Origin: Tepidiformaceae bacterium
GTDB lineage: Bacteria > Chloroflexota > Dehalococcoidia > Tepidiformales > Tepidiformaceae
Reading direction: 5' to 3'
Assembly (NCBI GenBank): GCA_958295975.1
Contig: OY282446.1
Location: 2,147,289 to 2,211,288 of the forward strand
Length of the DNA stretch: 64,000 nucleotides
The translations under genes and the position numbers were made by a program. Shown here in pieces: positions 1 through 64,000 of the stretch. The notes beneath the pieces were generated by a model. That model saw only the letters and a list, made by a program, of their open reading frames with translations, ran no database searches and was not told where the DNA came from. Every line of letters starts with the position of its first letter. The stretch's first letter is position 1.

Positions 1-964
1 AGCCGCCCAGCTCGTCGAGCGTGCGGCGCGCGTCGCCCGCGGGCAGCGCGGCGAGCCCCTCCGCGGCGCGCTCCGCGAATTCGCGCGCCAGCGACCGCGC
101 CGCCTCGATGGCGTCCGATTCGACGACGGCGGCGATGGCCTCCGGCAGGCGCGCCTCGCGTTCGTCCCCGGCGGCGAGGAAGCGGCGCACGGGGTTCCGC
201 CGCGGGGCCGCCTCAAGGTAGAAGAGCGCGGGCAGCGTGATCGTGCCCTCCAGCAGGTCGCCGCCCGCGGGCTTGCCCATCTCCGCCTCGTCTCCCACGA
301 AATCGAGGATGTCGTCGATGATCTGGAAGGCCATGCCGAGGTTGTAGCCGTAGCCGCGCAGGGCCTCGACGCCCTCCTCGTCGCATCCGGCCAGCATGGC
401 CCCGCCCTGCGTCGAGGTGGCGAAGAGCGCCGCCGTCTTGCCCCCGATGCGCCAGAGGTAGTGCTGCACGTCACGCCCCACGTCGAAGGCGGCGGCGTCC
501 TGGTCCAGCTCCCCGCTCGTCATCTTCATGAGCGTGAGGGCGAAGAGGCGGGTGACGGGGAGGCTGCCCGTGCGCGTCACCATCTCCGCCGCGTTGGCGA
601 ACATGAAGTCGCCGAGCAGCACCGTCAGGGCGTTGTCGAACACGGCGTTGGCGGTGGGCCGCCCGCGGCGGCTGCCCGCCCCGTCCACCACGTCGTCGTG
701 CACGAGGCTGGCCGTGTGCAGCAGCTCGATGGCCGCGCCGAGGGGAGTCAGGCGGTTGAGGTTGTAGTCGCCGAAGGCCCCGGCCAGCAGCACGAGCGCG
801 GGCCGCAGCCGCTTGCCGCGCGGCGCGAGGGCGTGGTCGAGCATCCGCCGCAGGGGGGCCAGCTCCACGCGCTTCACCGACTCCAGCAGGTCGTCCACGA
901 GGATCATGTCCTCGGCCACGGGCCCGTAGAGCGCGGCCATCTGCGCCATCTGCGCCTGCGTCAC
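1..964 (-). CDS. Polyprenyl diphosphate synthase (3'-truncated by window edge)
   Basis: Trans-isoprenyl diphosphate synthase, which condenses isopentenyl diphosphate onto an allylic diphosphate to make polyprenyl chains for quinones or lipid carriers. Both Asp-rich motifs that bind Mg-diphosphate are visible: LVHDDVVDG in the first half and IIDDILDF in the second, and PRGKRLRP near residue 50 is the usual IPP-binding Arg/Lys site. The GTG start at 964 overlaps the tatD stop by 4 bp (GTGA), so it is the last visible gene of the rsmI-metG-tatD operon. The 3' end lies outside the window; about 320 residues are seen, close to full length. Chain length (C20 to C40) cannot be read from the sequence. 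Confidence 0.93.
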   Translation of the reverse strand, partial: MTQAQMAQMAALYGPVAEDMILVDDLLESVKRVELAPLRRMLDHALAPRGKRLRPALVLLAGAFGDYNLNRLTPLGAAIELLHTASLVHDDVVDGAGSRRGRPTANAVFDNALTVLLGDFMFANAAEMVTRTGSLPVTRLFALTLMKMTSGELDQDAAAFDVGRDVQHYLWRIGGKTAALFATSTQGGAMLAGCDEEGVEALRGYGYNLGMAFQIIDDILDFVGDEAEMGKPAGGDLLEGTITLPALFYLEAAPRRNPVRRFLAAGDEREARLPEAIAAVVESDAIEAARSLAREFAERAAEGLAALPAGDARRTLDELGG

Positions 965-1773
965 GCGGGAGCCTCCACGGCGGCGCCGAACAGCCGCAGG
1001 GCGTTGGCGGCGGTGGCATGGGCGACCGTTTCCGCGCATTCGCCGCGCGCCTCCGCCACGACCGCGACGGCGTCGCGCACGTGCGCCGGTTCGTTGCGCT
1101 CGCCCCGGCGGTCGCGCGGCGGCAGCGCGGGGCTGTCGGTTTCCACGAGCAGGGCGTCGAGCGGCAGGCCCGCGGCCACGCGGCGCGCTTCGTCGTTGGC
1201 GCGATAGCCCGCCGAGCAGGCGAGCGAGACGAGGAATCCCAGCCCGACGTAGCGGAGGGCCTGCTCCAGCGTGCCCCCGAAGGCGTGCAGCACGCCGTGG
1301 GGGCGGCCCCGCGAGGCCAGCGGCGAGCGCGTGGCGAAGCGGGCCAGATGCGGCTCCAGCTCGGCCTCGGCGTCGCGCGAATGGACGCTCACGGGCAGCC
1401 CCAGCCGCGCGGCCAGCTCCAGCTGCGCGTCGAGGGCGCGGCGCTGGGCCGCGCGCGGAGCGCGTTCGCGGTGGAAGTCGAGGCCGATCTCGCCGATGGC
1501 GGCCACGTTCCCCGCACGGGCCAGCACGCCGATGGCGGCCAGCGCCCCGTCCGTGGCGCGCGCCGCCTCGTGCGGGTGGAAGCCCGCCGTGGCGAACAGG
1601 CGCGGGCGGTCCGTGCGCGCGGCGAGCGCGACCGCGGCCTCGCTGGAGGCGAGGTCCTCGCCGCAGACGGCGATGGCCTCCACGCCCGCCGCCGCGGCGC
1701 GCGCGAGCACGGCCCCGCGGTCGCCGTCGAAGCGCGCGTCCTGCAGGTGGCTGTGGGAATCGACGAGGAGCAT
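961..1773 (-). CDS. tatD: TatD-family metal-dependent hydrolase
   Basis: TatD-type amidohydrolase of 270 residues, the normal family length; the family includes 3'-5' exonucleases acting on DNA ends. Metal ligands are all visible: DSHSHL at the N-terminus, the Glu of AIGEIGLDFHRE, the His of VSVHSRDAE, HAFGG, and the Asp of VETDSP near the C-terminus. The ATG at 1773 shares one base with the metG stop (TGATG), so translation is probably coupled. In many bacteria tatD follows metG, and that order is seen here. The cellular substrate is not determined by the sequence. Confidence 0.93.
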   Translation of the reverse strand: MLLVDSHSHLQDARFDGDRGAVLARAAAAGVEAIAVCGEDLASSEAAVALAARTDRPRLFATAGFHPHEAARATDGALAAIGVLARAGNVAAIGEIGLDFHRERAPRAAQRRALDAQLELAARLGLPVSVHSRDAEAELEPHLARFATRSPLASRGRPHGVLHAFGGTLEQALRYVGLGFLVSLACSAGYRANDEARRVAAGLPLDALLVETDSPALPPRDRRGERNEPAHVRDAVAVVAEARGECAETVAHATAANALRLFGAAVEAPA

Positions 1774-3422
1774 CAGGCGCTGGCCGCTTCGGGAAGGTCG
1801 ATCTTGCGGTAGAGGGCGCCGCCCTCGCCGAGGGCGCGTCCGGCGGGCGCCTCGAGCGGCCGCCAGCCCGCCGACTCGGGGTCGCCCGCGTGGCCGAGGG
1901 TGGCGTGCAGCCGCGCGGTGGAGAAGGGCAGCACGGGATGGAGCAGGGCGCACAGGCCGGAGATGGCCTGCAGGGCCGTGTGGAGCGTCTCGGCGGCGTG
2001 CGCGCGGTCCTCCTTCACGGCCTTCCAGGGGGCGCGCCCGTCGAGGTAGCGGTTGGCCGCCTGGGCCAGGGAGAGGGCCTCGCGCAGGGCGGCGCGGAAG
2101 CGGCAGGCGGCGTAGTCGGCGGCGCAGCGCTCGAAGCCCGCGCGCACGGCGGCCAGCAGCGCCTCGCTCTCCGCGCAGGGCGCGCCGGGGTCGGGGACGA
2201 CGCCGCCGAAGTCGCGCCGGATCATGGCGAGCACGCGGTTCGCGAGGTTCCCCCAGGTGGCGATGAGCACCTCGTTGTTGACGCGCGCCAGCTCCTCCTC
2301 GCGGAATTCGGAGTCGCTCGTCTCCGGCATGATGTGCGTCAGGTAGAAGCGCACCGCGTCCGCGTCGTGGGCGTCGAGCAGGTCGAGCAGCCACGTGGCC
2401 GTGCCCTTCGACTTGCTCTGCTTCTGGCCCGCGGCGAAGTTGACGTACTGGTTGGCGGGCACGTCGTGGGGCAGGTTGAGGCCGCCGTGGCCAAGCAGCA
2501 TGGCGGGCCAGATGAGCGTGTGGAAAACGATGTTGTCCTTGCCGATGAAGTAGAAGGCCTGCGTCCCGCCGTCCTCCCACCAGGCCCGCCAGGCGTCGGG
2601 ATCGCCCTCGCGGGCGGCCCACTCGCGGGCGGCGGAGAGGTAGCCGATGACGGCGTCGAACCACACGTAAATGCGCTTGTCCTCGTAGCCCGCCACGGGC
2701 ACGGGCACGCCCCAGTCGATGTCCCGCGTGATGGCGCGATCCTTGAGCCCCTCCTCGATCACGCCCAGCGTAAAGTTGGCCACGTTCCGCCTCCAGTGCG
2801 CCTGCTTACGCACCCACGCGCCCAGCTCATCGCCGAAGGCCGAGAGGCGCAGCAGGAAATGCTCGGAGGCGCGCACTTCCGGCGCGGCCCCGCTCAGCCT
2901 GCTGCGCGGCTCGATCAGGTCCACGGCGTCCAGCTGCGCGCCGCAGCTGTCGCACTGGTCGCCGCGCGCCTCCACGTAGCCGCAGCGCGGGCAGGTTCCC
3001 TCCACGTAGCGGTCGGGCAGGAAGCGCCCGGCCTCGGGGTCGTAGAGCTGGTCCTGGGCGCCGCGATAGAGGAAGCCCTGCTCCAGCAGCCGCGTGAAGA
3101 CGGCCTGCACGGTCTCGCGGTGGTTCTCCGTGAGCGTCGTCGTGTACAGGTCGAAGGAGATGCCGAAGCGCTCCCAGCATTCCAGCATCTTCGGGTGGTA
3201 GCGGTCGACGATGTCGCGGGGGGCGACGCCCTCCTCGCCCGCGGCCACGGTGATGGGCGTGCCGTGGCAGTCGGAGCCGGAGACCATGAGCACGTCGTTG
3301 CCCGCCATGCGGTGGTAGCGCGCGAAGATGTCGGCGGGGAGGTAGGCCCCCGCCGCCTGCCCCGCGTGGAGCAGGTAGTTCGCGTAGGGCCAGGCCACGC
3401 CCACGAAGATGCGTTCGCCCAC
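1773..3422 (-). CDS. metG: Methionyl-tRNA synthetase
   Basis: Class I aminoacyl-tRNA synthetase charging tRNA-Met, 549 residues, without the C-terminal dimerisation/tRNA-binding extension found in some MetRS. The zinc knuckle is a complete four-Cys type (CPRCGY then CDSCGAQ). The class I signatures are unusual: the HIGH motif is HAGQ (residues 19–22, second His replaced by Gln) and KMSKS is KQSKS (residues 334–338). GTG at 3422 was chosen because AAAGGGGA lies 5–8 bases upstream and the protein then starts just before the PYAN segment. The frame stays open far upstream through rsmI, but that stretch is only a G+C-rich shadow. Confidence 0.93.
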   Translation of the reverse strand: MGERIFVGVAWPYANYLLHAGQAAGAYLPADIFARYHRMAGNDVLMVSGSDCHGTPITVAAGEEGVAPRDIVDRYHPKMLECWERFGISFDLYTTTLTENHRETVQAVFTRLLEQGFLYRGAQDQLYDPEAGRFLPDRYVEGTCPRCGYVEARGDQCDSCGAQLDAVDLIEPRSRLSGAAPEVRASEHFLLRLSAFGDELGAWVRKQAHWRRNVANFTLGVIEEGLKDRAITRDIDWGVPVPVAGYEDKRIYVWFDAVIGYLSAAREWAAREGDPDAWRAWWEDGGTQAFYFIGKDNIVFHTLIWPAMLLGHGGLNLPHDVPANQYVNFAAGQKQSKSKGTATWLLDLLDAHDADAVRFYLTHIMPETSDSEFREEELARVNNEVLIATWGNLANRVLAMIRRDFGGVVPDPGAPCAESEALLAAVRAGFERCAADYAACRFRAALREALSLAQAANRYLDGRAPWKAVKEDRAHAAETLHTALQAISGLCALLHPVLPFSTARLHATLGHAGDPESAGWRPLEAPAGRALGEGGALYRKIDLPEAASA

Positions 3423-3453
3423 GGCGTCCCCTTTGACGAGCGGTTCGCGGATT

Positions 3454-4305
3454 CTAGCACCGCCGCGCGTTGGCGGCGGGCGCGTCTTCTTCCGGCCAGG
3501 CCTCCCAGGCGCGCGCGCGGGGGACGCCGAAGCGCCGCGCCGCCAGCGCCGCCGCCGCCGCGCGCCGCGCCCCCGCCTCCCGCATCTCGGCGAGGTAGGC
3601 GCGCAGGTCGCGCTCGTCGGCGCGCTCCGCCCAGCCGCGCAGGTCGAGCGCCACGGCGCACTCGCCGCGCGTTCCGGCGAAGCGTTCGGCCAGTTCGGAG
3701 GCGCGCCCGCGCACGGTCTCCTCGTGCCGCTTGGTGAGCTCGCGGCAGACGGCGGCGGGCGGATCGTCGAGCGCGGCGGCGGCGTCGCGCAGCGTCGCGG
3801 CGAGGCGGCGCGGGCTTTCGAAGAAGAGCAGCGTGCGCGTTCCCCGCGCGGCCTCCGCCAGCCAGCGCCGCCGCCTGCCCGAGGCGCGCGGGGGGAAGCC
3901 GGGAAAGCGCACGTCGCCGGCGTCGAAGCCGGCCACGGAGAGCGCCGCCGCCAGCGCGGAGGGCCCGGGCACGGCGAACACGGGCACGCCCGCCGCGTGC
4001 GCGGCCTCCACGGCGCGCGCGCCGGGGTCGGCCACGAGCGGCGTGCCCGCGTCGCAGGTGAGGGCCACGGCGCCTTTGCGCGCCGCCGCCAGCAGCCGCG
4101 GGATGCGCGCCTCCACGTTGTGCTCGGTGAGGCTGAGCGCGGGCGCGGCGACCTCCACGCGGCGCGCGAGACGGCGCAGCGTGCGCGTGTCCTCGGCGGC
4201 CACGAGCGAGGCCGCGCGCAGCACCGCCGCCGCCCGTTCGCCGAGGTCGCCGAGGTTGCCGATGGGCGTGGCCACCACGTAGAGGCCGGGCGCGAGCGCG
4301 TCCAT
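3454..4305 (-). CDS. rsmI: 16S rRNA (cytidine-1402-2'-O)-methyltransferase
   Basis: SAM-dependent tetrapyrrole-methylase-fold enzyme (283 residues) that methylates the ribose of C1402 in 16S rRNA. Typical RsmI segments are present: LYVVATPIGNLGDL at the start, AAEDTR, the TCDAGTPLVADPG glycine-rich loop, VPGPSA, and FFESPRRL further on. The C-terminus is Ala/Arg-rich. ATG at 4305 puts the conserved ATPIGN block at the usual place; no good Shine–Dalgarno is seen. It heads the operon running through metG, tatD and the prenyl synthase, and faces away from guaB3. Confidence 0.93.
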   Translation of the reverse strand: MDALAPGLYVVATPIGNLGDLGERAAAVLRAASLVAAEDTRTLRRLARRVEVAAPALSLTEHNVEARIPRLLAAARKGAVALTCDAGTPLVADPGARAVEAAHAAGVPVFAVPGPSALAAALSVAGFDAGDVRFPGFPPRASGRRRRWLAEAARGTRTLLFFESPRRLAATLRDAAAALDDPPAAVCRELTKRHEETVRGRASELAERFAGTRGECAVALDLRGWAERADERDLRAYLAEMREAGARRAAAAALAARRFGVPRARAWEAWPEEDAPAANARRC

Positions 4306-4368
4306 GCCGCCAGCTTCACAGAATGGCGGCGCGCGTGCGAATTTCCGCGGCGGAAGGGGCGCGCCGCG

Positions 4369-4397
4369 TTGACCCGCGGGCGGGGGCGGCATACGCT
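4369..4397 (+). promoter_or_regulatory. Candidate sigma-70-type promoter for guaB3
   Basis: TTGACC at 4369–4374 and TACGCT at 4392–4397 are separated by 17 bases, in the otherwise empty space between rsmI and guaB3. A GTG lies 10 bases after the -10, opening two short reading frames that lead to guaB3. The -10 match is modest, so this is a prediction only. Confidence 0.4.
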
Positions 4398-4407
4398 CAG
4401 GGGAGCC

Positions 4408-4535
4408 GTGACGTTCCGCTTCAACGCCCGGAATCCGCTTCCGTGAGCCCCCGCGCCGCGTCCGTCACGCCCGCCGCCGCGCCCCGCCCGTCGGGACGCG
4501 GCGTTTCGCATGTCCGGCAGGAGGAAGGCCCGTGA
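4408..4535 (+). other. Two chained leader mini-ORFs upstream of guaB3 (speculative)
   Basis: A 12-codon frame (GTG 4408 to TGA 4446, MTFRFNARNPLP) overlaps by GTGA with a 30-codon frame (GTG 4443 to TGA 4535), which in turn overlaps the guaB3 GTG start by GTGA. The first begins 10 bases after the candidate -10 and has no Shine–Dalgarno. guaB3 has its own good ribosome binding site, so coupling is not required; chance in G+C-rich DNA is possible. Confidence 0.25.
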
Positions 4536-5701
4536 ACGCCCCGCGTCTCAAGCAGCTCCGGCACGCCTACGGGTTCGACGACGTCGCCATCGTGCCCGGC
4601 GAGGTCACCATCAACCCCGAGCTCGTGGAGATCGGCCTGGACATCGGGCCGCATCATTTCGCCCTGCCGTTCATCGCCTCGGCCATGGACGCGGTGGTGG
4701 ACCCCGCCTTCGCGCGGCTCATGCACGGGGCGGGGGGCCTCGGCGTGCTCAACCTGGAGGGCATCTGGACGCGCTACGACGAGCCGCGGCCCATCCTCGA
4801 CGAGGTGGCCTCGGTCAATCGCGACGAGGCCACGGCCATCCTGCAGTCGGCCTTCCAGCGGCCCATCCGCGACGACCTCGTGGCGCGGCGCGTGGCGGAG
4901 CTGAAGGAGGGCGGGGCCGTGGCCGCCGTCTCCGTGACGCCGAAGAGCACGAAGCGCTACGCGCCCATCGCGCAGGAGGCGGGGGCGGACGTGCTCGTGG
5001 TGCAGAGCACGGTGACGACGGCGCGGCACGAATCGACCAGCATCGAGGGGCTGCGCTTCGAGAAGCTGCTGGAGCAGGTGCGCATCCCCGTGGTGGTGGG
5101 CAACACGGTGGGCTTCACGGCCACGCGCGAGGTGATGCGCTCGGGCGTGGCCGCCGTGCTCGTGGGCGTGGGGCCGGGGGCGGGCTGCACCAGCCGCGAG
5201 GTGCTCGGCATCGGCGTGCCCCAGGTGACCGCCACCATCGACTGCGCCGCCGCGCGCGAGGCCCACCTCGCCGAAACGGGCAACTACGTGCCCATCATCA
5301 CGGACGGCGGCATCCGCACCGGCGGCGACGTGTGCAAGTGCTTCGCGGCGGGCGCCGACGGCGTCATGATGGGCTCGCCCTTCGCCGCCACCACGGAAGC
5401 GCCCGGGCGCGGCTACCACTGGGGCATGGCCACCTCCCACGCCGACCTGCCCCGCGGCACGCGCGTGTTCGTGGGCGTGAAGACGACCCTGCAGAAGACG
5501 CTCTTCGGCCCCACCAGCCGCACCGACGGCACGGAGAACCTGGCGGGCGCGCTGAAGACGGCCATGGGCATGTGCGGCGCGCACACCATCCGCGAATTCC
5601 AGGAGGCGGAGATGGTGATCGCGCCCTCCATCAAGACGGAAGGCAAGATCTACCAGACGACCGAAGGCGCCATCCACCAGTTCGCGCAGGCGGAGTCGTA
5701 G
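4532..5701 (+). CDS. guaB3: GuaB3-family IMP dehydrogenase-related protein
   Basis: A 389-residue IMPDH/GMP-reductase-type TIM barrel with no CBS domain insertion, matching the GuaB3 subgroup of Actinobacteria, Cyanobacteria and Chloroflexota. The catalytic Cys loop is GVGPGAGCTSRE with Cys219; IITDGGIRTGGDVCKCFAAGADGVMMGSPFA is the phosphate-binding end, split here for length: IITDGGIRTGGD and GADGVMMGSPFA. A cyanobacterial member has been reported to oxidise IMP to XMP, so a purine-nucleotide role is likely. Start GTG at 4532 follows AGGAGGAAG with ideal spacing. A canonical guaB is not in the window, so whether this is the only IMPDH cannot be told. Confidence 0.9.
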   Translation: MNAPRLKQLRHAYGFDDVAIVPGEVTINPELVEIGLDIGPHHFALPFIASAMDAVVDPAFARLMHGAGGLGVLNLEGIWTRYDEPRPILDEVASVNRDEATAILQSAFQRPIRDDLVARRVAELKEGGAVAAVSVTPKSTKRYAPIAQEAGADVLVVQSTVTTARHESTSIEGLRFEKLLEQVRIPVVVGNTVGFTATREVMRSGVAAVLVGVGPGAGCTSREVLGIGVPQVTATIDCAAAREAHLAETGNYVPIITDGGIRTGGDVCKCFAAGADGVMMGSPFAATTEAPGRGYHWGMATSHADLPRGTRVFVGVKTTLQKTLFGPTSRTDGTENLAGALKTAMGMCGAHTIREFQEAEMVIAPSIKTEGKIYQTTEGAIHQFAQAES

Positions 5702-5709
5702 GCCGCGCG

Positions 5710-6309
5710 GTGGGCCGCGCCGCCCCCGCGCTCGCGGCGCTGGCGCTGACGCTGGCCGCCGCGCTCGCGGGCGGGAGCGCGACGGCGCAGGACGGCCCGT
5801 GCCCGCGCCTCGACCTCGCCGACCTGCGCTTCTCCCTCGCGGAGTTCGATGTCGTGGTCGTGGGCGAAGTCGCCGCGCGCGCGGACGGCCTCGCCATCCT
5901 GCCGGAGGTCTGGCTCAAGGGCGCGGCCTCGGCGGGCGCGGTTCCGCTGGCGACGGGCGACGGAGGGGAGTGCCCCCTCGCGGCCACGCCCCCCGCGGGC
6001 GCGCGCGCGCTGGCGGCGTTGCGGCGGGAGGGGACGGGCTTCGCGCCGCCGCCCGCGTCCGCCCTCTTCGTCATCGCGGACGGCGTGGCCGTGAACGGGG
6101 CCGACCCGCCGGAGCGGCTGCCGGAGGCCGAGCTGATCGCGCGCATCCGCGCCGCCACGGGGCAGTACGCCGTGCCCGCCGCCGCGCCCGCGGAGGGGGC
6201 CTCGCTCGACTGGGCGCGCGTGGCGGCGCCGGTGGGGGGCGCGCTCCTCGCCATCTTCGCCGTCTCGCTCGTGCTGATGCGCGTCTGGCACCGCATCGAC
6301 CCAACCTAG
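5710..6309 (+). CDS. Exported, C-terminally membrane-anchored hypothetical protein
   Basis: Not recognised. The 199-residue product has an N-terminal signal peptide (Ala/Leu-rich core followed by an Ala-x-Ala site before QDG), an extracytoplasmic domain of about 140 residues containing two Cys (CPRLDL and ECPLAA) that could form a disulfide, and one C-terminal membrane helix (VGGALLAIFAVSLVLMRVW) followed by a short basic tail. GTG at 5710, 8 bases after the guaB3 stop, gives the complete signal peptide; no Shine–Dalgarno is evident, so translation may be coupled to guaB3. Its stop interlocks with that of the convergent HAD gene in a shared CTAG. Confidence 0.7.
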   Translation: MGRAAPALAALALTLAAALAGGSATAQDGPCPRLDLADLRFSLAEFDVVVVGEVAARADGLAILPEVWLKGAASAGAVPLATGDGGECPLAATPPAGARALAALRREGTGFAPPPASALFVIADGVAVNGADPPERLPEAELIARIRAATGQYAVPAAAPAEGASLDWARVAAPVGGALLAIFAVSLVLMRVWHRIDPT

Positions 6310-7103
6310 CCGGTGAGCAGCTCCTCCAGCACGCGCGCCACGGCGTCGGTCTCGTCGGGCAGGGTTTCGTCGGCGGCCCCGCGGGCGTGGCGGTCGGCCC
6401 CGGCCACGGCCAGCCCGCACCCCGCCCAGGCGAGCATGGAGGCGTCGTTCACGCTGTCGCCGATGGCCAGCGTCTGCTCCCGCCGCACGCCGAGGTCGCG
6501 CGCCACGAGCGCCAGCGCGCTGCCCTTGCTCGCCCCGGGCGCGACGGCCACGGTCACCTGCGGGAAATCGAGCAGGGTGAGGGCATCGCCGTGGCGTTCG
6601 GCGAGGGCGCGGTGGACGGCGGCGGAGCGCCCGTCGTCGCTGAGCACGCCCACGCCGTTGGGCACGATGCCCAGCGTCTCCGGCGCGGGGTGGTACTCGG
6701 GCGCGACGCCGCACATCTCGCCGTAGACGCGCGTGGCCTCCGACTCCTCGCTGGCGGCATAGCGGTGCGTGCCGAACCACTCGCTGGCGTGGCCCCGCGC
6801 GCGCGCCCAGCGGACCACGTCGAGGGCGAGCGCCGGGTCGATGCGCGTTTCGCGCGTGATCGCGCCCGCGGCGGTGGCCGTCACGCAGCCCTCCTGGGCG
6901 ACGATGGGCGAATGCAGGCCGAGGTCGCGGGCCACGCGCAGCGCGCCCGGCAGCATCCGCCCGCTGGCCAGCACGACGGCGCAGCCGCCCTCCGCCAGCG
7001 CCGTCACCGCCGCCCGCAGGCGGGGCGAGAGCCTGCCGCGGAAGGGGCCCGCGAACGGCAGCAGGGTGCCGTCGATGTCGAGCGCGACGAGCCTCACCGC
7101 CAT
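6306..7103 (-). CDS. Cof-type HAD phosphatase
   Basis: Haloacid-dehalogenase superfamily IIB (Cof-type) phosphatase, 265 residues. Motif I is LVALDIDGTLL with the nucleophile and acid/base Asp pair, motif II is the Ser of VLASGR, motif III the Lys of GASKGSAL, and motif IV is AIGDSVNDASML. Such enzymes dephosphorylate sugar phosphates, nucleotides or cofactors; the substrate cannot be predicted. It is the last gene of the hisS-prfA-prmC operon, and its start overlaps prmC by 10 bp. Confidence 0.88.
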   Translation of the reverse strand: MAVRLVALDIDGTLLPFAGPFRGRLSPRLRAAVTALAEGGCAVVLASGRMLPGALRVARDLGLHSPIVAQEGCVTATAAGAITRETRIDPALALDVVRWARARGHASEWFGTHRYAASEESEATRVYGEMCGVAPEYHPAPETLGIVPNGVGVLSDDGRSAAVHRALAERHGDALTLLDFPQVTVAVAPGASKGSALALVARDLGVRREQTLAIGDSVNDASMLAWAGCGLAVAGADRHARGAADETLPDETDAVARVLEELLTG

Positions 7104-7915
7104 CGCGCCGTGACGGCCCGTTCCCAGCCCGCGAGGTCGTGCGCGACGTCCGTTTCGGCGCCGAGCGCGGCGGCGTGGGCGGCGACCGGCCCGGCCTGGC
7201 CCAGCCCCACCTCGAAGGCGGCCAGGCGGGGGCGCAGGCGCGCGCCGCAGTCGTCGAGCAGGGCGCGCACGAGGTCCAGCCCGTCCTCGCCGCCGTCGAG
7301 CGCGAGGCGCGGCTCCCAGCGGCGCACCTCGGGCTGGAGCGCGTCGATGGCGCGCGCGGGCACGTAGGGCAGGTTGGCGAGCACCACGTCGGCGCGCGCC
7401 ACGGCGGCGGCGAGGTGGCCGCGCGCGAGCGAGACCGCGGCCCCGTGGCGCGCCGCGTTGCGCGCCGCCAGCCGCAGGGCGTCCGCGCTCACGTCGGTGG
7501 CCAGCACGCGCGCGCGCGGTTCCGCCACCGCCACCGCGATGGCCACGGCGCCGCAGCCCGCGCCCACGTCGAGGACGGTCGCGCGGGGGCGCTCGCGCAG
7601 CTCGGCGAGGCCCAGCTCGACGAGCAGCTCCGTTTCGGGCCGCGGGATGAGCGCGCCGCGCCCGACGGCCAGCTCGAGGCCGTGGAATTCGCGCACGCCG
7701 GTCAGGTAGGGCGTGGGTTCGCGGCGCAGGCGGCGGGCCAGCAGCGCCTCGAGGCGCTCGGCGGCGGCGGCGGCGATGGGCGCGCCCGCGAAGAAGGCGG
7801 CGCGGCTGAGCCCGCTCGCGTGCCGCGTGAGCGCCTCCGCCTCGAAGGCGGCGTCGGGCACGCCCGCCGCTTCCAGCCGCGCGCGGGCGGCGGCGGCGGC
7901 GGTGCGCGCGCTCAC
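7094..7915 (-). CDS. prmC: Release-factor glutamine N5-methyltransferase
   Basis: SAM-dependent methyltransferase that modifies the Gln of the GGQ motif in peptide release factors; its substrate gene prfA is immediately upstream. The 273-residue product has the N-terminal helical domain ending in the PYLTGVREFHG segment, the SAM motif VLDVGAGCGAVAIA, and the substrate-binding motif as NLPY (ANLPYVP) instead of the usual NPPY. The GTG start at 7915 overlaps the prfA stop by 4 bp (GTGA), which fixes the start. Confidence 0.93.
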   Translation of the reverse strand: MSARTAAAAARARLEAAGVPDAAFEAEALTRHASGLSRAAFFAGAPIAAAAAERLEALLARRLRREPTPYLTGVREFHGLELAVGRGALIPRPETELLVELGLAELRERPRATVLDVGAGCGAVAIAVAVAEPRARVLATDVSADALRLAARNAARHGAAVSLARGHLAAAVARADVVLANLPYVPARAIDALQPEVRRWEPRLALDGGEDGLDLVRALLDDCGARLRPRLAAFEVGLGQAGPVAAHAAALGAETDVAHDLAGWERAVTARWR

Positions 7916-8988
7916 GCCGTGGCCCGCAGCCGCGCCGTCTCTTCCGCCGCCGCCACCGCGTCGATGATGTCGTCCAGGTTCCCGTCCAGCCGGTCCGGCA
8001 GGTTGTGCACGGTCAGCCCCACGCGGTGGTCGGTGATGCGGTCCTGGGGGAAGTTCCAGGTGCGTATCTTCTCGCTGCGGTCGCCGCTGCCCACCTGCGT
8101 GCGCCGCTCGTCGCCGAGCTCGCGCTCCTGCTTCTCGCGCTCCATGTCCAGCAGGCGCGAGCGCAGCACGGTCATGGCGCGGACGCGGTTCTTCAGCTGC
8201 GAGCGCTCGTCCTGGCACACGACCACCTGGCCCGTGGGCAGGTGCGTGAGGCGCACGGCGGTGGCCACCTTGTTCACGTTCTGCCCGCCCGCGCCGGAGG
8301 CGTGGAAGATGTCGACGCGCAGGTCCTTTTCGGCGATCGCCACCTCCACCTCCGCGGCCTCGGGCAGCACGGCCACGGTGGCGGTGGAGGTGTGGATGCG
8401 CCCCTGCGCCTCCGTTTCGGGCACGCGCTGCACGCGGTGGACGCCGCTCTCGTACTTGAGCCGCGAGAAGGCGCCTTCCCCGTTCACGCTGAAGATGGCC
8501 TCGCGGAAGCCGCCGAGGCCCGTCTCCGAGACGCTGACGAGCTGCGTGCGCCAGCCGCGGCGCTCGCTGTAGCGGTGGTAGGCGCGGAAGAGGTCCTGCG
8601 CGAAGAGCGCGGCCTCCTCGCCGCCCGCGCCCGCGCGAATCTCCATGATCACGTTGCGGTCGTCGCGGGCGTCACGGGGCAGGAGGGCGCGCGGGATCTC
8701 GGCGTCGAGGGCGTCGAGGCGCTCGCCCGCGGCCTCCGCCTCGGCCTCCGCCAGCTCGCGCAGATCGGGGTCGTCCTCGGCCAGCAGGGCGCGGGCCTCG
8801 TCGCGCGCGCGCTCGGCCTCGCGGTAGCGGTCGAGCAGTTCGACGGCGGGGGCGATGCCGGCGCGCTCCCGCGCGAGGCGCGCGACCCGGTCGTAGTCGG
8901 AGGCCACGTCGGGGCGGCCCATCTCCTCCGTGATCGCGTCGTAGCGCGTCCGCAGCCCGTCGAGGCGGCGGCGCACTGCTTCATCCAT
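7912..8988 (-). CDS. prfA: Peptide chain release factor 1
   Basis: RF1, 358 residues, terminating translation at UAA and UAG. The codon-recognition tripeptide is of the RF1 PxT type (VPETEAQGRIHTS) and not the SPF of RF2; the hydrolysis motif is GAGGQNVNK. The N-terminal helical domain is rich in Glu/Arg/Ala as usual. ATG at 8988 overlaps the hisS 3' end by 8 bp. Its partner methylase prmC follows directly. Confidence 0.96.
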   Translation of the reverse strand: MDEAVRRRLDGLRTRYDAITEEMGRPDVASDYDRVARLARERAGIAPAVELLDRYREAERARDEARALLAEDDPDLRELAEAEAEAAGERLDALDAEIPRALLPRDARDDRNVIMEIRAGAGGEEAALFAQDLFRAYHRYSERRGWRTQLVSVSETGLGGFREAIFSVNGEGAFSRLKYESGVHRVQRVPETEAQGRIHTSTATVAVLPEAAEVEVAIAEKDLRVDIFHASGAGGQNVNKVATAVRLTHLPTGQVVVCQDERSQLKNRVRAMTVLRSRLLDMEREKQERELGDERRTQVGSGDRSEKIRTWNFPQDRITDHRVGLTVHNLPDRLDGNLDDIIDAVAAAEETARLRATA

Positions 8989-10282
8989 GGCGCCAGTGTG
9001 GGGCGGGCGGGGCTTGCGCGCCCGCGATGCGCGCGGCCAGCTCGTCGAGGGGGGCTTCCTCCTGCCCGCCGTCGCCGCGCAGGTCCTTGATGGCGGCGGT
9101 CCCGCGGGCCAGTTCCTCCGCGCCGATGATGACGGCCACGCGCGCGCCGCTGGCGTTGGCGCGCCGCAGCTGGGCGCGCAGGGAGCGTCCGGCCTCGCCC
9201 GTGACGGCGGCGATCCCGCATGCGCGCAGCCGTGAGGCCGCGCGCACGGCGGCGCGCGCCGCGCCCTCGCCCGCGTGCGCCACGAAGGCGTCGGGCGCGG
9301 GCGGCGCGGGCGCGTCCACGCCCTGGCGCTTCATCTCGATGACGATGCGTTCGAGGCCCGTGGCGAAGCCGACGGCGGGCGTGGGCGGGCCGCCCAGCGT
9401 CTCCATCAGGCCGTCGTAGCGCCCGCCCGCGCCGATCGAGCTCTGCGCGCGCCCGTCGCCCGTTGGCGCGATCTCCCAGACGGTGCGGTTGTAGTAGTCG
9501 AGGCCGCGCACGAGCAGGGGGTCCACCACGTGGGGCACACCCGCCGCGTCCAGCGCCTCGCGCACGGCGGCGAAGTGGGCGGCGGCGTCCTCGCTCAGCT
9601 GGTCGACGATGGCGGGCGCGCCCTCGCGCAATTCGCGGTCGCGCTCGTCGTTGCTGTCGAGCAGGCGCAGGGGGTTCCGCTCCAGCCGTCGCTGGCTGTC
9701 GGGCGAAAGGCGCTCGCGCAGGGGGCGGTAGTGGGCGCGCAGCCGTTCGAGGTAGGCGCGGCGCGGCCCGATGTCGTCGATGCTGCCGAGGCGCACCTCC
9801 AGATCGCGCAGGCCGAGCCGCTCGTACAGGCGCCAGTTCAGCTCGATCAGCTCGGCGTCGGCCAGCGCCCCGGCGGAGCCGATGGCCTCGCAGTCGAACT
9901 GCGTGAACTGGCGCAGGCGGCCCAGCTGGGGGCGGCTGTAGCGGAACATGCGCGCGGTGGCGTAGAGGCGCACGGGCTGCGGGCGGCTGGCCATGCCGTG
10001 CTCCAGCCAGGCGCGGCAGATGGCGGGCGTGGCCTCGGGCGTGAGGGAGAGGGCCTCGCCGCCGCGGTCCTCGAAGGCGTACATCTCCTTCTCGACGATG
10101 TCGGTGGTGTCGCCCGTGCCCTTCTCGAAGAGGGCGGCGGCCTCGAAGGAGGGCGTGTCGATGCGCTCGTAGCCGAAGAGGCGCGCGGTTTCGCCCGCCG
10201 CCGCCTCGATCAGGCGCCAGCGGGGCTGGTCCTCGGGGAGCACGTCCTCCGTGCCCCGCGGCGTCTGGAACCGTGCGTTCAT
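8981..10282 (-). CDS. hisS: Histidyl-tRNA synthetase
   Basis: Class II synthetase, 433 residues. Motif 1 region includes FQTPRGTEDVLP, motif 2 is RMFRYSRPQLGRLRQFTQFD with its Arg, and histidine-specific signatures LVRGLDYYNRTVWEI and GAGGRYDGL are present; motif 3 is VGFATGLERI. The C-terminal anticodon-binding domain carries VIIGAEELARG. ATG at 10282 is preceded by GGGAG at good spacing and a TATGCT -10 candidate, making it the head of the hisS-prfA-prmC-HAD operon, divergent from relA. Confidence 0.95.
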   Translation of the reverse strand: MNARFQTPRGTEDVLPEDQPRWRLIEAAAGETARLFGYERIDTPSFEAAALFEKGTGDTTDIVEKEMYAFEDRGGEALSLTPEATPAICRAWLEHGMASRPQPVRLYATARMFRYSRPQLGRLRQFTQFDCEAIGSAGALADAELIELNWRLYERLGLRDLEVRLGSIDDIGPRRAYLERLRAHYRPLRERLSPDSQRRLERNPLRLLDSNDERDRELREGAPAIVDQLSEDAAAHFAAVREALDAAGVPHVVDPLLVRGLDYYNRTVWEIAPTGDGRAQSSIGAGGRYDGLMETLGGPPTPAVGFATGLERIVIEMKRQGVDAPAPPAPDAFVAHAGEGAARAAVRAASRLRACGIAAVTGEAGRSLRAQLRRANASGARVAVIIGAEELARGTAAIKDLRGDGGQEEAPLDELAARIAGAQAPPAPHWRHG

Positions 10283-10313
10283 GCCGCTCCCGTCCCCTAA
10301 GTGGCGTCGGTGC

Positions 10314-10320
10314 TAGCATA
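10314..10320. promoter_or_regulatory. Shared divergent -10 elements, hisS / relA
   Basis: TAGCAT (plus, 10314–10319) and TATGCT (minus, 10320–10315) overlap almost completely in the 80-base space between hisS and relA. No convincing -35 is seen on either side. RNA polymerase would have to choose one direction at a time, which could link the two genes' expression. Confidence 0.4.
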
Positions 10321-10362
10321 GGGCGCGGGCCGTCCGATGAGAAAGCGCGCGGGAGCGAAGGG

Positions 10363-12555
10363 GTGAGCGCCCTGCCGGATTTGGGGGAATCCACCGGGGC
10401 CGCGGCCCTGCTTGAGCGCGTGCGCGCCTACCTGCCCGAGGAGCGCATCCCCCTCATCGCCGAGGCCTGCGCGTTCGCGGCGGAAAGCCACGCGGGCCAG
10501 CTGCGGCGCACGGGCGAGCCCTACGTCACCCACCCCGTCGAGGTCACGCGCCTCGTGGCCGGGCTGGAGCTGGACCAGGCCTCCATCATCGCCGCCCTGC
10601 TGCACGACGTGCAGGAGGACTGCGGCGTGGCCAACGCCGAGATCGCGGCGCGCTTCGGCGCGGACGCCGCCCGCCTCGTGGAGGGGCTGACCAAGCTCGA
10701 CCGGCTGCCCCTGCGCGTGGGCGACGAGGACGGCGGCGACGCGCAGGCGCGCAACCTGCGCAAGATGCTGCTGGCCATGGCGGCGGACGTGCGCGTCGTG
10801 CTCATCAAGCTGTGCGACCGCCTGCACAACATGCGCACGCTCTGGGCCCTGCGTCCGGAGAAGCAGCGGCGCATCGCGCGCGAGACGATGGACATCTTCG
10901 CGCCGCTGGCCACGCGCCTCGGCATCTGGCAGATCAAGTGGGAGCTGGAGGACCTCGCCTTCCGCTACCTCGAACCGGAGCGCTACCAGGAGATCGCCGC
11001 GCGCCTCGACGCCACCCGCCTGGCGCGCGAGCGCTACATCGAGGACGTGGCCGCGGGCCTGCGCGTGCAGCTCGACGACGCCCGCATCGGGGCCGAGGTC
11101 ACGGGCCGCGCCAAGCACATCTACTCCATCCACGAGAAGGCGCGGCGCTACGGGCGGCAGGCCAAGTCGTTCGACCAGATCTACGACCTGCTGGCCCTGC
11201 GCGTGCTGGTGAAGGACGTGCCCGGCTGCTACGCCGCGCTGGGCGTGGTGCATGCCACCTGGCGGCCCCTGCCGGGGCAGTTCGACGACTACATCGCCAG
11301 CCCCAAGGCGAGCATGTACCAGTCGCTGCACACCACCGTCATCGGCCCCGGCGCGCGCCCCCTCGAGGTGCAGATCCGCACGCGCGAGATGCATCGCCTG
11401 GCCGAGTACGGCGTGGCCGCCCACTGGCGCTACAAGGGCGGCGGCGAGCGCACCGGCGAGGACGAGGAGCGCATCGCCTGGCTGCGCCAGCTGCTGGAAT
11501 GGCAGCGCGAGCTGGCCGGGGCGGAGGAGTTCGTCGAGAGCGTGAAGACGGACGTGTTCGACGACCAGGTGTTCGCGCTCTCCCCGCGCGGCGACGTGCT
11601 CGACCTGCCCGCCGGGGCCACGCCCCTCGATTTCGCCTACCGCATCCACACCGACCTCGGCCACCAGACCATCGGGGCCAAGGTGAACGGCCGGATGGCC
11701 CCGCTCAACGCCGCCCTGCAGAACGGCGACGTGGTCGAGATCATGCGCAGCCGTTCGCGCAACGGCCCCTCGCGTGACTGGCTGAGCGAGAGCCTCGGCT
11801 ACCTGCACACGACCAACGGACGGCAGAAGGTGCGCCAGTGGTTCCGCAAGCGCCAGCGCGCGGAGAGCGTGGAGCGGGGCCGCGAGATGCTGGAGCGCGA
11901 GATGCGCCGCCTCGCCCTCGACCTGAGCGACCACCAGGACGAGGTGCTGGCGCTCTATCCGGGCAAGAGCTGGGACGACCTGCTGGCCGCCATCGGCTAC
12001 GGCGACATCGGCGTGGAGTCGCTCACGCGCAAGGCCAGCGCCCTGCTGCAGCGGCGGGAGCGCGGCGAGGTGGACGAGATCGCGCTGGGGCGTCCCTCGG
12101 CGCGCGGGGACGGCCCCGGCCTGCGCGCCCTCGGCGTGAACGGCCTCGAAACCAGCCTCGCGCGCTGCTGCAAGCCCGTGCACGGCGACAGCGTGCGCGG
12201 CTACGTGACGCGCAGCCGCGGCGTCACCGTGCATCGCGCCGACTGCCACAACGTGCTGCACGAGCGCGAGCGCGACCGCCTCATCGACGTGGAGTGGGGC
12301 GGGGGCGAGGAGCGGCGCTACCCCGCCACCATCCAGGTGGACGCTTGGGACCGCGTGGGCCTGCTGCGCGACCTGAGCGCCATCGTGGCCGCCGAGGACG
12401 TGAACATGGTGGACGTGGCCACGACCCGCGCGGGCAACGGCACGGTGACCGTGCTGGCCACGCTGGAGACGAGCGGCATCGCCCAGATCTCGCGGCTGCT
12501 CACGCGCATGGAGACCATCCGCGGCGTGCGTAGCTGCCGCCGCACGGCGCGCTAG
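10363..12555 (+). CDS. RelA/SpoT-type (p)ppGpp synthetase/hydrolase
   Basis: Long RSH protein of 730 residues controlling the stringent response. Domain order: HD hydrolase (SHAGQ, then HDVQED at residues 81–86, ligands intact), synthetase (IYDLLALRVLV to VQIRTREMHRLAEYGVAAHW), TGS (VFALSPRGDVLDLPAGA), the zinc-finger-like CC/H/C region (LARCCKPV, then HRADCHN), and a C-terminal ACT. The motif that usually reads RFKD in bifunctional enzymes and EFDD in synthetase-only RelA reads QFDD here (306–309). GTG at 10363 follows GGAG/AAGGGG and removes an unconserved upstream extension. Its stop shares CTAG with the next, convergent gene. Confidence 0.94.
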   Translation: MSALPDLGESTGAAALLERVRAYLPEERIPLIAEACAFAAESHAGQLRRTGEPYVTHPVEVTRLVAGLELDQASIIAALLHDVQEDCGVANAEIAARFGADAARLVEGLTKLDRLPLRVGDEDGGDAQARNLRKMLLAMAADVRVVLIKLCDRLHNMRTLWALRPEKQRRIARETMDIFAPLATRLGIWQIKWELEDLAFRYLEPERYQEIAARLDATRLARERYIEDVAAGLRVQLDDARIGAEVTGRAKHIYSIHEKARRYGRQAKSFDQIYDLLALRVLVKDVPGCYAALGVVHATWRPLPGQFDDYIASPKASMYQSLHTTVIGPGARPLEVQIRTREMHRLAEYGVAAHWRYKGGGERTGEDEERIAWLRQLLEWQRELAGAEEFVESVKTDVFDDQVFALSPRGDVLDLPAGATPLDFAYRIHTDLGHQTIGAKVNGRMAPLNAALQNGDVVEIMRSRSRNGPSRDWLSESLGYLHTTNGRQKVRQWFRKRQRAESVERGREMLEREMRRLALDLSDHQDEVLALYPGKSWDDLLAAIGYGDIGVESLTRKASALLQRRERGEVDEIALGRPSARGDGPGLRALGVNGLETSLARCCKPVHGDSVRGYVTRSRGVTVHRADCHNVLHERERDRLIDVEWGGGEERRYPATIQVDAWDRVGLLRDLSAIVAAEDVNMVDVATTRAGNGTVTVLATLETSGIAQISRLLTRMETIRGVRSCRRTAR

Positions 12556-12797
12556 GCGGCGTCCGCGCGCCGGGGCGGGCGCCGCGCGGAGAGGGGGACC
12601 GCGCGGCGCCGGCCGTCGGGGCGCATCCCGTCCCGAACGCGACGCGCCAGCCACCGCCCCGGGCCCCGGCGGAGGCCCGCCCGCATCCCCGCCGACGCCG
12701 CCGGGCGGAGCACCGCCGCGAACAGCGCCGTCGCCGTTCCGACGAGCAGGACATCGAAGACGATCGTGGGAAGCAGGTTGACCATGGCCACGTACAT
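12552..12797 (-). CDS. Possible small membrane protein
   Basis: Not recognised; weakly supported. About 81 residues from ATG 12797: one hydrophobic helix (LLPTIVFDVLLVGTATALFA) followed by a very Arg-rich tail. It lies between relA (convergent, stops interlock in CTAG) and the comM-like gene (same strand, upstream). A nearly consensus promoter lies 20 bases upstream, the main reason to list it. No Shine–Dalgarno is visible, and ATG 12785 is an alternative start. If it is not a gene, the 12556–12863 stretch is empty apart from that promoter. Confidence 0.4.
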   Translation of the reverse strand: MYVAMVNLLPTIVFDVLLVGTATALFAAVLRPAASAGMRAGLRRGPGRWLARRVRDGMRPDGRRRAVPLSARRPPRRADAA

Positions 12798-12816
12798 CCG
12801 TTCGAGAGGTGCGCGC

Positions 12817-12845
12817 ATTCTGGGGGAACGCGCGTTCGTTGTCAA
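12817..12845 (-). promoter_or_regulatory. Near-consensus promoter for the small membrane protein
   Basis: TTGACA (12845–12840), a 17-base spacer and CAGAAT (12822–12817) on the minus strand, the best -35/-10 pair in the window. It points toward the small ORF at 12552–12797 and sits just past the comM stop. Confidence 0.5.
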
Positions 12846-12863
12846 ACGGGCGTTCGGCGGGGG

Positions 12864-14387
<1,524 letters not shown>

Positions 14388-14430
14388 GGGCGCAGTGTGG
14401 CCGATCGCGGGCCGCGCGGGCAACCCGCGC

Positions 14431-16011
14431 CTACGCGCCCTCCGGCTCCGGCTCCGGCTCGGGCTCCAGCTCCGGCTCGGGCTCCGGCTCGGCGTCCGCG
14501 CGCGGCAGGTGGCGCGCGGGCAGGAAGCGCAGCACGGCCAGCGCGCCGGCGAACACGACGACCGCCGCCGCCGCCGCGCCGATGCCGAGAGCGTCGGTGA
14601 AGGCCTGCCCGGCGGCGGCGAACAGCTGCGCCCCGGCCTCGGCGGGCAGCTCGCCCGCCACGCGCACGGCGGCGCCCAGCGATTCGCCCGCCAGTTCCGC
14701 CGCGCGCGGGGGCAGGTCCGCCAGCCCGTCCTCCACGCGCGCGCGGTAGGCGGAGGCGAAGATGGAGCCGATGATGGCCACGCCCAGCGCGCCGCCCGCC
14801 TGCCGCGTCACGTCGTTCATGGCGGAGGCGACGCCCGCCTTGGCCTCGGGCACGGCCCCCATCACCGCGTCCGTGGAGGGGGCCATGATGTTGCCCATGG
14901 CGTAGGTGGTGAACAGCACGAAGCCGCCGAAGAGGAAGTAGGGCGTGTCCGGCTCGAAGGTGAGGATGAGCGAGAGCATGAGCGTGAGCAGCACCATGCC
15001 CCCGGCGACCACCGCCTTGGCCCCGAAGCGCGCCACCAGGCGGTCGCTCGTGCCCGCCCCGATCATCAAGCCCAGGCCCGCGGGCAGGATGGCGGCGCCC
15101 GCCTGCAGGGGGTCGTACCCCTTCACGAACTGCAGGTACTGGGTGGCCCCGAAGATGAAGCCGAAGAGGGCGAAGAAGGAGATGCCGATGGCCGCCGCGC
15201 CCATGGAGAAGCGCGGGTTGCGGAAGAAGGAGAAGTCGAGCATGGGGTGCGGGTTGCGAAGCTCCCAGAGGACGAAGGCGGCCGCCAGCAGGGCCGCGCC
15301 CGCGAACATGCCGACGACGAGGGGACTGCCCCAGCCCCGCTCCGGCGCCTCGATGACGGCGAAGACGAAAGCCGAGATCACGGCCACGGAGAGGACGTTG
15401 CCGGGCAGGTCGAGGGCGGCGGGCGCGGGGTCGCGGCTTTCGGGCACGAGCCAGAGGCCCGCCAGCAGCGCCACCGCCGCCACGGGCGCGTTCACGAGGA
15501 AGACGGAACCCCACCAGAAGGCCTCCAGCAGGGCCCCGCCGATGAGCGGCCCCATGCCGATGCCGAGGCCCGCCACCGCCGACCAGATGCCGATGGCGCG
15601 GCCCCGCTCCTCGCGCGGGAAGACGTCGGTGATGATGGAGAGGGTGGAGGGCATGATCATGGCCGCGCCCAGCCCCATCAGCGCGCGCAGCGCGATCAGC
15701 TGGGCGCTCGTCTGCGAGAAGGCGGCCAGCGCGCTGGCGGCGGCGAAGAGCACGATGCCGATCTGCAGCAGCCGCTTGCGCCCCACGCGGTCGCCCAGCG
15801 AGCCCATCACCAGCAGCAGCCCGGCGAAGACGAGCACGTAGGAGGCCACCATCCACTGCAGCTCGGAGGCGGTGGCGTCGAACTCCCGCTGCAGGGTGGG
15901 GATGGCCACGTTCAGGATGGTGTTGTCCAGCCCGATGATGACGAGGCTCAGCGAGAGCGTGGCCAGCGTGAACCAGCGCAAGCGGTACGTGCGGTCGGCG
16001 GGCGCTTCCAT
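14431..16011 (-). CDS. DHA2-family (14-helix) MFS drug exporter
   Basis: 526-residue EmrB/QacA-type proton-coupled efflux transporter in the cytoplasmic membrane. The family motifs are clear: LDNTILNVAIP in helix 1, the GSLGDRVGRKR loop (motif A), and GMGPLIGGALLEAFWWGSVF in helix 5 (motif C, antiporter). The C-terminal tail, encoded at 14434–14500, is an acidic run of Glu-Pro dipeptides. ATG at 16011 follows GGAGG closely. It is divergent from the ThuA-like gene; substrate unknown. Confidence 0.9.
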   Translation of the reverse strand: MEAPADRTYRLRWFTLATLSLSLVIIGLDNTILNVAIPTLQREFDATASELQWMVASYVLVFAGLLLVMGSLGDRVGRKRLLQIGIVLFAAASALAAFSQTSAQLIALRALMGLGAAMIMPSTLSIITDVFPREERGRAIGIWSAVAGLGIGMGPLIGGALLEAFWWGSVFLVNAPVAAVALLAGLWLVPESRDPAPAALDLPGNVLSVAVISAFVFAVIEAPERGWGSPLVVGMFAGAALLAAAFVLWELRNPHPMLDFSFFRNPRFSMGAAAIGISFFALFGFIFGATQYLQFVKGYDPLQAGAAILPAGLGLMIGAGTSDRLVARFGAKAVVAGGMVLLTLMLSLILTFEPDTPYFLFGGFVLFTTYAMGNIMAPSTDAVMGAVPEAKAGVASAMNDVTRQAGGALGVAIIGSIFASAYRARVEDGLADLPPRAAELAGESLGAAVRVAGELPAEAGAQLFAAAGQAFTDALGIGAAAAAVVVFAGALAVLRFLPARHLPRADAEPEPEPELEPEPEPEPEGA

Positions 16012-16087
16012 CGGTCCTCCGGCGGCGGGAGGCGAAGGCCCGCGGCGGGCGCAGTCTACGCCTTCCCACGGACGCCGCCGCGCCCGC

Positions 16088-16133
16088 TAGAATGGGCGCG
16101 CGAAACCGGATGAGCCGGAGGAGGAAGCCATGA
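16088..16133 (+). promoter_or_regulatory. -10 element and leader of the ThuA-like gene
   Basis: TAGAAT (16088–16093) is a good -10. The leader holds a seven-codon frame, ATG 16110 to TGA 16133 (MSRRRKP), whose TGA overlaps the gene's ATG by ATGA, and GGAGGAGGAAG, the gene's own strong ribosome binding site. No clear -35. Confidence 0.45.
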
Positions 16134-16957
16134 GCCCCATCGATGTCCTGCTCGCCTCGAAAGGCCACCCCTTCCAGCGGGAGCCCTTCTTCAAGATGTT
16201 CGACGCCTTCCAGCAGGAGGGCGATATCGGCAGCTGGACGCACGTGGAACAGCCCGCCGCCCAGCTCTTCTTCAACCCCGAGAACGCCGCGCCCTACGAC
16301 TGCATCGTGGACTACTCGATGCCGGGCGTCTTCGGCGTGGGCGGCCCGCCCGATCCGCCCGACGAGCTGAAGGACGGCTACCGGCGGCTCACGGAGGCGG
16401 GCAAGGGCCTCGTCATGATCCACCACAACATCTGCTCGTGGCCCGCGTGGGAGGAGTACGCCGAGATCATCGGCGGGCGCTTCTTCTACAACCCGGGCAG
16501 CCTGCGCGGCGTGGAGTACCCCGACTCCGGCTACCTGCTGGCCGCCAACCACACCTGCTCGGTGGTCGAGCCCGACCACCCCGTGGTCGAGGGCGTGGAG
16601 CCGGACTTCGAGCTGCAGGACGAGATCTACCTCGCGCCCTACTTCGAGGACAGCGTGGTGCCGCTCGTGCGCAGCGATTTCGAGTTCACCTACAAGAACT
16701 TCTTCTCGCCCTCGCTGGTGGTGAACCACGGGCGCATGTACGAGCGGGGGGAGTGGACGCATCCGCCCACGCCCAACCTCGTGGTGTGGGCCAAGCACTA
16801 CCGCAACAGCCCCATTGTCTACGTGCAGGCGGGCGACGTGCCCACTTCCTACAACAACGCCAACTACCGCAAGCTGCTCTCGAACGCCATCAAGTGGGTC
16901 TCCTCGGAAGAGGCGCACGCGTGGGCGCGCGAGCGCAACGCCGCCGCCGTTTCCTGA
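16130..16957 (+). CDS. ThuA-domain (class I amidotransferase-like) protein
   Basis: 275-residue protein of the ThuA/trehalose-utilisation-like fold. Typical segments are the N-terminal strand IDVLLASKGHPFQ, the IVDYSMPG strand, GLVMIHHNICSWPAW (the family's hIHxx region), DHPVVEGVEPDFELQDEIYL and the C-terminal NYRKLLSNAIKW. In characterised relatives the fold takes part in sugar metabolism, but no glycoside genes lie nearby and the function here is open. GGAGGAAG precedes ATG 16130. The small zinc-motif gene follows 18 bases later and is probably co-transcribed. Confidence 0.8.
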   Translation: MSPIDVLLASKGHPFQREPFFKMFDAFQQEGDIGSWTHVEQPAAQLFFNPENAAPYDCIVDYSMPGVFGVGGPPDPPDELKDGYRRLTEAGKGLVMIHHNICSWPAWEEYAEIIGGRFFYNPGSLRGVEYPDSGYLLAANHTCSVVEPDHPVVEGVEPDFELQDEIYLAPYFEDSVVPLVRSDFEFTYKNFFSPSLVVNHGRMYERGEWTHPPTPNLVVWAKHYRNSPIVYVQAGDVPTSYNNANYRKLLSNAIKWVSSEEAHAWARERNAAAVS

Positions 16958-16975
16958 GGCGGGGAAGGAACGAAC

Positions 16976-17266
16976 ATGGCCGGCAACGTCATCCACGAGA
17001 ACCTCGCCCGCTTCGCCTGCGGCCCCGGCGGCCACGACTTCGGCGACGGGAACCAGTGCGCCGCCTGCGGCAAGCGGGAGACGCCCCACCTGACCTGCAT
17101 CTTCTGCGAGCAGGACGGCGTCGAGCGCTACGGCGGCGTCTGCGACGAGCACACCGTCGCCAACGGCGAGCGCTCGGCCACGGGCCCCATCTGCGGGAAC
17201 TGCCACGTGGTCGTCTACGACAAGGATCGCGACAGCGGCGGCTGGAAGCTGCCCATCGAGGCCTGA
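16976..17266 (+). CDS. Small Cys/His-rich, probably zinc-binding protein
   Basis: Not recognised. The 96-residue product has four CxxC/H-type pairs in a row: CAAC (after GDGNQ), CIFC, CDEH and CGNC, plus an earlier Cys/His near residues 15–20. This spacing suggests two zinc-ribbon-like sites. No signal peptide or membrane helix. GGGAAGGAA precedes ATG 16976, and the gene follows the ThuA-like gene by 18 bases. Confidence 0.7.
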   Translation: MAGNVIHENLARFACGPGGHDFGDGNQCAACGKRETPHLTCIFCEQDGVERYGGVCDEHTVANGERSATGPICGNCHVVVYDKDRDSGGWKLPIEA

Positions 17267-17272
17267 CGCCCG

Positions 17273-17315
17273 GCGGTTCGGCGCGGCGCGGGTTGGCCGT
17301 GTCGCGCCGAACCGC
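17273..17315 (+). terminator. 13-bp inverted repeat after the zinc-motif gene
   Basis: Perfect 13-base arms GCGGTTCGGCGCG (17273–17285) and their complement (17303–17315) around a 17-base loop, starting 7 bases after a stop codon. There is no T-run, so it could be an atypical terminator. The tRNA-Asp -10 begins at its end, so a regulatory role is also possible. Confidence 0.45.
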
Positions 17316-17321
17316 TACGAT
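17293..17321 (+). promoter_or_regulatory. Candidate promoter of tRNA-Asp
   Basis: TTGGCC (17293–17298), 17 bases, then TACGAT (17316–17321), ending 21 bases before the tRNA 5' end. The -35 lies within the loop of the preceding inverted repeat. Confidence 0.4.
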
Positions 17322-17342
17322 CATGCGCGGACGCATGCCCGC

Positions 17343-17419
17343 GGCCCCGTGGTGTAGCGGCCTAACACGCCACCCTGTCAAGGTGGAGATCGTCGGTTCA
17401 AATCCGATCGGGGTCGCCA
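17343..17419 (+). tRNA. tRNA-Asp (GTC), CCA encoded
   Basis: Full cloverleaf: acceptor GGCCCCG (17343–17349) pairs with CGGGGTC (17409–17415, one G·U); D-stem GTGT/ACAC; anticodon stem CCACC/GGTGG with loop CTGTCAA; T-arm with GGTTCAAATCC. Anticodon GTC is at 17377–17379. Discriminator G73, expected for Asp, and CCA are encoded. Confidence 0.97.
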
Positions 17420-17459
17420 GCAGGCTCATCCCGCCCGCCGCGCGGAGGGGGAACGGACC

Positions 17460-17615
17460 GTGAAGCGCCTGCTGCAGCCGCTCATCCGCATCCTGGCCTT
17501 CGTGGACGGCGTCATCGAGAGCGTCGTGCGCCCGCACCAGCTGCGGAACCGGACGCTGGACCGCCTCGGCACGACCGGCGCGCCGCCGCCCAATCGCCGT
17601 CCGCCCCGCCGCTAG
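17460..17615 (+). CDS. Small basic hypothetical protein, 51 residues
   Basis: Not recognised. GTG 17460 follows GGAGGGGGAA with good spacing. The N-terminal half (VKRLLQPLIRILAFVDGVIE) could form an amphipathic helix, and the C-terminal half is basic and Pro-rich (GAPPPNRRPPRR). It lies 41 bases after tRNA-Asp and may be read from the same transcript. Evidence is the ribosome binding site and helix pattern only. Confidence 0.45.
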   Translation: MKRLLQPLIRILAFVDGVIESVVRPHQLRNRTLDRLGTTGAPPPNRRPPRR

Positions 17616-17665
17616 CGCCCCCGCCCGGCGTGGTTGCGCGCCGCTCAGACAGATCCGCCGGTTTC

Positions 17666-17706
17666 AAAGTGTATGTTCATTTAGAATTGTCAAAGTCGTA
17701 CACTTT
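17666..17706. repeat. Inverted repeat 1 flanking the fic gene
   Basis: Arms AAAGTGTATG (17666–17675) and CGTACACTTT (17697–17706), one mismatch, with a 21-base loop. The same architecture (10-base arms, 21-base loop) recurs at 18806–18846. A/T-rich against the surroundings. Confidence 0.8.
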
Positions 17707-17715
17707 CTCTTCGCG

Positions 17716-17742
17716 CCCCGAAAGTGTACGGTTCTTTTGAAT
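17716..17742 (+). repeat. 27-bp direct repeat, copy 1 (fic upstream side)
   Basis: Begins CCCCGAAAGTGTACGG and ends CTTTTGAAT; identical over 27 bases to 18801–18827. It ends 4 bases before the fic ATG, so it occupies the promoter/leader position and contains one AAAGTGTACG half-site of the inverted repeat. Confidence 0.85.
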
Positions 17743-17746
17743 TCGC

Positions 17747-18799
17747 ATGAACGAACAATTTGGGAAACGCGAACCGGGGCCGCGACGGGGCCGACCGCCA
17801 CGCGCGGTCGTCTACGAGCGCCTCGAAACCGGCGTCAGGGAGCTGCGGGAGCGCATGGGGGGGCTTCCCAACCGCCTTGAGGCGGCACCGATCTGGGATG
17901 GCATCTGGTACGAGGAGGCCCACCACTCGACGGCTATCGAGGGGAACACCCTTGTGCTGAAACAGGTCGAGGCCTTGCTCGCCGAGGGGCGCACCGTCGG
18001 CCAGAAACCGCTCAGCGAGTACCTTGAAGTGAAGGGGTACGGGGACGCGGCGACTTGGGTGTACGGCCAGGCGATCGAACGCTCCGGCTGGTCGAGCGGC
18101 GAACTGCTGACCCTGACGGAGGTGCGGCATATCCACGAGCAGGCCATGGGGCCGGCCTGGGATGTGAGTCCCCATCCCGATGCGGATCCCGCCGAGCGGC
18201 CCGGCGCCTTCCGCCAGCACGACATCCATCCCTTTCCCGGGGGAATGACGCCTCCACGGTGGCCGGATGTGCCCGTGCTGATGAGTGACTGGATTGCGGA
18301 GGCCAACGCTCTGAGCGGGCGCGCCCTCGGCTTCCCCACGGCCATCGCCGATCTGCACTGCCGCTTCGAGCAGATTCACCCCTTCATTGATGGCAATGGC
18401 AGGACGGGACGGCTGGTGCTGAACCTGCTGCTGGTGCGCCTCGGCTATCCGCCCGTGATCATCTACAAGCGCCAGCGCCGCGCCTACCTGCGAGCACTGC
18501 GACAGGCTGATCGGGGAGACCCCGGGGCGCTCGCGGAGCTGTTGGCCCGCGCAATCCTCCACTGCCTCCATCGCTTTGTTGTGCCGGCAGTGGCGGGACC
18601 GGGCCGTCTGGCGCCGCTGGCCGCCCTCGCCACCGCCGACATCTCCGCGAGCGCCCTGCGGACGGCCGCCCACCGTGGCCGGTTGCACGCCACCCGAGGC
18701 CCCGACGGACAGTGGCGAAGCACCATCCGCTGGCGCGACGAATACCTCGCCAGCAGGTACCGCCGCGCACCGGGCGATGCGGCCCAGCCCCAGCGCTAG
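17747..18799 (+). CDS. Fic-domain protein (AMPylase/NMPylase family) with C-terminal HTH-like domain
   Basis: 350-residue Fic protein. Fic enzymes transfer AMP or another nucleotide group to Ser/Thr/Tyr of target proteins. The catalytic loop HPFIDGNGRTGR is complete (residues 211–222). An N-terminal inhibitory motif STAIEGN (61–67) matches the class II arrangement, where the Glu blocks the ATP site until relieved. The C-terminal part (about 270–340) with ADISASALRTAAHRGRL looks like a winged-helix DNA-binding segment. The coding region is less G+C-biased than its neighbours and exactly framed by 27-bp direct repeats. Nothing resembles a Shine–Dalgarno before ATG 17747. A dedicated antitoxin gene is absent. 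Confidence 0.93.
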   Translation: MNEQFGKREPGPRRGRPPRAVVYERLETGVRELRERMGGLPNRLEAAPIWDGIWYEEAHHSTAIEGNTLVLKQVEALLAEGRTVGQKPLSEYLEVKGYGDAATWVYGQAIERSGWSSGELLTLTEVRHIHEQAMGPAWDVSPHPDADPAERPGAFRQHDIHPFPGGMTPPRWPDVPVLMSDWIAEANALSGRALGFPTAIADLHCRFEQIHPFIDGNGRTGRLVLNLLLVRLGYPPVIIYKRQRRAYLRALRQADRGDPGALAELLARAILHCLHRFVVPAVAGPGRLAPLAALATADISASALRTAAHRGRLHATRGPDGQWRSTIRWRDEYLASRYRRAPGDAAQPQR

Positions 18800-18800
18800 C

Positions 18801-18827
18801 CCCCGAAAGTGTACGGTTCTTTTGAAT
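18801..18827 (+). repeat. 27-bp direct repeat, copy 2 (fic downstream side)
   Basis: Identical to 17716–17742 and starts 2 bases after the fic stop codon. Beyond it the match continues (TCGC against CGC, one base deleted). Confidence 0.85.
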
Positions 18828-18846
18828 CGCTCCAAACGTACACTTT
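18806..18846. repeat. Inverted repeat 2 flanking the fic gene
   Basis: Perfect 10-base arms AAAGTGTACG (18806–18815) and CGTACACTTT (18837–18846) with a 21-base loop, overlapping direct-repeat copy 2. It lies between the convergent fic and ilvD genes and could also act as a terminator, although no T-run follows. Confidence 0.8.
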
Positions 18847-18852
18847 CATCCG

Positions 18853-20526
18853 CTAGCTCGTGACCGCGCCCTCGGAGGCGCTGGAGACGCCGTTCGCGTA
18901 CCGGGCGAAGACGCCCCGCTCGTAGCGCGGCGCGGGCGCGCGCCACGCCTCCAGGCGGCGGCGCAGCTCGGCCTCGTCGATCTCCAGGTCGAGGCGGCGC
19001 GCCTCGATGTCGAAGGAGACGGGATCGCCCTCGCGGATGGCGGCGATGGGGCCGCCCACCGCCGCCTCGGGCGCGACGTGCCCGGCCATGAGGCCGTGGG
19101 TGGCGCCGCTGAAGCGCCCGTCCGTGAGCAGCGCCACGGAATCGCCCAGCCCCTCCCCCACCAGCGCCGCCGTCACGCCCAGCATCTCGCGCATGCCGGG
19201 GCCGCCCCGCGGCCCCTCGTAGCGGATGACGACCACATCGCCCGGCGCGATGCGGCGCTCGGAGACGGCGGCGAAGGCGTCCTCCTCGCAATCGAACACG
19301 CGCGCCGGGCCGCGGTGCTTCATGATCTCGTGCCCCGCCACCTTCACCACGCAGCCCTCCGGCGCGAGGTTGCCCTTGAGGATGACGAGCCCGCCCGTGG
19401 CCTTGAGGGGGGCGTCCAGCGGCAGGATCACGTCCTGGCCGGGCGTCTCCCGCGCGTCCGCCGCCTCCTCCGCGATGGCGCGCCCGGTGATGGTGGGGCG
19501 GTCGCCGTGCAGCAGGCCGCCCGCCAGCAGCCGCTGCGCGAGCAGGGGCGTGCCGCCCGCGCGGTCCATGTCGAGCGCCACGTAGCGCCCGCCCGGGCGC
19601 AGGTCGCCGATGATGGGCGTGCGCTCGCTGATGGCGTCGAAGTCGTCGATGGCGAGGGGCGCGCCCACCTCCCGCGCCATGGCCAGCAGGTGCAGCACGG
19701 CGTTGGTGGAGCCGCCCGTGGCGGCCACGCAGGCGATGGCGTTCTCGAAGGCCTCGCGCGTGAGCACGTCCGCCGGCGTCTGGCCGCGCGCGAGCACGTC
19801 CATGACGAGGCGTCCGGCCTCGTGGCCCGCGCTCGCCTTGCGTGCGTCGGTCGCGCCCGCCGAGCCGCTGCCCAGGGGCGCGATGCCGAGGAACTCGATG
19901 GCGGTGGCCATGGTGTTGGCCGTGTACTGCGCCCCGCAGGCCCCCGCGCCCGGGCAGGCGACGTCCTCAAGCGCCGTCAGCTGCGCCTCCGTCATCCCGC
20001 CCGCGGCGTGGCGGCCCACGCCCTCGAATACGTCCTGGATGGTCACGTCGCGCCCCTCGTAGCGGCCGGGGGCGATGGAGCCGCTGTAGAGGGCGAGGCC
20101 GGGGACGCCCAGCCGCGAAAGGCCCATGACCGCGCCGGGGATGGTCTTGTCGCAGCCCGCGATGACGACGGCGGCGTCCACCAGGTAGCCCCGCCCGCAG
20201 AGCTCGATGCTGTCGGCCACCAGCTCGCGGCTGACGAGCGAGGCCTTCATGCCCTCCGTGCCCATGGCGATGCCGTCGCTGATGGCGACCGTGTTCACCT
20301 CCACGGGCGTGCCCCCGGCCTCGCGCACGCCGCGCATCACCTCCGCCGCCAGCTCGCGGTGGTTGAAGTTGCACGGCATCGTCCCGATCCAGCTGTGCGC
20401 CACCATCACCAGCGGCTTCCGCAGCGCCTCCGAATCGAAGCCCACGGCCTTGAGCATGGCCCGCGCGGGCGCGCGGTCGGGGCCGTCCAGGAGCGTGCGG
20501 CTGCGGTGGCGGGGATCGAGGGGCAT
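18853..20526 (-). CDS. ilvD: Dihydroxy-acid dehydratase
   Basis: Fe-S dehydratase of branched-chain amino acid synthesis (557 residues), converting 2,3-dihydroxy-3-methylbutanoate and its isoleucine homologue to the keto acids. The three cluster-binding Cys are C52 (TMPCNFNH), C125 (AGCDKTIPG) and C197 (GACGAQYTANTM); the C-terminal GPRGGPGMREML and TDGRFSGATHG blocks are present. IlvD is close to EDD/xylonate dehydratases, but these motifs and the length fit IlvD best. ATG 20526 follows CGGAG. No other ilv gene is in the window. Confidence 0.93.
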   Translation of the reverse strand: MPLDPRHRSRTLLDGPDRAPARAMLKAVGFDSEALRKPLVMVAHSWIGTMPCNFNHRELAAEVMRGVREAGGTPVEVNTVAISDGIAMGTEGMKASLVSRELVADSIELCGRGYLVDAAVVIAGCDKTIPGAVMGLSRLGVPGLALYSGSIAPGRYEGRDVTIQDVFEGVGRHAAGGMTEAQLTALEDVACPGAGACGAQYTANTMATAIEFLGIAPLGSGSAGATDARKASAGHEAGRLVMDVLARGQTPADVLTREAFENAIACVAATGGSTNAVLHLLAMAREVGAPLAIDDFDAISERTPIIGDLRPGGRYVALDMDRAGGTPLLAQRLLAGGLLHGDRPTITGRAIAEEAADARETPGQDVILPLDAPLKATGGLVILKGNLAPEGCVVKVAGHEIMKHRGPARVFDCEEDAFAAVSERRIAPGDVVVIRYEGPRGGPGMREMLGVTAALVGEGLGDSVALLTDGRFSGATHGLMAGHVAPEAAVGGPIAAIREGDPVSFDIEARRLDLEIDEAELRRRLEAWRAPAPRYERGVFARYANGVSSASEGAVTS

Positions 20527-20561
20527 GGCGGACTCCGGCGCGGGATGGATGTTGGCGCGCG

Positions 20562-20567
20562 AGTGTA
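20562..20567 (-). promoter_or_regulatory. Candidate -10 of ilvD
   Basis: TACACT on the minus strand, about 35 bases upstream of the ilvD start, which also has its own ribosome binding site (GGAG). No -35 recognised; it lies in the short gap after the MFS gene stop. Confidence 0.35.
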
Positions 20568-20577
20568 CCCCATGCCC

Positions 20578-21876
20578 TCAGGACGGCGGCGGCGCGGCGG
20601 CCACGGCCTCCGCGGACCCGTCGGGGGCGTCCTCCAGCATCTCGATGGGGGGCAGCACCTCGCGGCGGTGCGCGCGCAGCCAGATGACGAACAGGGGCGC
20701 GGCCAGCGCCACCATCACCACGCCCGCCACGCGATAGGCCATCGGCAGCCCGAACTCGTCGCCCACCCACAGCACCAGCACCTCCACCACGGCGATGATG
20801 ACGCTGAAGATCATCTGGTGGATGGAGAGCACGGTGGCGCGGTGCGAGCTGGGGATGCGCCGGTTCAGGTAGTCGGAGATGAGCGGGAAGATCAGCGCCA
20901 GCCCGGCCGTCGTGATCGGGTAGAAGGCGAAGGCGGCCACGTGGTCGATCACGCCCATGCCGGCGGCGGTGATCAGCACGGGCAGCGGCATGAGCAGCAC
21001 CATGCGGCTCAGCCCCAGCGCCCGCGTCACGCGGTAGGAGAGGACGGCGGCGGCGATGGCGAGCAGCTGGCCGGGCGCGATGATGAGGCCGAAGAAGCCG
21101 ACGGGCACGCCGTGCCCGCGCAGGAAGGGCTGTTCGAGGAACACCACGCTCGTGCCCACGCCCATGACCGCCGCCGACAGCAGCAGCATGGCGCGCACCG
21201 CCGGTTGCCGGAAGGCGATGCCGAAGGCCTCCTTCACGCCGTCCAGGTAGGCCTGCTGCCGTTCCCCCAGGTACTGGCGCGGCGGTTCGCGGAAGGTGAA
21301 CGCGATCAGCAGGGCGACGCCGCCCAGCGCGCCGCTCGCGACGATGGGCACGCTCAGCGTGGTGAACTCCGCCAGGGGCGCGCCCAGCAGCAGGCCGAGG
21401 ATGCCGCCCGCGTAACTCACGCCCTCCATGCGCCCCCAGATTCGCTGGTAGTCGCCCTCCCGTCCCCGCGCCCGCAGGGAGTCGTAGACGAAGGCCGCGT
21501 CCGCGCCCGAGAAGAGCGTGAAGGCCACGGCGAAGATGATGTAGGAGCCGAGCAGCACGGCGAGGTTGCCCGCCAGCCCGAAGACGACCACGGCGCTGGC
21601 GTAGACCGCCGCCCCGTAGAGGAGCGACACCTTGCGCCCCCAGCGGTCGGCCACCGCGCCCGTGGGCACCTCCAGCAGAATCCACAGGATCCAGAAGGGC
21701 GCGTCGAAGGCGCCGAGCAGGAAGAGCGAGAGACCGCGCTCATCCAGCAGGTAGACCGCCCAGATGGGCAGCCACAGCTGGAAGTGGATGAAGAACTGGA
21801 AGACGTGGAAGCGCTGGATGTTGGCCCGCATGGCGCGCTCGTCGGGGGCCGTGGCGGTGGGGGCGGGCGCGGCCAT
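20578..21876 (-). CDS. MFS transporter
   Basis: 432-residue major facilitator superfamily protein with about 12 membrane helices. Motif A appears as VPTGAVADRWGRKVSLL between helices 2 and 3. FREPPRQYLGERQQAYLDG is the central cytoplasmic loop. Substrate unknown. ATG 21876 was chosen over a longer upstream frame because a TACGAT -10 candidate ends 8 bases before it, leaving no room for a leader, and no Shine–Dalgarno is seen. Divergent from the gene at 21954. Confidence 0.88.
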   Translation of the reverse strand: MAAPAPTATAPDERAMRANIQRFHVFQFFIHFQLWLPIWAVYLLDERGLSLFLLGAFDAPFWILWILLEVPTGAVADRWGRKVSLLYGAAVYASAVVVFGLAGNLAVLLGSYIIFAVAFTLFSGADAAFVYDSLRARGREGDYQRIWGRMEGVSYAGGILGLLLGAPLAEFTTLSVPIVASGALGGVALLIAFTFREPPRQYLGERQQAYLDGVKEAFGIAFRQPAVRAMLLLSAAVMGVGTSVVFLEQPFLRGHGVPVGFFGLIIAPGQLLAIAAAVLSYRVTRALGLSRMVLLMPLPVLITAAGMGVIDHVAAFAFYPITTAGLALIFPLISDYLNRRIPSSHRATVLSIHQMIFSVIIAVVEVLVLWVGDEFGLPMAYRVAGVVMVALAAPLFVIWLRAHRREVLPPIEMLEDAPDGSAEAVAAAPPPS

Positions 21877-21953
21877 CGCGCCGGATCGTACGGCCAATCG
21901 CCCCCGCCCGCCCGCGCGTGCTACCGTTGGGCGAAACGCGGGAGGCTCCAATC

Positions 21954-22328
21954 ATGGCGCGCTTCATCCTCATCGGGTTGGTGGAACCCGCCGACCCCGG
22001 CCAGCAGGAGCTGTTCGACGAGTGGTACCTCGGCCAGCACGTCTACGACACGGCGCTCTGCCCCAACTTCCTCAGCGGCACCGTCTACAAGCTGAAGGGC
22101 GCGCACGCGGGCGGCGAGACCGCCTCGGACTACCTCGCCATCTACGAGGTGGACGCGGAGAGCTACGAGGAGGCCGAGGGCGTGCTCAACGAGTGGCAGC
22201 GCAACCCCGAGGCCTGGGAGGGGCGCGCTGAACATAACGCGACGCTGGCGGGCGTGGAGGGCATCCCCCTGCGCGTCAAGGGCTCGGGCTGGTACGAGTT
22301 CGAGCGCGCCTTCCACACGCGCGGCTGA
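21954..22328 (+). CDS. Small ferredoxin-fold (EthD/DUF4286-like) protein
   Basis: 124 residues from ATG 21954, which follows GGGAGG at good spacing. The pattern ARFILIGLVEPADPGQQELFDEWY followed by HVYDTALCPNF resembles dimeric alpha/beta-barrel proteins of the EthD type, where a strand leads into an EFxxWY helix. A second similar strand-helix (SDYLAIYEVDAESYEEAEG) supports that fold. Function unknown; such proteins are often found near degradation pathways, but none lies next to it here. Confidence 0.72.
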   Translation: MARFILIGLVEPADPGQQELFDEWYLGQHVYDTALCPNFLSGTVYKLKGAHAGGETASDYLAIYEVDAESYEEAEGVLNEWQRNPEAWEGRAEHNATLAGVEGIPLRVKGSGWYEFERAFHTRG

Positions 22329-22335
22329 AGCGGCG

Positions 22336-22381
22336 TACAATGAGCGCGATGACGCTTCGGACGCGCGGGGCCCCGCGATGA
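22336..22381 (+). promoter_or_regulatory. -10 element and ten-codon leader frame
   Basis: TACAAT (22336–22341) ends 7 bases before ATG 22349, which opens a ten-codon frame (MTLRTRGAPR) ending in TGA 22381. That TGA overlaps the ATG of the 22378 gene by ATGA. The gene itself has no Shine–Dalgarno, so coupling from a leaderless mini-ORF is a plausible way to start it. Confidence 0.4.
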
Positions 22382-23217
22382 GCCGCCTGCTGCGAGCCCT
22401 CGGCCTGGGCGGCGGCGGTGATCGGGGTGCCCGCGGGCGCGGCGATGGGAGCGCGCGCGGACGGCCCGACGCGCGCTTCGACTCGCCCAAGGTGCGCCGC
22501 CTGCGCGAGACCATGCGCTGGCGCGGCTACGACCTCAGCGACTACAGCGACGAGCAGATCGCCGTCGTGAGCGCGCGCTTCCCCAACGACATCTCCGAGG
22601 ACGGCGAGACCACCGAGGCCGGGCGCCACGCCCTCGCGGATGCGCTCGCGCGGGGCGATTTCGCCGCGCCCGCCGCCGCCCCGCCGCGCGAGCGCGCCAA
22701 ACCCGCGCCGCGCGGGACCGCCGCCGCCAGCGCGCCGCCGCCCTCCCCCGCGCCGCGCGCCGGCACGGTCCGCTCCACCACCTCCGAACGCCTCCTGCAC
22801 GTGTTCGGGGTCCACTCCTGGCGGCGGCTGGACGGCGACGACGGCGTGAGCCTGCGCTGCGCGGGCTGCGGCCAGCTGCGGAGCGCGCCCGCGCCCGTCG
22901 AGCCGCCCCCGCCGCCCCTGCGCGAGGATGAGCCGCCGTCTCCCATCGCGCCGCCCCGCTCGACGATGGAGCCGCCGCCCCGTTCGACGGCGGAGCCGCC
23001 GCCCGATCCGGTCGAGCGCCAGTCCTCCGCGCCCGACCCGGTGACGCCGTTCGAGATTCCGCCGCGGCGTCAGACGGGCGAGCGCCCGGGCCCGGCGGGT
23101 CAGCGGCCCCCGGAGTCGCCCTGGCAGTTCTTCCTCGGCCTGCCCTGGTGGTCGAAGCTGATCGTCGCCTTCATCTTCATGCAGGTCATCATCTTCATCG
23201 TCCAGCGCATCGGCTAG
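22378..23217 (+). CDS. Pro-rich hypothetical protein with C-terminal membrane anchor
   Basis: Not recognised. 279 residues: a Gly/Arg-rich start, a likely folded helical segment at about 33–95 (SPKVRRLRETMRWRGYDLSD), a second small segment at about 140–170 with one CxxC pair (LRCAGCGQ), a long Pro/Glu-rich linker, and a C-terminal membrane helix (LIVAFIFMQVIIFIV). The CAGC pair alone cannot make a full zinc site. It probably sits on the cytoplasmic side of the membrane. Convergent with the aminotransferase. Confidence 0.75.
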   Translation: MSRLLRALGLGGGGDRGARGRGDGSARGRPDARFDSPKVRRLRETMRWRGYDLSDYSDEQIAVVSARFPNDISEDGETTEAGRHALADALARGDFAAPAAAPPRERAKPAPRGTAAASAPPPSPAPRAGTVRSTTSERLLHVFGVHSWRRLDGDDGVSLRCAGCGQLRSAPAPVEPPPPPLREDEPPSPIAPPRSTMEPPPRSTAEPPPDPVERQSSAPDPVTPFEIPPRRQTGERPGPAGQRPPESPWQFFLGLPWWSKLIVAFIFMQVIIFIVQRIG

Positions 23218-23240
23218 ACGCGGCCACGGCCCCGCGCGGG

Positions 23241-24503
23241 TCAGGCGGGCTGGCCGTTCGCCGAACGCGCCGCCACCTCGGCCAGCGCCTCGCCGAGGCG
23301 GTGGACGCCCTCCTCGATCTCCTCCACGGGCGTGTAGCTGAAGGCGAGGCGCAGGTGCTGCGTGGCCTCGCCGCCCGCGAAGAAGTGCGGCCCCGCGCCC
23401 ACGATCACGGCCTTCTCGTTGGCCGCGCGCTGCGCCTTCAGCGCGGAAAGGCCGGGGCGCAGGCCGAGCCACACGAAGAAGCCGCCCTCGGGCCGCCGGT
23501 AGCTCGCGTACTCGCCGCAGTGGCGGTCGAGCGCGTCGCAGAGGCGGTCGAGCTTGCGCGCGTAGACGGCGCGCAGCCCCTCCACGTGGCGGTCGAGGCC
23601 GCCGTCGCGGATCACCTCCGCCACCGTGCGCCCGAGGTAGGGGCTGGACCCCATGTCGTAGCGCACCGCCGCCATGCGGTTGACGAGCGCGGGCGGGGCC
23701 AGGTTCCAGCCCAGCCGCAGCCCCGTGGCGATGACCTTCGAGAAGGTCGCCACCTTGATGGCCAGCTCGCCGCCGGAGAGGGCGAAGAGCGACGGCGGGG
23801 GCGGTTTGCCGAACCAGATCTCGCCGTAGGCGTCGTCCTCCATGAGCGGCAGGCGGTGGTCGCGCGCCAGCTCCAGCAGCCGTTCGCGGCGCGCCAGCGG
23901 CAGCGTCACGCCCGTGGGGTTCTGGTGCGTGGGGATGCAGTAGAGCAGCTTGGCGCGCCGTCCCTCGTCGGCCAGCCGCCGCAGGGCGGCCTCCAGGAGG
24001 TCTACGCGCAGGCCGTCCTCGTCCATGGGCACGGCCTCGATGTCGGCCCCGAAGGAGCGGATCGTGCGCAGGCTGCCGGGGAAGGTGGGGCTTTCCACCA
24101 GCGCCACGTCGCCGGGGTCGAGCAGCGCCTCGCAGGCCACGCCGATGCCGTGCGCCGCGCCGGAGGTGATGATCACGCGCTCCTCGCCGAGGGGCAGCCC
24201 CTCGATGCGGGAGGAGCGCTCGGCGATGGCCGCGCGCAGGGGCGCGGGGCCGAAGACGCCGCCGTACTGGAGCGCCTCGCGCCGCTCGCGTTCGAGCACC
24301 GCGCGCGTGGCCCGCAGCAGCTCGGCGTCGGGCAGGGAGGGCACGTCGGGCAGGCCGCCCGCGAAGGAGATGACGGGGCGCGGATCGGGCTGCGCCGCCG
24401 CCCACACGCCCGGCCCCAGGATCTTCGCGCGCGCGCTCACCACCTCGCCGAGCGACTCCTCGGTCCAGAACGGCGCGGCGGGGGCGGCGGACGCGTTGGC
24501 CAT
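23241..24503 (-). CDS. PLP-dependent aminotransferase (fold type I)
   Basis: 420-residue aminotransferase of the class I/II family closest in pattern to 2-aminoadipate (LysN) and MocR-like aromatic transaminases: FAGGLPDVPSLP at the start, LQYGGVFGPAPLR, IPTHQNPTGVTLP, DDAYGEIWF with the PLP-ring Asp/Tyr, and the lysine of TFSKVIATGLRLGW that binds PLP. The substrate cannot be fixed. ATG 24503 lies 6 bases after a CATACT -10 candidate and has no Shine–Dalgarno, suggesting leaderless translation. Divergent from gltB. Confidence 0.88.
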   Translation of the reverse strand: MANASAAPAAPFWTEESLGEVVSARAKILGPGVWAAAQPDPRPVISFAGGLPDVPSLPDAELLRATRAVLERERREALQYGGVFGPAPLRAAIAERSSRIEGLPLGEERVIITSGAAHGIGVACEALLDPGDVALVESPTFPGSLRTIRSFGADIEAVPMDEDGLRVDLLEAALRRLADEGRRAKLLYCIPTHQNPTGVTLPLARRERLLELARDHRLPLMEDDAYGEIWFGKPPPPSLFALSGGELAIKVATFSKVIATGLRLGWNLAPPALVNRMAAVRYDMGSSPYLGRTVAEVIRDGGLDRHVEGLRAVYARKLDRLCDALDRHCGEYASYRRPEGGFFVWLGLRPGLSALKAQRAANEKAVIVGAGPHFFAGGEATQHLRLAFSYTPVEEIEEGVHRLGEALAEVAARSANGQPA

Positions 24504-24603
24504 GGCCCCAGTATGGGGGCGGGCGGCGTACGGGCGAGCCGAGCCGCGCGGCGGTTAACACGCGCGTAACGCGAGGGGGGCGCGAGGCGCGTCGCGATCT
24601 GGC

Positions 24604-24719
24604 TATACTGGGGGCTCACCCGGCGCGTGGCGAAGCGGCGCGCCCCCGCATGGCGGGGCGCGGCTGGGCCGCAGCATCCCGCGCGAACCGCCGGGCCGCG
24701 CGCGAAAGGAGGCGCTCCG
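24604..24719 (+). promoter_or_regulatory. gltB promoter and structured leader
   Basis: TATACT (24604–24609) is a strong -10 match; no -35 is obvious. The roughly 105-base leader contains a stable stem, CCCCGC-ATG-GCGGGG, extended by four pairs around a bulge (about 24637–24663). It ends with AAAGGAGG, the gltB ribosome binding site. It does not match any riboswitch I can recognise. Confidence 0.5.
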
Positions 24720-27700
24720 ATGGCCGCCCACGTCCGGCCCCCGAAGCAGGGCCTCTACGACCCGCGCCTCGAACGCGACTCGTGCGGGGTCGGCTTTCTC
24801 GTGCAGCTCGGGGGGCGCCGTTCCCACGCCCTCGTCGAGCAGGCCCTCACCGCCCTCGCCAACCTCAACCACCGCGGCGCCAGCGGGGCCGAGGTCAACA
24901 CCGGCGACGGCGCGGGCCTCCTGCTGCAGACGCCGGACGAGTTCTTCCGCCACGAGTGCGCGCGCCTCGGCATCCGCCTGCCCCCGCGCGGGCGCTACGG
25001 CGCGGGCATGTTGTTCTGCCACGGCGACCGCGAGGCGCGCACGCTGGCCATGAACCTGCTGGCCGAGATCGTGCGCGGCGAGGGCCAGCACCTGCTCGGC
25101 TGGCGCGAGGTGCCCACCGACAACGCCCTGCTCGGCGAAACCTCGCTCGACGCCGAACCCTCCGTGCAGCAGGTCTTCATCGGGCGCGGCACCTGGGTGG
25201 AGACGGAGGACGATTTCGAGCGCCGCCTGTTCGTCGTCCGCAAGCAGTTCGAGCGCGAGGTCGAGCGCCGCGGCATCGGCGATTCGGAGGCCTTCTACTT
25301 CTCCAGCCTCTCCTGCCGCACGGTCGTCTACAAGGGCATGCTCACGGCCCTGCAGCTGCCGGAGTACTACCCCGACCTGCGCGACCGGCGCATGGTCACG
25401 GCGCTGGCCATGTTCCACTCCCGCTTCAGCACCAACACCTTCCCCAGCTGGAAGCTGGCGCACCCCTACCGCGCGATCGCGCACAACGGCGAGATCAACA
25501 CGCTGCGCGGCAACCGCAACTGGATGGCGGCGCGCGAGGCCCTGCTGGCCTCGTCCCGCTTCGACGACATCCACAAGACGCTGCCCATCATCGACGAGGC
25601 GGGCAGCGACACCGCCAGCCTCGACAGTGCCCTCGAACTGCTGACGCTCGCGGGCCGCCCCATCGAGCACGCCATGATGATGCTCATCCCCGAGGCCTGG
25701 GCCGGGCACGAGACCATGAGCGCGGAGAAGAAGGCGTTCTACGAGTACCACAGCCTGCTCATGGAGCCCTGGGACGGCCCCGCCTCCGTGGCCTTCACGG
25801 ACGGGCGCACGATCGGGGCCGTGCTCGACCGCAACGGCCTGCGCCCCTCGCGCTACCTGGTGACGAAGGACGGCCTCGTGATCATGGCCTCGGAGACGGG
25901 CGTGCTGCCCGTGGAGGACGAGCGCGTGCTCATGAAGGGCCGCCTGCGGCCGGGGCGCATGTTCCTCGTCAGCCTTGAGGAGGGGCGCATCATCGGCGAC
26001 GAGGAGCTGAAGCGGCGGCTGGCGGGCGCGCGCGACTACGCGGGCTGGCTCGACGCCAACCTCACGCGGCTCGCCGACCTGCCCCCCGCCGAGCCGCCCC
26101 CGCCCGTCGCGGGCGAAGCCCTCGTCGAGCGCCAGGTGGCCTTCGGCTACACCGTGGAGGACGCCAAGTACCACCTCGGGCCGATGGCGCGCGAGGGGCA
26201 GGAGGCGCTCGGCTCCATGGGCACGGACACGCCCCTGGCCGTGCTCTCCGAGCGCCCGCAGCCGCTCTACGGCTACTTCAAGCAGCTCTTCGCGCAGGTC
26301 ACGAACCCGCCCCTCGACGCCATCCGCGAGGAGCTGGTGACCTCGGTCGATTCCCTGCTGGGCGCGGAAGGCAACCTGCTCGACGAGGAGCCGGACGGCC
26401 GCTACCGCATGATCAGCCTGCCCGCGCCCTTCCTCACGAACGCCGATCTGGCCCGCCTGCGCGCCCTCGACGGGAACGGGGACGGCGGCTTCCGCTCGGC
26501 CACGCTGCCCATGCTCATGCCCGCCGCCGACGGCCCCGCGGGCATGGCCCCGGCGCTCGACGACCTCTTCCGGCGCGCGGACGCGGCCATCGCCGGCGGC
26601 GCGACCATCCTCATCCTCTCCGACCGCGGCGTCGACGCCGGGCACGCCCCCCTGCCCGCGCTGCTGGCCACCGCCGGGCTCCACCACCACCTCGTGCGCA
26701 CGCGCCAGCGCACGAAGGTCGGGCTGGTGGTGGAAACGGGCGAGGCCCGCGAGGTGCACCACTTCGCCCTGCTCATCGGCTACGGCGCGGGCGCGGTCAA
26801 CCCCTGGCTGGCGCTCGACGCCGTGCGCGAGATGGTCGCCGACGGCTCGCTGGAGAGCGGCATCTCCTGTGCGGAGGCCGAGGCCAACGTGCTCAAGGCG
26901 CTGAAGAAGGGCGTGGTCAAGGTGATGTCGAAGATGGGCATCTCCACCGTGCAGAGCTACCGCGGCGCGCAGATCTTCGAGGCCGTGGGGCTGAACGAGG
27001 ACCTCATCGACCGCTATTTCACGGGCACGGTCTCGCGCATCAGCGGCGCGGGCCTCGAGCAGATCGCGGCGGAGACGCTGGCCCGCCACGCGCGCGCCTT
27101 CCCCGAGCGCGACGGCGGGCTGGCGGGCGTGGACTGGGGCGGACAGTACCAGTGGCGCCACGACGGCGAGCACCACCTCTTCAACCCCGACACCATCTTC
27201 AAGCTGCAGCACGCCACGCGGGCGGGGCGGCGCGACGTCTTCCGCGAGTACACGGCGCTCGTGAACGACCAGTCGCGCCGCATGGCCACGCTGCGCGGCC
27301 TCATGGAGCTGCGCTCCGACCGCGATCCCGTGCCCATCGGGGAGGTGGAGCCCGCCGCCAGCATCTTCCCGCGCTTCGCCACGGGGGCCATGTCCTTCGG
27401 CTCCATCAGCGCGGAGGCGCACGAGACGCTGGCCATCGCCATGAACCGCATCGGCGGCAAGAGCAACACGGGCGAGGGCGGCGAGGACGCGCGCCGCTTC
27501 GCGCCCGACGCCAACGGCGACCTGCGCCGCAGCGCCATCAAGCAGGTGGCCTCGGGGCGCTTCGGCGTCACCAGCGAGTACCTCGTGAACGCCGACGAGC
27601 TGCAGATCAAGATGGCGCAGGGGGCGAAGCCGGGCGAGGGCGGCCAGCTGCCCGGCCACAAGGTCTGGCCCTGGATCGCGCGCGTGCGCCACTCCACCCC

Positions 27701-29285
27701 CGGCGTGGGCCTCATCAGCCCGCCGCCGCACCACGACATCTACTCCATCGAGGACCTCGCGCAGCTCATCCACGACCTCAAGAACGCCAACCCGCGCGCG
27801 CGCGTCAGCGTCAAGCTCGTGGCCGAGGTGGGCGTGGGCACGGTGGCCGCGGGCGTGGCCAAGGCCAAGTCCGACGTGGTGCTCATCAGCGGCCACGACG
27901 GCGGCACCGGCGCCAGCCCCCTCACCTCGCTCAAGCACGCGGGCGTGCCCTGGGAGCTGGGCCTCGCCGAAACGCAGCAGACGCTCGTGCTCAACCGCCT
28001 GCGCGACCGCATCGTGGTGCAGACCGACGGCCAGATGAAGACGGGGCGCGACGTCGTCATCGCCGCCCTGCTGGGCGCGGAGGAGTACGGCTTCGCCACC
28101 GCCCCGCTGGTGGTCATGGGCTGCATCATGATGCGCGTCTGCCACCTCGACACCTGCCCCGTCGGCGTGGCCACGCAGAACCCGAAGCTGCGCGAGAAGT
28201 TCGAGGGCCGCGCCGAGCACGTCGTCAACTTCTTCGAATTCGTCGCCGAAGAGGTGCGCGAACTGCTCGCCCGGCTCGGCTACCGCTCGCTCGACGAGCT
28301 GATCGGCCGCAGCGACCTGATCGACGCGCGCCGCGCCGTCGACCACTACAAGGCGCAGGGCGTGGACCTCTCCCCCATCCTCTACCGCCCGCAGGTGCCC
28401 GAGCACGTGGCCACGCGCCGCGTCGCCGAACAGGACCACGGCCTGCGCCACGCGCTCGACCAGGAGCTCGTGCGGCTGGCCGCCCCCGCGCTCGAACGGG
28501 GCGAGCCCGTGGACGTGGCGCTGCCCATCCGCAACGTCAACCGCGTGACCGGCACCATCCTCGGCAGCGAGGTGACGCGCCGCCACGGAGCGGACGGGCT
28601 TCCCCCCGACACCATCACCTTCCGCTTCAGCGGCTCCGCCGGGCAGAGCTTCGGCGCGTTCGTCCCGCGGGGCATGTCGCTGCTGCTGTCGGGCGACGCC
28701 AACGACTACTTCGGCAAGGGCCTCTCCGGCGGACGGCTGGTGGCCGCGCCCCCGCCCGACTCCACCTTCGCGCCCGAGGAGAACGTGATCGTCGGCAACG
28801 TCGCCCTCTACGGCGCGACCGGCGGCTCGGCCTTCATCCGCGGCGTCGCGGGCGAGCGCTTCTGCGTTCGCAACAGCGGCGCCCACGCCGTGGTGGAGGG
28901 CGCGGGCGACCACTGCTGCGAGTACATGACCGGCGGGCGCGTGGTCGTCATCGGCCCCACCGGCCGCAACTTCGGCGCGGGCATGAGCGGCGGCGTCGCC
29001 TACGTGCTCGACGAGGCCGGCGACTTCGCCATCCGCTGCAACCGCGAGATGGTGGACCTGGAGCCGCTCGCCGAAGAGGAGGACGCGACGCTCGTGCGCG
29101 GCCTGCTCGAACGCCACCGCGACGCCACCGGCAGCACCGTGGCGGACGCCCTGCTGAACGACTGGGCGGGCGCCGTTGCGCGGTTCGTGAAGGTCATGCC
29201 GCGCGACTACCGCCGCGTGCTTGAGGAACGGCGCGCCGTCGAGGCGGCGGAGGAGCGTGAGCGCGTGGGGGCCGCCGGTGGCTAA
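24720..29285 (+). CDS. gltB: Glutamate synthase, large subunit
   Basis: 1521-residue GOGAT alpha chain: glutamine plus 2-oxoglutarate gives two glutamates. The N-terminal Ntn amidotransferase has its nucleophile at Cys22 (DSCGVGF), so a 21-residue propeptide is removed. The central and FMN-binding synthase domains follow; [14 protein letters not shown] and [13 protein letters not shown] are FMN-site segments and [13 protein letters not shown] is part of the [3Fe-4S] ligand loop. The C-terminal beta-helix ([21 protein letters not shown]) is complete. Start ATG follows AAAGGAGG. It overlaps gltD by 8 bp. Confidence 0.97.
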
Positions 29286-30714
29286 GCCCACGGGCTTCAT
29301 CGAATTCGAACGGCGGGGGCCTTCCAGCCGCCCCGTGGCCGAGCGCCTCGGCGACTGGCTCGAATACTACGAGGAGATGCCGCCCGACCGCCTCCACGGG
29401 CAGGCCGCGCGCTGCATGGACTGCGGCGTGCCCTTCTGCCACCAGGGCTGCCCGCTGGGCAACATCATCCCCGACTGGAACGACCTCGTGTACCGCGAGC
29501 GCTGGCGCGAGGCCATCGAGCGCCTGCACGCCACCAACAACTTCCCCGAATTCACGGGACGGCTCTGCCCCGCGCCCTGCGAGGCCGCCTGCGTGCTCGG
29601 CATCAACGACGATCCCGTCACCATCAAGCAGGTCGAGGTCAGCATCGTGGAGCGCGCCTGGCGCGAGGGCTGGATCCGCCCCGAACCGCCGCGGCGCCGC
29701 ACCGAGCGCCGCGTGGCCGTCGTCGGCTCCGGCCCCGCCGGCCTCGCCTGCGCCCAGCAGCTGCGCCGCGCGGGCCACGACGTGACCGTGTTCGAGCGCG
29801 ACGACCGCATCGGCGGCCTGCTCCGCTACGGCATCCCCGAATTCAAGATGGAAAAGCGCTTCATCGACCGCCGCCTCGAACAGATGGAGGCCGAGGGCGT
29901 CGTCTTCCGCCCCGGCGTCAGCATCGGCGCGGACGTGGACGCGCGCGACCTGCTGCGCGAATTCGGCGCCCTCTGCCTGGCGGGCGGCGCCACGCAGTCG
30001 CGCGACCTGCCCATCCCCGGGCGCGAGCTCGACGGCATCCACCTGGCCATGGAGTTCCTGCCCCCCCAGAACCGCATCCTCGCGGGCGACGACGTGCCCG
30101 CGGGCGAGCGCATCTCCGCCGCGGGCAAGCGCGTCGTCATCCTCGGCGGCGGCGATACCGGCGCGGACTGCCTCGGCACGGTGCACCGCCACGGCGCGCT
30201 GGGCGTGAAGCAGTGGGAACTGCTGCCGCGCCCGCCCGACGAGCGCCCGCCGGAGACGCCCTGGCCCACCTGGCCCAACGTCTTCCGCACCTCCGGCGCG
30301 CACGAGGAGGGCGGCGAGCGCGACTACTCCATCCTCACCAAGCGCTTCTCCGGCGAGAACGGGCGCGTCACCGCCCTCCACGGCGTGCGCCTCGACTGGG
30401 AGACCGGCGCGGACGGCCGCCCGGCCATGCGCGAGCTGCCGGGCACGGAGTTCACGGAGCCGGTGGACCTGGTGCTGCTGGCGCTGGGCTTCCTCGGCCC
30501 GGAGCGCGAGGGGATGCTGGCGCAGCTCGGCGTCGAGCTGACGGAGCGCGGCAACGTGGCCGCCAACGAGGACAAGATGACGAGCGTGCCGGGCGTGTTC
30601 ACGGCGGGGGACATGACGCGCGGCCAGTCGCTGATCGTGTGGGCCATCGCGGAGGGCCGCGCCGCCGCCCGCGGCATCGACCGCTACCTGATGGGCGAAA
30701 CCGCGCTTCCGTAG
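29278..30714 (+). CDS. gltD: Glutamate synthase, small subunit
   Basis: 478-residue beta chain that feeds electrons from NADPH to GltB through FAD and two [4Fe-4S] clusters. Cluster ligands: [17 protein letters not shown] and [10 protein letters not shown]. The FAD fold is [15 protein letters not shown], the NAD(P)H fold [15 protein letters not shown], and the C-terminal FAD end is [17 protein letters not shown] 29278 lies inside the gltB 3' end (8-bp overlap), so the two subunits are translationally linked. Confidence 0.96.
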
Positions 30715-30790
30715 GCGGTTGCGCGTCCAGCCGCACGCCCCTTGATGCGGACGGCTACATCGCCACCACCTACGACCTGAGGGCTGGGAG

Positions 30791-31735
30791 TTAAGGTGAT
30801 TGATCCTCACATGTGACTGACCAGCTCGCGGATTCGGAAGCCGATGTCGCCTCGATATAATAATACCCGGCGTCAGGGAAGGTGATGACTCGTGTCCACG
30901 TCTCGGATATAACGCGCTCAAATGGTGTCAGCGACGCCAGAAGCGCCGGGATTTCAATGTAAAAATACCTTTCGTTTCCACTGTAGGTATTGTCAGAAAC
31001 GGACGTCGTACAGACATAGACACCGGCTCGCTCGATCTGGAGAAGGGAAACAGTAGGGCCAACCCCATGCCCTATTCGACCATTAGCTTCCCTCCATTCA
31101 GGAATCCATCCGCCTTCAGGAATACATCGAGTTATCCATCCTGCGTTCTCTTCCACTTGCGTCACTTCAACGAGGTAGTCTCCTCCGGTGAAGTTGAAAA
31201 ATCGGCTCCATTTTCCGACTCCATTTTCCGAAGAGTCTTGAGCGAGAGTACGACCATCCCCAGTTTCCGAATTTATTATGCGGCTACGAACAGACCCGTT
31301 CCGAATACGAGTACCATCACGGGATAGATTCTCTCGAATGGAAAACTCACAGACGTGTGCTCCTTCGCCAATGTTAATTCGAGTAACGAGGGGGCCAGTC
31401 CCGGTGGCGATCACGGTCATAGCCTGGGATGGCATGGGGGTGGGCGTTGGAGTCGCCGTGGGAGCGTCGGGCACTGGCACGGCGAGCGTGATGTCGCCGT
31501 AGCGGAAGCGCCCGCTGCTGCTCACGCCGTCCGTCAGCGGCAGCGGGATCGTGCCCAGCGTGCGCCAGCTCCCGCCTTCGGGACGAGCGCTGATGTAGTT
31601 GCGCTCCGGGTCGTTCACGTCCTCCCAGACGCGGACCTCGACGTTGGCGGTGCGTTGCGACTGGGCGAGCACGCCCGCGCCGATGGAGACGGCGACGAGG
31701 GCGACGACGAGCCCGCCGATGATCCAGTTCTTCAC
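30791..31735 (-). CDS. Exported protein with Thr/Pro linker (chimeric composition)
   Basis: Not recognised. 314 residues. GTG 31735 follows CGGAGGCCCC. An uncleaved signal anchor (WIIGGLVVALVAVSIGAGVL) leads to a small domain of about 65 residues (VEVRVWEDVNDPERNYISA, then LGTIPLPLTDG), a PTATPTPTPMPS linker, and about 190 residues with four Cys in two similar beta-rich halves (EGAHVCEFSIR and RAGVYVCTTSV). The part after the linker (30791–31430) is clearly A/T-richer than the start, which suggests a foreign domain joined to a resident export module. No neighbour suggests a function. Confidence 0.75.
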   Translation of the reverse strand: MKNWIIGGLVVALVAVSIGAGVLAQSQRTANVEVRVWEDVNDPERNYISARPEGGSWRTLGTIPLPLTDGVSSSGRFRYGDITLAVPVPDAPTATPTPTPMPSQAMTVIATGTGPLVTRINIGEGAHVCEFSIRENLSRDGTRIRNGSVRSRIINSETGDGRTLAQDSSENGVGKWSRFFNFTGGDYLVEVTQVEENAGWITRCIPEGGWIPEWREANGRIGHGVGPTVSLLQIERAGVYVCTTSVSDNTYSGNERYFYIEIPALLASLTPFERVISETWTRVITFPDAGYYYIEATSASESASWSVTCEDQSP

Positions 31736-31778
31736 GCAGGGGCCTCCGGGAGTGTGGCCGCCCCGTGGCGGTTCGGGG

Positions 31779-31808
31779 AGCATACGGGGATGCCGCGAAC
31801 CGGTCCAA
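31779..31808 (-). promoter_or_regulatory. Candidate promoter of the exported protein
   Basis: TTGGAC (31808–31803), 18-base spacer, TATGCT (31784–31779), about 43 bases before the start codon on the minus strand. Confidence 0.4.
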
Positions 31809-31858
31809 CGCCGGTGGTTGGTTGGCGGCGAGTTGGTTAAAAATTAAGCGGGAGGGGC

Positions 31859-31871
31859 TTGACACTAAAAT
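31859..31871 (+). promoter_or_regulatory. A/T-rich promoter region of the 42-codon gene
   Basis: TTGACA (31859–31864) and TAAAAT (31866–31871), within an A/T-rich stretch that also holds GGTTAAAAATTAAG just upstream. The two hexamers are too close to be one promoter: either TAAAAT is the -10, with an unclear -35, or TTGACA is the -35 with a weak GAAATT at 17 bases. Confidence 0.35.
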
Positions 31872-31959
31872 CACGGTTCGGGAAATTTGGAGCACGGGCA
31901 TCGGCCCGGCCGCTGCCGGGGGTGCCAAACAGGCCTTCGGGCCGGAAAGGAGAGGCCAG

Positions 31960-32088
31960 ATGTCACGATATTGTTTAAGGGTTCAGCGTCTGTTGTTCGG
32001 GATTGGCAAGGCTGGCGCGCAGGTCGCGTTGCAGGAGTTCGTACGGACCACCGTACGGGCTGCCTTGTCAGGTTTCCTGAACTCCTAG
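31960..32088 (+). CDS. 42-residue small protein in its own transcription unit
   Basis: Not recognised. Start ATG 31960 follows AAAGGAGAGG; the product is 42 residues, basic and probably one amphipathic helix (LLFGIGKAGAQVALQEF). An A/T-rich promoter region lies about 90 bases upstream, a GGCC-TTCG-GGCC tetraloop hairpin precedes the ribosome binding site, and a strong terminator stem follows 21 bases after the stop. That complete set in an otherwise empty 450-base region argues for a real gene. A regulatory RNA instead of, or together with, the peptide is possible. Confidence 0.5.
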   Translation: MSRYCLRVQRLLFGIGKAGAQVALQEFVRTTVRAALSGFLNS

Positions 32089-32109
32089 ACCTTGAGGCCC
32101 CTAACCCGT

Positions 32110-32142
32110 TTCCCGATGGGCGGCTAGCCCGCCCATCGGGAA
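32110..32142. terminator. Strong stem-loop terminator, probably bidirectional
   Basis: Fourteen-base perfect arms TTCCCGATGGGCGG (32110–32123) and its complement (32129–32142) with a five-base loop CTAGC. It ends the 42-codon unit on the plus strand and lies just downstream of the histidine kinase on the minus strand. No long T-run follows on either side. Confidence 0.75.
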
Positions 32143-32193
32143 CATTTGCGTTTCGGGGGCGCCGCCGGGGCAGCCAGCCGCCCAGCGCAGGGG

Positions 32194-33363
32194 TCAGGCG
32201 GGCTGGCGGGGGAGGCGCGCCTCCACCTCCAGCCCGCCCTCCGCGCGCGCCTTCGCGGAGATGGTCCCGCCGTGCGCGCGCACGATGGCGTCCGCGATGG
32301 AGAGGCCGAGGCCGTGGCCGCCGGGGTCGTCCGCCATCGCCGCGGGCTGGCGCGTGAAGGGCTCGAAGAGCGCCTGCGCGTCCGCGTCGGAGAGGCGCGG
32401 GCCGGAGTTGGCCACGCGCAGGATGGCGGTCTCCGCCGTCGCTTCGGTCTCCACGCGCACCCAGCCGCCGGGCACGTTGTGGCGGATGGCGTTGTCGATG
32501 AGGTTGGCGGCCAGCCGTTCGAGCAGGGCGCGGTCGCCGCGCACGGCGGCGTCGCGCAGGTCGAGCGCGAACTCGAGGCGGCCCGTGGAGGCGGCCAGTT
32601 CGCCCGCCATGTCGCCCGTGAGTTCGGCCAGGTCGACCTCCGTGCGCGAGAGCAGGCCGCTTTCGCTGCGGGCCAGGGCGAGCAGCCCGGCGACGGTGCG
32701 CTCGCCGCCCTCGGCGGCCTCCAGCACGCGGCGGGCGAAGGCGCGGTCGGCCTCGTCCGCGTCGCCGCCCGCCAGCCGCAGCTCGGCCTCGGCGCGCAGG
32801 ATGGCGAGCGGCGTGCGCAGCTCGTGCGAGACGTTGGCGGCGAAGGCGCGCTGTCCGGCGAAGGCGCGCTCCAGCCGTTCGAGCAGCGAATCGAGCGTGT
32901 CCGCCAGCTCCTTCATCTCGTCGCGCGGGCCGCGCAGGTTGACGCGATGGTGGAGGTTGCTCTCGGAGGAGGCGCGCGCCGTCTCCGCGATGCGCTGGAT
33001 GGGCCGCAGCACGCGCCCGGCCACGAACCAGCCGAGCAGCAGCGCCGCCGCGCTCGTGAGGCCGAGGGCGACGATCGACTGCTCGAGCTGCTCGCGCAGG
33101 GCGTCGGCGAGGACGTCGTCGTAGAACTCGTCGATGAAGTGGAGGACGGTGCGCCCGTCCTTCGAGAGGAAGTCGACCAGCCGCTTGCCGTCCTTGTCCC
33201 CGACATTGCGGCCCTCGAAGGCGATGGTGATCTCGCGGCGTCCGCGCAGGGGGTCGGCGTCGAGGCGGTCGCGGTAGAGGAAGTAGGTGATGGCGATGAG
33301 GATGGCGCCCGCCAGCAGGAAGAGCGCGCCGTAGAGGAGCGTGAGGCGCAGGCGGACGGTCAT
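32194..33363 (-). CDS. Two-component sensor histidine kinase
   Basis: 389 residues, cytoplasmic-membrane sensor. Two membrane helices (about 6–28 and 96–117) enclose a small extracytoplasmic domain. A HAMP linker (GRVLRPIQRIAETA) follows, then the dimerisation H-box ANVSHELRTPLAIL with His180, the N-box NLIDNAIRHN and the G-box GGHGLGLSI. It overlaps the response regulator by 4 bp (ATGA). The signal is unknown; the neighbouring divergent secreted repeat protein is a candidate partner. Confidence 0.94.
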   Translation of the reverse strand: MTVRLRLTLLYGALFLLAGAILIAITYFLYRDRLDADPLRGRREITIAFEGRNVGDKDGKRLVDFLSKDGRTVLHFIDEFYDDVLADALREQLEQSIVALGLTSAAALLLGWFVAGRVLRPIQRIAETARASSESNLHHRVNLRGPRDEMKELADTLDSLLERLERAFAGQRAFAANVSHELRTPLAILRAEAELRLAGGDADEADRAFARRVLEAAEGGERTVAGLLALARSESGLLSRTEVDLAELTGDMAGELAASTGRLEFALDLRDAAVRGDRALLERLAANLIDNAIRHNVPGGWVRVETEATAETAILRVANSGPRLSDADAQALFEPFTRQPAAMADDPGGHGLGLSIADAIVRAHGGTISAKARAEGGLEVEARLPRQPA

Positions 33364-34034
33364 GGCGCGGGCGCGTCCGCTTCGACGCGGTAGCCCGCGC
33401 CGCGCACGGTGTGGACGATGGGCGGCTCGCCCAGCTTGCGCCGCAGCGTCATCACGGTGACGGCCACCACGTTGGTCATGGGGTCGATCTGCTCGTCCCA
33501 GACGCGCTCCAGCAGCTCCTCGGCGCTGACGGCGTTGCCCCGCGCGGCGAGCAGCACTTCGAGCACGGCGAACTCCTTGCGCGTGAGGCGCAGGTCGCGC
33601 CCGTCCCGGCTGGCGCGGCGCGGCCCCGGTTCGAGGCGCACGTCCGCGGCGGCGAGCACGGGCGGCGTGGCCGCGCTGCGGCGGCGGGCGAGGGCGCGCA
33701 CGCGGGCCACCAGCTCGCGCAGGGCGAAGGGCTTGGCGAGGTAGTCGTCCGCGCCGATGGTGAGGCCCTGCACGCGGTCGTCCAGCGTGCCCGAGGCGGT
33801 GAGCATGAGGATGCGCGGGGGCTCGTCCAGGCGGGTCAGGCGGCGGCAGACCTCGTCGCCGTGCATGACGGGCAGCTGGCGGTCGAGCAGCACCACCTCG
33901 TAGTCGGTGACCAGCGCCTTCTCCAGCCCGGCGCGCCCGTCGAGGGCCACGTCGATGGCCATGCCCGCCAGGCGCAGGCCGCGCGCGATGGCGTCCGCCA
34001 GGCGCGCGTCGTCCTCCACGATGAGCACGCGCAT
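33360..34034 (-). CDS. OmpR-family response regulator
   Basis: 224 residues. The receiver domain has the acidic pair EDD (7–9), phospho-acceptor Asp51 (VVLLDRQLP), Thr/Ala switch (MLTASG) and Lys101 (LAKPF). The C-terminal winged helix is of OmpR/PhoB type (RLTRKEFAVLEVLL, then VHTVRGAGYRV). ATG 34034 lies 6 bases after CACAAT, and no Shine–Dalgarno is present, suggesting a leaderless transcript. It probably regulates the divergent repeat protein as well as its own operon. Confidence 0.94.
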   Translation of the reverse strand: MRVLIVEDDARLADAIARGLRLAGMAIDVALDGRAGLEKALVTDYEVVLLDRQLPVMHGDEVCRRLTRLDEPPRILMLTASGTLDDRVQGLTIGADDYLAKPFALRELVARVRALARRRSAATPPVLAAADVRLEPGPRRASRDGRDLRLTRKEFAVLEVLLAARGNAVSAEELLERVWDEQIDPMTNVVAVTVMTLRRKLGEPPIVHTVRGAGYRVEADAPAP

Positions 34035-34157
34035 GGCCCCATTGTGCGGCACGCGCATAAGGTCGCGATAAAGCGCCGCCGCCCGCCTTAGGCTGAATTT
34101 ATCGCCGCCTTGCGAGCATGGCCGCATCACACGCAGGAATGCAGCAGGAGGAATCGA

Positions 34158-35171
34158 ATGAGCATTCCCCGTACGCCGTTCATCGGCATCGCCATCGCCG
34201 CGGTCGCGCTCGCCATCGCCGCCGGCGCCATCACCCTGGCGGGGGCGCTGGGCGCCGGGCCCGCCGCCGCCGGGGGCGACGACGACGAGCGCTCCGCTTT
34301 CGCCGAGGCGCTGGGCGTCACCGTCGAGCAGCTGGAGGCGGCCAAGCGGCAGGTCATGCTCGACCGCATCGCCGCCGCCGTGGAAAGCGGCGCGCTCAGC
34401 GAGGAGCGGGCGGCGACGCTGCGCGCGGCCATCGAGTCGGGCGAGGAGCCCGGGCACGGGCGCGGCTTCGGCGGCGACGGCTTTGGCTTCGGCTGGCACG
34501 GCGATGAAGGCGACGAGGGCGCGGCCTTCGCCGAAGCGCTGGGCGTCACCGTCGAGCAGCTGGAATCGGCCATGCGTCAGGTTGCGCTCGCCCGGATCGA
34601 TGCCGCCGTGGAGGCCGGAAAGCTGACGGAAGCGCGGGCGGCGACGCTGCGCGCGGCCATCGAGTCGGGCGAGGACCTCGACCGCGGCTTCGGCCACCGC
34701 GATGGTCGCGGCGACAAGGACGCCCACCGCATCGAGTCGGAGGGCGGCGCGGCCCTGGCCACGGCGCTGGGCGTCACGGTCGAGCAGCTCGAAGCCGCCT
34801 TCGGGCAGGTTGAGGCGACCATGCGGCAGCGCGCGCTGGATCGCATCGACGCGGAGCTGGCCGCCGGTCGGCTCACGGAGGCGCGGGCGGAGCGGCTGCG
34901 CGCGGCCATCGAGTCCGGCGCGGAGGGCCGCTTCTTCCATCGCGGCGATTCCGAAACGGACGAGGGCGAACTGCTGGCCGGGGCGCTGGGCGTCACGGTC
35001 GAGCGGCTCGAAGCGGTGAAGCGGCAGCTGGCGCTCGACTGGATCGACGCGGCGGTCGCGAGCGGCAAGGTCGACGCGGACGAAGCCGCCGAATGGCGCG
35101 TGGCCATCGAATCCGGCGAGCGGCCGGAACGCGGGCGCGGCCACGAGCGGGGCTGGCGCGGCCACCGCTAG
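34158..35171 (+). CDS. Secreted protein of four ~50-residue helical repeats
   Basis: Not recognised by name. 337 residues with an N-terminal signal/anchor (IAIAAVALAIAAGAITLAGA). Four repeats begin near residues 47, 122, 198 and 272; each has AEALGVTVEQLEAA..., a central RIDAAVEAGKLTE and ends in RAAIESGE. The linkers between them are rich in Gly, Asp and His (for example GFGWHGDEGDEG), which might bind metal. ATG 34158 follows GCAGGAGG. It is divergent from a two-component system, an arrangement reminiscent of CpxP/Spy-type partners, though there is no LTxxQ motif. Confidence 0.8.
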   Translation: MSIPRTPFIGIAIAAVALAIAAGAITLAGALGAGPAAAGGDDDERSAFAEALGVTVEQLEAAKRQVMLDRIAAAVESGALSEERAATLRAAIESGEEPGHGRGFGGDGFGFGWHGDEGDEGAAFAEALGVTVEQLESAMRQVALARIDAAVEAGKLTEARAATLRAAIESGEDLDRGFGHRDGRGDKDAHRIESEGGAALATALGVTVEQLEAAFGQVEATMRQRALDRIDAELAAGRLTEARAERLRAAIESGAEGRFFHRGDSETDEGELLAGALGVTVERLEAVKRQLALDWIDAAVASGKVDADEAAEWRVAIESGERPERGRGHERGWRGHR

Positions 35172-35193
35172 GGCGACGCGGGCCCTCCCGCGC

Positions 35194-35221
35194 GAAGGCG
35201 TCCCGGAAACGGGGCGCCTTC
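35194..35221. terminator. GAAA-capped stem-loop between convergent genes
   Basis: Twelve-base arms (35194–35205 and 35210–35221), one G·U pair, capped by a GAAA tetraloop, 22 bases after the repeat protein's stop and 8 bases before the ppx stop. Likely terminates both genes. Confidence 0.7.
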
Positions 35222-35228
35222 GCCGCGT

Positions 35229-36605
35229 TCAGCGCGCCAGCAGGGCGGCGGCGGCGCGCAGGGCGGGGGCCTCGCCGGCGGGCAGGATGGCGAGCAGGGG
35301 CGCGGCGCCCGCCTCGTCGCCGTCGCCGAGGCGCAGGATGGCCCCCACGCGCGCCAGCAGCTCGTGGCCGAAGCCCGCCAGCTCCTCGCCGAGCGCGGTC
35401 TCCGCGGCGCGCGCGCCCGCGCCCTCGTCGCCGTCCGCCTCGCCGATGGCGCGCAGCATGGCGGCGTGGCGGACGGCCTCGTACGGCTCGCCGAAGGGGT
35501 CGGCGTCCATGCCGTCGGCGAGGCGGACGGCGCGCGCTTCCATCGCCTCCGCGCGCCAGAGGCCGCGGCGCCGCAGCAGGGCCTCGACGGCGGCGGCGCG
35601 CACGAGCCGCGGCGGCGGCACGGGTTCGCCGAAGGCGCGCGTGGCCACGCCCTCGCGCAGGCCCCCGGCGGCGACGGTCAGCCGCTCCGCGCCGAGGTGG
35701 CGCATCAGCTCGTCGAGGATGACCGCGCCGCCCACGATGGAGTCGGCGCGGGCCGCGCGCAGGCCGTCGAGCTGGCCGCGCTCCTCGCGCGTGTGCACGG
35801 CCAGGCGGCCCTCCAGCCCGCGCACCGTGGCGGCGGGCAGGGGGTAGCCGTGGAGCCGGTCGATGGGCCAGTCCGCGCCGCGCCGCGCCAGCCGCGCCAG
35901 CGTGCGCGCGCTCCCGCCCGTGCCGATGAGCCGCTCGCCCGGGCGCAGGCCGGAGGGGGCGCTGGCCGCGATCGTCTCCGCCGCGGCGCGGCGCATGGCG
36001 GCCAGCTCCGCCGCCGCGGGGGGATCGCTCCGCAGGTGGGCGGCGCTGGCGTTGAGCGCCCCCAGGGGGAAGCTCCAGGCGCTGGCGACGACGCCCCCGA
36101 TGACGCGCGCCACCTCCGTGCTGCCGCCGCCGATGTCGACGACCACGCCGGAGCGGATGGGCAGCCCGCGCAGCGCGCCCGTGGCCATGAGCCGCGCCTC
36201 CTCCGCCCCGTCGAGCACCTCGATGGCGACGCCCCGTTCGCGCCGCGCGCGGGCCAGCAGCGTCTCGCGGTTGCGGGCCGCGCGCACCGCCGCCGTGGCC
36301 ACCGCCACGGTCGAGCGCGCCCCGGCGGCGCGGGCGAAGGCCGTGAATTCGGCGAGCGCGTCGAGCGCCGCCTCCACGCCGTCCGCGCCCAGCCCGCCGC
36401 GCGCGTCGAGGGCGGTGGCGAGCCGCAGGTCGAGGCGCTTCCCGGCGAAGGCGTGGAGTACGCCCGCCACGGGGCGCTCGACGACGACCACGCGGGCCGA
36501 ATTGGAGCCGAGGTCGATGACCGCGAGCGGTTCCGGCGGGGGCGGCGCGCCGAGGGCCTCGACGCGGATGCCAGCGTCCCCGGGGCTCTCCGAAACGCGA
36601 ACCAT
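35229..36605 (-). CDS. ppx: Ppx/GppA-family exopolyphosphatase
   Basis: 458 residues of the ASKHA (actin-like ATPase) fold. Signature parts are AVIDLGSNSARVVVVE (phosphate 1), VVDIGGGSTEVARV (phosphate 2), ATAAVRAARN and DGAEEARL; the C-terminal HD-like helical region is present in shortened form. It degrades polyphosphate chains or pppGpp. It is divergent from ppk1, so the synthesis and breakdown genes share one 67-base promoter region. ATG 36605 lies 8 bases after TACACT, without a Shine–Dalgarno. Confidence 0.9.
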   Translation of the reverse strand: MVRVSESPGDAGIRVEALGAPPPPEPLAVIDLGSNSARVVVVERPVAGVLHAFAGKRLDLRLATALDARGGLGADGVEAALDALAEFTAFARAAGARSTVAVATAAVRAARNRETLLARARRERGVAIEVLDGAEEARLMATGALRGLPIRSGVVVDIGGGSTEVARVIGGVVASAWSFPLGALNASAAHLRSDPPAAAELAAMRRAAAETIAASAPSGLRPGERLIGTGGSARTLARLARRGADWPIDRLHGYPLPAATVRGLEGRLAVHTREERGQLDGLRAARADSIVGGAVILDELMRHLGAERLTVAAGGLREGVATRAFGEPVPPPRLVRAAAVEALLRRRGLWRAEAMEARAVRLADGMDADPFGEPYEAVRHAAMLRAIGEADGDEGAGARAAETALGEELAGFGHELLARVGAILRLGDGDEAGAAPLLAILPAGEAPALRAAAALLAR

Positions 36606-36613
36606 GCGCCGCC

Positions 36614-36665
36614 AGTGTACGGGAACCCCGGTGGCCCCGCGTTAACGGGGCGGGCGCGGTATCCT
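36614..36665. promoter_or_regulatory. Divergent leaderless promoters, ppx and ppk1
   Basis: TACACT (minus, 36619–36614) ends 8 bases before the ppx ATG; TATCCT (plus, 36660–36665) ends 7 bases before the ppk1 ATG. Between them lies CCCCG-CGTTAA-CGGGG, a small inverted repeat that could serve as an operator. Confidence 0.5.
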
Positions 36666-36672
36666 GCGCGGC

Positions 36673-38574
36673 ATGACGGACGAGAACGGCGCGGTCTCGA
36701 CGGAGCTCTCGCGGGAGCGCTCGTGGCTGCGCTTCAACCACCGCGTGCTGCTGCAGGCCACGCGCGAGGACGTGCCCCTGCTGGAGAAGCTGCGCTTCCT
36801 TGCCATCTTCGCCTCCAACCTGGACGAGTTCTTCGCGGCGCGCATCTACGGCGTCGTCCGGCGCGCGCGCAGCGGCGGCGAGCCGGAGCGGGAGGAGCAC
36901 CGCACGGCCCTCGCCGAGGCCTACGAGAGCGCGCTGCAGGCCTCCGAAATCCACGAGCAGCTGCGAAACGAGCTGACCGGGATCGGGGTGCTCCTGCTGG
37001 ACCCCTCGGAGCTGACGCCGCTGGAGCGCAGCTACTTCGGGGCCTACCTGGCGGAGGAGGCCTCGCCGCGCGCGGACCTGCTCGATCCGGGGGCGCTGTC
37101 GGGGCTTTCCAGCCGCGCCCTCTACCTGGCGGCGGGGCGCGAATCGCTCGACTACCTCGTGCGCCTGCCCGACGCCCTGCCGCGCCTGCTGCCCGTGCCC
37201 GGGCGTCCGGGGGCGTTCGTGCGCCTGGGGCCGCTCATGCGCCTGCGCAGCGACCTCTTCCTGCCCGAGGACCTGCCCATGTACGAGATGCGCGTCACGC
37301 GGCTGGCCAACCTCGACCTCGAGCGGGCGGGCTGGGACGACCTCGCGCAGGCCATCGAGGACCGCCCCGAGGGCCCGGCCACGCGCCTGGAAGTGGAGCG
37401 CGCCTTCCCCTGGATCGACGAGGTGCGCGAGGCCCTGGGGCTGCCCGCGGAGGCCGCCTTCCGCCTCTCGCCGCCGCTCGACCACCGCTACCTGGACACG
37501 CTCGTGGACGTGGACCCGCCCCTGCGGGAGACGCCGCCCCTGCGCTACCCGCCGCTGATCCCGCGCGGCGCGCCCGAATTCGAGGCCGATCCCTTCGCCC
37601 GGCTGGACGAAGGGGACGCCGCCTTCTACCACCCGCTGGACGACTACGGGGTGGTGGAGCGCTTCGTGGATCGCGCGGCCCGCGACCCGCAGGTGGAGCA
37701 GCTGCGCATCAGCCTCTACCGCATGGGGGCGCGCAACGCCATCGCCGAGGGGCTCATGCGGGCCGCGCGCGCGGGCAAGGACGTGGCCGTGCTGCTGGAG
37801 GGGCGCGCGCGCTTCGACGAGCTGCAGAACCTGCACTGGAGCCTGCTCTTCCGCGAGGCCGGCATCCGCATCCTGCCCCTGCCCCCGGGCTTCAAGGTGC
37901 ACGCCAAGGTGCTCGCCGTGCGGCGCGCGGGCCGCGACTACGTGCACCTTTCCACAGGCAACTACAACCCCATGAACGGGCGGCTCTACACCGACCTCTC
38001 GCTCTTCAGCGCGCATCCCCAGCTGGCGGGCGACGCCGGCGAGTTCTTCGCCGCGCTGGAGCGGGGCACGCCGCCCGTCCTGGAGCGCATGCGCTACGGC
38101 GTGGCGGGGCGCGACGCCATGCTGGAGCGCATCCGCCGCGAGGTCCTGCCCGGCGGCCACGTGATCCTCAAGATGAACCACCTCGACGACGCGCTCATCT
38201 TCGCGGCGCTGCGCGAGGCGGCGGACGCGGGCGCGCGCGTGGACGTGATCGCGCGCAGCACGCTCACGCTCCTCGACGAGCGCTTCACCATGCGCAGCAT
38301 CGTGGGGCGCTTCCTCGAGCACGCGCGCCTTGCGGCCTTCCGCGCGGGCGGCGGCTGGGAGGTCTGGGCGGGCAGCGCCGACTGGATGCCGCGCAACTTC
38401 GAGGAGCGCATCGAGCTCATCTTCCCCGTGCTCGACGCCGCCATCGCGGCGCGCATCGTGGCCCTCCTGCGCTCCCAGCTGGCCGACGACGTGAACGCCT
38501 TCGCGCTGGCCCCCGACGGCGCGCACGCGCCCTCCTGGGGCGGCGCCGCCAATGCCCAGCTGATCCCGCTGTAG
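36673..38574 (+). CDS. ppk1: Polyphosphate kinase 1 (shortened C-terminal loop)
   Basis: 633 residues, about 50 fewer than usual PPK1. It polymerises ATP gamma-phosphate to polyphosphate. N-terminal domain: FASNLDEFFAARI. Catalytic parts: ISLYRMG (Arg), GRARFDELQN (Arg), FKVHAKVLAV (phosphorylated His) and SIVGRFLEHAR (second His) with SADWMPRN. The stretch that normally reads RGxCxLxPG reads IARSTLTLLDERF, with loss of about ten residues but retention of the Arg. TATCCT sits 7 bases before ATG 36673, and no Shine–Dalgarno exists. Confidence 0.9.
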   Translation: MTDENGAVSTELSRERSWLRFNHRVLLQATREDVPLLEKLRFLAIFASNLDEFFAARIYGVVRRARSGGEPEREEHRTALAEAYESALQASEIHEQLRNELTGIGVLLLDPSELTPLERSYFGAYLAEEASPRADLLDPGALSGLSSRALYLAAGRESLDYLVRLPDALPRLLPVPGRPGAFVRLGPLMRLRSDLFLPEDLPMYEMRVTRLANLDLERAGWDDLAQAIEDRPEGPATRLEVERAFPWIDEVREALGLPAEAAFRLSPPLDHRYLDTLVDVDPPLRETPPLRYPPLIPRGAPEFEADPFARLDEGDAAFYHPLDDYGVVERFVDRAARDPQVEQLRISLYRMGARNAIAEGLMRAARAGKDVAVLLEGRARFDELQNLHWSLLFREAGIRILPLPPGFKVHAKVLAVRRAGRDYVHLSTGNYNPMNGRLYTDLSLFSAHPQLAGDAGEFFAALERGTPPVLERMRYGVAGRDAMLERIRREVLPGGHVILKMNHLDDALIFAALREAADAGARVDVIARSTLTLLDERFTMRSIVGRFLEHARLAAFRAGGGWEVWAGSADWMPRNFEERIELIFPVLDAAIAARIVALLRSQLADDVNAFALAPDGAHAPSWGGAANAQLIPL

Positions 38575-38577
38575 GCG

Positions 38578-39003
38578 TCAGGCGGGCGCGACCAGCTCGA
38601 CGCGCGGCCCGTAACGGCGGAAGTCGGTGGCGTTGAAGGTGAGCAGGCGCCGCTCGCCGTGGGCGAGCATCGTGGCGACGATGTTGGCGTCATGAACCTG
38701 CTTGCCCGAGACCGGCACTTCCCTGCAGAGGGTCAGCAGCCACGCGGTAACCTGCGGGCCTTCATCCAGAATCTCAAGGGACTCATGAAAGCGCTCGACA
38801 TCAAGCACCGCCTCCGCCATGGGCAAAGGCGCGGACCACGACTGGGGGCGCGTGGCGGCCATCAGATATTCCCGAACGACCTGCCGGCTGATGCGCGGAA
38901 CCCCATCCCCCGCACCTGCGCGTTCCAGGCTTTGACGTGCGCGCTCGTGCCACGGCGCCGCGACGAACCGGGCATACACGAGAACGTTGGTATCGATGAA
39001 CAC
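38578..39003 (-). CDS. PIN-domain toxin (VapC-like)
   Basis: 141-residue PIN ribonuclease. Acidic active-site residues: Asp of VFIDTNVLVYA at the start, Glu of VVREYLMA, Asp of QVHDANIVATML and Asp of NATDFRRY. GTG 39003 was chosen because the IDTN strand follows directly and it lies 5 bases after the stop of the small upstream gene. VapC-type toxins cleave tRNA or rRNA; the target here is unknown. Confidence 0.88.
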   Translation of the reverse strand: MFIDTNVLVYARFVAAPWHERARQSLERAGAGDGVPRISRQVVREYLMAATRPQSWSAPLPMAEAVLDVERFHESLEILDEGPQVTAWLLTLCREVPVSGKQVHDANIVATMLAHGERRLLTFNATDFRRYGPRVELVAPA

Positions 39004-39008
39004 CAGCG

Positions 39009-39185
39009 CTAACAGCGGTCTTCGTACATTTCCTCGCGGGTCAGCTTCAGCCCCTCGGGCCACGGGCCGCAATCGTGGGGCGGCAGCAACTCGTCGACGC
39101 TGAACCGCTTGCGAGCGGGCGGGAGCTCGCGCGCTTCGTCGGCGGGCGGGTTGGCGGGAGCCTCGCGGGAAACGGGAACCGGCAC
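39009..39185 (-). CDS. Antitoxin partner of the PIN toxin
   Basis: 58 residues from GTG 39185, after GAGAGG. The sequence is Pro-rich at first and ends in KRFSVDELLPP and GLKLTREEMYEDRC, a C-terminal pattern like the toxin-wrapping tail of VapB/RHH-type antitoxins. No clear DNA-binding domain is visible, and the short, Pro-rich N-terminus may be degenerate or mis-started. Its position, 5 bases before the toxin, is the main support. Confidence 0.65.
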   Translation of the reverse strand: MPVPVSREAPANPPADEARELPPARKRFSVDELLPPHDCGPWPEGLKLTREEMYEDRC

Positions 39186-39262
39186 GGCGCACCTCTCCCG
39201 TCAGCCTACCACGCCCGCGAACGCTTGCGCGCGAACGGCGGCGCGCTCACGCTGAAGGCCGC

Positions 39263-40657
39263 ATGACCGCGCGCCACGCGGTGCGCCGCCGCCTCATGGG
39301 CACGCGCACCGTCAGCATCCGCGCCACCAGCCGCGCGCGCCCGTTCGGGTCGGGCGCCGCGCGCGTGCTCGCCGGATTCGCCCTCATCACGCTGGCGGCG
39401 GTGCCCGTGCTCATGCTGCCCGCCGCCTCCGAGGCCGGGCGCTCCACCGCCTGGCTGGACGCCTTCTTCACCGCCGTCTCCGCCGTCTGCGTGACGGGGC
39501 TGACGGTGGCGGACACGCAGACGCAGTGGAGCTTCCTCGGCGAGGCCGTGATCCTCGCGCTCGTGCAGGTGGGCGGGCTCGGCTACATGGCGGGCATGGG
39601 CATCGTGCTCTGGGCGCTGGGGCGCTCCCTCGGCCTGCGCGACCGCAACCTCATCCGCCTCTACTACGGCGCGCCCAGCATGCGGGAGGCCGCCTCCTTC
39701 ATGCGCGTCATCGTCATCTACACCCTCGTCTTCGAGGCGCTCGGCGCGCTCGCCCTCTTCGGCGGCTTCACGGCGGCGGGCGTGCCCCCCGAACGCGGCG
39801 CCTGGTGGGCCGTCTTCCACGCCGTCTCCGCCTTCAACGTGGCCGGCTTCAACGTCACCGGGGCGGACATGGTCGCCTTCCGCGACGCCCCCGCCGTGCT
39901 CGCGCCCATGATCGCGCTGGTGCTGGGGGGCTCGCTGGGGGCCGTGCCCGTGGTCATGGGCGCGCTGCGGCTCGGCCCGCGCCGCATGCCGCTCGACGCG
40001 AAGGTGGTGTTCACCGCCGCCGCCTGCGTGCTCGCCGCCGCCGCCTGCTTCATCGCCGCCAGCGAATGGACGAACACGGGCACGCTCGCCTCCGTGGGCG
40101 CGGGCGACCGCCCCCTGCTGGCGCTCTTCCAGGCGGCCATGTGGACCTCCGGCTTCAGCGCCGTCGATTCGGGGCTGCTGCACGACCACACCAAGCTGTT
40201 CGAGTCCGCCCTCATGCTGGTGGGCGGCGCCGCCGGTTCCCCCGCGGGCGGCATGAAGCTGGGCGTCGTGGCCGTCGTGGCCGTGGCCGCCGCCGCCGCC
40301 CTGCGCGGGCGCGACGACGTAGTCCTGTTCGGACGCCAGCTGCCGCGCCCCGTCGTGCGCCAGGCCATCACCATCGCCGCCGCCTTCGCCGCCTGCCACT
40401 TCCTCGTGACGATGCTGCTGCTGGCCGCCAGCGACGGCATCCCCTTCATCGATGTGCTCTACGAAGCGTCCTCGGCGCTCGGCACCGTGGGCTGGTCGGC
40501 GGGCGCGACGCCCCTGCTCGGCGACGCCGCCAAGGCGATCGTGATGGCGGCGATCCTCGTCGGGCGCTTCCTGCCGCTGGTGCTGGTGCTGCGCATGACG
40601 CGCCGCCGCAAGCCCCCGGTGGGCGCGCAGCTGGTCGACGGCGTGCGCTTCGGCTAG
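39263..40657 (+). CDS. TrkH/KtrB-family K+ transporter
   Basis: 464-residue membrane protein with four P-loop (M-P-M) repeats: TAVSAVCVTGLTV, HAVSAFNVAGFNV, AAMWTSGFSAVD and YEASSALGTVGWSAG, each with the selectivity-filter Gly. AAGSPAGGMKLG is the intramembrane gating loop. Length fits KtrB/TrkH. A regulatory KtrA/TrkA subunit is not adjacent. ATG 39263 is weakly supported by GAAGG; ATG 39296 is an alternative. Confidence 0.9.
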   Translation: MTARHAVRRRLMGTRTVSIRATSRARPFGSGAARVLAGFALITLAAVPVLMLPAASEAGRSTAWLDAFFTAVSAVCVTGLTVADTQTQWSFLGEAVILALVQVGGLGYMAGMGIVLWALGRSLGLRDRNLIRLYYGAPSMREAASFMRVIVIYTLVFEALGALALFGGFTAAGVPPERGAWWAVFHAVSAFNVAGFNVTGADMVAFRDAPAVLAPMIALVLGGSLGAVPVVMGALRLGPRRMPLDAKVVFTAAACVLAAAACFIAASEWTNTGTLASVGAGDRPLLALFQAAMWTSGFSAVDSGLLHDHTKLFESALMLVGGAAGSPAGGMKLGVVAVVAVAAAAALRGRDDVVLFGRQLPRPVVRQAITIAAAFAACHFLVTMLLLAASDGIPFIDVLYEASSALGTVGWSAGATPLLGDAAKAIVMAAILVGRFLPLVLVLRMTRRRKPPVGAQLVDGVRFG

Positions 40658-41823
40658 GCCCCAAAGCCGGGCGGCAGGCGCAGGTTGGCCGGGCCCAGGT
40701 CCCCCACCGAGGGGCAGCCGAGCAGCGTGAGCGTGCCCGCGATGCCCTGCCGGTAGACCTCGAGGATCTGGCGCACGCCCTCCTCGCCGCCCGCCGCCAG
40801 CGCCCAGATGTAGGGCCGCCCGACGAGCACCGCGCGCGCCCCCAGCGCCAGCGCCTTCACCACGTCGCTGCCGCGGCGCACGCCCCCGTCCAGCAGCACC
40901 TCGATCTCGCCGCCCACCGCGTCCGCGATGGCCGGCAGCGCGCGGATGGTGGCCACCGAGCCGTCCAGCGAGTTGCCCCCGTGGTTCGACACGGAGATGG
41001 CGTCCGCGCCCTCCGCCACGGCCCGCCGCGCGTCGTCCACGTCCGTGATGCCCTTCACCACCAGCGGCCCGTCCCACTGCCGCCGCACCCAGGCGATGTC
41101 GTCCCACGTGGGCGGATGCGCCATGATGCCCGCCGCCGCCTGCCCCGTCGTGAGCACGGCCTCGCCCTCCACCGGCGGCGCGTTGGGGAAGGTCAGCTCC
41201 AGCCCCGCGCGCAGGAAGTTGAGCGCCCACAGGGGCCGCAGCGCCATCTCCGGTGCGTAGCGCAGCGCCGTCGCCAGGTCCACGCGGTCGGGCACGCCCG
41301 GCTGCCCGCGCTGCACGTCCATGGGCCCCGACAGGGCCGCGAAGTCGACCGTCACGATGAGCGCGCGGCAGCCCGCCCGCCTGGCCCGCTCGATGGCGAT
41401 GGCGGAGCCCTCGCGCCCGCCGATCATGTAGAGCTGGAACCACACCTCGCTGGCGGCGGCGGTGATCTCCTCGATGGCGTAGCTGGCGAGGATGCCGATG
41501 CCGCAGGCCGTGCCCGCCGCCTCCGCCGCGCGCGCCACGCCCAGCTCGCCGTCGGGGTGGGCGATGCGGATGAAGCCCGCGGGCGTGGTGATGACGGGCA
41601 TGGAGAGTTCGCGTCCGAGCACGGTGGTGGCGAGCCCGCGCGGCTCGTGCGAATCGGGCACGCGCGCGCGCAGCCCGATCTCGCGAAAGCCCTCGCGGTT
41701 GGCGCGCACGGTCTGCCTGCGCTCGGTGCCGGCCTCGGTCCACCAGTAGACGGACCTGGGGAGCTTGCGTTTGGCCTCGCGCCGCGCCTGCGCGACGGAG
41801 GTGAGCTGGGGCGAACGGAACAT
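40654..41823 (-). CDS. FMN-dependent alpha-hydroxy-acid oxidase family, MftD-like
   Basis: 389-residue TIM-barrel flavoprotein. FMN and catalytic parts are visible: TTPAGF, FQLYMIGG, VVKGITDVDDA, the active His in VSNHGGNSLDG and DGGVRRGSDVVKALALGARA. In lactate and glycolate oxidases HGG is followed by the substrate-binding Arg; here it is Asn, as in MftD (pre-mycofactocin synthase), which the whole sequence resembles (PPTWDDIAWVRRQW). No mftABC genes are in the window. GGAGG precedes ATG 41823, and the start lies 4 bases after the DUF262 gene stop. The stop interlocks with that of trkH in CTAG. Confidence 0.85.
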   Translation of the reverse strand: MFRSPQLTSVAQARREAKRKLPRSVYWWTEAGTERRQTVRANREGFREIGLRARVPDSHEPRGLATTVLGRELSMPVITTPAGFIRIAHPDGELGVARAAEAAGTACGIGILASYAIEEITAAASEVWFQLYMIGGREGSAIAIERARRAGCRALIVTVDFAALSGPMDVQRGQPGVPDRVDLATALRYAPEMALRPLWALNFLRAGLELTFPNAPPVEGEAVLTTGQAAAGIMAHPPTWDDIAWVRRQWDGPLVVKGITDVDDARRAVAEGADAISVSNHGGNSLDGSVATIRALPAIADAVGGEIEVLLDGGVRRGSDVVKALALGARAVLVGRPYIWALAAGGEEGVRQILEVYRQGIAGTLTLLGCPSVGDLGPANLRLPPGFGA

Positions 41824-41827
41824 GGGG

Positions 41828-43540
41828 TTAGCCTCCAGGATTGATCAGCAGCCGGTCGATGGCGCTGCGGATCGCGTGCTCACGCGCTTCGGTGAAATCC
41901 ATGAAGTCCTTCGGAGTAAACGGGTTTTGGTTGAGGAGAATGTCGAAGGCTTCCCGTGGAATGAGGTGCGACTCAAAAATATCGCGAACCTTGTCCTCCC
42001 CATTCTTGGCAATCAGGTCCGGCAGATATTCGTGAGGGAGAGAACTGCCGATGACAGACCGGTTCGTGTCTGACGAGAGCGGCGTTCGATTCAGGACAGT
42101 ATCAATGGCATTGCCCAAACCATGCTTGCGGCCCCAGCTTTTTGGTATGATATGATGGTCGTCGACATCCTCGGGATTTGGATCTTGGCCTGTATACCAA
42201 TCCTTGGCGCCACGCAGGACGATTAGATTAATGACGCCATTATAGATTGCCGCATTCTGTCGAGTGAATTCGCGCAATCGAAGGTTCTCAGAACTAGGCA
42301 GGAAACTGCTGATCGCGTCGGGAATAGGTCCGCCTTCCATCCACGCACCGACCTCTCGGTAATCGCGAGCAGTTGTGGTTGCAACAGCCGAACCGTAGCG
42401 TTTCGTAAACACGCTTGCCCAGTACCAGCGCTTCACTTTGTTGAAAGCATCAAGGCGAGTGCTTGCAGGCTGTTTTCCTGCAGTCATATTAAGGGCTGCA
42501 AAAACTGGGAGGATCGCCACATAGGGAATGAATTTCGGGACAATAGCCCCGAATCCTCGGGAGAGCAAGCCGAGAGTCTGTTTGATGGCATCAACGGATT
42601 CCTTCCAGCGGAGCATAAATTCGTCAGCACTGGCGATGTAGATTGGGTCGTCCTTCTTCTTGCGATGCGGATTCTTGGGAACCAGATGTTTCAGGTATTC
42701 CGGCGAACAAGATCCGTTCTGGAGCAAGATAGAAATGACCTGAAGGACGTAAATATTCAGATGGCGAAAATCCACAGACTTGAAATCTTGCTTCTTTGTT
42801 GTCTGCCATTGTTGCTTAAGCAGGACACCCTCTGGTTTTAGTAGAGCGTTCATCAGATCAAATATATCAAGCTTAACCCCAGTGCTGTTGATCTTCGTGA
42901 AGATAGCGCAGACTTTATCGATCCCTATCTCGCCGCCGAGCTCAATGGAAGAGATTTTGTAGTTATCCATGACATCGTGAATAGTGCCCCGGAATTTCTC
43001 GCCGTATTCCGGATACTGTTTTCCATACTCATTGAGCCACTTGTCCATCGTTCCGCCTCCCTTTCCCAGAATAGACAGTGGGAAACAGTGGTTCTCGTAC
43101 TGATCCTTCGGAAGTTCAAAGGGAATTTTTGGCGACTGGTGTCCGAAAGCACCTTCGTAATCCTTATTCATGAGTCGATCAATATCGATGAAATGGAAAC
43201 TGCGTTGTTTTCGCTTGGGAGCCCGCTTGTTGGGAGCGAAGAGGGCATAGTAGATGGCGGAAAGCCGCTGCTGTCCATCCAGCACAATGTGCGTACGATC
43301 ATTCCGTCCGCCTTCGTAACCGCTGATGGGTTCGCACGAGAGAGAATCGAAGTGGTCTCCCCCTTTCCAGAGCAGCAGGCTACCAATATAATAGTCGCGA
43401 AAGATCGACCTCATCAAGTCGTCAATGGCCTTGGGATCCCACTCGAATTCGCGCTGGAAGTCCGGGATTTCGTAACGCCCAAGACGAAGGCCAGCGATCC
43501 AGTCCTTAAGGCACTTGCTGCTGGCGTTCAGGTCTTTCAC
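41828..43540 (-). CDS. DUF262–HNH protein, putative antiphage nuclease
   Basis: 570 residues. N-terminal DUF262 (ParB/Srx-like): YEIPDFQREFEWD and VLDGQQRLSAIYYALF, with the DGQQR NTPase motif at 88–92. C-terminal HNH (DUF1524-like): DDHHIIPKSWGRKH at about 460–475 and NRTPLSSDTNR. This domain pair is typical of GmrSD-like type IV restriction and related defence proteins that cut modified or phage DNA. Codon use is clearly A/T-richer than all neighbours. GTG 43540 lies 50 bases from the 3' end of tRNA-Met. No second subunit or methylase is adjacent. Confidence 0.88.
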   Translation of the reverse strand: MKDLNASSKCLKDWIAGLRLGRYEIPDFQREFEWDPKAIDDLMRSIFRDYYIGSLLLWKGGDHFDSLSCEPISGYEGGRNDRTHIVLDGQQRLSAIYYALFAPNKRAPKRKQRSFHFIDIDRLMNKDYEGAFGHQSPKIPFELPKDQYENHCFPLSILGKGGGTMDKWLNEYGKQYPEYGEKFRGTIHDVMDNYKISSIELGGEIGIDKVCAIFTKINSTGVKLDIFDLMNALLKPEGVLLKQQWQTTKKQDFKSVDFRHLNIYVLQVISILLQNGSCSPEYLKHLVPKNPHRKKKDDPIYIASADEFMLRWKESVDAIKQTLGLLSRGFGAIVPKFIPYVAILPVFAALNMTAGKQPASTRLDAFNKVKRWYWASVFTKRYGSAVATTTARDYREVGAWMEGGPIPDAISSFLPSSENLRLREFTRQNAAIYNGVINLIVLRGAKDWYTGQDPNPEDVDDHHIIPKSWGRKHGLGNAIDTVLNRTPLSSDTNRSVIGSSLPHEYLPDLIAKNGEDKVRDIFESHLIPREAFDILLNQNPFTPKDFMDFTEAREHAIRSAIDRLLINPGG

Positions 43541-43589
43541 GGGCGGCGGGGCTCCTCGGCGGGGAGTCTACAGCATCGGGGCGGGATGG

Positions 43590-43666
43590 TGGTAGCAGGG
43601 GAGAGGCTCGAACTCTCGACCTCACGATTATGAGTCGTGCGCTCTTACCGGCTGAGCTACCCTGCC
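43590..43666 (-). tRNA. tRNA-Met (CAT), elongator-type, CCA encoded
   Basis: Cloverleaf on the minus strand: acceptor GGCAGGG with CCCTGCT (G1·U72), D-stem GCTC/GAGC, anticodon stem CACGA/TCGTG with loop CTCATAA, T-stem GAGAG/CTCTC around TTCGAGC. Discriminator A and CCA are encoded. The anticodon stem lacks three consecutive G-C pairs, so it is not the initiator. A CAU tRNA could also be tRNA-Ile2 if its C34 is modified. Confidence 0.95.
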
Positions 43667-43692
43667 ACGCTCCACCCCAGCCTACGGCAAAT

Positions 43693-43730
43693 CGGTGATC
43701 GGTGCCGGTGGTTGGTGGTCGGTGGTCGGG
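43693..43730. repeat. 38-bp inverted repeat, left copy, heptad-based
   Basis: Built of degenerate (T/C)CGGTGG heptads. It matches the reverse complement of 44067–44105 at about 85%, with one base inserted. The two copies bracket the HigA-like gene, whose -10 starts 2 bases after this copy. Confidence 0.7.
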
Positions 43731-43743
43731 CTACCATCAGGCC

Positions 43744-44019
43744 ATGTCCGCCGAACGGAGTTCCGACCTCGCGATCCCGCCGGGCGAGCTGCTGGCCGAG
43801 GAGCTGGAGGCGCGCGGGATGACGCAGGGCGAGCTGGCGCGGCGCATGGGGCGTCCCCGCCAGACCATCAGCGGCATCGTCACCGGGCGCAAGGCGATCA
43901 CGGCGGAGACGGCGCTGCAGCTGGAGCGGGCGCTCGGCATCGCGGCGCAGCTCTGGGTCGGGCTGGAGGGGCGTTACCGGCTGGCGCTGGCGCGCGAGGC
44001 GGCGGCGCGGGGCGCGTAG
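43744..44019 (+). CDS. HigA-like XRE-family regulator, no adjacent toxin
   Basis: 91 residues. The helix-turn-helix is typical of HigA antitoxins: PPGELLAEELEARGMTQGELARRMG, split as ELLAEELEARGMTQGELA and RPRQTISGIVTGRKAI, followed by TALQLERALGI and WVGLEGRYRL. HigA normally follows the toxin gene higB, but upstream is only the tRNA and no toxin-like ORF is seen. TACCAT ends 6 bases before ATG 43744, and no ribosome binding site is present, so leaderless translation is likely. Flanked by inverted repeats. Confidence 0.85.
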   Translation: MSAERSSDLAIPPGELLAEELEARGMTQGELARRMGRPRQTISGIVTGRKAITAETALQLERALGIAAQLWVGLEGRYRLALAREAAARGA

Positions 44020-44066
44020 CCGCGTCACACGATGCGGGCGCTGGAGCCGCGATCGGGTTCCTGCTC

Positions 44067-44105
44067 CCCGACTACCGGCCACCGGCCACCAGCCACCGAC
44101 CACCG
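44067..44105. repeat. 39-bp inverted repeat, right copy, heptad-based
   Basis: Partner of 43693–43730 in opposite orientation, lying between the HigA-like gene and the sbcC stop at 44107. Confidence 0.7.
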
Positions 44106-44106
44106 C

Positions 44107-46689
44107 TCACACAACCCGGGCGGTGGAGCCGCGCTCGGGGTCCTTCTCCACCTCGATGCGGCGGTCGAAGCGCTCCTTCAGCTCCTCGATGTGCGTGACC
44201 AGCAGGATGAGGCGGAAGTCGGCGCCGATGCCGGCGATGGCGTCCACGAGGCGGTCGATGCCCTCGGCGTCCTGCGTGCCGAAGCCCTCGTCGATGATGA
44301 GCGTGGGCAGGGCCGCCCCGGCGCGGGCGGCGAGCAGGCGCGAGAGGGCGATGCGGAGGGCGAAGTCGACGCGAAAGGCCTCGCCCCCGCTGTACATCTC
44401 GTAGCCGCGCGCGCCGAGGTCGTCGCTGATGCGGATGTCGAGCGTCTCCGTGGTCTTGCCGGAGGCGCTTTCGCGCTGCGTGGCGAGGGAGACGCGGATG
44501 CGCCCGTCGGTCATGCGGTCGAGCAGGGCGTTGGCGGCGGATTCGAGTTCGGGGATGGCCTGCTCGATGAGCATGGCCTGCACGCCGTCGCGGCCGAGGG
44601 CGCGGGCCAGCTCGGCGTGGAGGGCGGCGGCCTCGCGGGCGGCGGCGAGCCTGCCGCGCGCCTCCTCGACGCGCGCGGCCAGCCGGTCGAGGGCGTCGCG
44701 GCGCTCGACGAGGGCGCCGTGGCGGCGGTCGAGCTCGCGGGCGCGCTCCTCGCACTCGGCGAGGGCGGCCTCGGCGGCGTCGAGCCGTTCGGCCACGCCC
44801 TCGGACGCTTCCAGGGCGGCGCGGGCCTCGGCGAGGGCGTCGCGGGCGGCGTCGTGCGTTGCGCCCGCACGGCGGTGCTCCTCGCGAGCCTGCGCGATGC
44901 GCTCGCCGAGGCCGCCCGCGCGCTCGCGCGCCCGCGCGAGTTCGCGGAAGGCGGGTTCGACGGCGTCGAGCGCGTCCAGTTGCGCGCGCGCGGCCTCGTG
45001 CTCGTCGCGGTCGTAGCCGAGGGCGTCGAGGCGCGCCCGTTCGCCGTCGAGCCGCTCGCGCGCCTCCGCGGCGAAATCGTCGCCGTCGAGCCGCGCGCGG
45101 AAGCCGTCGCGGTCGCGTTCGAGCGCGGGCAGGCCGCGTTCGGCGGCGCGCCCCTCGGCGAGGGACGCGTCCAGTTCGCGCTCGGCAGCGCGCGTGCGCC
45201 GGTCGAGGGCGTCGCGCTCGCGCTGGAGTTTGGCGGCGCGCTTGTCGTGCTCCCCGGCGGCGGCGTCCGCCGCGTTCGCCTCCGCCATGGCCGCGTGGTA
45301 GCGCTCGCCCAGGGCCTTGCGCCGGTCGCGGTAGTCCACCAGCGTGGCCCGCAGCTCCGCCTCGGACAGGGGTTTGGCGCAGACGGGGCACAGCGCCTCT
45401 CCCTCCGCCCGTTCGAGCGTTTCCTCGCGCTCCTTCAGCTCTTGGGCGCGGTTGCGATGGCCCTGCGCCTCGGCCTCGCGGGCGGCGTGGGCGCGCCGTT
45501 GGTCGGCGGCGGCGTCCCGCTCCCGCGCCGCGTCCGCGTCGAGCGCCGCGATGCGGTCATGCTCCGCCGCCAGCGCCTCCTCCCGCGCGAGCAGGGCGGG
45601 CAGCCCGGCGACGAGCGCGGCGGCGGCGGCAAGGCGCTCGTCGAGGGCGGCGGCGCCCGTTTCCAGCCGCGCGCGCTCCGCCGCGATCTCGCGCTCGGCC
45701 CCGGACATGGCGCGCTCGATGGCGGCGGCGGCGGCGGCGCGTTCGGCCAGTGCGCGCTCCCGTTCGCGGGCGGCGAGCAGGCGTTCGTGGTCGCGCTCGA
45801 TGGCCTCCGCGCGGTCGAGCGTGGCGCGCACGGCGGCGAGGTCGTCCTCGAGCGCGGCGATGGCCCCGGCGCGCCGCTCCATGTCCTCCGCGGCGGCGGC
45901 GAGGCGGTCCCCGGCCTCGACGGCGGCGCGTTCGCGGCGCGCGCGTTCGGCGGCGGCGAGGCGCAGGCCGTCCGCCTCGCGCGCCGCCTCGGCCAGGCGC
46001 TCGCCCGTGTCCGCGCGCTCGCGCGCCACCGCGGCCAGCCCCTCCTCGACGGCGGGGCGCTCCTCCAGCGCCTCGTCGTCGCCCGCGAGACGGCGCTCCT
46101 CGACGGCGGCCTCGGTCTCGGCGTCGCGGCGGCGCTGCCCGGCCAGCTTGGCCAGCTCCTCGTAGCGGTCGAGGTCGAGCACCTTGCGCAGCACCTCCTT
46201 GCGCTTGGCCGGGGTCTGCGTGGTGAACTCGTTGGCGCGCCCCTGCACGAGGAAGACGCTGTTGACGAAGGTGGCGTAGTCCATGTGCAGGCGGCGGTTC
46301 AGCTCGGCCTGGGTTTCGCGCATGGTGCCGCCGGAGATGGAGCGGCGCTGGCCGCGCGCGTCCAGCTGGAAGCAGTCGAGCGCGCCCGAGGAGCGCCCGC
46401 GCGTGCGCTTGCGGATGACGCGGTAGCGGTGGCCGTCGCTCTCGAATTCGAGGTCGACGTGCATTTCGGCGGCGCCCTCGCGGCCCCCGCCCGCGCGCGA
46501 TCCGTAGATGCGCTCGTCCTCCACGCGGCCCCGCGCCTGCCCCCAAAGCGCCCAGGTGATGGCGTCCAGCAGGGCGGACTTGCCCGCGCCGTTGCGCCCG
46601 GAGAGGGCGGCCACGTGCAGGCCCGTGAACTCGAGCTCGCAGTCGCGGTAGGAAAGGAAGTTGCGGAGGCGCAGGCGGCGCGGGATCAC
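44107..46689 (-). CDS. sbcC: SbcC/Rad50-like SMC ATPase
   Basis: 860-residue DNA double-strand-break processing ATPase. N-terminal Walker A SGRNGAGKSALLDAITWALWG (split: GRNGAGKS, LLDAITWALWG), long Ala/Glu/Arg coiled coils either side of the zinc hook CPVC (Cys434 and Cys437), and at the C-terminus the signature SGGEAFRVDFALRIALSRLL and Walker B TLIIDEGFGTQD. GTG 46689 overlaps the upstream phosphoesterase gene by 4 bp (GTGA). It works with an Mre11/SbcD nuclease; two candidates precede it. Confidence 0.94.
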   Translation of the reverse strand: MIPRRLRLRNFLSYRDCELEFTGLHVAALSGRNGAGKSALLDAITWALWGQARGRVEDERIYGSRAGGGREGAAEMHVDLEFESDGHRYRVIRKRTRGRSSGALDCFQLDARGQRRSISGGTMRETQAELNRRLHMDYATFVNSVFLVQGRANEFTTQTPAKRKEVLRKVLDLDRYEELAKLAGQRRRDAETEAAVEERRLAGDDEALEERPAVEEGLAAVARERADTGERLAEAAREADGLRLAAAERARRERAAVEAGDRLAAAAEDMERRAGAIAALEDDLAAVRATLDRAEAIERDHERLLAARERERALAERAAAAAAIERAMSGAEREIAAERARLETGAAALDERLAAAAALVAGLPALLAREEALAAEHDRIAALDADAARERDAAADQRRAHAAREAEAQGHRNRAQELKEREETLERAEGEALCPVCAKPLSEAELRATLVDYRDRRKALGERYHAAMAEANAADAAAGEHDKRAAKLQRERDALDRRTRAAERELDASLAEGRAAERGLPALERDRDGFRARLDGDDFAAEARERLDGERARLDALGYDRDEHEAARAQLDALDAVEPAFRELARARERAGGLGERIAQAREEHRRAGATHDAARDALAEARAALEASEGVAERLDAAEAALAECEERARELDRRHGALVERRDALDRLAARVEEARGRLAAAREAAALHAELARALGRDGVQAMLIEQAIPELESAANALLDRMTDGRIRVSLATQRESASGKTTETLDIRISDDLGARGYEMYSGGEAFRVDFALRIALSRLLAARAGAALPTLIIDEGFGTQDAEGIDRLVDAIAGIGADFRLILLVTHIEELKERFDRRIEVEKDPERGSTARVV

Positions 46690-47450
46690 GGCGCGAACTC
46701 CGGGGCCAGGGGCTCCGCCCGCCAGCGCGCGCCGTTGGCGTCCAGATCGACGATCACGGCCACGCCGTAGCCCGCGTCGCCGAGGGCCGCGGGCGAGCCG
46801 GAGTAGACCGCCAGCGCCCCTCCGGCGCTCACGTCGGCGTGCACGTCCCAGTGGCCGAGGGCGACATAATCCCACTGCGCGCTCTCGGCGAGGTGGTCCG
46901 GCGTGATGCGCAGGGAGCGCTCGCGCTGGGCCTCTTCGGCGACGGCGTAGCCGTGGGCGATGGCCACATTCCAGGCGCGCTCGCGGCGGCGCGGGGGCGG
47001 CGCGGCCAGCGGGCGCTCCGTCACGTTCACGGTGATGGCCCGTCCCCAGACGGCCAGGTCGAGCGCGGGCAGGTCGATGAATTCGCCCTCCGGATCGCGG
47101 ATCAGGCGCAGGCGCGGGGCCATGCGCTCGAGGTCGTGGCGCTCGTGCGGACCGTGCGCGCCGATGGGGTCGTGGTTGCCGGGCAACAGCACGGTGACGC
47201 CGGGGAAGCGGTTGAACTGCGCCGCCGCGAAGGCCGCCAGTTCGGCCCCCACGCGGGCGTGGTCGAAGAAGTCCCCGGCGATGAGCAGGACGTCGGCGGC
47301 GCGTTCGCGGGCCAGATCGACGACCGCGCGGAAGCCCGCCTCGAGGCGGCGGTTGCCCGGCTCCCGGCGACCGCGCGGGCTGGCGGCATGGGCCCCGAGG
47401 TGCACGTCGGAGGTGTGCGCGAGGCGCAGCGGGCGGGGCTCAGGCGCCAA
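46686..47450 (-). CDS. Metallophosphoesterase, second SbcD/Mre11-like protein
   Basis: 254 residues, calcineurin-like phosphoesterase core only. Motifs: HTSDVHLG, IAGDFFDHA, LPGNHDP and IAHGYA; the final metal motif, normally GHxH, reads LGHWDVH, so the metal-binding His is replaced by Asp or displaced by two residues. TTG 47450 lies inside the end of the upstream sbcD gene (11-bp overlap), after GAGGAG. Position between sbcD and sbcC suggests a DNA-repair role, perhaps as a second nuclease subunit of the complex. Confidence 0.85.
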   Translation of the reverse strand: MAPEPRPLRLAHTSDVHLGAHAASPRGRREPGNRRLEAGFRAVVDLARERAADVLLIAGDFFDHARVGAELAAFAAAQFNRFPGVTVLLPGNHDPIGAHGPHERHDLERMAPRLRLIRDPEGEFIDLPALDLAVWGRAITVNVTERPLAAPPPRRRERAWNVAIAHGYAVAEEAQRERSLRITPDHLAESAQWDYVALGHWDVHADVSAGGALAVYSGSPAALGDAGYGVAVIVDLDANGARWRAEPLAPEFAP

Positions 47451-48723
47451 CGGGCTCGCTCTCCTCCAGCAGCTCGCGGGCGGCGGCCAGCAGGCGCGCG
47501 CGGCGCTCGTCCGGCGTCTCCCGCAGCCGCAGCCACGTGTCCAGCGTCTCGATCGGCGAGGAGGCGTCGGGCTGCACGTTGGGCGGCAGGCGCGAGCGGC
47601 TCTCGACCGGCAGGATGGTGCGCACGCCCGCGACGACGTGGGCGTGCGCGAGCGCCTTTCGCGCTTCGGACAGCCTGAATTGGGCGTCCTGGTCGCGATC
47701 CAGGTGCACCTCCACGCGCACGATCGCGTCCGTCAGGTCGTGGCCGGCGATGGCCGCGATCACCTCGTCCGTGGGGTCGGGATCGCGCGGCCTGATGCGG
47801 ATCGTCACGAACGGGCGGTTCGGCGTTTCGATCAGGCGTGGGATGCCACTCCCATTCAGCCTTGCGCCCTTCGGTTTGGACGTATCGAAAGTAAGATCGA
47901 GGAAACCTTTCGGCGTTTGCGCGTCAAGGAAATCGACAGCGTTCATAGGGCCGGGGTACCAGCAAGGGATTTCCGCATCCACCTGAAAGCCGTTATGTAT
48001 GTGCCCAAGCGCGGCGTACTCGAAGGCACCGAGACGGAGCGCACTCAATGGCACCCTGGGTGCGTTATGACCCTGCATCCAGCGCTCGCTTCCGTCCTTC
48101 ATTGCCACGCCCCGGCCAGAGAGCTGGATGTGGGCGGCTAGGATAGAGGGAATGCCCGGGTCGATACATGCAGCCTGCGCCTCCACCATTTCCGAAATCG
48201 CCACTTCGATAAGTTTCTCGATCTGGTCGATGGAAGATGCTGCTGCCAGATCGCTTTTGGCCAGCAGGCGTGAGGTGCGCGGCCAAGGCACGAAAGCCAC
48301 CTGCAGCGGCCCCGAGCGCGTCTCCAGCACCTGCGGCACGAAACCCTCGCGCTGGAACCAGGCCTCGTCGCCCACGTGCACGTTGGGCACGTCGAGCGTG
48401 CGGAAGATTTCGAGGGCGTGGGCGCGCGCCTCCGCGTTCGGCAGGTCATGGTTGCCGGTGAGCAGGAAGACGGCCACGCCCGCCTCGCTCAGGCGGCGGA
48501 TGCGGCGCGCGAACTCGCGCTGCTGCGTCTGGCTCGGCTCCCGCGCCTTGTAGGCGTCGCCCGCGAAGATGACGGCGTCCACGCGCTCCTCCACCGCGTA
48601 ATCCACGAGGTAGTCGAAGGCGTCGAGGAAATCCTGCATGCGCGAGGACCACGGCTTGCCCGCGAGGGGCCGCCCGTAGAGCTCGACGCCGATGTGCAGG
48701 TCGGCGAAATGGAGAACGCGCAC
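47440..48723 (-). CDS. sbcD: SbcD/Mre11-like nuclease
   Basis: 427 residues. Phosphoesterase motifs: FADLHIG, FAGDAYKARE (Lys where Asp is usual after the GD pair), LTGNHDLPNAEA, ILAAHIQLSG and LGHIHNG; a C-terminal capping domain of about 170 residues follows, rich in Arg/Asp, ending in the helix LLAAARELLEE. First gene of the sbcD–phosphoesterase–sbcC operon. GTG 48723 lies 8 bases after TATCAT, with no ribosome binding site. The stretch 47860–48280 is somewhat A/T-richer than its surroundings. Confidence 0.9.
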   Translation of the reverse strand: MRVLHFADLHIGVELYGRPLAGKPWSSRMQDFLDAFDYLVDYAVEERVDAVIFAGDAYKAREPSQTQQREFARRIRRLSEAGVAVFLLTGNHDLPNAEARAHALEIFRTLDVPNVHVGDEAWFQREGFVPQVLETRSGPLQVAFVPWPRTSRLLAKSDLAAASSIDQIEKLIEVAISEMVEAQAACIDPGIPSILAAHIQLSGRGVAMKDGSERWMQGHNAPRVPLSALRLGAFEYAALGHIHNGFQVDAEIPCWYPGPMNAVDFLDAQTPKGFLDLTFDTSKPKGARLNGSGIPRLIETPNRPFVTIRIRPRDPDPTDEVIAAIAGHDLTDAIVRVEVHLDRDQDAQFRLSEARKALAHAHVVAGVRTILPVESRSRLPPNVQPDASSPIETLDTWLRLRETPDERRARLLAAARELLEESEPVGA

Positions 48724-48726
48724 CGC

Positions 48727-48766
48727 CGCGCATGATACGCCCGCCCGCCGCGGCGTATCATGCGCG
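48727..48766. promoter_or_regulatory. 15-bp palindrome holding both divergent promoters, sbcD / SDR
   Basis: Perfect inverted repeat: CGCGCATGATACGCC (48727–48741) and GGCGTATCATGCGCG (48752–48766), separated by 10 bases. Each arm contains a TATCAT -10 reading outward (minus 48737–48732, plus 48756–48761), placed 8 and 7 bases from GTG 48723 and ATG 48769. Both genes would be leaderless. Confidence 0.6.
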
Positions 48767-48768
48767 CC

Positions 48769-49614
48769 ATGACGCCCGTGCAGGATCGCCTGCGGCTGGA
48801 CGGACCGCCGCGCAGGGTCGCCGTCGTGACCGGCGGCAGCCGCGGGCTGGGCCGCGAGATGGCGCGCTCGCTGGCGCTGGCGGGCGCGGAGGTGTGCATC
48901 GCCTCGCGCACCGCCGCCCAGCTGGAGGCCGCCGCCGCCTTCCTCGCGGAGGAGTGCGGGCGCGAGCTGCTCACGGTCGTGACCGACGTGCGCGAGAGCG
49001 CGGACTGCGAGCGCCTGATCGCGGCGGCCGTTGAGCGCTTCGGAAAGCTCGACATCCTCATCAATAACGCTGGCATCGGCGACGCCCCCGGGCGCGGCAA
49101 GGCCGTCTGGGAGCTGGCCGACGAGGACTGGCTGGACGGCATCGCCGTGAACCTGCACGGGACCTTCTGGTGCACGCGCGCGGCGCTGGCGCCCATGCGC
49201 GAACGCGGCGCGGGCGCGATCCTCAACATCGCCAGCGGCATGGGCATGCGCGCCACGCCCCAGAGCCCCGCCTACGCCGCCGCCAAGGCGGGCGTCATCA
49301 GCCTCACGCAGAGCGTGGCCGCCGCCGTCGCGCGCGACGGCGTGCGCGTCAACTGCATCACGCCCGGGCTGGTGGCCCAGAGCCCGCCCGCCACGGAGGA
49401 GGCGGCCGAGGCCATCCGCCAGCGGGGGCGCTTCATCACCGCGCGGCGGCTGGGCGAGGCCTGGGAGCTGGGGCCGCTCGCCCTCTTCCTCTGCTCCGAC
49501 GCCTCCGCCTACGTGACCGGCGCGAACTACTGCATCGACGGCGGCGGGCTGGCGGGCGGCGTCGCCCCCACCGGCTGGGCCCAGGACGAAGTGGAGGCCG
49601 CCGCCAATGGCTGA
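48769..49614 (+). CDS. Short-chain dehydrogenase/reductase
   Basis: 281-residue SDR. Cofactor motif VVTGGSRGLGREMA, structural NNAG, catalytic Asn/Ser/Tyr/Lys (NIASGM, then PAYAAAKAGV), and C-terminal CIDGGG. Classical FabG-like length plus a short tail. Substrate unknown; it leads an operon with a second SDR and a CoA-transferase, which fits breakdown of a hydroxyacyl or steroid-like compound. ATG 48769 is chosen over ATG 48760, which overlaps the -10. Confidence 0.92.
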   Translation: MTPVQDRLRLDGPPRRVAVVTGGSRGLGREMARSLALAGAEVCIASRTAAQLEAAAAFLAEECGRELLTVVTDVRESADCERLIAAAVERFGKLDILINNAGIGDAPGRGKAVWELADEDWLDGIAVNLHGTFWCTRAALAPMRERGAGAILNIASGMGMRATPQSPAYAAAKAGVISLTQSVAAAVARDGVRVNCITPGLVAQSPPATEEAAEAIRQRGRFITARRLGEAWELGPLALFLCSDASAYVTGANYCIDGGGLAGGVAPTGWAQDEVEAAANG

Positions 49615-50392
49615 CTGGGAGCGGCGCGAGGGCTACGACCTGACGGGCAGGCGCGCGCTCGTGGTCGGCTTCGCCACGCCCGCCGGACGCGCCATCGCCC
49701 TCGCCCTGGCGGAGGCCGGGGCGGACGTGGCCGCCGCCTCCGCCACCCTGGACGGCGACGAGGTGATGGCCGCCAAACGCGCCAGCCGCGAGATCGCCAA
49801 CCTCGGACGCGAGACCTTCAGCCAGGGCTGGGACGTGACCCTGCCCACCAACGTGCGCGTGGGCATGCGCCAGCTGGCGAAGGAGTTCGGCGTCCCCGAC
49901 GCGCTCGTCTGCAACGCCGACGCGCCCCTCGCCAAACCGCTGACGAAGACGGGCGACGCCGAGTTCGCGCGCGTGCAGGCGGTGAATCTGCATGGCGCCT
50001 TCCACGCGGCCCGTGAGTGGACGCGGGAGCTGGGCAGGGACGCGCGCGGGCGCCTCATCTTCGTCACCTCCATCCTCGGCGAGCGCGGCCTGCGCCACCT
50101 GGCCGCCTACGCCGCCGCCAAGGCGGGCGTGCTCGGCCTCGCCGCCGCCCTCAGCCAGGAGCTGGCCCCGCGGATCACGGTCAACTGCATCGCCACCGGC
50201 TGGATGGACTGGACGCCCGGGCGCGGGGGCGACGATCCGGCGGAGAACCTGCTCCTGCGCTTCATCCCCCTGCGCCGCTTCGGCACGGCGGACGACGTGG
50301 GCGCGCTGGCCGTGCTGCTCGCCTCGGAGTCGTCCGGCTTCATCAGCGGCCAGACCTTCCGCGTGGACGGCGGCGTGGCCAACCACCTCTAG
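49607..50392 (+). CDS. Short-chain dehydrogenase/reductase, variant cofactor loop
   Basis: 261-residue SDR. The catalytic Ser and YxxxK are present (VTSILG, AYAAAKAGV) and the C-terminal VDGGVANHL. The usual TGxxxGxG cofactor loop is GFATPAGRAIA, and NNAG is CNADAP, so cofactor use may differ or the enzyme may be a divergent enoyl-reductase-like member. It starts inside the end of the previous SDR (8-bp overlap). Confidence 0.88.
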   Translation: MADWERREGYDLTGRRALVVGFATPAGRAIALALAEAGADVAAASATLDGDEVMAAKRASREIANLGRETFSQGWDVTLPTNVRVGMRQLAKEFGVPDALVCNADAPLAKPLTKTGDAEFARVQAVNLHGAFHAAREWTRELGRDARGRLIFVTSILGERGLRHLAAYAAAKAGVLGLAAALSQELAPRITVNCIATGWMDWTPGRGGDDPAENLLLRFIPLRRFGTADDVGALAVLLASESSGFISGQTFRVDGGVANHL

Positions 50393-50437
50393 CCGCGGCT
50401 CGCGCGCGAGCCATGCGCTCCGTACGATTTCCGCGCC

Positions 50438-52789
50438 ATGGAACGAACGCGGGGGCCGCTGGCGGGACTGCGCGTGGTCGAACGGGCGGGCTGGGCCGGG
50501 GCCTTCGCCGGACGCCTGCTGGCCGACGGCGGCGCGGACGTCGTGCGCGTGCCCCCGCCCGGCGGCGACCCCCTCGACCGCGAGCCGCCCTTCTTCGGCG
50601 GGAGCGGCGTCTCCATCCAGGCCGCCTGGTACCACGCAGGCAAGCGCACGCTCGCGCCCGACGCCGGAGACTTGCGCGCCCCGCTCACGGACGCCGACCT
50701 GCTCATTGAGGACTGGCGCGCGCACGAGGCCCCCCTGTCCGACGAGGAGCTGCGCGCGGAATTCCCGCGGCTCGTGCGCCTCTCCGTCACGCCCATGGGG
50801 CGCGAGGGGCCGTGGGCGGGGCTGGCCGTGAACGACCTCGTGGCCACCGCCCTCTGCGGCGCGGCCTCCATCAGCGGCCTGCCCGGCGAGCCGCCGCTCA
50901 CCGGCTACGGCAACCAGACGGCGCACACGATCGGCTTCCACGCCGCCATCTGCGCGCTCGCGGGCCTGCGCCTGCGCGACGCCACCGGACGCGCCCCCCA
51001 CGTCGACCTCTGCGGCCACGAGGCGCTCGTCGCCTGCACCGAGCAGATGCTGATGCAGTGGTTCTTCCCCGACGGCGGGCGCTGGGACGGCCCCGTGGCC
51101 CCGCGCCAGGGCAGCCTGCACTGGAGCGGCGGCTACGAGGTCTATCCCGACCGCGATGGCGCCGGCCTCATGGTCACGCCCTCGCTCGGCCTCATGGAGA
51201 CGCTCATCCCGTGGCTGGAGGAGACGGACGGCGCGGGCGAGTTCGCCGACCGCGAGCGCTACCCCGACCTCGTGGCGCTGGTGAAGGCCATGCCGCGCAT
51301 GATGGAGACGCTGCGGGCGTGGACGGCGCGCCACGAGGCGGACGCCCTCTTCCACGAGGCCCAGCGGCGGCGGCTGCCCTTCGGCGCGGTCTGGCCCGTG
51401 GGCAAGGCGCTCGAAAGCCCCCAGATCGCGGCCCGCGGCTACCTCCCGGAACGCGAGGTGGACGGCTTCGGCCCCGTGGCCTTCCCCGGGCGGCTGATCG
51501 GGACCAGCGCCGACGGCCCCGCGCCGGGGCCTCCCCGCGCCGCGCGCGCGGCGGACCGGGGGCCGCGTCCCGACCTGTCCGAACCGTCCGGCGCGCCGGA
51601 CCCGACGGCCCCGCTCGCGGGCCTGCGCGTGCTCGACTTCACGCACGTGCTGGCGGGGCCCTTCGGCACGCGCGCGCTCGCCGACCTCGGCGCGGACGTG
51701 ATCAAGGTGGGCACGGCCTCGCGCAACGCGGGCGCGAACTCGCTGCGGCACCCCTACTACCTCTGCTGGAACCGGAACAAGCGCAGCCTCGCCCTCGACA
51801 TGCGCCGCGCGAAGGGCCGCGAGCTGGCGCGCCGCCTCGCCGCCCGCTGCGACGCCGTGGTCGAGAACTTCAGCGCGGGCGTGATCGAGCGCTGGGGGCT
51901 CGACCGCCCCTCGCTGGCGGAGAGCGCTCCGGGCGTGAGCGTCGTCTCCATGGGCGGCATGGGCGCGTCCGGCCCCTGGCGCGACTTCGTCACCTTCGCC
52001 CCCACCATCCACGCGCTCACCGGCCTCACGTGGCTCACCAACCCGCCGGAGCGCCGCGACGTGGGCCTCGGCTACTCGCTCACCGACCACCTGAGCGGCC
52101 TCGCCGCCGCCCTCGGCGTGCTCGAGGGCGTGGAGCACCGCCGCCGCACGGGCGAGGGCATCGCCGTCGACGTCTCCCAGTACGAGCTGGGGCTGGGGCT
52201 CATGGGCCCGGCCCTGCTCGACCGCCTCGCCAACGGGACCGACCCCGACCCGGTTGGCAACCGCCATCCCTTCGACGCCTGGGCGCCGCACGGCATCTAT
52301 CCCGCGCGGGGCGAGGACCGCTGGGTGGCCATCGCCGCGCGTGGCGACGAACAGTGGCGCGCGCTCTGCGAGGCCATGGACGACCCCGCGCTGGCGGACG
52401 ACGGGCGCTTCGCCACGCACGCCGCGCGCATCGCCAACCAGGATGCGCTCGACGCCCGCGTCGCCGCCTGGACGGCCCCGCGCGACCGCTACGAGACGAT
52501 GGCCGCCTGTCAGGCGCGCGGCGTGCCCGCCGGGGTCGTGCAGGACGGGGCGGACGTCGGCGGGAACGATCCGCACCTCGCCGCGCGCGAATTCCTCGGC
52601 GCGGTGGCCGCGGAGGACGGCGGCGAACACGGCGCGGACCGCTTCCCCGCCCACTTCGACGGCGAACGCCCCGCCGCCGCCTTCGCCGCGCGCTCGCTGG
52701 GCGCGGACGCCTTCGACGTGTGCGCCGAGCTGCTCGGCCTTTCGCCGGAGGAGATCGCGGAGCTGATGGCGGAGGGCGCGCTCGGCTAG
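50438..52789 (+). CDS. Fused two-domain CaiB/BaiF (class III) CoA-transferase
   Basis: 783 residues with two complete class III CoA-transferase domains in tandem: residues 1–370 (GLRVVERAGWAGAFAG, GREGPWAG) and about 390–783 (LRVLDFTHVLAGPFGTRAL, GASGPWRD). These enzymes usually form interlaced dimers, so a fusion could replace one. Residues at the usual catalytic-Asp site appear to be Glu in both halves (VDLCGHEAL, VDVSQYELG). Substrate unknown. ATG 50438 lies 9 bases after TACGAT and has no ribosome binding site; it may also be read through from the SDR genes. Confidence 0.9.
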   Translation: MERTRGPLAGLRVVERAGWAGAFAGRLLADGGADVVRVPPPGGDPLDREPPFFGGSGVSIQAAWYHAGKRTLAPDAGDLRAPLTDADLLIEDWRAHEAPLSDEELRAEFPRLVRLSVTPMGREGPWAGLAVNDLVATALCGAASISGLPGEPPLTGYGNQTAHTIGFHAAICALAGLRLRDATGRAPHVDLCGHEALVACTEQMLMQWFFPDGGRWDGPVAPRQGSLHWSGGYEVYPDRDGAGLMVTPSLGLMETLIPWLEETDGAGEFADRERYPDLVALVKAMPRMMETLRAWTARHEADALFHEAQRRRLPFGAVWPVGKALESPQIAARGYLPEREVDGFGPVAFPGRLIGTSADGPAPGPPRAARAADRGPRPDLSEPSGAPDPTAPLAGLRVLDFTHVLAGPFGTRALADLGADVIKVGTASRNAGANSLRHPYYLCWNRNKRSLALDMRRAKGRELARRLAARCDAVVENFSAGVIERWGLDRPSLAESAPGVSVVSMGGMGASGPWRDFVTFAPTIHALTGLTWLTNPPERRDVGLGYSLTDHLSGLAAALGVLEGVEHRRRTGEGIAVDVSQYELGLGLMGPALLDRLANGTDPDPVGNRHPFDAWAPHGIYPARGEDRWVAIAARGDEQWRALCEAMDDPALADDGRFATHAARIANQDALDARVAAWTAPRDRYETMAACQARGVPAGVVQDGADVGGNDPHLAAREFLGAVAAEDGGEHGADRFPAHFDGERPAAAFAARSLGADAFDVCAELLGLSPEEIAELMAEGALG

Positions 52790-52809
52790 CGGCGCCATGC
52801 GGGACGCGC

Positions 52810-52849
52810 TACCCTTGCCCGCCGGATGACGCCACGGAGCGGCCCGTGA
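52810..52849 (+). promoter_or_regulatory. -10 element and seven-codon leader frame of cysS-like gene
   Basis: TACCCT (52810–52815) lies 10 bases before ATG 52826, which opens MTPRSGP and ends in TGA 52849. The TGA overlaps the cysS-like GTG start by GTGA. GGAGCGG in the same stretch is also a possible ribosome binding site for the gene. Confidence 0.4.
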
Positions 52850-54054
52850 CCCTTCGCCTGCATTCCTCGCTGGGGAACGCCGCGCGCGAATTCGTCCCCC
52901 TCGCGGCGGGCGAGGCGCGCATCTACGTCTGCGGCGTCACGCCCTACGACGTGACCCACCTCGGCCACGCCTTCTCCTACGTGCATTTCGACGCCCTGCG
53001 CCGCTACCTCGTCTGGAAGGGGCTGCGCGTGCGCTACGTGCAGAACGTGACCGACATCGACGACGACATGATCATGGTCTCGAAGCGCGAGGGCGGGCGC
53101 CCCATCGCCGACATCCGGGACGAGAACGACGCCATCTTCCGCGCCGACCTCGACCGCCTGAACGTGCTGCGGCCCACGGCCTACCCCTTCGCCACCGACT
53201 ACATCGACGCCATCGTGGGGACCACGCGCGCGCTGCTGGAGTCGGGCCGCGCCTACGCCGTGGACGGCGACGTGTTCTTCGAGGCCGGGCGCTTCCCCGG
53301 CTACGGCCGCCTGAACGGGGCCACGATCGAGGAGCTGGCCAAACGCGAGAACCCCGAATCGAAGCGCGAGGAGAAGAAGCGCGGGCCGCTCGACTTCCTC
53401 CTCTGGCAGCGTTCCGAGCCGGACGAGCCCAGCTGGCCCAGCCCCTGGGGCGCGGGCAGGCCCGGCTGGAGCATCGAGTGCACGGCCATGTCCCGCGGGC
53501 GCCTCGGCGACCAGATCGACATCCACGGCGGCGGGCGCGACCTCATCTTCCCCCACCACGAGAACGAGATCGCGCAGGCCGAGAGCGTCACCGGCAAGGC
53601 CCCCTTCTGCGGCTACTGGATGCACAACGGCATGCTCCGCCTGGACGGCGTGAAGATGAGCAAGTCGCTCGGCAACCTCGTGCTGGCGCGCGAGCTCATG
53701 GAGCGCCATCCGCCCGACCAGCTGCGCCTCTACCTGCTGGGCACGCACTACCGCCGCGACGCCGATTACCGCGAGGGCGCCATCGCCGCGCTGGACGGGC
53801 GCTTCGCGCGGCTGCGCGAGGCCTGCGGGCGCGCCGAGACGGACGCGGACGCGGGCGCGCCCGCGCGCGACGCCTTCGAGGCGGCCATGGACGACGACCT
53901 CGACGCCCCGCGCGCGCTGGAGGCGCTGGACGCCGCCGCCGCGCGCGTGCTCGCGGGGGGCGGCGGCGCGGACGCCCTGCGCGAGGCGCTGGGCGCGCTG
54001 GGCTTCGCCTTCGCCGGGGCGCGCGGCCCTGCCACGGGCGACTTCACCCCCTGA
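52846..54054 (+). CDS. cysS: Cysteinyl-tRNA synthetase-like ligase
   Basis: 402-residue class I ligase. HIGH motif [13 protein letters not shown], zinc and cysteine-site residues ([19 protein letters not shown]), [17 protein letters not shown] and a perfect KMSKSLGN. It is about 60 residues shorter than typical CysRS because the C-terminal anticodon domain is reduced. The N-terminal [11 protein letters not shown] also resembles MshC, the mycothiol ligase of about 410 residues. [10 protein letters not shown] and DIHGGG favour CysRS, so tRNA-Cys charging is my first choice. Convergent with dnaG. Confidence 0.82.
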
Positions 54055-54063
54055 CCGAAGCGC

Positions 54064-55920
54064 TTACGAGGCGGCGCGCTCGCGCCGGTGGATGCTGAGG
54101 CCCAGCTGCAGCTGCTCGATGGCCGCGTGCGCCAGCTCCAGCATCTCCGCGGAGGGGCTTTCGCCCAGCCACGCCTGATAGGCCGCCTCCAGCACGCGCG
54201 GCGCGCCCAGCTCGCGCTCGGCCTCGGCCAGCCCCTCGGCCCCCGCCGAATGGTGCTGGATGAGCCGCTCGCGCAGGAGGTACTCCATCAGATCGAGGGC
54301 CCGCCGGCGCGCGTCCGTGGCCGAAAGCAGCGGCTCGCGGCGGTCGCGCAGCTGGCGCACGCGGTCGCCGACGGGATCGCTCTCGCCCGCGTCCTCGCCC
54401 GCCGCGTCCAGCTCGTCGTGCAGCCAGCGCTCCGCGATGGCGCGCTGGAGCGCGTCCGGAAACAGGCCCGGCAGGGGATAGGCGCGCAGGTCGGCGCGCA
54501 GGTCGGGGTGCCGCAGCAGCGTCGCCAGCAGCCGCTCCTCGGCGGTGGCGCGCGCCGGTTCCGCTTTCGCCACGGGGCGCGCCATCGCCCGCTGGCCCGC
54601 GCGCAGGCGCTCACCGATCACGCGCTCGGCCACGCCCAGGCGGCGCGCGATGCGCTGCACGAGGGCCGCGCGCTCGATGGGGTTTCGCACTTCCCGCAGC
54701 ACCGGCGCGAGCCGCCGTTCGAGGATGCGGAACGCCTCCGCCGGCGATTCGGGCCGCTCCGCGGGCAGCAGGCGGTCCACGAGGAACTGCGCGAAGGGCG
54801 CGGCCCGCGCGATGGCCTCGCGCCAGGCGTCGGGGGCGGTGCGCGCGAGGTCGTCGGGGTCCATGCCCGCGGGCAGGGGCGCGACGCGCAGGTCGAGCTC
54901 GGCGCGCGCGGCCACCGCCTCGGCGCTGCGCTGGGACGCGCCCATGGCCCCGGGCGAGCTGAGGTCGAGGAAGAGGCCGCCCGCGCGCTCGGCCGCGGCC
55001 AGCCCCGCGCTGTCGGGGTCCATGGCCAGCACGATGCGCCGCGCGAAGCGCCGCAGCACGGCGGCGTGCCCCTCCGTGAGCGAGGTGCCCATGGTGGCGG
55101 CGAGGTTGCGAAAGCCCGCCTGCCACGGCCCGATCACGTCGAGGTAGCCCTCCACCACCACGATCTCGCCGCTTTCGCGCGCCGCGGGGCCGGTGGCGTC
55201 GAGGCCGTAGAGCGTGCGCCCCTTGTCGAACAGCTCCGTCTGCGGGGAGTTGAGGTACTTGGGCTCGCCGGAACCGAGGATGCGCCCGCCGAGGCCCACG
55301 CAGCGCCCGCGCTCGTCGGCGATGGGGATGACGACGCGTCCGCGGAAGCGGTCGTAGGGCGCGCCCCCGCCCTCGCCCGCGGCCAGCACGCCCGCGGCCA
55401 CGGCGTCCTCCGCGCGGTAGCCGCGCCCGATGAGGTGGTCGTGCAGGGCGCGCCATTCGTCCGGCGCCCAGCCGAGGCGGAATTGTGCGACCGTCTCCGC
55501 GCTCAGCCCGCGCGTGGCGGCGAGGTACTCGCGGGCCGCCGCGCCCCCCTCGCCCGCGAGGGCCTGCTGGTAGAAATCGACGGCGGCGGAGACGATGCCG
55601 CCCAGCAGTTCCGCGCGCCCGCGCCGCTCGGCCCCACGCGCGGAGAGCTCGACGCCCGCCTCCCGCGCCAGCAGGCGCAGGGCCTCGGGGAACTCCACGT
55701 TCTCGCGCTTCTGCACGAAGGAGAAGAGGTCGCCGCCTTCGCCGCAGCTGCCGAAGCAGCGCCACGTGCCGCGGTCCGTGAAGACGTAGAACGAGGGCGT
55801 TTTCTCGGTGTGGAAGGGGCAGAGGCCGCGGAAGTTGCGCCCCGACTTGCGCAGCGTGACGGAGCGGCCCACGTAGTCGGCGATCTCGATGCGCCGCTTG
55901 ATCTCGGCGACGGCGTCCAC
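54064..55920 (-). CDS. dnaG: DNA primase
   Basis: 618-residue replicative primase making RNA primers. The CHC2 zinc ligands are C34, H37, C55 and C59. The TOPRIM RNA-polymerase core includes GEIVVVEGYLDVIG and LAMDPDSAG with the metal-binding acidic residues, and a C-terminal helicase-binding region follows. GTG 55920 sits 9 bases after the upstream stop, with AGGA in front. Next to dgt and ppdK on the same strand. Confidence 0.95.
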   Translation of the reverse strand: MDAVAEIKRRIEIADYVGRSVTLRKSGRNFRGLCPFHTEKTPSFYVFTDRGTWRCFGSCGEGGDLFSFVQKRENVEFPEALRLLAREAGVELSARGAERRGRAELLGGIVSAAVDFYQQALAGEGGAAAREYLAATRGLSAETVAQFRLGWAPDEWRALHDHLIGRGYRAEDAVAAGVLAAGEGGGAPYDRFRGRVVIPIADERGRCVGLGGRILGSGEPKYLNSPQTELFDKGRTLYGLDATGPAARESGEIVVVEGYLDVIGPWQAGFRNLAATMGTSLTEGHAAVLRRFARRIVLAMDPDSAGLAAAERAGGLFLDLSSPGAMGASQRSAEAVAARAELDLRVAPLPAGMDPDDLARTAPDAWREAIARAAPFAQFLVDRLLPAERPESPAEAFRILERRLAPVLREVRNPIERAALVQRIARRLGVAERVIGERLRAGQRAMARPVAKAEPARATAEERLLATLLRHPDLRADLRAYPLPGLFPDALQRAIAERWLHDELDAAGEDAGESDPVGDRVRQLRDRREPLLSATDARRRALDLMEYLLRERLIQHHSAGAEGLAEAERELGAPRVLEAAYQAWLGESPSAEMLELAHAAIEQLQLGLSIHRRERAAS

Positions 55921-55929
55921 GCGCCGATC

Positions 55930-57570
55930 CTACCCCTCCGCGGGGGCGGGCGTGGGCGTCGGGGTGGGCGTGGGCGTGGACGCCGCCGCGTTCGGGTTGG
56001 GCATCTCCACGGAGGCGACCTCGACGCCCTCGATGAGGAGGCGGATCGTGATCGCGGCGCCCGTCCGTGGCACGGACAGGTCGTCGAAGGTGGCGCCCCC
56101 GCCCCCGGCCACGACGAGCGGGGAGATGGTGCGCGAGACCGTTTCGCCGGCCCCGGTCACGGTGAGGAGCGCGTCCGTCGGGGCCACCAGCGTCGCGCCC
56201 TCGTTGCTGATGGTCACGGTCAGCAGGCCGCCGCTGATGCCCGCCGCCAGCGACAGGCGCGCCCCCGTATCGGGCGCGGCCAGCACGAAGCTGGTGGCGT
56301 TGTTGTCCTCGTTCGATTCCGCGATGGCGTTGTCCGGATCGACCGTCACGTTCACCGACGCCTGCGCGGTGAGGGGCGGATCGAGCGCGAACTCGATGTC
56401 CGCCGTCCCGTTCGGCGGCAGGGAGACGTTGATCACCTGCTCGGACGGATTCGCGGGCACGTCGTCGGAGACGCCCACCACGATGGACCCGGCGAAGGGG
56501 TTGGTGGACGGGTTGCTGATCGTGACCCGCAGCACGGCCCCGCCGTCCGCGAGCACGGCGTTGACGGCGATGAAGTCGGGAGCGCCGGACGTGGGCGTGG
56601 CCGACGCCGTGGGGGTCGCCGTGGACGTGCCCGTGGGCTCCGGCGTGAGCGTGGCGGGCGACGTGGGCGCGGGGCCGGTCTCGCGCACCGGCGCCAGATC
56701 GAGGGAGCCGTCCAGCGTCACGGCGTCGCGGCGCACCCAGAGGCCGCCGCCGCGCTCGACCTCCAGCCACACGAGGTCGCGCGTGCGCCCCGTCACCGTC
56801 ACGGTGTCGCCCGGCTCCAGCGTGCCCGCCTGGCCGTAGGTCTCGCCCGGGCCCGTGCGCAGGCCAGCGACGGCCACGACCGCGCCCCGCAGCGCGCGCG
56901 CGGGCGTGGCCTCCACCGGCGCCTCGGCGAGCACGCGCACGGGTTCGGAGGCGATCTCCTCGCCGCCGATGGTGATGGCGCGCACGACGAGGTCGTATTC
57001 GCCCGCCGCCGCGAACCCGGCGGCGAGCGCCACGCTCCACTCGTTCTCGCCCGAGCGCTCCGGCCCGAAGCGCTGGTCCGCCACGATGCCGCCGACCAGC
57101 AGCTCGACGCGCGCCAGCGCCTCCCCGGAGACGATGCTGGCCACGACCGTGCGCTCCTGCCCCACGGTCATGCGGTCCCCGGCGTTGGGCGAATCGATGC
57201 GCGCCTCGGCGGGCACGTCGGGAGGCGGCGCGACCGGCTCGACGGCTTCCTCGCCGCCGCCCAGCAGCTGGAAGAGCAGGAAGACGAGCGTGCCCGCGAT
57301 GGCCAGCGCCAGCAGCACGCCGAGGTAGAAGACCGGCGAACGGGGCGCGCCCTCGTCGCGGCGTCCGCGCGGCGTGAGGGGGACAGGAGCGGGGCGGCGG
57401 TAGGCCCACGACGGCGGCTCCGGCGCGACCGGCGCGCCCCCGATCACGGGCGCATCCGGCTCCAGGGGGCGGCGCGGCGGGGCGGGCAGCGACGGCGGGG
57501 GCGGAAGCGGCGCGTCCCCGCCGATCAGCGGTTCGCCGTCGGGCGCGCCCGGTGGCATGTGATCGTTCAC
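55930..57570 (-). CDS. Membrane-anchored SH3/CARDB-domain surface protein
   Basis: 546 residues: Pro-rich cytoplasmic start, one membrane helix at 79–103, a beta-rich domain at about 115–205, a bacterial SH3-type domain (AVAGLRTGPGETYGQAGTL) at about 210–270, a PTGTSTATPTASATPT linker, and two CARDB-like Ig-fold repeats (LRVTISNPSTNPF and LLTVTISNEG), ending in a Pro/Thr tail. Probably a cell-surface adhesion or wall-binding protein. GTG 57570 follows GAGGGGGG. Confidence 0.82.
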   Translation of the reverse strand: MNDHMPPGAPDGEPLIGGDAPLPPPPSLPAPPRRPLEPDAPVIGGAPVAPEPPSWAYRRPAPVPLTPRGRRDEGAPRSPVFYLGVLLALAIAGTLVFLLFQLLGGGEEAVEPVAPPPDVPAEARIDSPNAGDRMTVGQERTVVASIVSGEALARVELLVGGIVADQRFGPERSGENEWSVALAAGFAAAGEYDLVVRAITIGGEEIASEPVRVLAEAPVEATPARALRGAVVAVAGLRTGPGETYGQAGTLEPGDTVTVTGRTRDLVWLEVERGGGLWVRRDAVTLDGSLDLAPVRETGPAPTSPATLTPEPTGTSTATPTASATPTSGAPDFIAVNAVLADGGAVLRVTISNPSTNPFAGSIVVGVSDDVPANPSEQVINVSLPPNGTADIEFALDPPLTAQASVNVTVDPDNAIAESNEDNNATSFVLAAPDTGARLSLAAGISGGLLTVTISNEGATLVAPTDALLTVTGAGETVSRTISPLVVAGGGGATFDDLSVPRTGAAITIRLLIEGVEVASVEMPNPNAAASTPTPTPTPTPAPAEG

Positions 57571-57648
57571 GCGCGACGCCCCCCTCGCACTCGCTCCAGT
57601 ATCCCGACCGCCTGCCCTTGCGGCAACGGGGCCGCCCCGCCGCGGAGG

Positions 57649-58713
57649 CTACAACCGCCAGCCGGCGGCGTCGCCGCAGCCCAGCTCCGCCGCCAGGCGG
57701 ATGGCGTAGCGGTCCGTCATGCCGCTCACGAAATCGGCGGCGCGGCGCGACAGGGGATCGTCCGGGAGCGCATAGCCGGACGAGATCGTGTCGGGGTGCG
57801 CGACCGCGTGATCGAAGAGGAAGCGCACGACGGCCTTCGCCCGCTCCGTCTCGGGCCGCCGCTCGTCGAGCAGGTAGATGCGGCGGAACATGAACTCGCG
57901 CAGCTCGTTGGCGGCGGCGTGCACCTCCGCGCCCAGCGTGATGGATGGCGGCGGCGCGCCGGGCTCCGCGCCCTCGCCCGTGGCCGCCCAGCTGGCGTCC
58001 ACGAGGTCCGTCACGAGGCGGTCGATGCGCGCGCCGTGGGAGCGTCCGAGCACGCGGCGCGAGGCGTCGGGCAGGTCGTCCTCGCCGATGATGCCCGCGC
58101 GGATGGCGTCCTGGATGTCGTGGTTCAGGTAGGCGATGGCGTCGGCCAGCTTCACCACCTGCCCCTCCAGCGTTTCGGGCACGCCCCAGCCCTCGGCGAG
58201 GATGTCGGCGCGCGCCTTGCTCGACTTGCGCACGCCGTCGAGCACCGCGTGCGTGAGGTTGAGCCCGCGCCCGTCGCGCTCGAGCTTGTCCAGCACGCGC
58301 TCGGACTGGTGGTTGTGGCGGAAGCCCTCGGGCAGGCATTCGGCCAGCGCCTCCTCGCCCGCGTGCCCGAAGGGCCCGTGGCCGATGTCGTGGCCGAGGG
58401 CGATGGCCTCCGCCAGGTCCTCGTTGAGGCGCAGGGCGCGCGCCGCCGTGCGGCCCACCTGCGCCACCTCGAAGGTGTGCGTGAGGCGCGTCACGAAATG
58501 GTCCTGCCGCGGCTCGATGAACACCTGCGTCTTGTGCTTCAGGCGGCGGAAGGCGCGCGTGTGGATGATGCGGTCGCGGTCGCGCTGGAAGGCCGCGCGC
58601 ACCGGCGACGGCTCCTCCGGGCGGGCGCGCACGGCCTCCGCGGAGCGGGCGGCGAAGGGGCTCAGGCGCTCCTCGTCCGCCTCGATGCGGCGGCGCACGC
58701 GGTGACGGTCCAC
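57649..58713 (-). CDS. dgt: dGTP triphosphohydrolase-like HD protein
   Basis: 354-residue HD-domain dNTPase, deoxyguanosinetriphosphate triphosphohydrolase-like, cutting triphosphate from dNTPs. The metal site is visible as LTHTFEVAQVGR, LGHDIGHGPFGHAGE and KLADAIAYLNHD; the N-terminal RAFRRLKHKTQVF is typical of the family. GTG 58713 begins 8 bases after the ppdK stop, with GAGGG ahead of it. Confidence 0.92.
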   Translation of the reverse strand: MDRHRVRRRIEADEERLSPFAARSAEAVRARPEEPSPVRAAFQRDRDRIIHTRAFRRLKHKTQVFIEPRQDHFVTRLTHTFEVAQVGRTAARALRLNEDLAEAIALGHDIGHGPFGHAGEEALAECLPEGFRHNHQSERVLDKLERDGRGLNLTHAVLDGVRKSSKARADILAEGWGVPETLEGQVVKLADAIAYLNHDIQDAIRAGIIGEDDLPDASRRVLGRSHGARIDRLVTDLVDASWAATGEGAEPGAPPPSITLGAEVHAAANELREFMFRRIYLLDERRPETERAKAVVRFLFDHAVAHPDTISSGYALPDDPLSRRAADFVSGMTDRYAIRLAAELGCGDAAGWRL

Positions 58714-58721
58714 GCGCGCCC

Positions 58722-61454
58722 TCAGCTGGCCGCGCCGAGCGCGGCGCGCGCCGCCGCCAGCCGCGCGATGAGCACGCGGTAGGGCGAGCACGAGACGTAG
58801 TCCAGCCCCAGCCCGTGCGCGAAGGCGATGGAGGCGGGGTCGCCGCCGTGCTCGCCGCAGATGCCGAGCTTGAGCCCGGGCCGCGCCGCGCGCCCGCGCT
58901 CGACGCCGATGCGCATCAGCTCGCCCACGCCCTCGCGGTCGATCTCCACGAAGGGGTCGCGCTCCAGCACCTTCTGGCGCAGGTAGTCCGGCAGGAAGCG
59001 CCCGGCGTCGTCGCGGGAGAGGCCGAAGGCGGTCTGCGTGAGGTCGTTCGTGCCGAAGGAGAAGAAATCGGCGTGCGCGGCGATGGCTCCCGCCGTCACG
59101 CAGGCGCGGGGCAGCTCGATCATGGTGCCGATGGCGAGGGACAGCTCCACGCCGCGGGCGGCGGCCACGCGCGCCGTGACGGCGGCCACGCGCTCGCGCA
59201 GGCGCGCCAGCTCGGCGGCGGTCCCCACCAGCGGGATCATGATCTCCGGGCGCGCGTCCACGCCCTCCGCGCGCAGGGCGCAGGCGGCCTCGGCGATGGC
59301 CTCCGTCTGCACCTCGTAGATTTCGGGCCAGGTGATGGCGAGGCGCACGCCGCGGTGGCCCAGCATGGGGTTGAACTCGCGCAGCGCCTCCACGCGCTGG
59401 GCCACGCGCGCGGCGTCCACGCCGAGGGCCGCGGCCACGCCCTCCATCTCCCGCCGCTCCTGCGGCAGGAACTCGTGCAGCGGCGGATCGAGCAGGCGGA
59501 TGGTGACGGGGAAGCCCGCCATGGCCCGCAGGATGCCCTCGAAGTCGCGGCGCTGCATGGGCAGGATGCGGGCCAGGGCGGCGCGGCGGTCCTCCTCATG
59601 CTCCGCCAGGATCATCTGGCGCACGGCGAGGATGCGGTCCTCGCCGAAGAACATGTGCTCCGTGCGGCAGAGGCCGATGCCCTCGGCCCCGAACTCGCGC
59701 GCGCGGGCGGCGTCGTCGGGCGTGTCGGCGTTGGCGCGCACGCCCAGGCGGCGGGCCTCGTCGGCCCAGCCCATGAGCCGCTCCAGCTCCTCCGGCAGCT
59801 CCGGATCGACCAGCGGCACGGCCCCAAGCATGACCTCACCCGTGGTGCCGTTGAGGGAGACGACGTCGCCGCGGCGCACGGTCACGGCGCGCCCGTCCGC
59901 CTGCACGCGGAAGGTTCCGGCGGCGTAGTCGATGTCGAGCGCGCCGCAGCCCGCCACGCAGCACTTGCCCCAGCCCCGCGCCACCACGGCGGCGTGGGAG
60001 GTCATACCCCCGCGGGCGGTGAGGATGCCGCGCGCGGCCAGCATTCCCTCGATGTCCTCGGGGCTGGTCTCCACGCGCACGAGGATGACGTCCTCGCCCG
60101 CCGCCGCGCGTTCGGCGGCCTCGGCGGCGGAGAAGGCGACGCGCCCCACGGCGGCGCCGGGCGAGGCGGGCAGCCCGCGCGCGATCACGTCCCCCGGCGC
60201 GTTCTCGTCGAAGACGCTGTGCAGCAGCTCCGCGATCTGTTCCGGCTCCTGGCGGCGGAGCGCCTCCTCGCGGTCGATCAGCCCCTGCTCGACGAGGTCC
60301 GCGGCGACCTTCACCATGGCCGGGCCGGTGCGCTTGCCGTTGCGCGTCTGCAGCACCCAGAGCCTGCCCCGCTGCACGGTGAACTCGATGTCCTGCATGT
60401 CGCGGAAGTGGCGCTCCAGCGTTTCGGCGGCGGCCAGCAGATCGGCGTAGACGGCGGGCTGGGCCTCCTCCAGCGCGGGCGGGCCGTCGGGGGCGCGTTC
60501 GGCCGCGCGGATGGCCTGGGGCGTGCGCACGCCCGCCACCACGTCCTCGCCCTGGGCGTTGATCAGGTACTCGCCGAAGAGGCCGCGCGCGCCGTTCTTG
60601 GGGTTGCGCGTGAAGGCCACGCCCGTGGCGCAGTCCGCGCCGAGGTTGCCGAAGACCATGGCCTGCACGTTGACGGCGGTGCCCCAGTCGCCCGGGTAGC
60701 CGTGCAGGTCGCGGTAGATGATGGCGCGCGGGCTCTCCCACGACTCGAAGACGGCCCCGATGGCGGCCCGCAGCTGCTCCCACGGGTCGTCGGGGAAGGC
60801 CGCGCCGGTGCGCGCCAGCGCCTCCGCCTTGTATTCGGCCACCAGCTCGCGCAGGGCGGCGGCGGGCAGGTCCGTGTCCTGCGCCGCGCCGTACGCCCGC
60901 TTCTTCCGTTCGAGCATGGCCTCGAAGGGGTCCTCGTCGAGGTCGGACTCGCGCTTGAGGCCGAGCACCACGTCGCCGTACATGGCCACGAAGCGGCGGT
61001 AGGAATCCCAGGCGAAGCGCTCGTCGCCGGAGGCGCGGGCGAGGCCCTCCACGGTGGCCTCGTTGAGGCCCAGGTTGAGCACCGTGTCCATCATGCCGGG
61101 CATGGAGACGCGCGCGCCCGAGCGCACGGAGACGAGCAGGGGGTTGTCCGCGTCGCCGAAGCGCGCCCCGGCGATGGCCTCGACGTGGGCCATGCCCGCG
61201 CGCATCTGCTCCTCCAGCCCCTCGGGCCAGACGCGCCCGCCGGCGTAGTAGGCGCCGCAGACCTCGGTGGTGATGATGAGGCCGGGGGGCACGGGGATGC
61301 CCAGGCGGCTCATTTCGGAGAGGCCCGCGCCCTTGCCGCCCAGCAGCTCGCGCATGTCCACGCCGCCCTCGGCCCGCCCGTCGCCGAAGAGGTAGACGAG
61401 CTTCGCGGGAAGCGCCCCGGCGGCGTGCGGATCGGCGGCGGCGGTGCTGGTCAT
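58722..61454 (-). CDS. ppdK: Pyruvate, phosphate dikinase
   Basis: 910-residue PPDK interconverting pyruvate, ATP and Pi with PEP, AMP and PPi. N-terminal ATP-grasp (LLGGKGAGLSEMSRLG, TRNPKNGARGLFGEYL), swivelling His domain GGMTSHAAVVARGWGKCCV with catalytic His, and C-terminal PEP-binding barrel (EGIGLCRTEHMFF, FGTNDLTQTAFG, GICGEHGGDP). ATG 61454 follows CGGAGGGAA. Orientation is the same as glmS and dgt. Confidence 0.96.
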   Translation of the reverse strand: MTSTAAADPHAAGALPAKLVYLFGDGRAEGGVDMRELLGGKGAGLSEMSRLGIPVPPGLIITTEVCGAYYAGGRVWPEGLEEQMRAGMAHVEAIAGARFGDADNPLLVSVRSGARVSMPGMMDTVLNLGLNEATVEGLARASGDERFAWDSYRRFVAMYGDVVLGLKRESDLDEDPFEAMLERKKRAYGAAQDTDLPAAALRELVAEYKAEALARTGAAFPDDPWEQLRAAIGAVFESWESPRAIIYRDLHGYPGDWGTAVNVQAMVFGNLGADCATGVAFTRNPKNGARGLFGEYLINAQGEDVVAGVRTPQAIRAAERAPDGPPALEEAQPAVYADLLAAAETLERHFRDMQDIEFTVQRGRLWVLQTRNGKRTGPAMVKVAADLVEQGLIDREEALRRQEPEQIAELLHSVFDENAPGDVIARGLPASPGAAVGRVAFSAAEAAERAAAGEDVILVRVETSPEDIEGMLAARGILTARGGMTSHAAVVARGWGKCCVAGCGALDIDYAAGTFRVQADGRAVTVRRGDVVSLNGTTGEVMLGAVPLVDPELPEELERLMGWADEARRLGVRANADTPDDAARAREFGAEGIGLCRTEHMFFGEDRILAVRQMILAEHEEDRRAALARILPMQRRDFEGILRAMAGFPVTIRLLDPPLHEFLPQERREMEGVAAALGVDAARVAQRVEALREFNPMLGHRGVRLAITWPEIYEVQTEAIAEAACALRAEGVDARPEIMIPLVGTAAELARLRERVAAVTARVAAARGVELSLAIGTMIELPRACVTAGAIAAHADFFSFGTNDLTQTAFGLSRDDAGRFLPDYLRQKVLERDPFVEIDREGVGELMRIGVERGRAARPGLKLGICGEHGGDPASIAFAHGLGLDYVSCSPYRVLIARLAAARAALGAAS

Positions 61455-61539
61455 GGTTCCCTCCGTGGGGCGCAGCCTAGCCCGGCGGCGCGCCCCAGGC
61501 CAGCGGGCGCGCGCCGCGCTCCTCCCACGCGCCGGGCGG

Positions 61540-63390
61540 CTACTCCACCGTCACCGTCTTGGCCAGATTGCGCGGCTGGTCGATGTCGCAGCCGCGCAGC
61601 CTGGCCGTGGCGTAGGCCAGCGCCTGCAGGGGCACGATGGCAGTCAGCGGCTCCAGCAGGGCGGGCGCGCGCGGCACGGTCAGGGCGGCGTCGGCCAGCG
61701 CCGTCAGCTCCTCGTCGCCCTCCGTGACGATGGCCAGCACCTCGCCGCCGCGCGCGCGGATCTGCTCGATGTTGGAGACGATCTTGGCGCGCAGGGCATG
61801 CTCGCCCGCCAGCGCCACCGTGGGGAAGTCGCGGTCGATGAGGGCGATGGGGCCGTGCTTCATCTCCCCCGCCGCGTAGCCCTCGGCGTGCACGTAGGAG
61901 AGCTCCTTCATCTTGAGCGCCCCCTCCAGCGCGATGGGCAGCGCGGGCCCGCGCCCGAGGAAGAGCATGTGGCGCGTCTCGCGGAAGCGCTCCGCCGCGG
62001 CCTCGGCCTCGCCGAAGGCCTCCAGCTGGCGGCCCGTCACGTCGGGCATGGCGGCCAGATCGCGCACGTGGCGGGCGAGCGTCCCGTCGTCCACGCGCCC
62101 GCGCGCGCGCCCGGTTTCGAGGGCGAGGGCGAAGAGGGCCGCGATCGAGGCGGTGAAGGTCTTGGAGCTGGCCACGCCGCGTTCGAGGCCCGCGCGCGTG
62201 AGCACCGCGCCCTCGGCCACGCGCGTGGTCTGGCTGCCGGGCGTGTTGCAGATGGTGATCTGGGGAGCGCCGCGCGCGCGCGCCACGTTCATGGCCTCCA
62301 GCACGTCCACCGTCTCGCCCGACTGACTGACGGAGACGACCAGCGTTTCCGGGCCGAGCACGGCCTCGCGGTAGCGGAACTCGCTGGCGTTGTCGATGTC
62401 GGCGGGCAGGCCCGCGATCTGCTCGAAATACCAGCGCCCCACCATGGCCGCGTGCAGGCTCGTGCCCATGCCCACGAGCAGCACGCGCTCGATGCGCGTC
62501 AGCCAGGGCCGCGCCCGCCCCAGGTCGTCGAGGTGCAGGCCCGCGGGCTCCACCCGCGTGAGGCCGCGGATGGTGTCGGAGAGCGCCCGCGGCTGCTCCA
62601 TGATCTCCTTGAGCATGAAGGTCTCGTAGGGGTCCCGCTGGGCGCCCGCGGGGTCGAGCGCGACCGTGTGCGCGGGAACGTCCGCGGGGGCGCCGTCGAG
62701 GCTCGCGTAGGAGGCCCCGGCGGCGGTCACGCGCACGACCTGGCGGTCGGCGAGGAAGGCCACGCGGCGCGTGTGCGGCAGCAGGGCGGCGAGGTCGCTG
62801 GCGAGCAGCATCTCGCCCTCGCCGTAGCCGACCACGACGCCGCCCGCGTTGCCCACGCGCGCGCCCACGGCCACGCCCGGCTCGCGCGGGGAGAGGGCGA
62901 CGATGGCCTGCGATCCGGCGAGGCGGGCGCAGGCCGCGCGCAGGGCGGCGAGCAGGTCGCGCCCGGCCTCCAGCTCGTCCTCGATGAGGTGCGCGATCGT
63001 CTCCGTGTCCGTCTCGCTGGCGAAGGCGTGGCCGCGCCCCGCCAGCTCCGCGCGCAGGGCGGCGTAGTTCTCCACGATGCCGTTGTGCACGACGGCCACG
63101 GCCCCGTCGCAGCCCGTGTGGGGGTGGGCGTTGGCGTCGCTGGGCGCGCCGTGCGTGGCCCAGCGCGTGTGCCCGATGCCCGTATGCGCGGAGGGCGGGG
63201 GCCGCTCGCGCAGGGCCGTTTCCAGCTCCGCGATGCGGCCGCGGCGCTTGGCCACGGCGGAGGCGGCGTTCGCCTCCCCCTGCAGGGCCACGCCGGCCGA
63301 GTCGTAGCCGCGGTATTCGAGGTCGCGCAGCCCCGCGATGAGGATGGGCGCGGCCTCGCGCGAGCCCGTGTAGGCGATGATTCCGCACAT
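61540..63390 (-). CDS. glmS: Glutamine–fructose-6-phosphate aminotransferase
   Basis: 616-residue enzyme making glucosamine-6-phosphate, the first step to cell-wall and surface amino sugars. Nucleophile Cys2 (MCGIIAYTG), glutaminase motifs EYRGYDSAG, HTRWATHG and VVHNGIVENY; two SIS domains (MGTSLHAAM, SVSQSGETVD, ALKMKELSYVHAEGY); C-terminal KTVTVE. ATG 63390 follows GGGGGAA. A glmS ribozyme lies upstream, so the mRNA should be destroyed when the product accumulates. Confidence 0.97.
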   Translation of the reverse strand: MCGIIAYTGSREAAPILIAGLRDLEYRGYDSAGVALQGEANAASAVAKRRGRIAELETALRERPPPSAHTGIGHTRWATHGAPSDANAHPHTGCDGAVAVVHNGIVENYAALRAELAGRGHAFASETDTETIAHLIEDELEAGRDLLAALRAACARLAGSQAIVALSPREPGVAVGARVGNAGGVVVGYGEGEMLLASDLAALLPHTRRVAFLADRQVVRVTAAGASYASLDGAPADVPAHTVALDPAGAQRDPYETFMLKEIMEQPRALSDTIRGLTRVEPAGLHLDDLGRARPWLTRIERVLLVGMGTSLHAAMVGRWYFEQIAGLPADIDNASEFRYREAVLGPETLVVSVSQSGETVDVLEAMNVARARGAPQITICNTPGSQTTRVAEGAVLTRAGLERGVASSKTFTASIAALFALALETGRARGRVDDGTLARHVRDLAAMPDVTGRQLEAFGEAEAAAERFRETRHMLFLGRGPALPIALEGALKMKELSYVHAEGYAAGEMKHGPIALIDRDFPTVALAGEHALRAKIVSNIEQIRARGGEVLAIVTEGDEELTALADAALTVPRAPALLEPLTAIVPLQALAYATARLRGCDIDQPRNLAKTVTVE

Positions 63391-63474
63391 GCCGGTTCCC
63401 CCGTGGTATGGGAGGGGCGCGCCCGGACGCGCGCTCCGGGGCGGCGCTTCAACCGCCGCCTGGTGGGGGAAAGG

Positions 63475-63491
63475 GGGGATCGCGAATCCCC
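63475..63491 (-). other. Stem-loop between ribozyme and glmS
   Basis: GGGGAT/ATCCCC arms with a five-base loop, directly downstream of the ribozyme on the minus strand, followed by C-rich sequence. It could be a transcription pause or part of the leader fold; without a U-run it is a poor terminator. Confidence 0.5.
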
Positions 63492-63499
63492 TCGCACGT

Positions 63500-63634
63500 G
63501 GCTGGCGCTTTGTCGGCACGGTTGCCCGCGCCGCGTTGTCTCCAGCCTGACGACCGTGCCGCCGGGAGGCCACCCGCCGAATGGTTCGATGCTGCCTCCG
63601 CCTCGTCGTCCGCGCAGCGCGCGGACCTGGCGCT
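63500..63634 (-). ncRNA. glmS self-cleaving ribozyme/riboswitch
   Basis: On the minus strand, cleavage is expected between A (63634) and G (63633) at AA|GCGCC. P1: GTCCGCGC (63626–63619) with GCGCGGAC (63615–63608), 3-base loop. The conserved core follows: GACGAGG, GGAGG, ATCGAA, TTCGGCGGGTG and CCTCCCGGC, in order. P4 is GGCTGG/CCAGCC (63547–63542 with 63505–63500), enclosing a GCAA-capped P4.1 (63533–63526 with 63521–63514) and the conserved ACAAAG. It senses glucosamine-6-phosphate and lies 110 bases before glmS. Confidence 0.9.
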
Positions 63635-63722
63635 TGTCGGGGTCCCACCGCTGGTCGGGATGACAGGAGCCGCCGTCACCTCCCGCGCGAATGTTCCATA
63701 AGTTTCGCGCGTTCGTGCGTAC

Positions 63723-63728
63723 GGTCAA
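63723..63728 (-). promoter_or_regulatory. Weak candidate -35 of glmS
   Basis: TTGACC on the minus strand, overlapping the stop codon of the endonuclease IV gene. The best -10 (TATGGA, about 63700–63695) is about 20 bases away, so support is weak. Transcription would begin 50–60 bases before the ribozyme cleavage site. Confidence 0.25.
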
Positions 63729-64000
63729 CCGCCCCCGCCCGCGTCCGGGGCGGGCGCGCCGACCTCCGCGCGCAGGCGCTTGAGGCGCTCCACGTTCTCG
63801 GCGTCGGGCCCGCCGCCCTCGATGCCGGGCACCTCCAGCAGCAGGGGCTGCTCGCGGAAGGCGGGGTGCGCGAGGATGGCGCGGAAGCCGTCCAGCCCGA
63901 TGTGCCCGTCGCCGATGTTCTCGTGGCGGTCGCGCACGCCGCCGAGCGCCATCTTGCTGTCGTTGGCGTGCACGGCGCGCAGCCGCTCGAGGCCGATCTC
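63725..64000 (-). CDS. nfo: Endonuclease IV, C-terminal part (5' end outside window)
   Basis: C-terminal 91 residues of an AP endonuclease of the xylose-isomerase-like TIM barrel. IGLERLRAVHANDSK, VRDRHENIGDGHIG (Asp-His metal ligands) and LLLEVPGIEG (metal Glu) match endonuclease IV. It cleaves DNA 5' to abasic sites in base-excision repair. The rest of the gene lies to the right of the window. Confidence 0.9.
   Translation of the reverse strand, partial: EIGLERLRAVHANDSKMALGGVRDRHENIGDGHIGLDGFRAILAHPAFREQPLLLEVPGIEGGGPDAENVERLKRLRAEVGAPAPDAGGGG

Follow-up and report, generated by a model that had tools for sequence, protein, structure and literature searches.

The DUF262–HNH gene and its surroundings

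In the window, meaning the whole 64-kb stretch of DNA analysed here, a putative single-chain DUF262–HNH nuclease gene lies between an intact tRNA-Met gene and the gene of an FMN-dependent dehydrogenase. The interval named in the original prediction, 41828–43666, comprises the DUF262–HNH gene together with the tRNA-Met gene. The features of the locus are as follows:

40654..41823, reverse strand: FMN-dependent (2-hydroxy-acid) dehydrogenase, 79–82% identical to congeners (FMN_dh E 2.2e-111)
41824..41842, reverse strand: end of the DUF262–HNH gene (AAT CCT GGA GGC TAA), overlapping the GGAGG ribosome site of the dehydrogenase, 4 bases to the ATG
41828..43540, reverse strand: putative DUF262 (GmrS-like, ParB/Srx fold)–HNH (GmrD-like) modification-dependent nuclease, single chain, 570 aa, GTG start (GmrSD_N E 3.7e-30, AlphaFold2 model, structure matches)
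42062..42160, reverse strand: HNH core, residues 461–493 (D461 H462 H463 ... N484 ... N493), from the alignment and the fold match to the C-terminal parts of BrxU/SspE and to Cas9 HNH
43265..43279, reverse strand: DGQQR nucleotide-hydrolysis motif, residues 88–92 (D, Q, Q and R invariant and G nearly so in a 55-sequence alignment)
43541..43589, reverse strand: leader between tRNA-Met and the gene, holding GAGGAGCCCC and resembling the congeners' dehydrogenase leader (weak alignment signal)
43590..43666, reverse strand: tRNA-Met (CAT), intact, about 95–97.5% identical to congeners (tRNA call and congener comparison)

The gene starts 49 bases from the 3' end of the tRNA gene, where 50 had been predicted, and its stop codon (41828–41830) lies 4 bases from the dehydrogenase ATG (41821–41823), again as proposed. 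Its base composition and codon usage are foreign to the window, in agreement with the original prediction. GC content is 0.508 (50.8%), GC3 is 0.588 against a mean of 0.96 for 30 other ORFs of the window, and the window-based codon adaptation index is 0.21 against a mean of 0.78 (lowest 0.55), a contrast that is somewhat inflated since the reference ORFs were picked by GC3 > 0.85. The edges of the drop in GC coincide with both ends of the gene.

The immediate neighbours are tRNA-Met, the dehydrogenase, TrkH, an HTH protein and an SbcC-like ATPase. No ssp or dnd modification genes were found among them, and neither R-M genes nor any other partner genes stand beside the DUF262–HNH gene. An inverted repeat, CCGGTGGTTGGTGGTCGGTGG, at 43705–43725 and 44079–44099 (3 mismatches; none expected in shuffles) brackets a small HTH (HigA-like) gene that immediately precedes the tRNA-Met gene. 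In addition, a second AT-richer patch at 30800–31500 (GC 0.605 over positions 31001–32000) looks foreign or weakly constrained.

Domain plan, fold and known counterparts

In the 570-aa protein, Pfam recovered only GmrSD_N/DUF262 (PF03235), over residues 13–234 and with 106 bits against a cut-off of 33.2. No HMM match to DUF1524/PF07510 was obtained with the whole protein or with the C-terminal part alone, and since PF07510 is not reached, membership in the GmrSD family rests on fold, domain order and residues. NCBIfam held no family for the protein, and matches in PHROGs were confined to families of unknown function. Membership in PDC-M55C/HEC-05, the best PADLOC models, which stand for candidate defence and matched mainly over the DUF262 domain, was not accepted.

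The AlphaFold2 model, built from 55 sequences, reached a pLDDT of 89.3 and a pTM of 0.81. Its best structural match was BrxU (Foldseek E 6.7e-13; VIA Z 17.5 and 16.2 over 472–488 residues), followed by SspE and DndI with Z of about 10 each. The match to BrxU holds domain by domain, because the two domains are placed differently and the whole-chain rmsd amounts to 19 Å. When the parts were compared alone, the C-terminal one matched Cas9-type HNH domains (Z 5–7) and the N-terminal one ParB/Noc (Z 5–5.6). Furthermore, BrxU was the sole match in a family-profile search of PDB sequences (E 4.7e-20).

The DGQQR and HNH motifs from which the original prediction had drawn a GmrSD-like class were recovered at residues 88–92 (DGQQR), 461–466 (DHHIIP), 484 and 493 (asparagines), alongside the GmrSD_N match and the fold. 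The window protein keeps DGQQR, S45, H463, N484 and N493, the last three being invariant in the 55-sequence alignment, while the aspartate of DHIYP is replaced by histidine (H462). S45 aligns with S42 of BrxU, and R92 of DGQQR corresponds to R87 of DndI. In BrxU, the S42A substitution led to loss of phage resistance (PMC8565348), and in DndI, R87A (DGQQR) and N541A (HNH) weakened or abolished it (PMC11662687). Altogether, assignment of the protein to the GmrSD-like fold class is supported.

Among known systems, BrxU (a GmrSD-family type IV restriction enzyme, PDB 7P9K/7P9M) likewise consists of a single chain with DUF262 followed by HNH, and shares DGQQR and the serine of RLFDS. It differs in sequence (about 16–17% identity), in carrying DHIYP where the window protein has HHIIP, and in residing within a BREX island, whereas the window gene stands alone. 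SspE and DndI, which are phosphorothioate-sensing DUF262–HNH nickases, share the two-domain plan, its order and DGQQR, but act with adjacent sspABCD/dndBCDE modification genes, none of which adjoins the window gene. RloF-type DUF262 genes (COG1479) are located inside type I R-M operons, and many close relatives are accompanied by hsdM/hsdS/hsdR; the window copy, in contrast, has no R-M linkage.

The protein is most probably a stand-alone DNA nuclease that, like BrxU, SspE and DndI, would be gated by NTP and depend on a modification or mark. The DUF262 domain would bind and hydrolyse nucleotide (DGQQR, S45) and sense a modification or another non-self mark on DNA, and sensing would free the HNH domain (H462/H463, N484, N493), which would then nick or cleave the DNA of phages or other invaders. 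Family and fold are what suggest a role in defence. The enzyme type is already known, and the case is mostly ordinary but cleanly documented.

Relatives and their HEPN-like extension

Relatives were sought in 84,980 species genomes, and 80 of the 101 recovered were kept. These 80 are 38–47% identical to the window protein in their best segment and are distributed over many bacterial phyla and archaea; the genes of the closest ones are often AT-richer than their own flanks. Phage collections yielded only six weak relatives and plasmids 51, all below 60% identity. Type I R-M genes occur within about 6 kb at 18 of roughly 65–70 relative loci, which agrees with the neighbourhood published for GmrSD/RloF (PMC4619093).

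Most relatives are longer than the window protein: where the 3' end is readable, 74 of 79 extend about 140–180 codons past its end. These DUF262–HNH–HEPN proteins (~745 aa), the nearest relatives at 39–49% identity, are colinear with window residues 1–565, have the same invariant residues and end in a HEPN-like domain whose RNxxxH is invariant, whereas the window copy ends at residue 570 without it. The motif corresponds to R711-N712-x3-H716 (Rx4H), invariant in 49 aligned long members. In the model of one relative, L068, the helical C-terminal domain matches AbiF (Z 8.4, 141 residues) and Csm6 HEPN (Z 7.6); as these Z values, modest for a helical domain, come with the invariant Rx4H motif, the extension of ~150 aa is likely a HEPN domain. 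PADLOC PDC-M34B, a model of a separate 192-residue protein, weakly matches the HEPN-like domain in L072 (residues 612–722) and L068 (residues 651–721), and the domain may thus also occur as a stand-alone candidate defence gene.

Almost every relative has a HEPN-like domain at its C-terminus and the window protein has none, so that the latter could represent a remnant in decay; a DUF262–HNH–HEPN gene, or part of one, would have arrived, lost its HEPN part by 3' truncation at the insertion junction and would now be non-functional or partly functional. This main rival is unlikely in our judgement, although it would account for the greater length of the relatives, for a protein end that falls exactly at the HNH/HEPN boundary, and for last codons (NPGG and stop) that overlap the ribosome site of the dehydrogenase. 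Against a remnant, the frame is intact across 570 codons and all invariant columns of the 55-sequence alignment are kept; two relatives (L069 and L100) and the distant outgroups likewise have no HEPN-like domain, and the solved BrxU structure terminates with the HNH domain. A quick tree, in which the long branch of the window protein leaves the group close to its base at an open fork, fits loss of the HEPN domain as well as its primary absence. The favoured reading is that of a solitary enzyme working like BrxU, SspE and DndI. Should the short form prove active, comparing it with the long one could show what the HEPN domain contributes to defence, and the relatives point to a little-described group in which a DUF262–HNH enzyme also bears a HEPN domain.

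A co-oriented tRNA gene lies at most 500 bases upstream at 3 of 72 relative loci, against 0.44 expected (Poisson P about 0.01), in a test that was chosen post hoc and involves small numbers, and this linkage is taken as a lead only. The three cases are L061 (tRNA-Gly, 138 bases), L068 (tRNA-Ser, 55 bases) and L064 (tRNA-Val, 335 bases). At L061 and L068, the DUF262–HNH gene appears solitary amid unrelated neighbours; for L068, an empty site was not found among relatives, which are too distant, and the tRNA does not adjoin the marker gene. For L064, in genome G134, the close relative G211 has the same marker gene and no third tRNA-Val within 1 kb. At positions 835–5641 of L064 (the L052 region), three tandem tRNA-Val(GAC) copies, the third degenerate, follow one another at about 1.8–2.9 kb, separated by different genes and with the DUF262–HNH gene after the last; small inserts seem to have accumulated step by step at one tRNA.

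A broader proposal, which we hold to be distinctly improbable, is that the relatives are widespread two-effector enzymes, with HNH and a HEPN RNase-like effector under one DUF262 sensor, that would also move integrase-free, as single genes, into the transcribed stretch directly behind tRNA genes; the window copy would be a case that shed its HEPN domain and for which the empty site is available.

Insertion beside tRNA-Met and overall interpretation

Alignment of the locus with relatives revealed the empty site. Both flanks are syntenic with eight congeners, and in all eight of these other sampled species of the high-GC Chloroflexota genus tRNA-Met is followed by a short leader and the dehydrogenase; a conserved, vertically inherited copy is not what appears. 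A family-wide search of 37 other genomes returned no homologue above about 37% identity. Because the site is empty in 8/8 congeners and the 37 family genomes hold no close homologue, the gene was most likely gained in the lineage of this species. The insert contains one gene and no integrase, which bears out the single-gene insertion that had been proposed.

At the dehydrogenase side, the GGAGG of the window is part of the final codons of the inserted gene (GGA GGC TAA CCCC ATG), while the congeners carry CAGGAGGAGCCCC or a near form ahead of the dehydrogenase start. The dehydrogenase start is altered as well: its first codons read MFRSPQLTS in the window, unlike those of all eight congeners, which have MVLGLGTVPLTS. 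The window leader aligns with that of seven congeners weakly above shuffles (shuffle fraction 0.002–0.34), and since such short alignments beat shuffles only weakly, we can only infer that the gene went in at the dehydrogenase's ribosome site or close to it. The suggestion of a precise insertion or replacement accordingly stays plausible in outline, with a leader that is only weakly like that of the congeners and a dehydrogenase start that was itself changed. In the interval between tRNA-Met and the gene, a search for promoter- or terminator-like sites found none, so that read-through transcription from tRNA-Met into the DUF262–HNH gene is likely.

The original prediction had further seen a classic island entry at the 3' end of the tRNA, and this part is not supported, because the 64-kb window holds no att-like repeat (no exact tRNA repeat of at least 12 bases elsewhere) and the insert no integrase. 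The other repeats that turned up across the insert are short and look like products of chance. Integration at tRNA genes is a known phenomenon, and the gene begins close behind one; an integrase-mediated genomic island at tRNA-Met that was later cut down to one gene is nevertheless very unlikely, as repeat and integrase are both absent, the insert runs right up to a coding start and none of the eight congeners retains traces of a larger island. An assembly chimera or contaminant joined at the tRNA would explain the abrupt change in composition at both ends but can be set aside as extremely improbable, given a genome in one 2.4-Mb contig with 1.1% contamination, flanks in congener order and an insert that replaces the intergenic leader only.

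In the explanation we consider probable, the gene was acquired horizontally, encodes a solitary single-chain enzyme of the GmrSD family working like BrxU, SspE and DndI, and would have inserted independently of an integrase. It would have entered one species between tRNA-Met and the dehydrogenase, probably by recombination; there it is probably transcribed together with the tRNA, and its translation is probably coupled to that of the dehydrogenase. The locus shows at base level, before and after, the entry of a solitary restriction-type gene into a chromosome beside a tRNA without integration machinery, and it combines a clean insertion history with a twist in domain architecture among the relatives.

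Elsewhere, the same 2.4-Mb genome contains matches to N6-methylase domains. It also carries four further DUF262 (GmrSD_N) genes, at 458917, 942846, 1876023 and 1993114 (L022, L024, L025 and L021, respectively), two of which lie within open frames of 1261 and 1466 codons.
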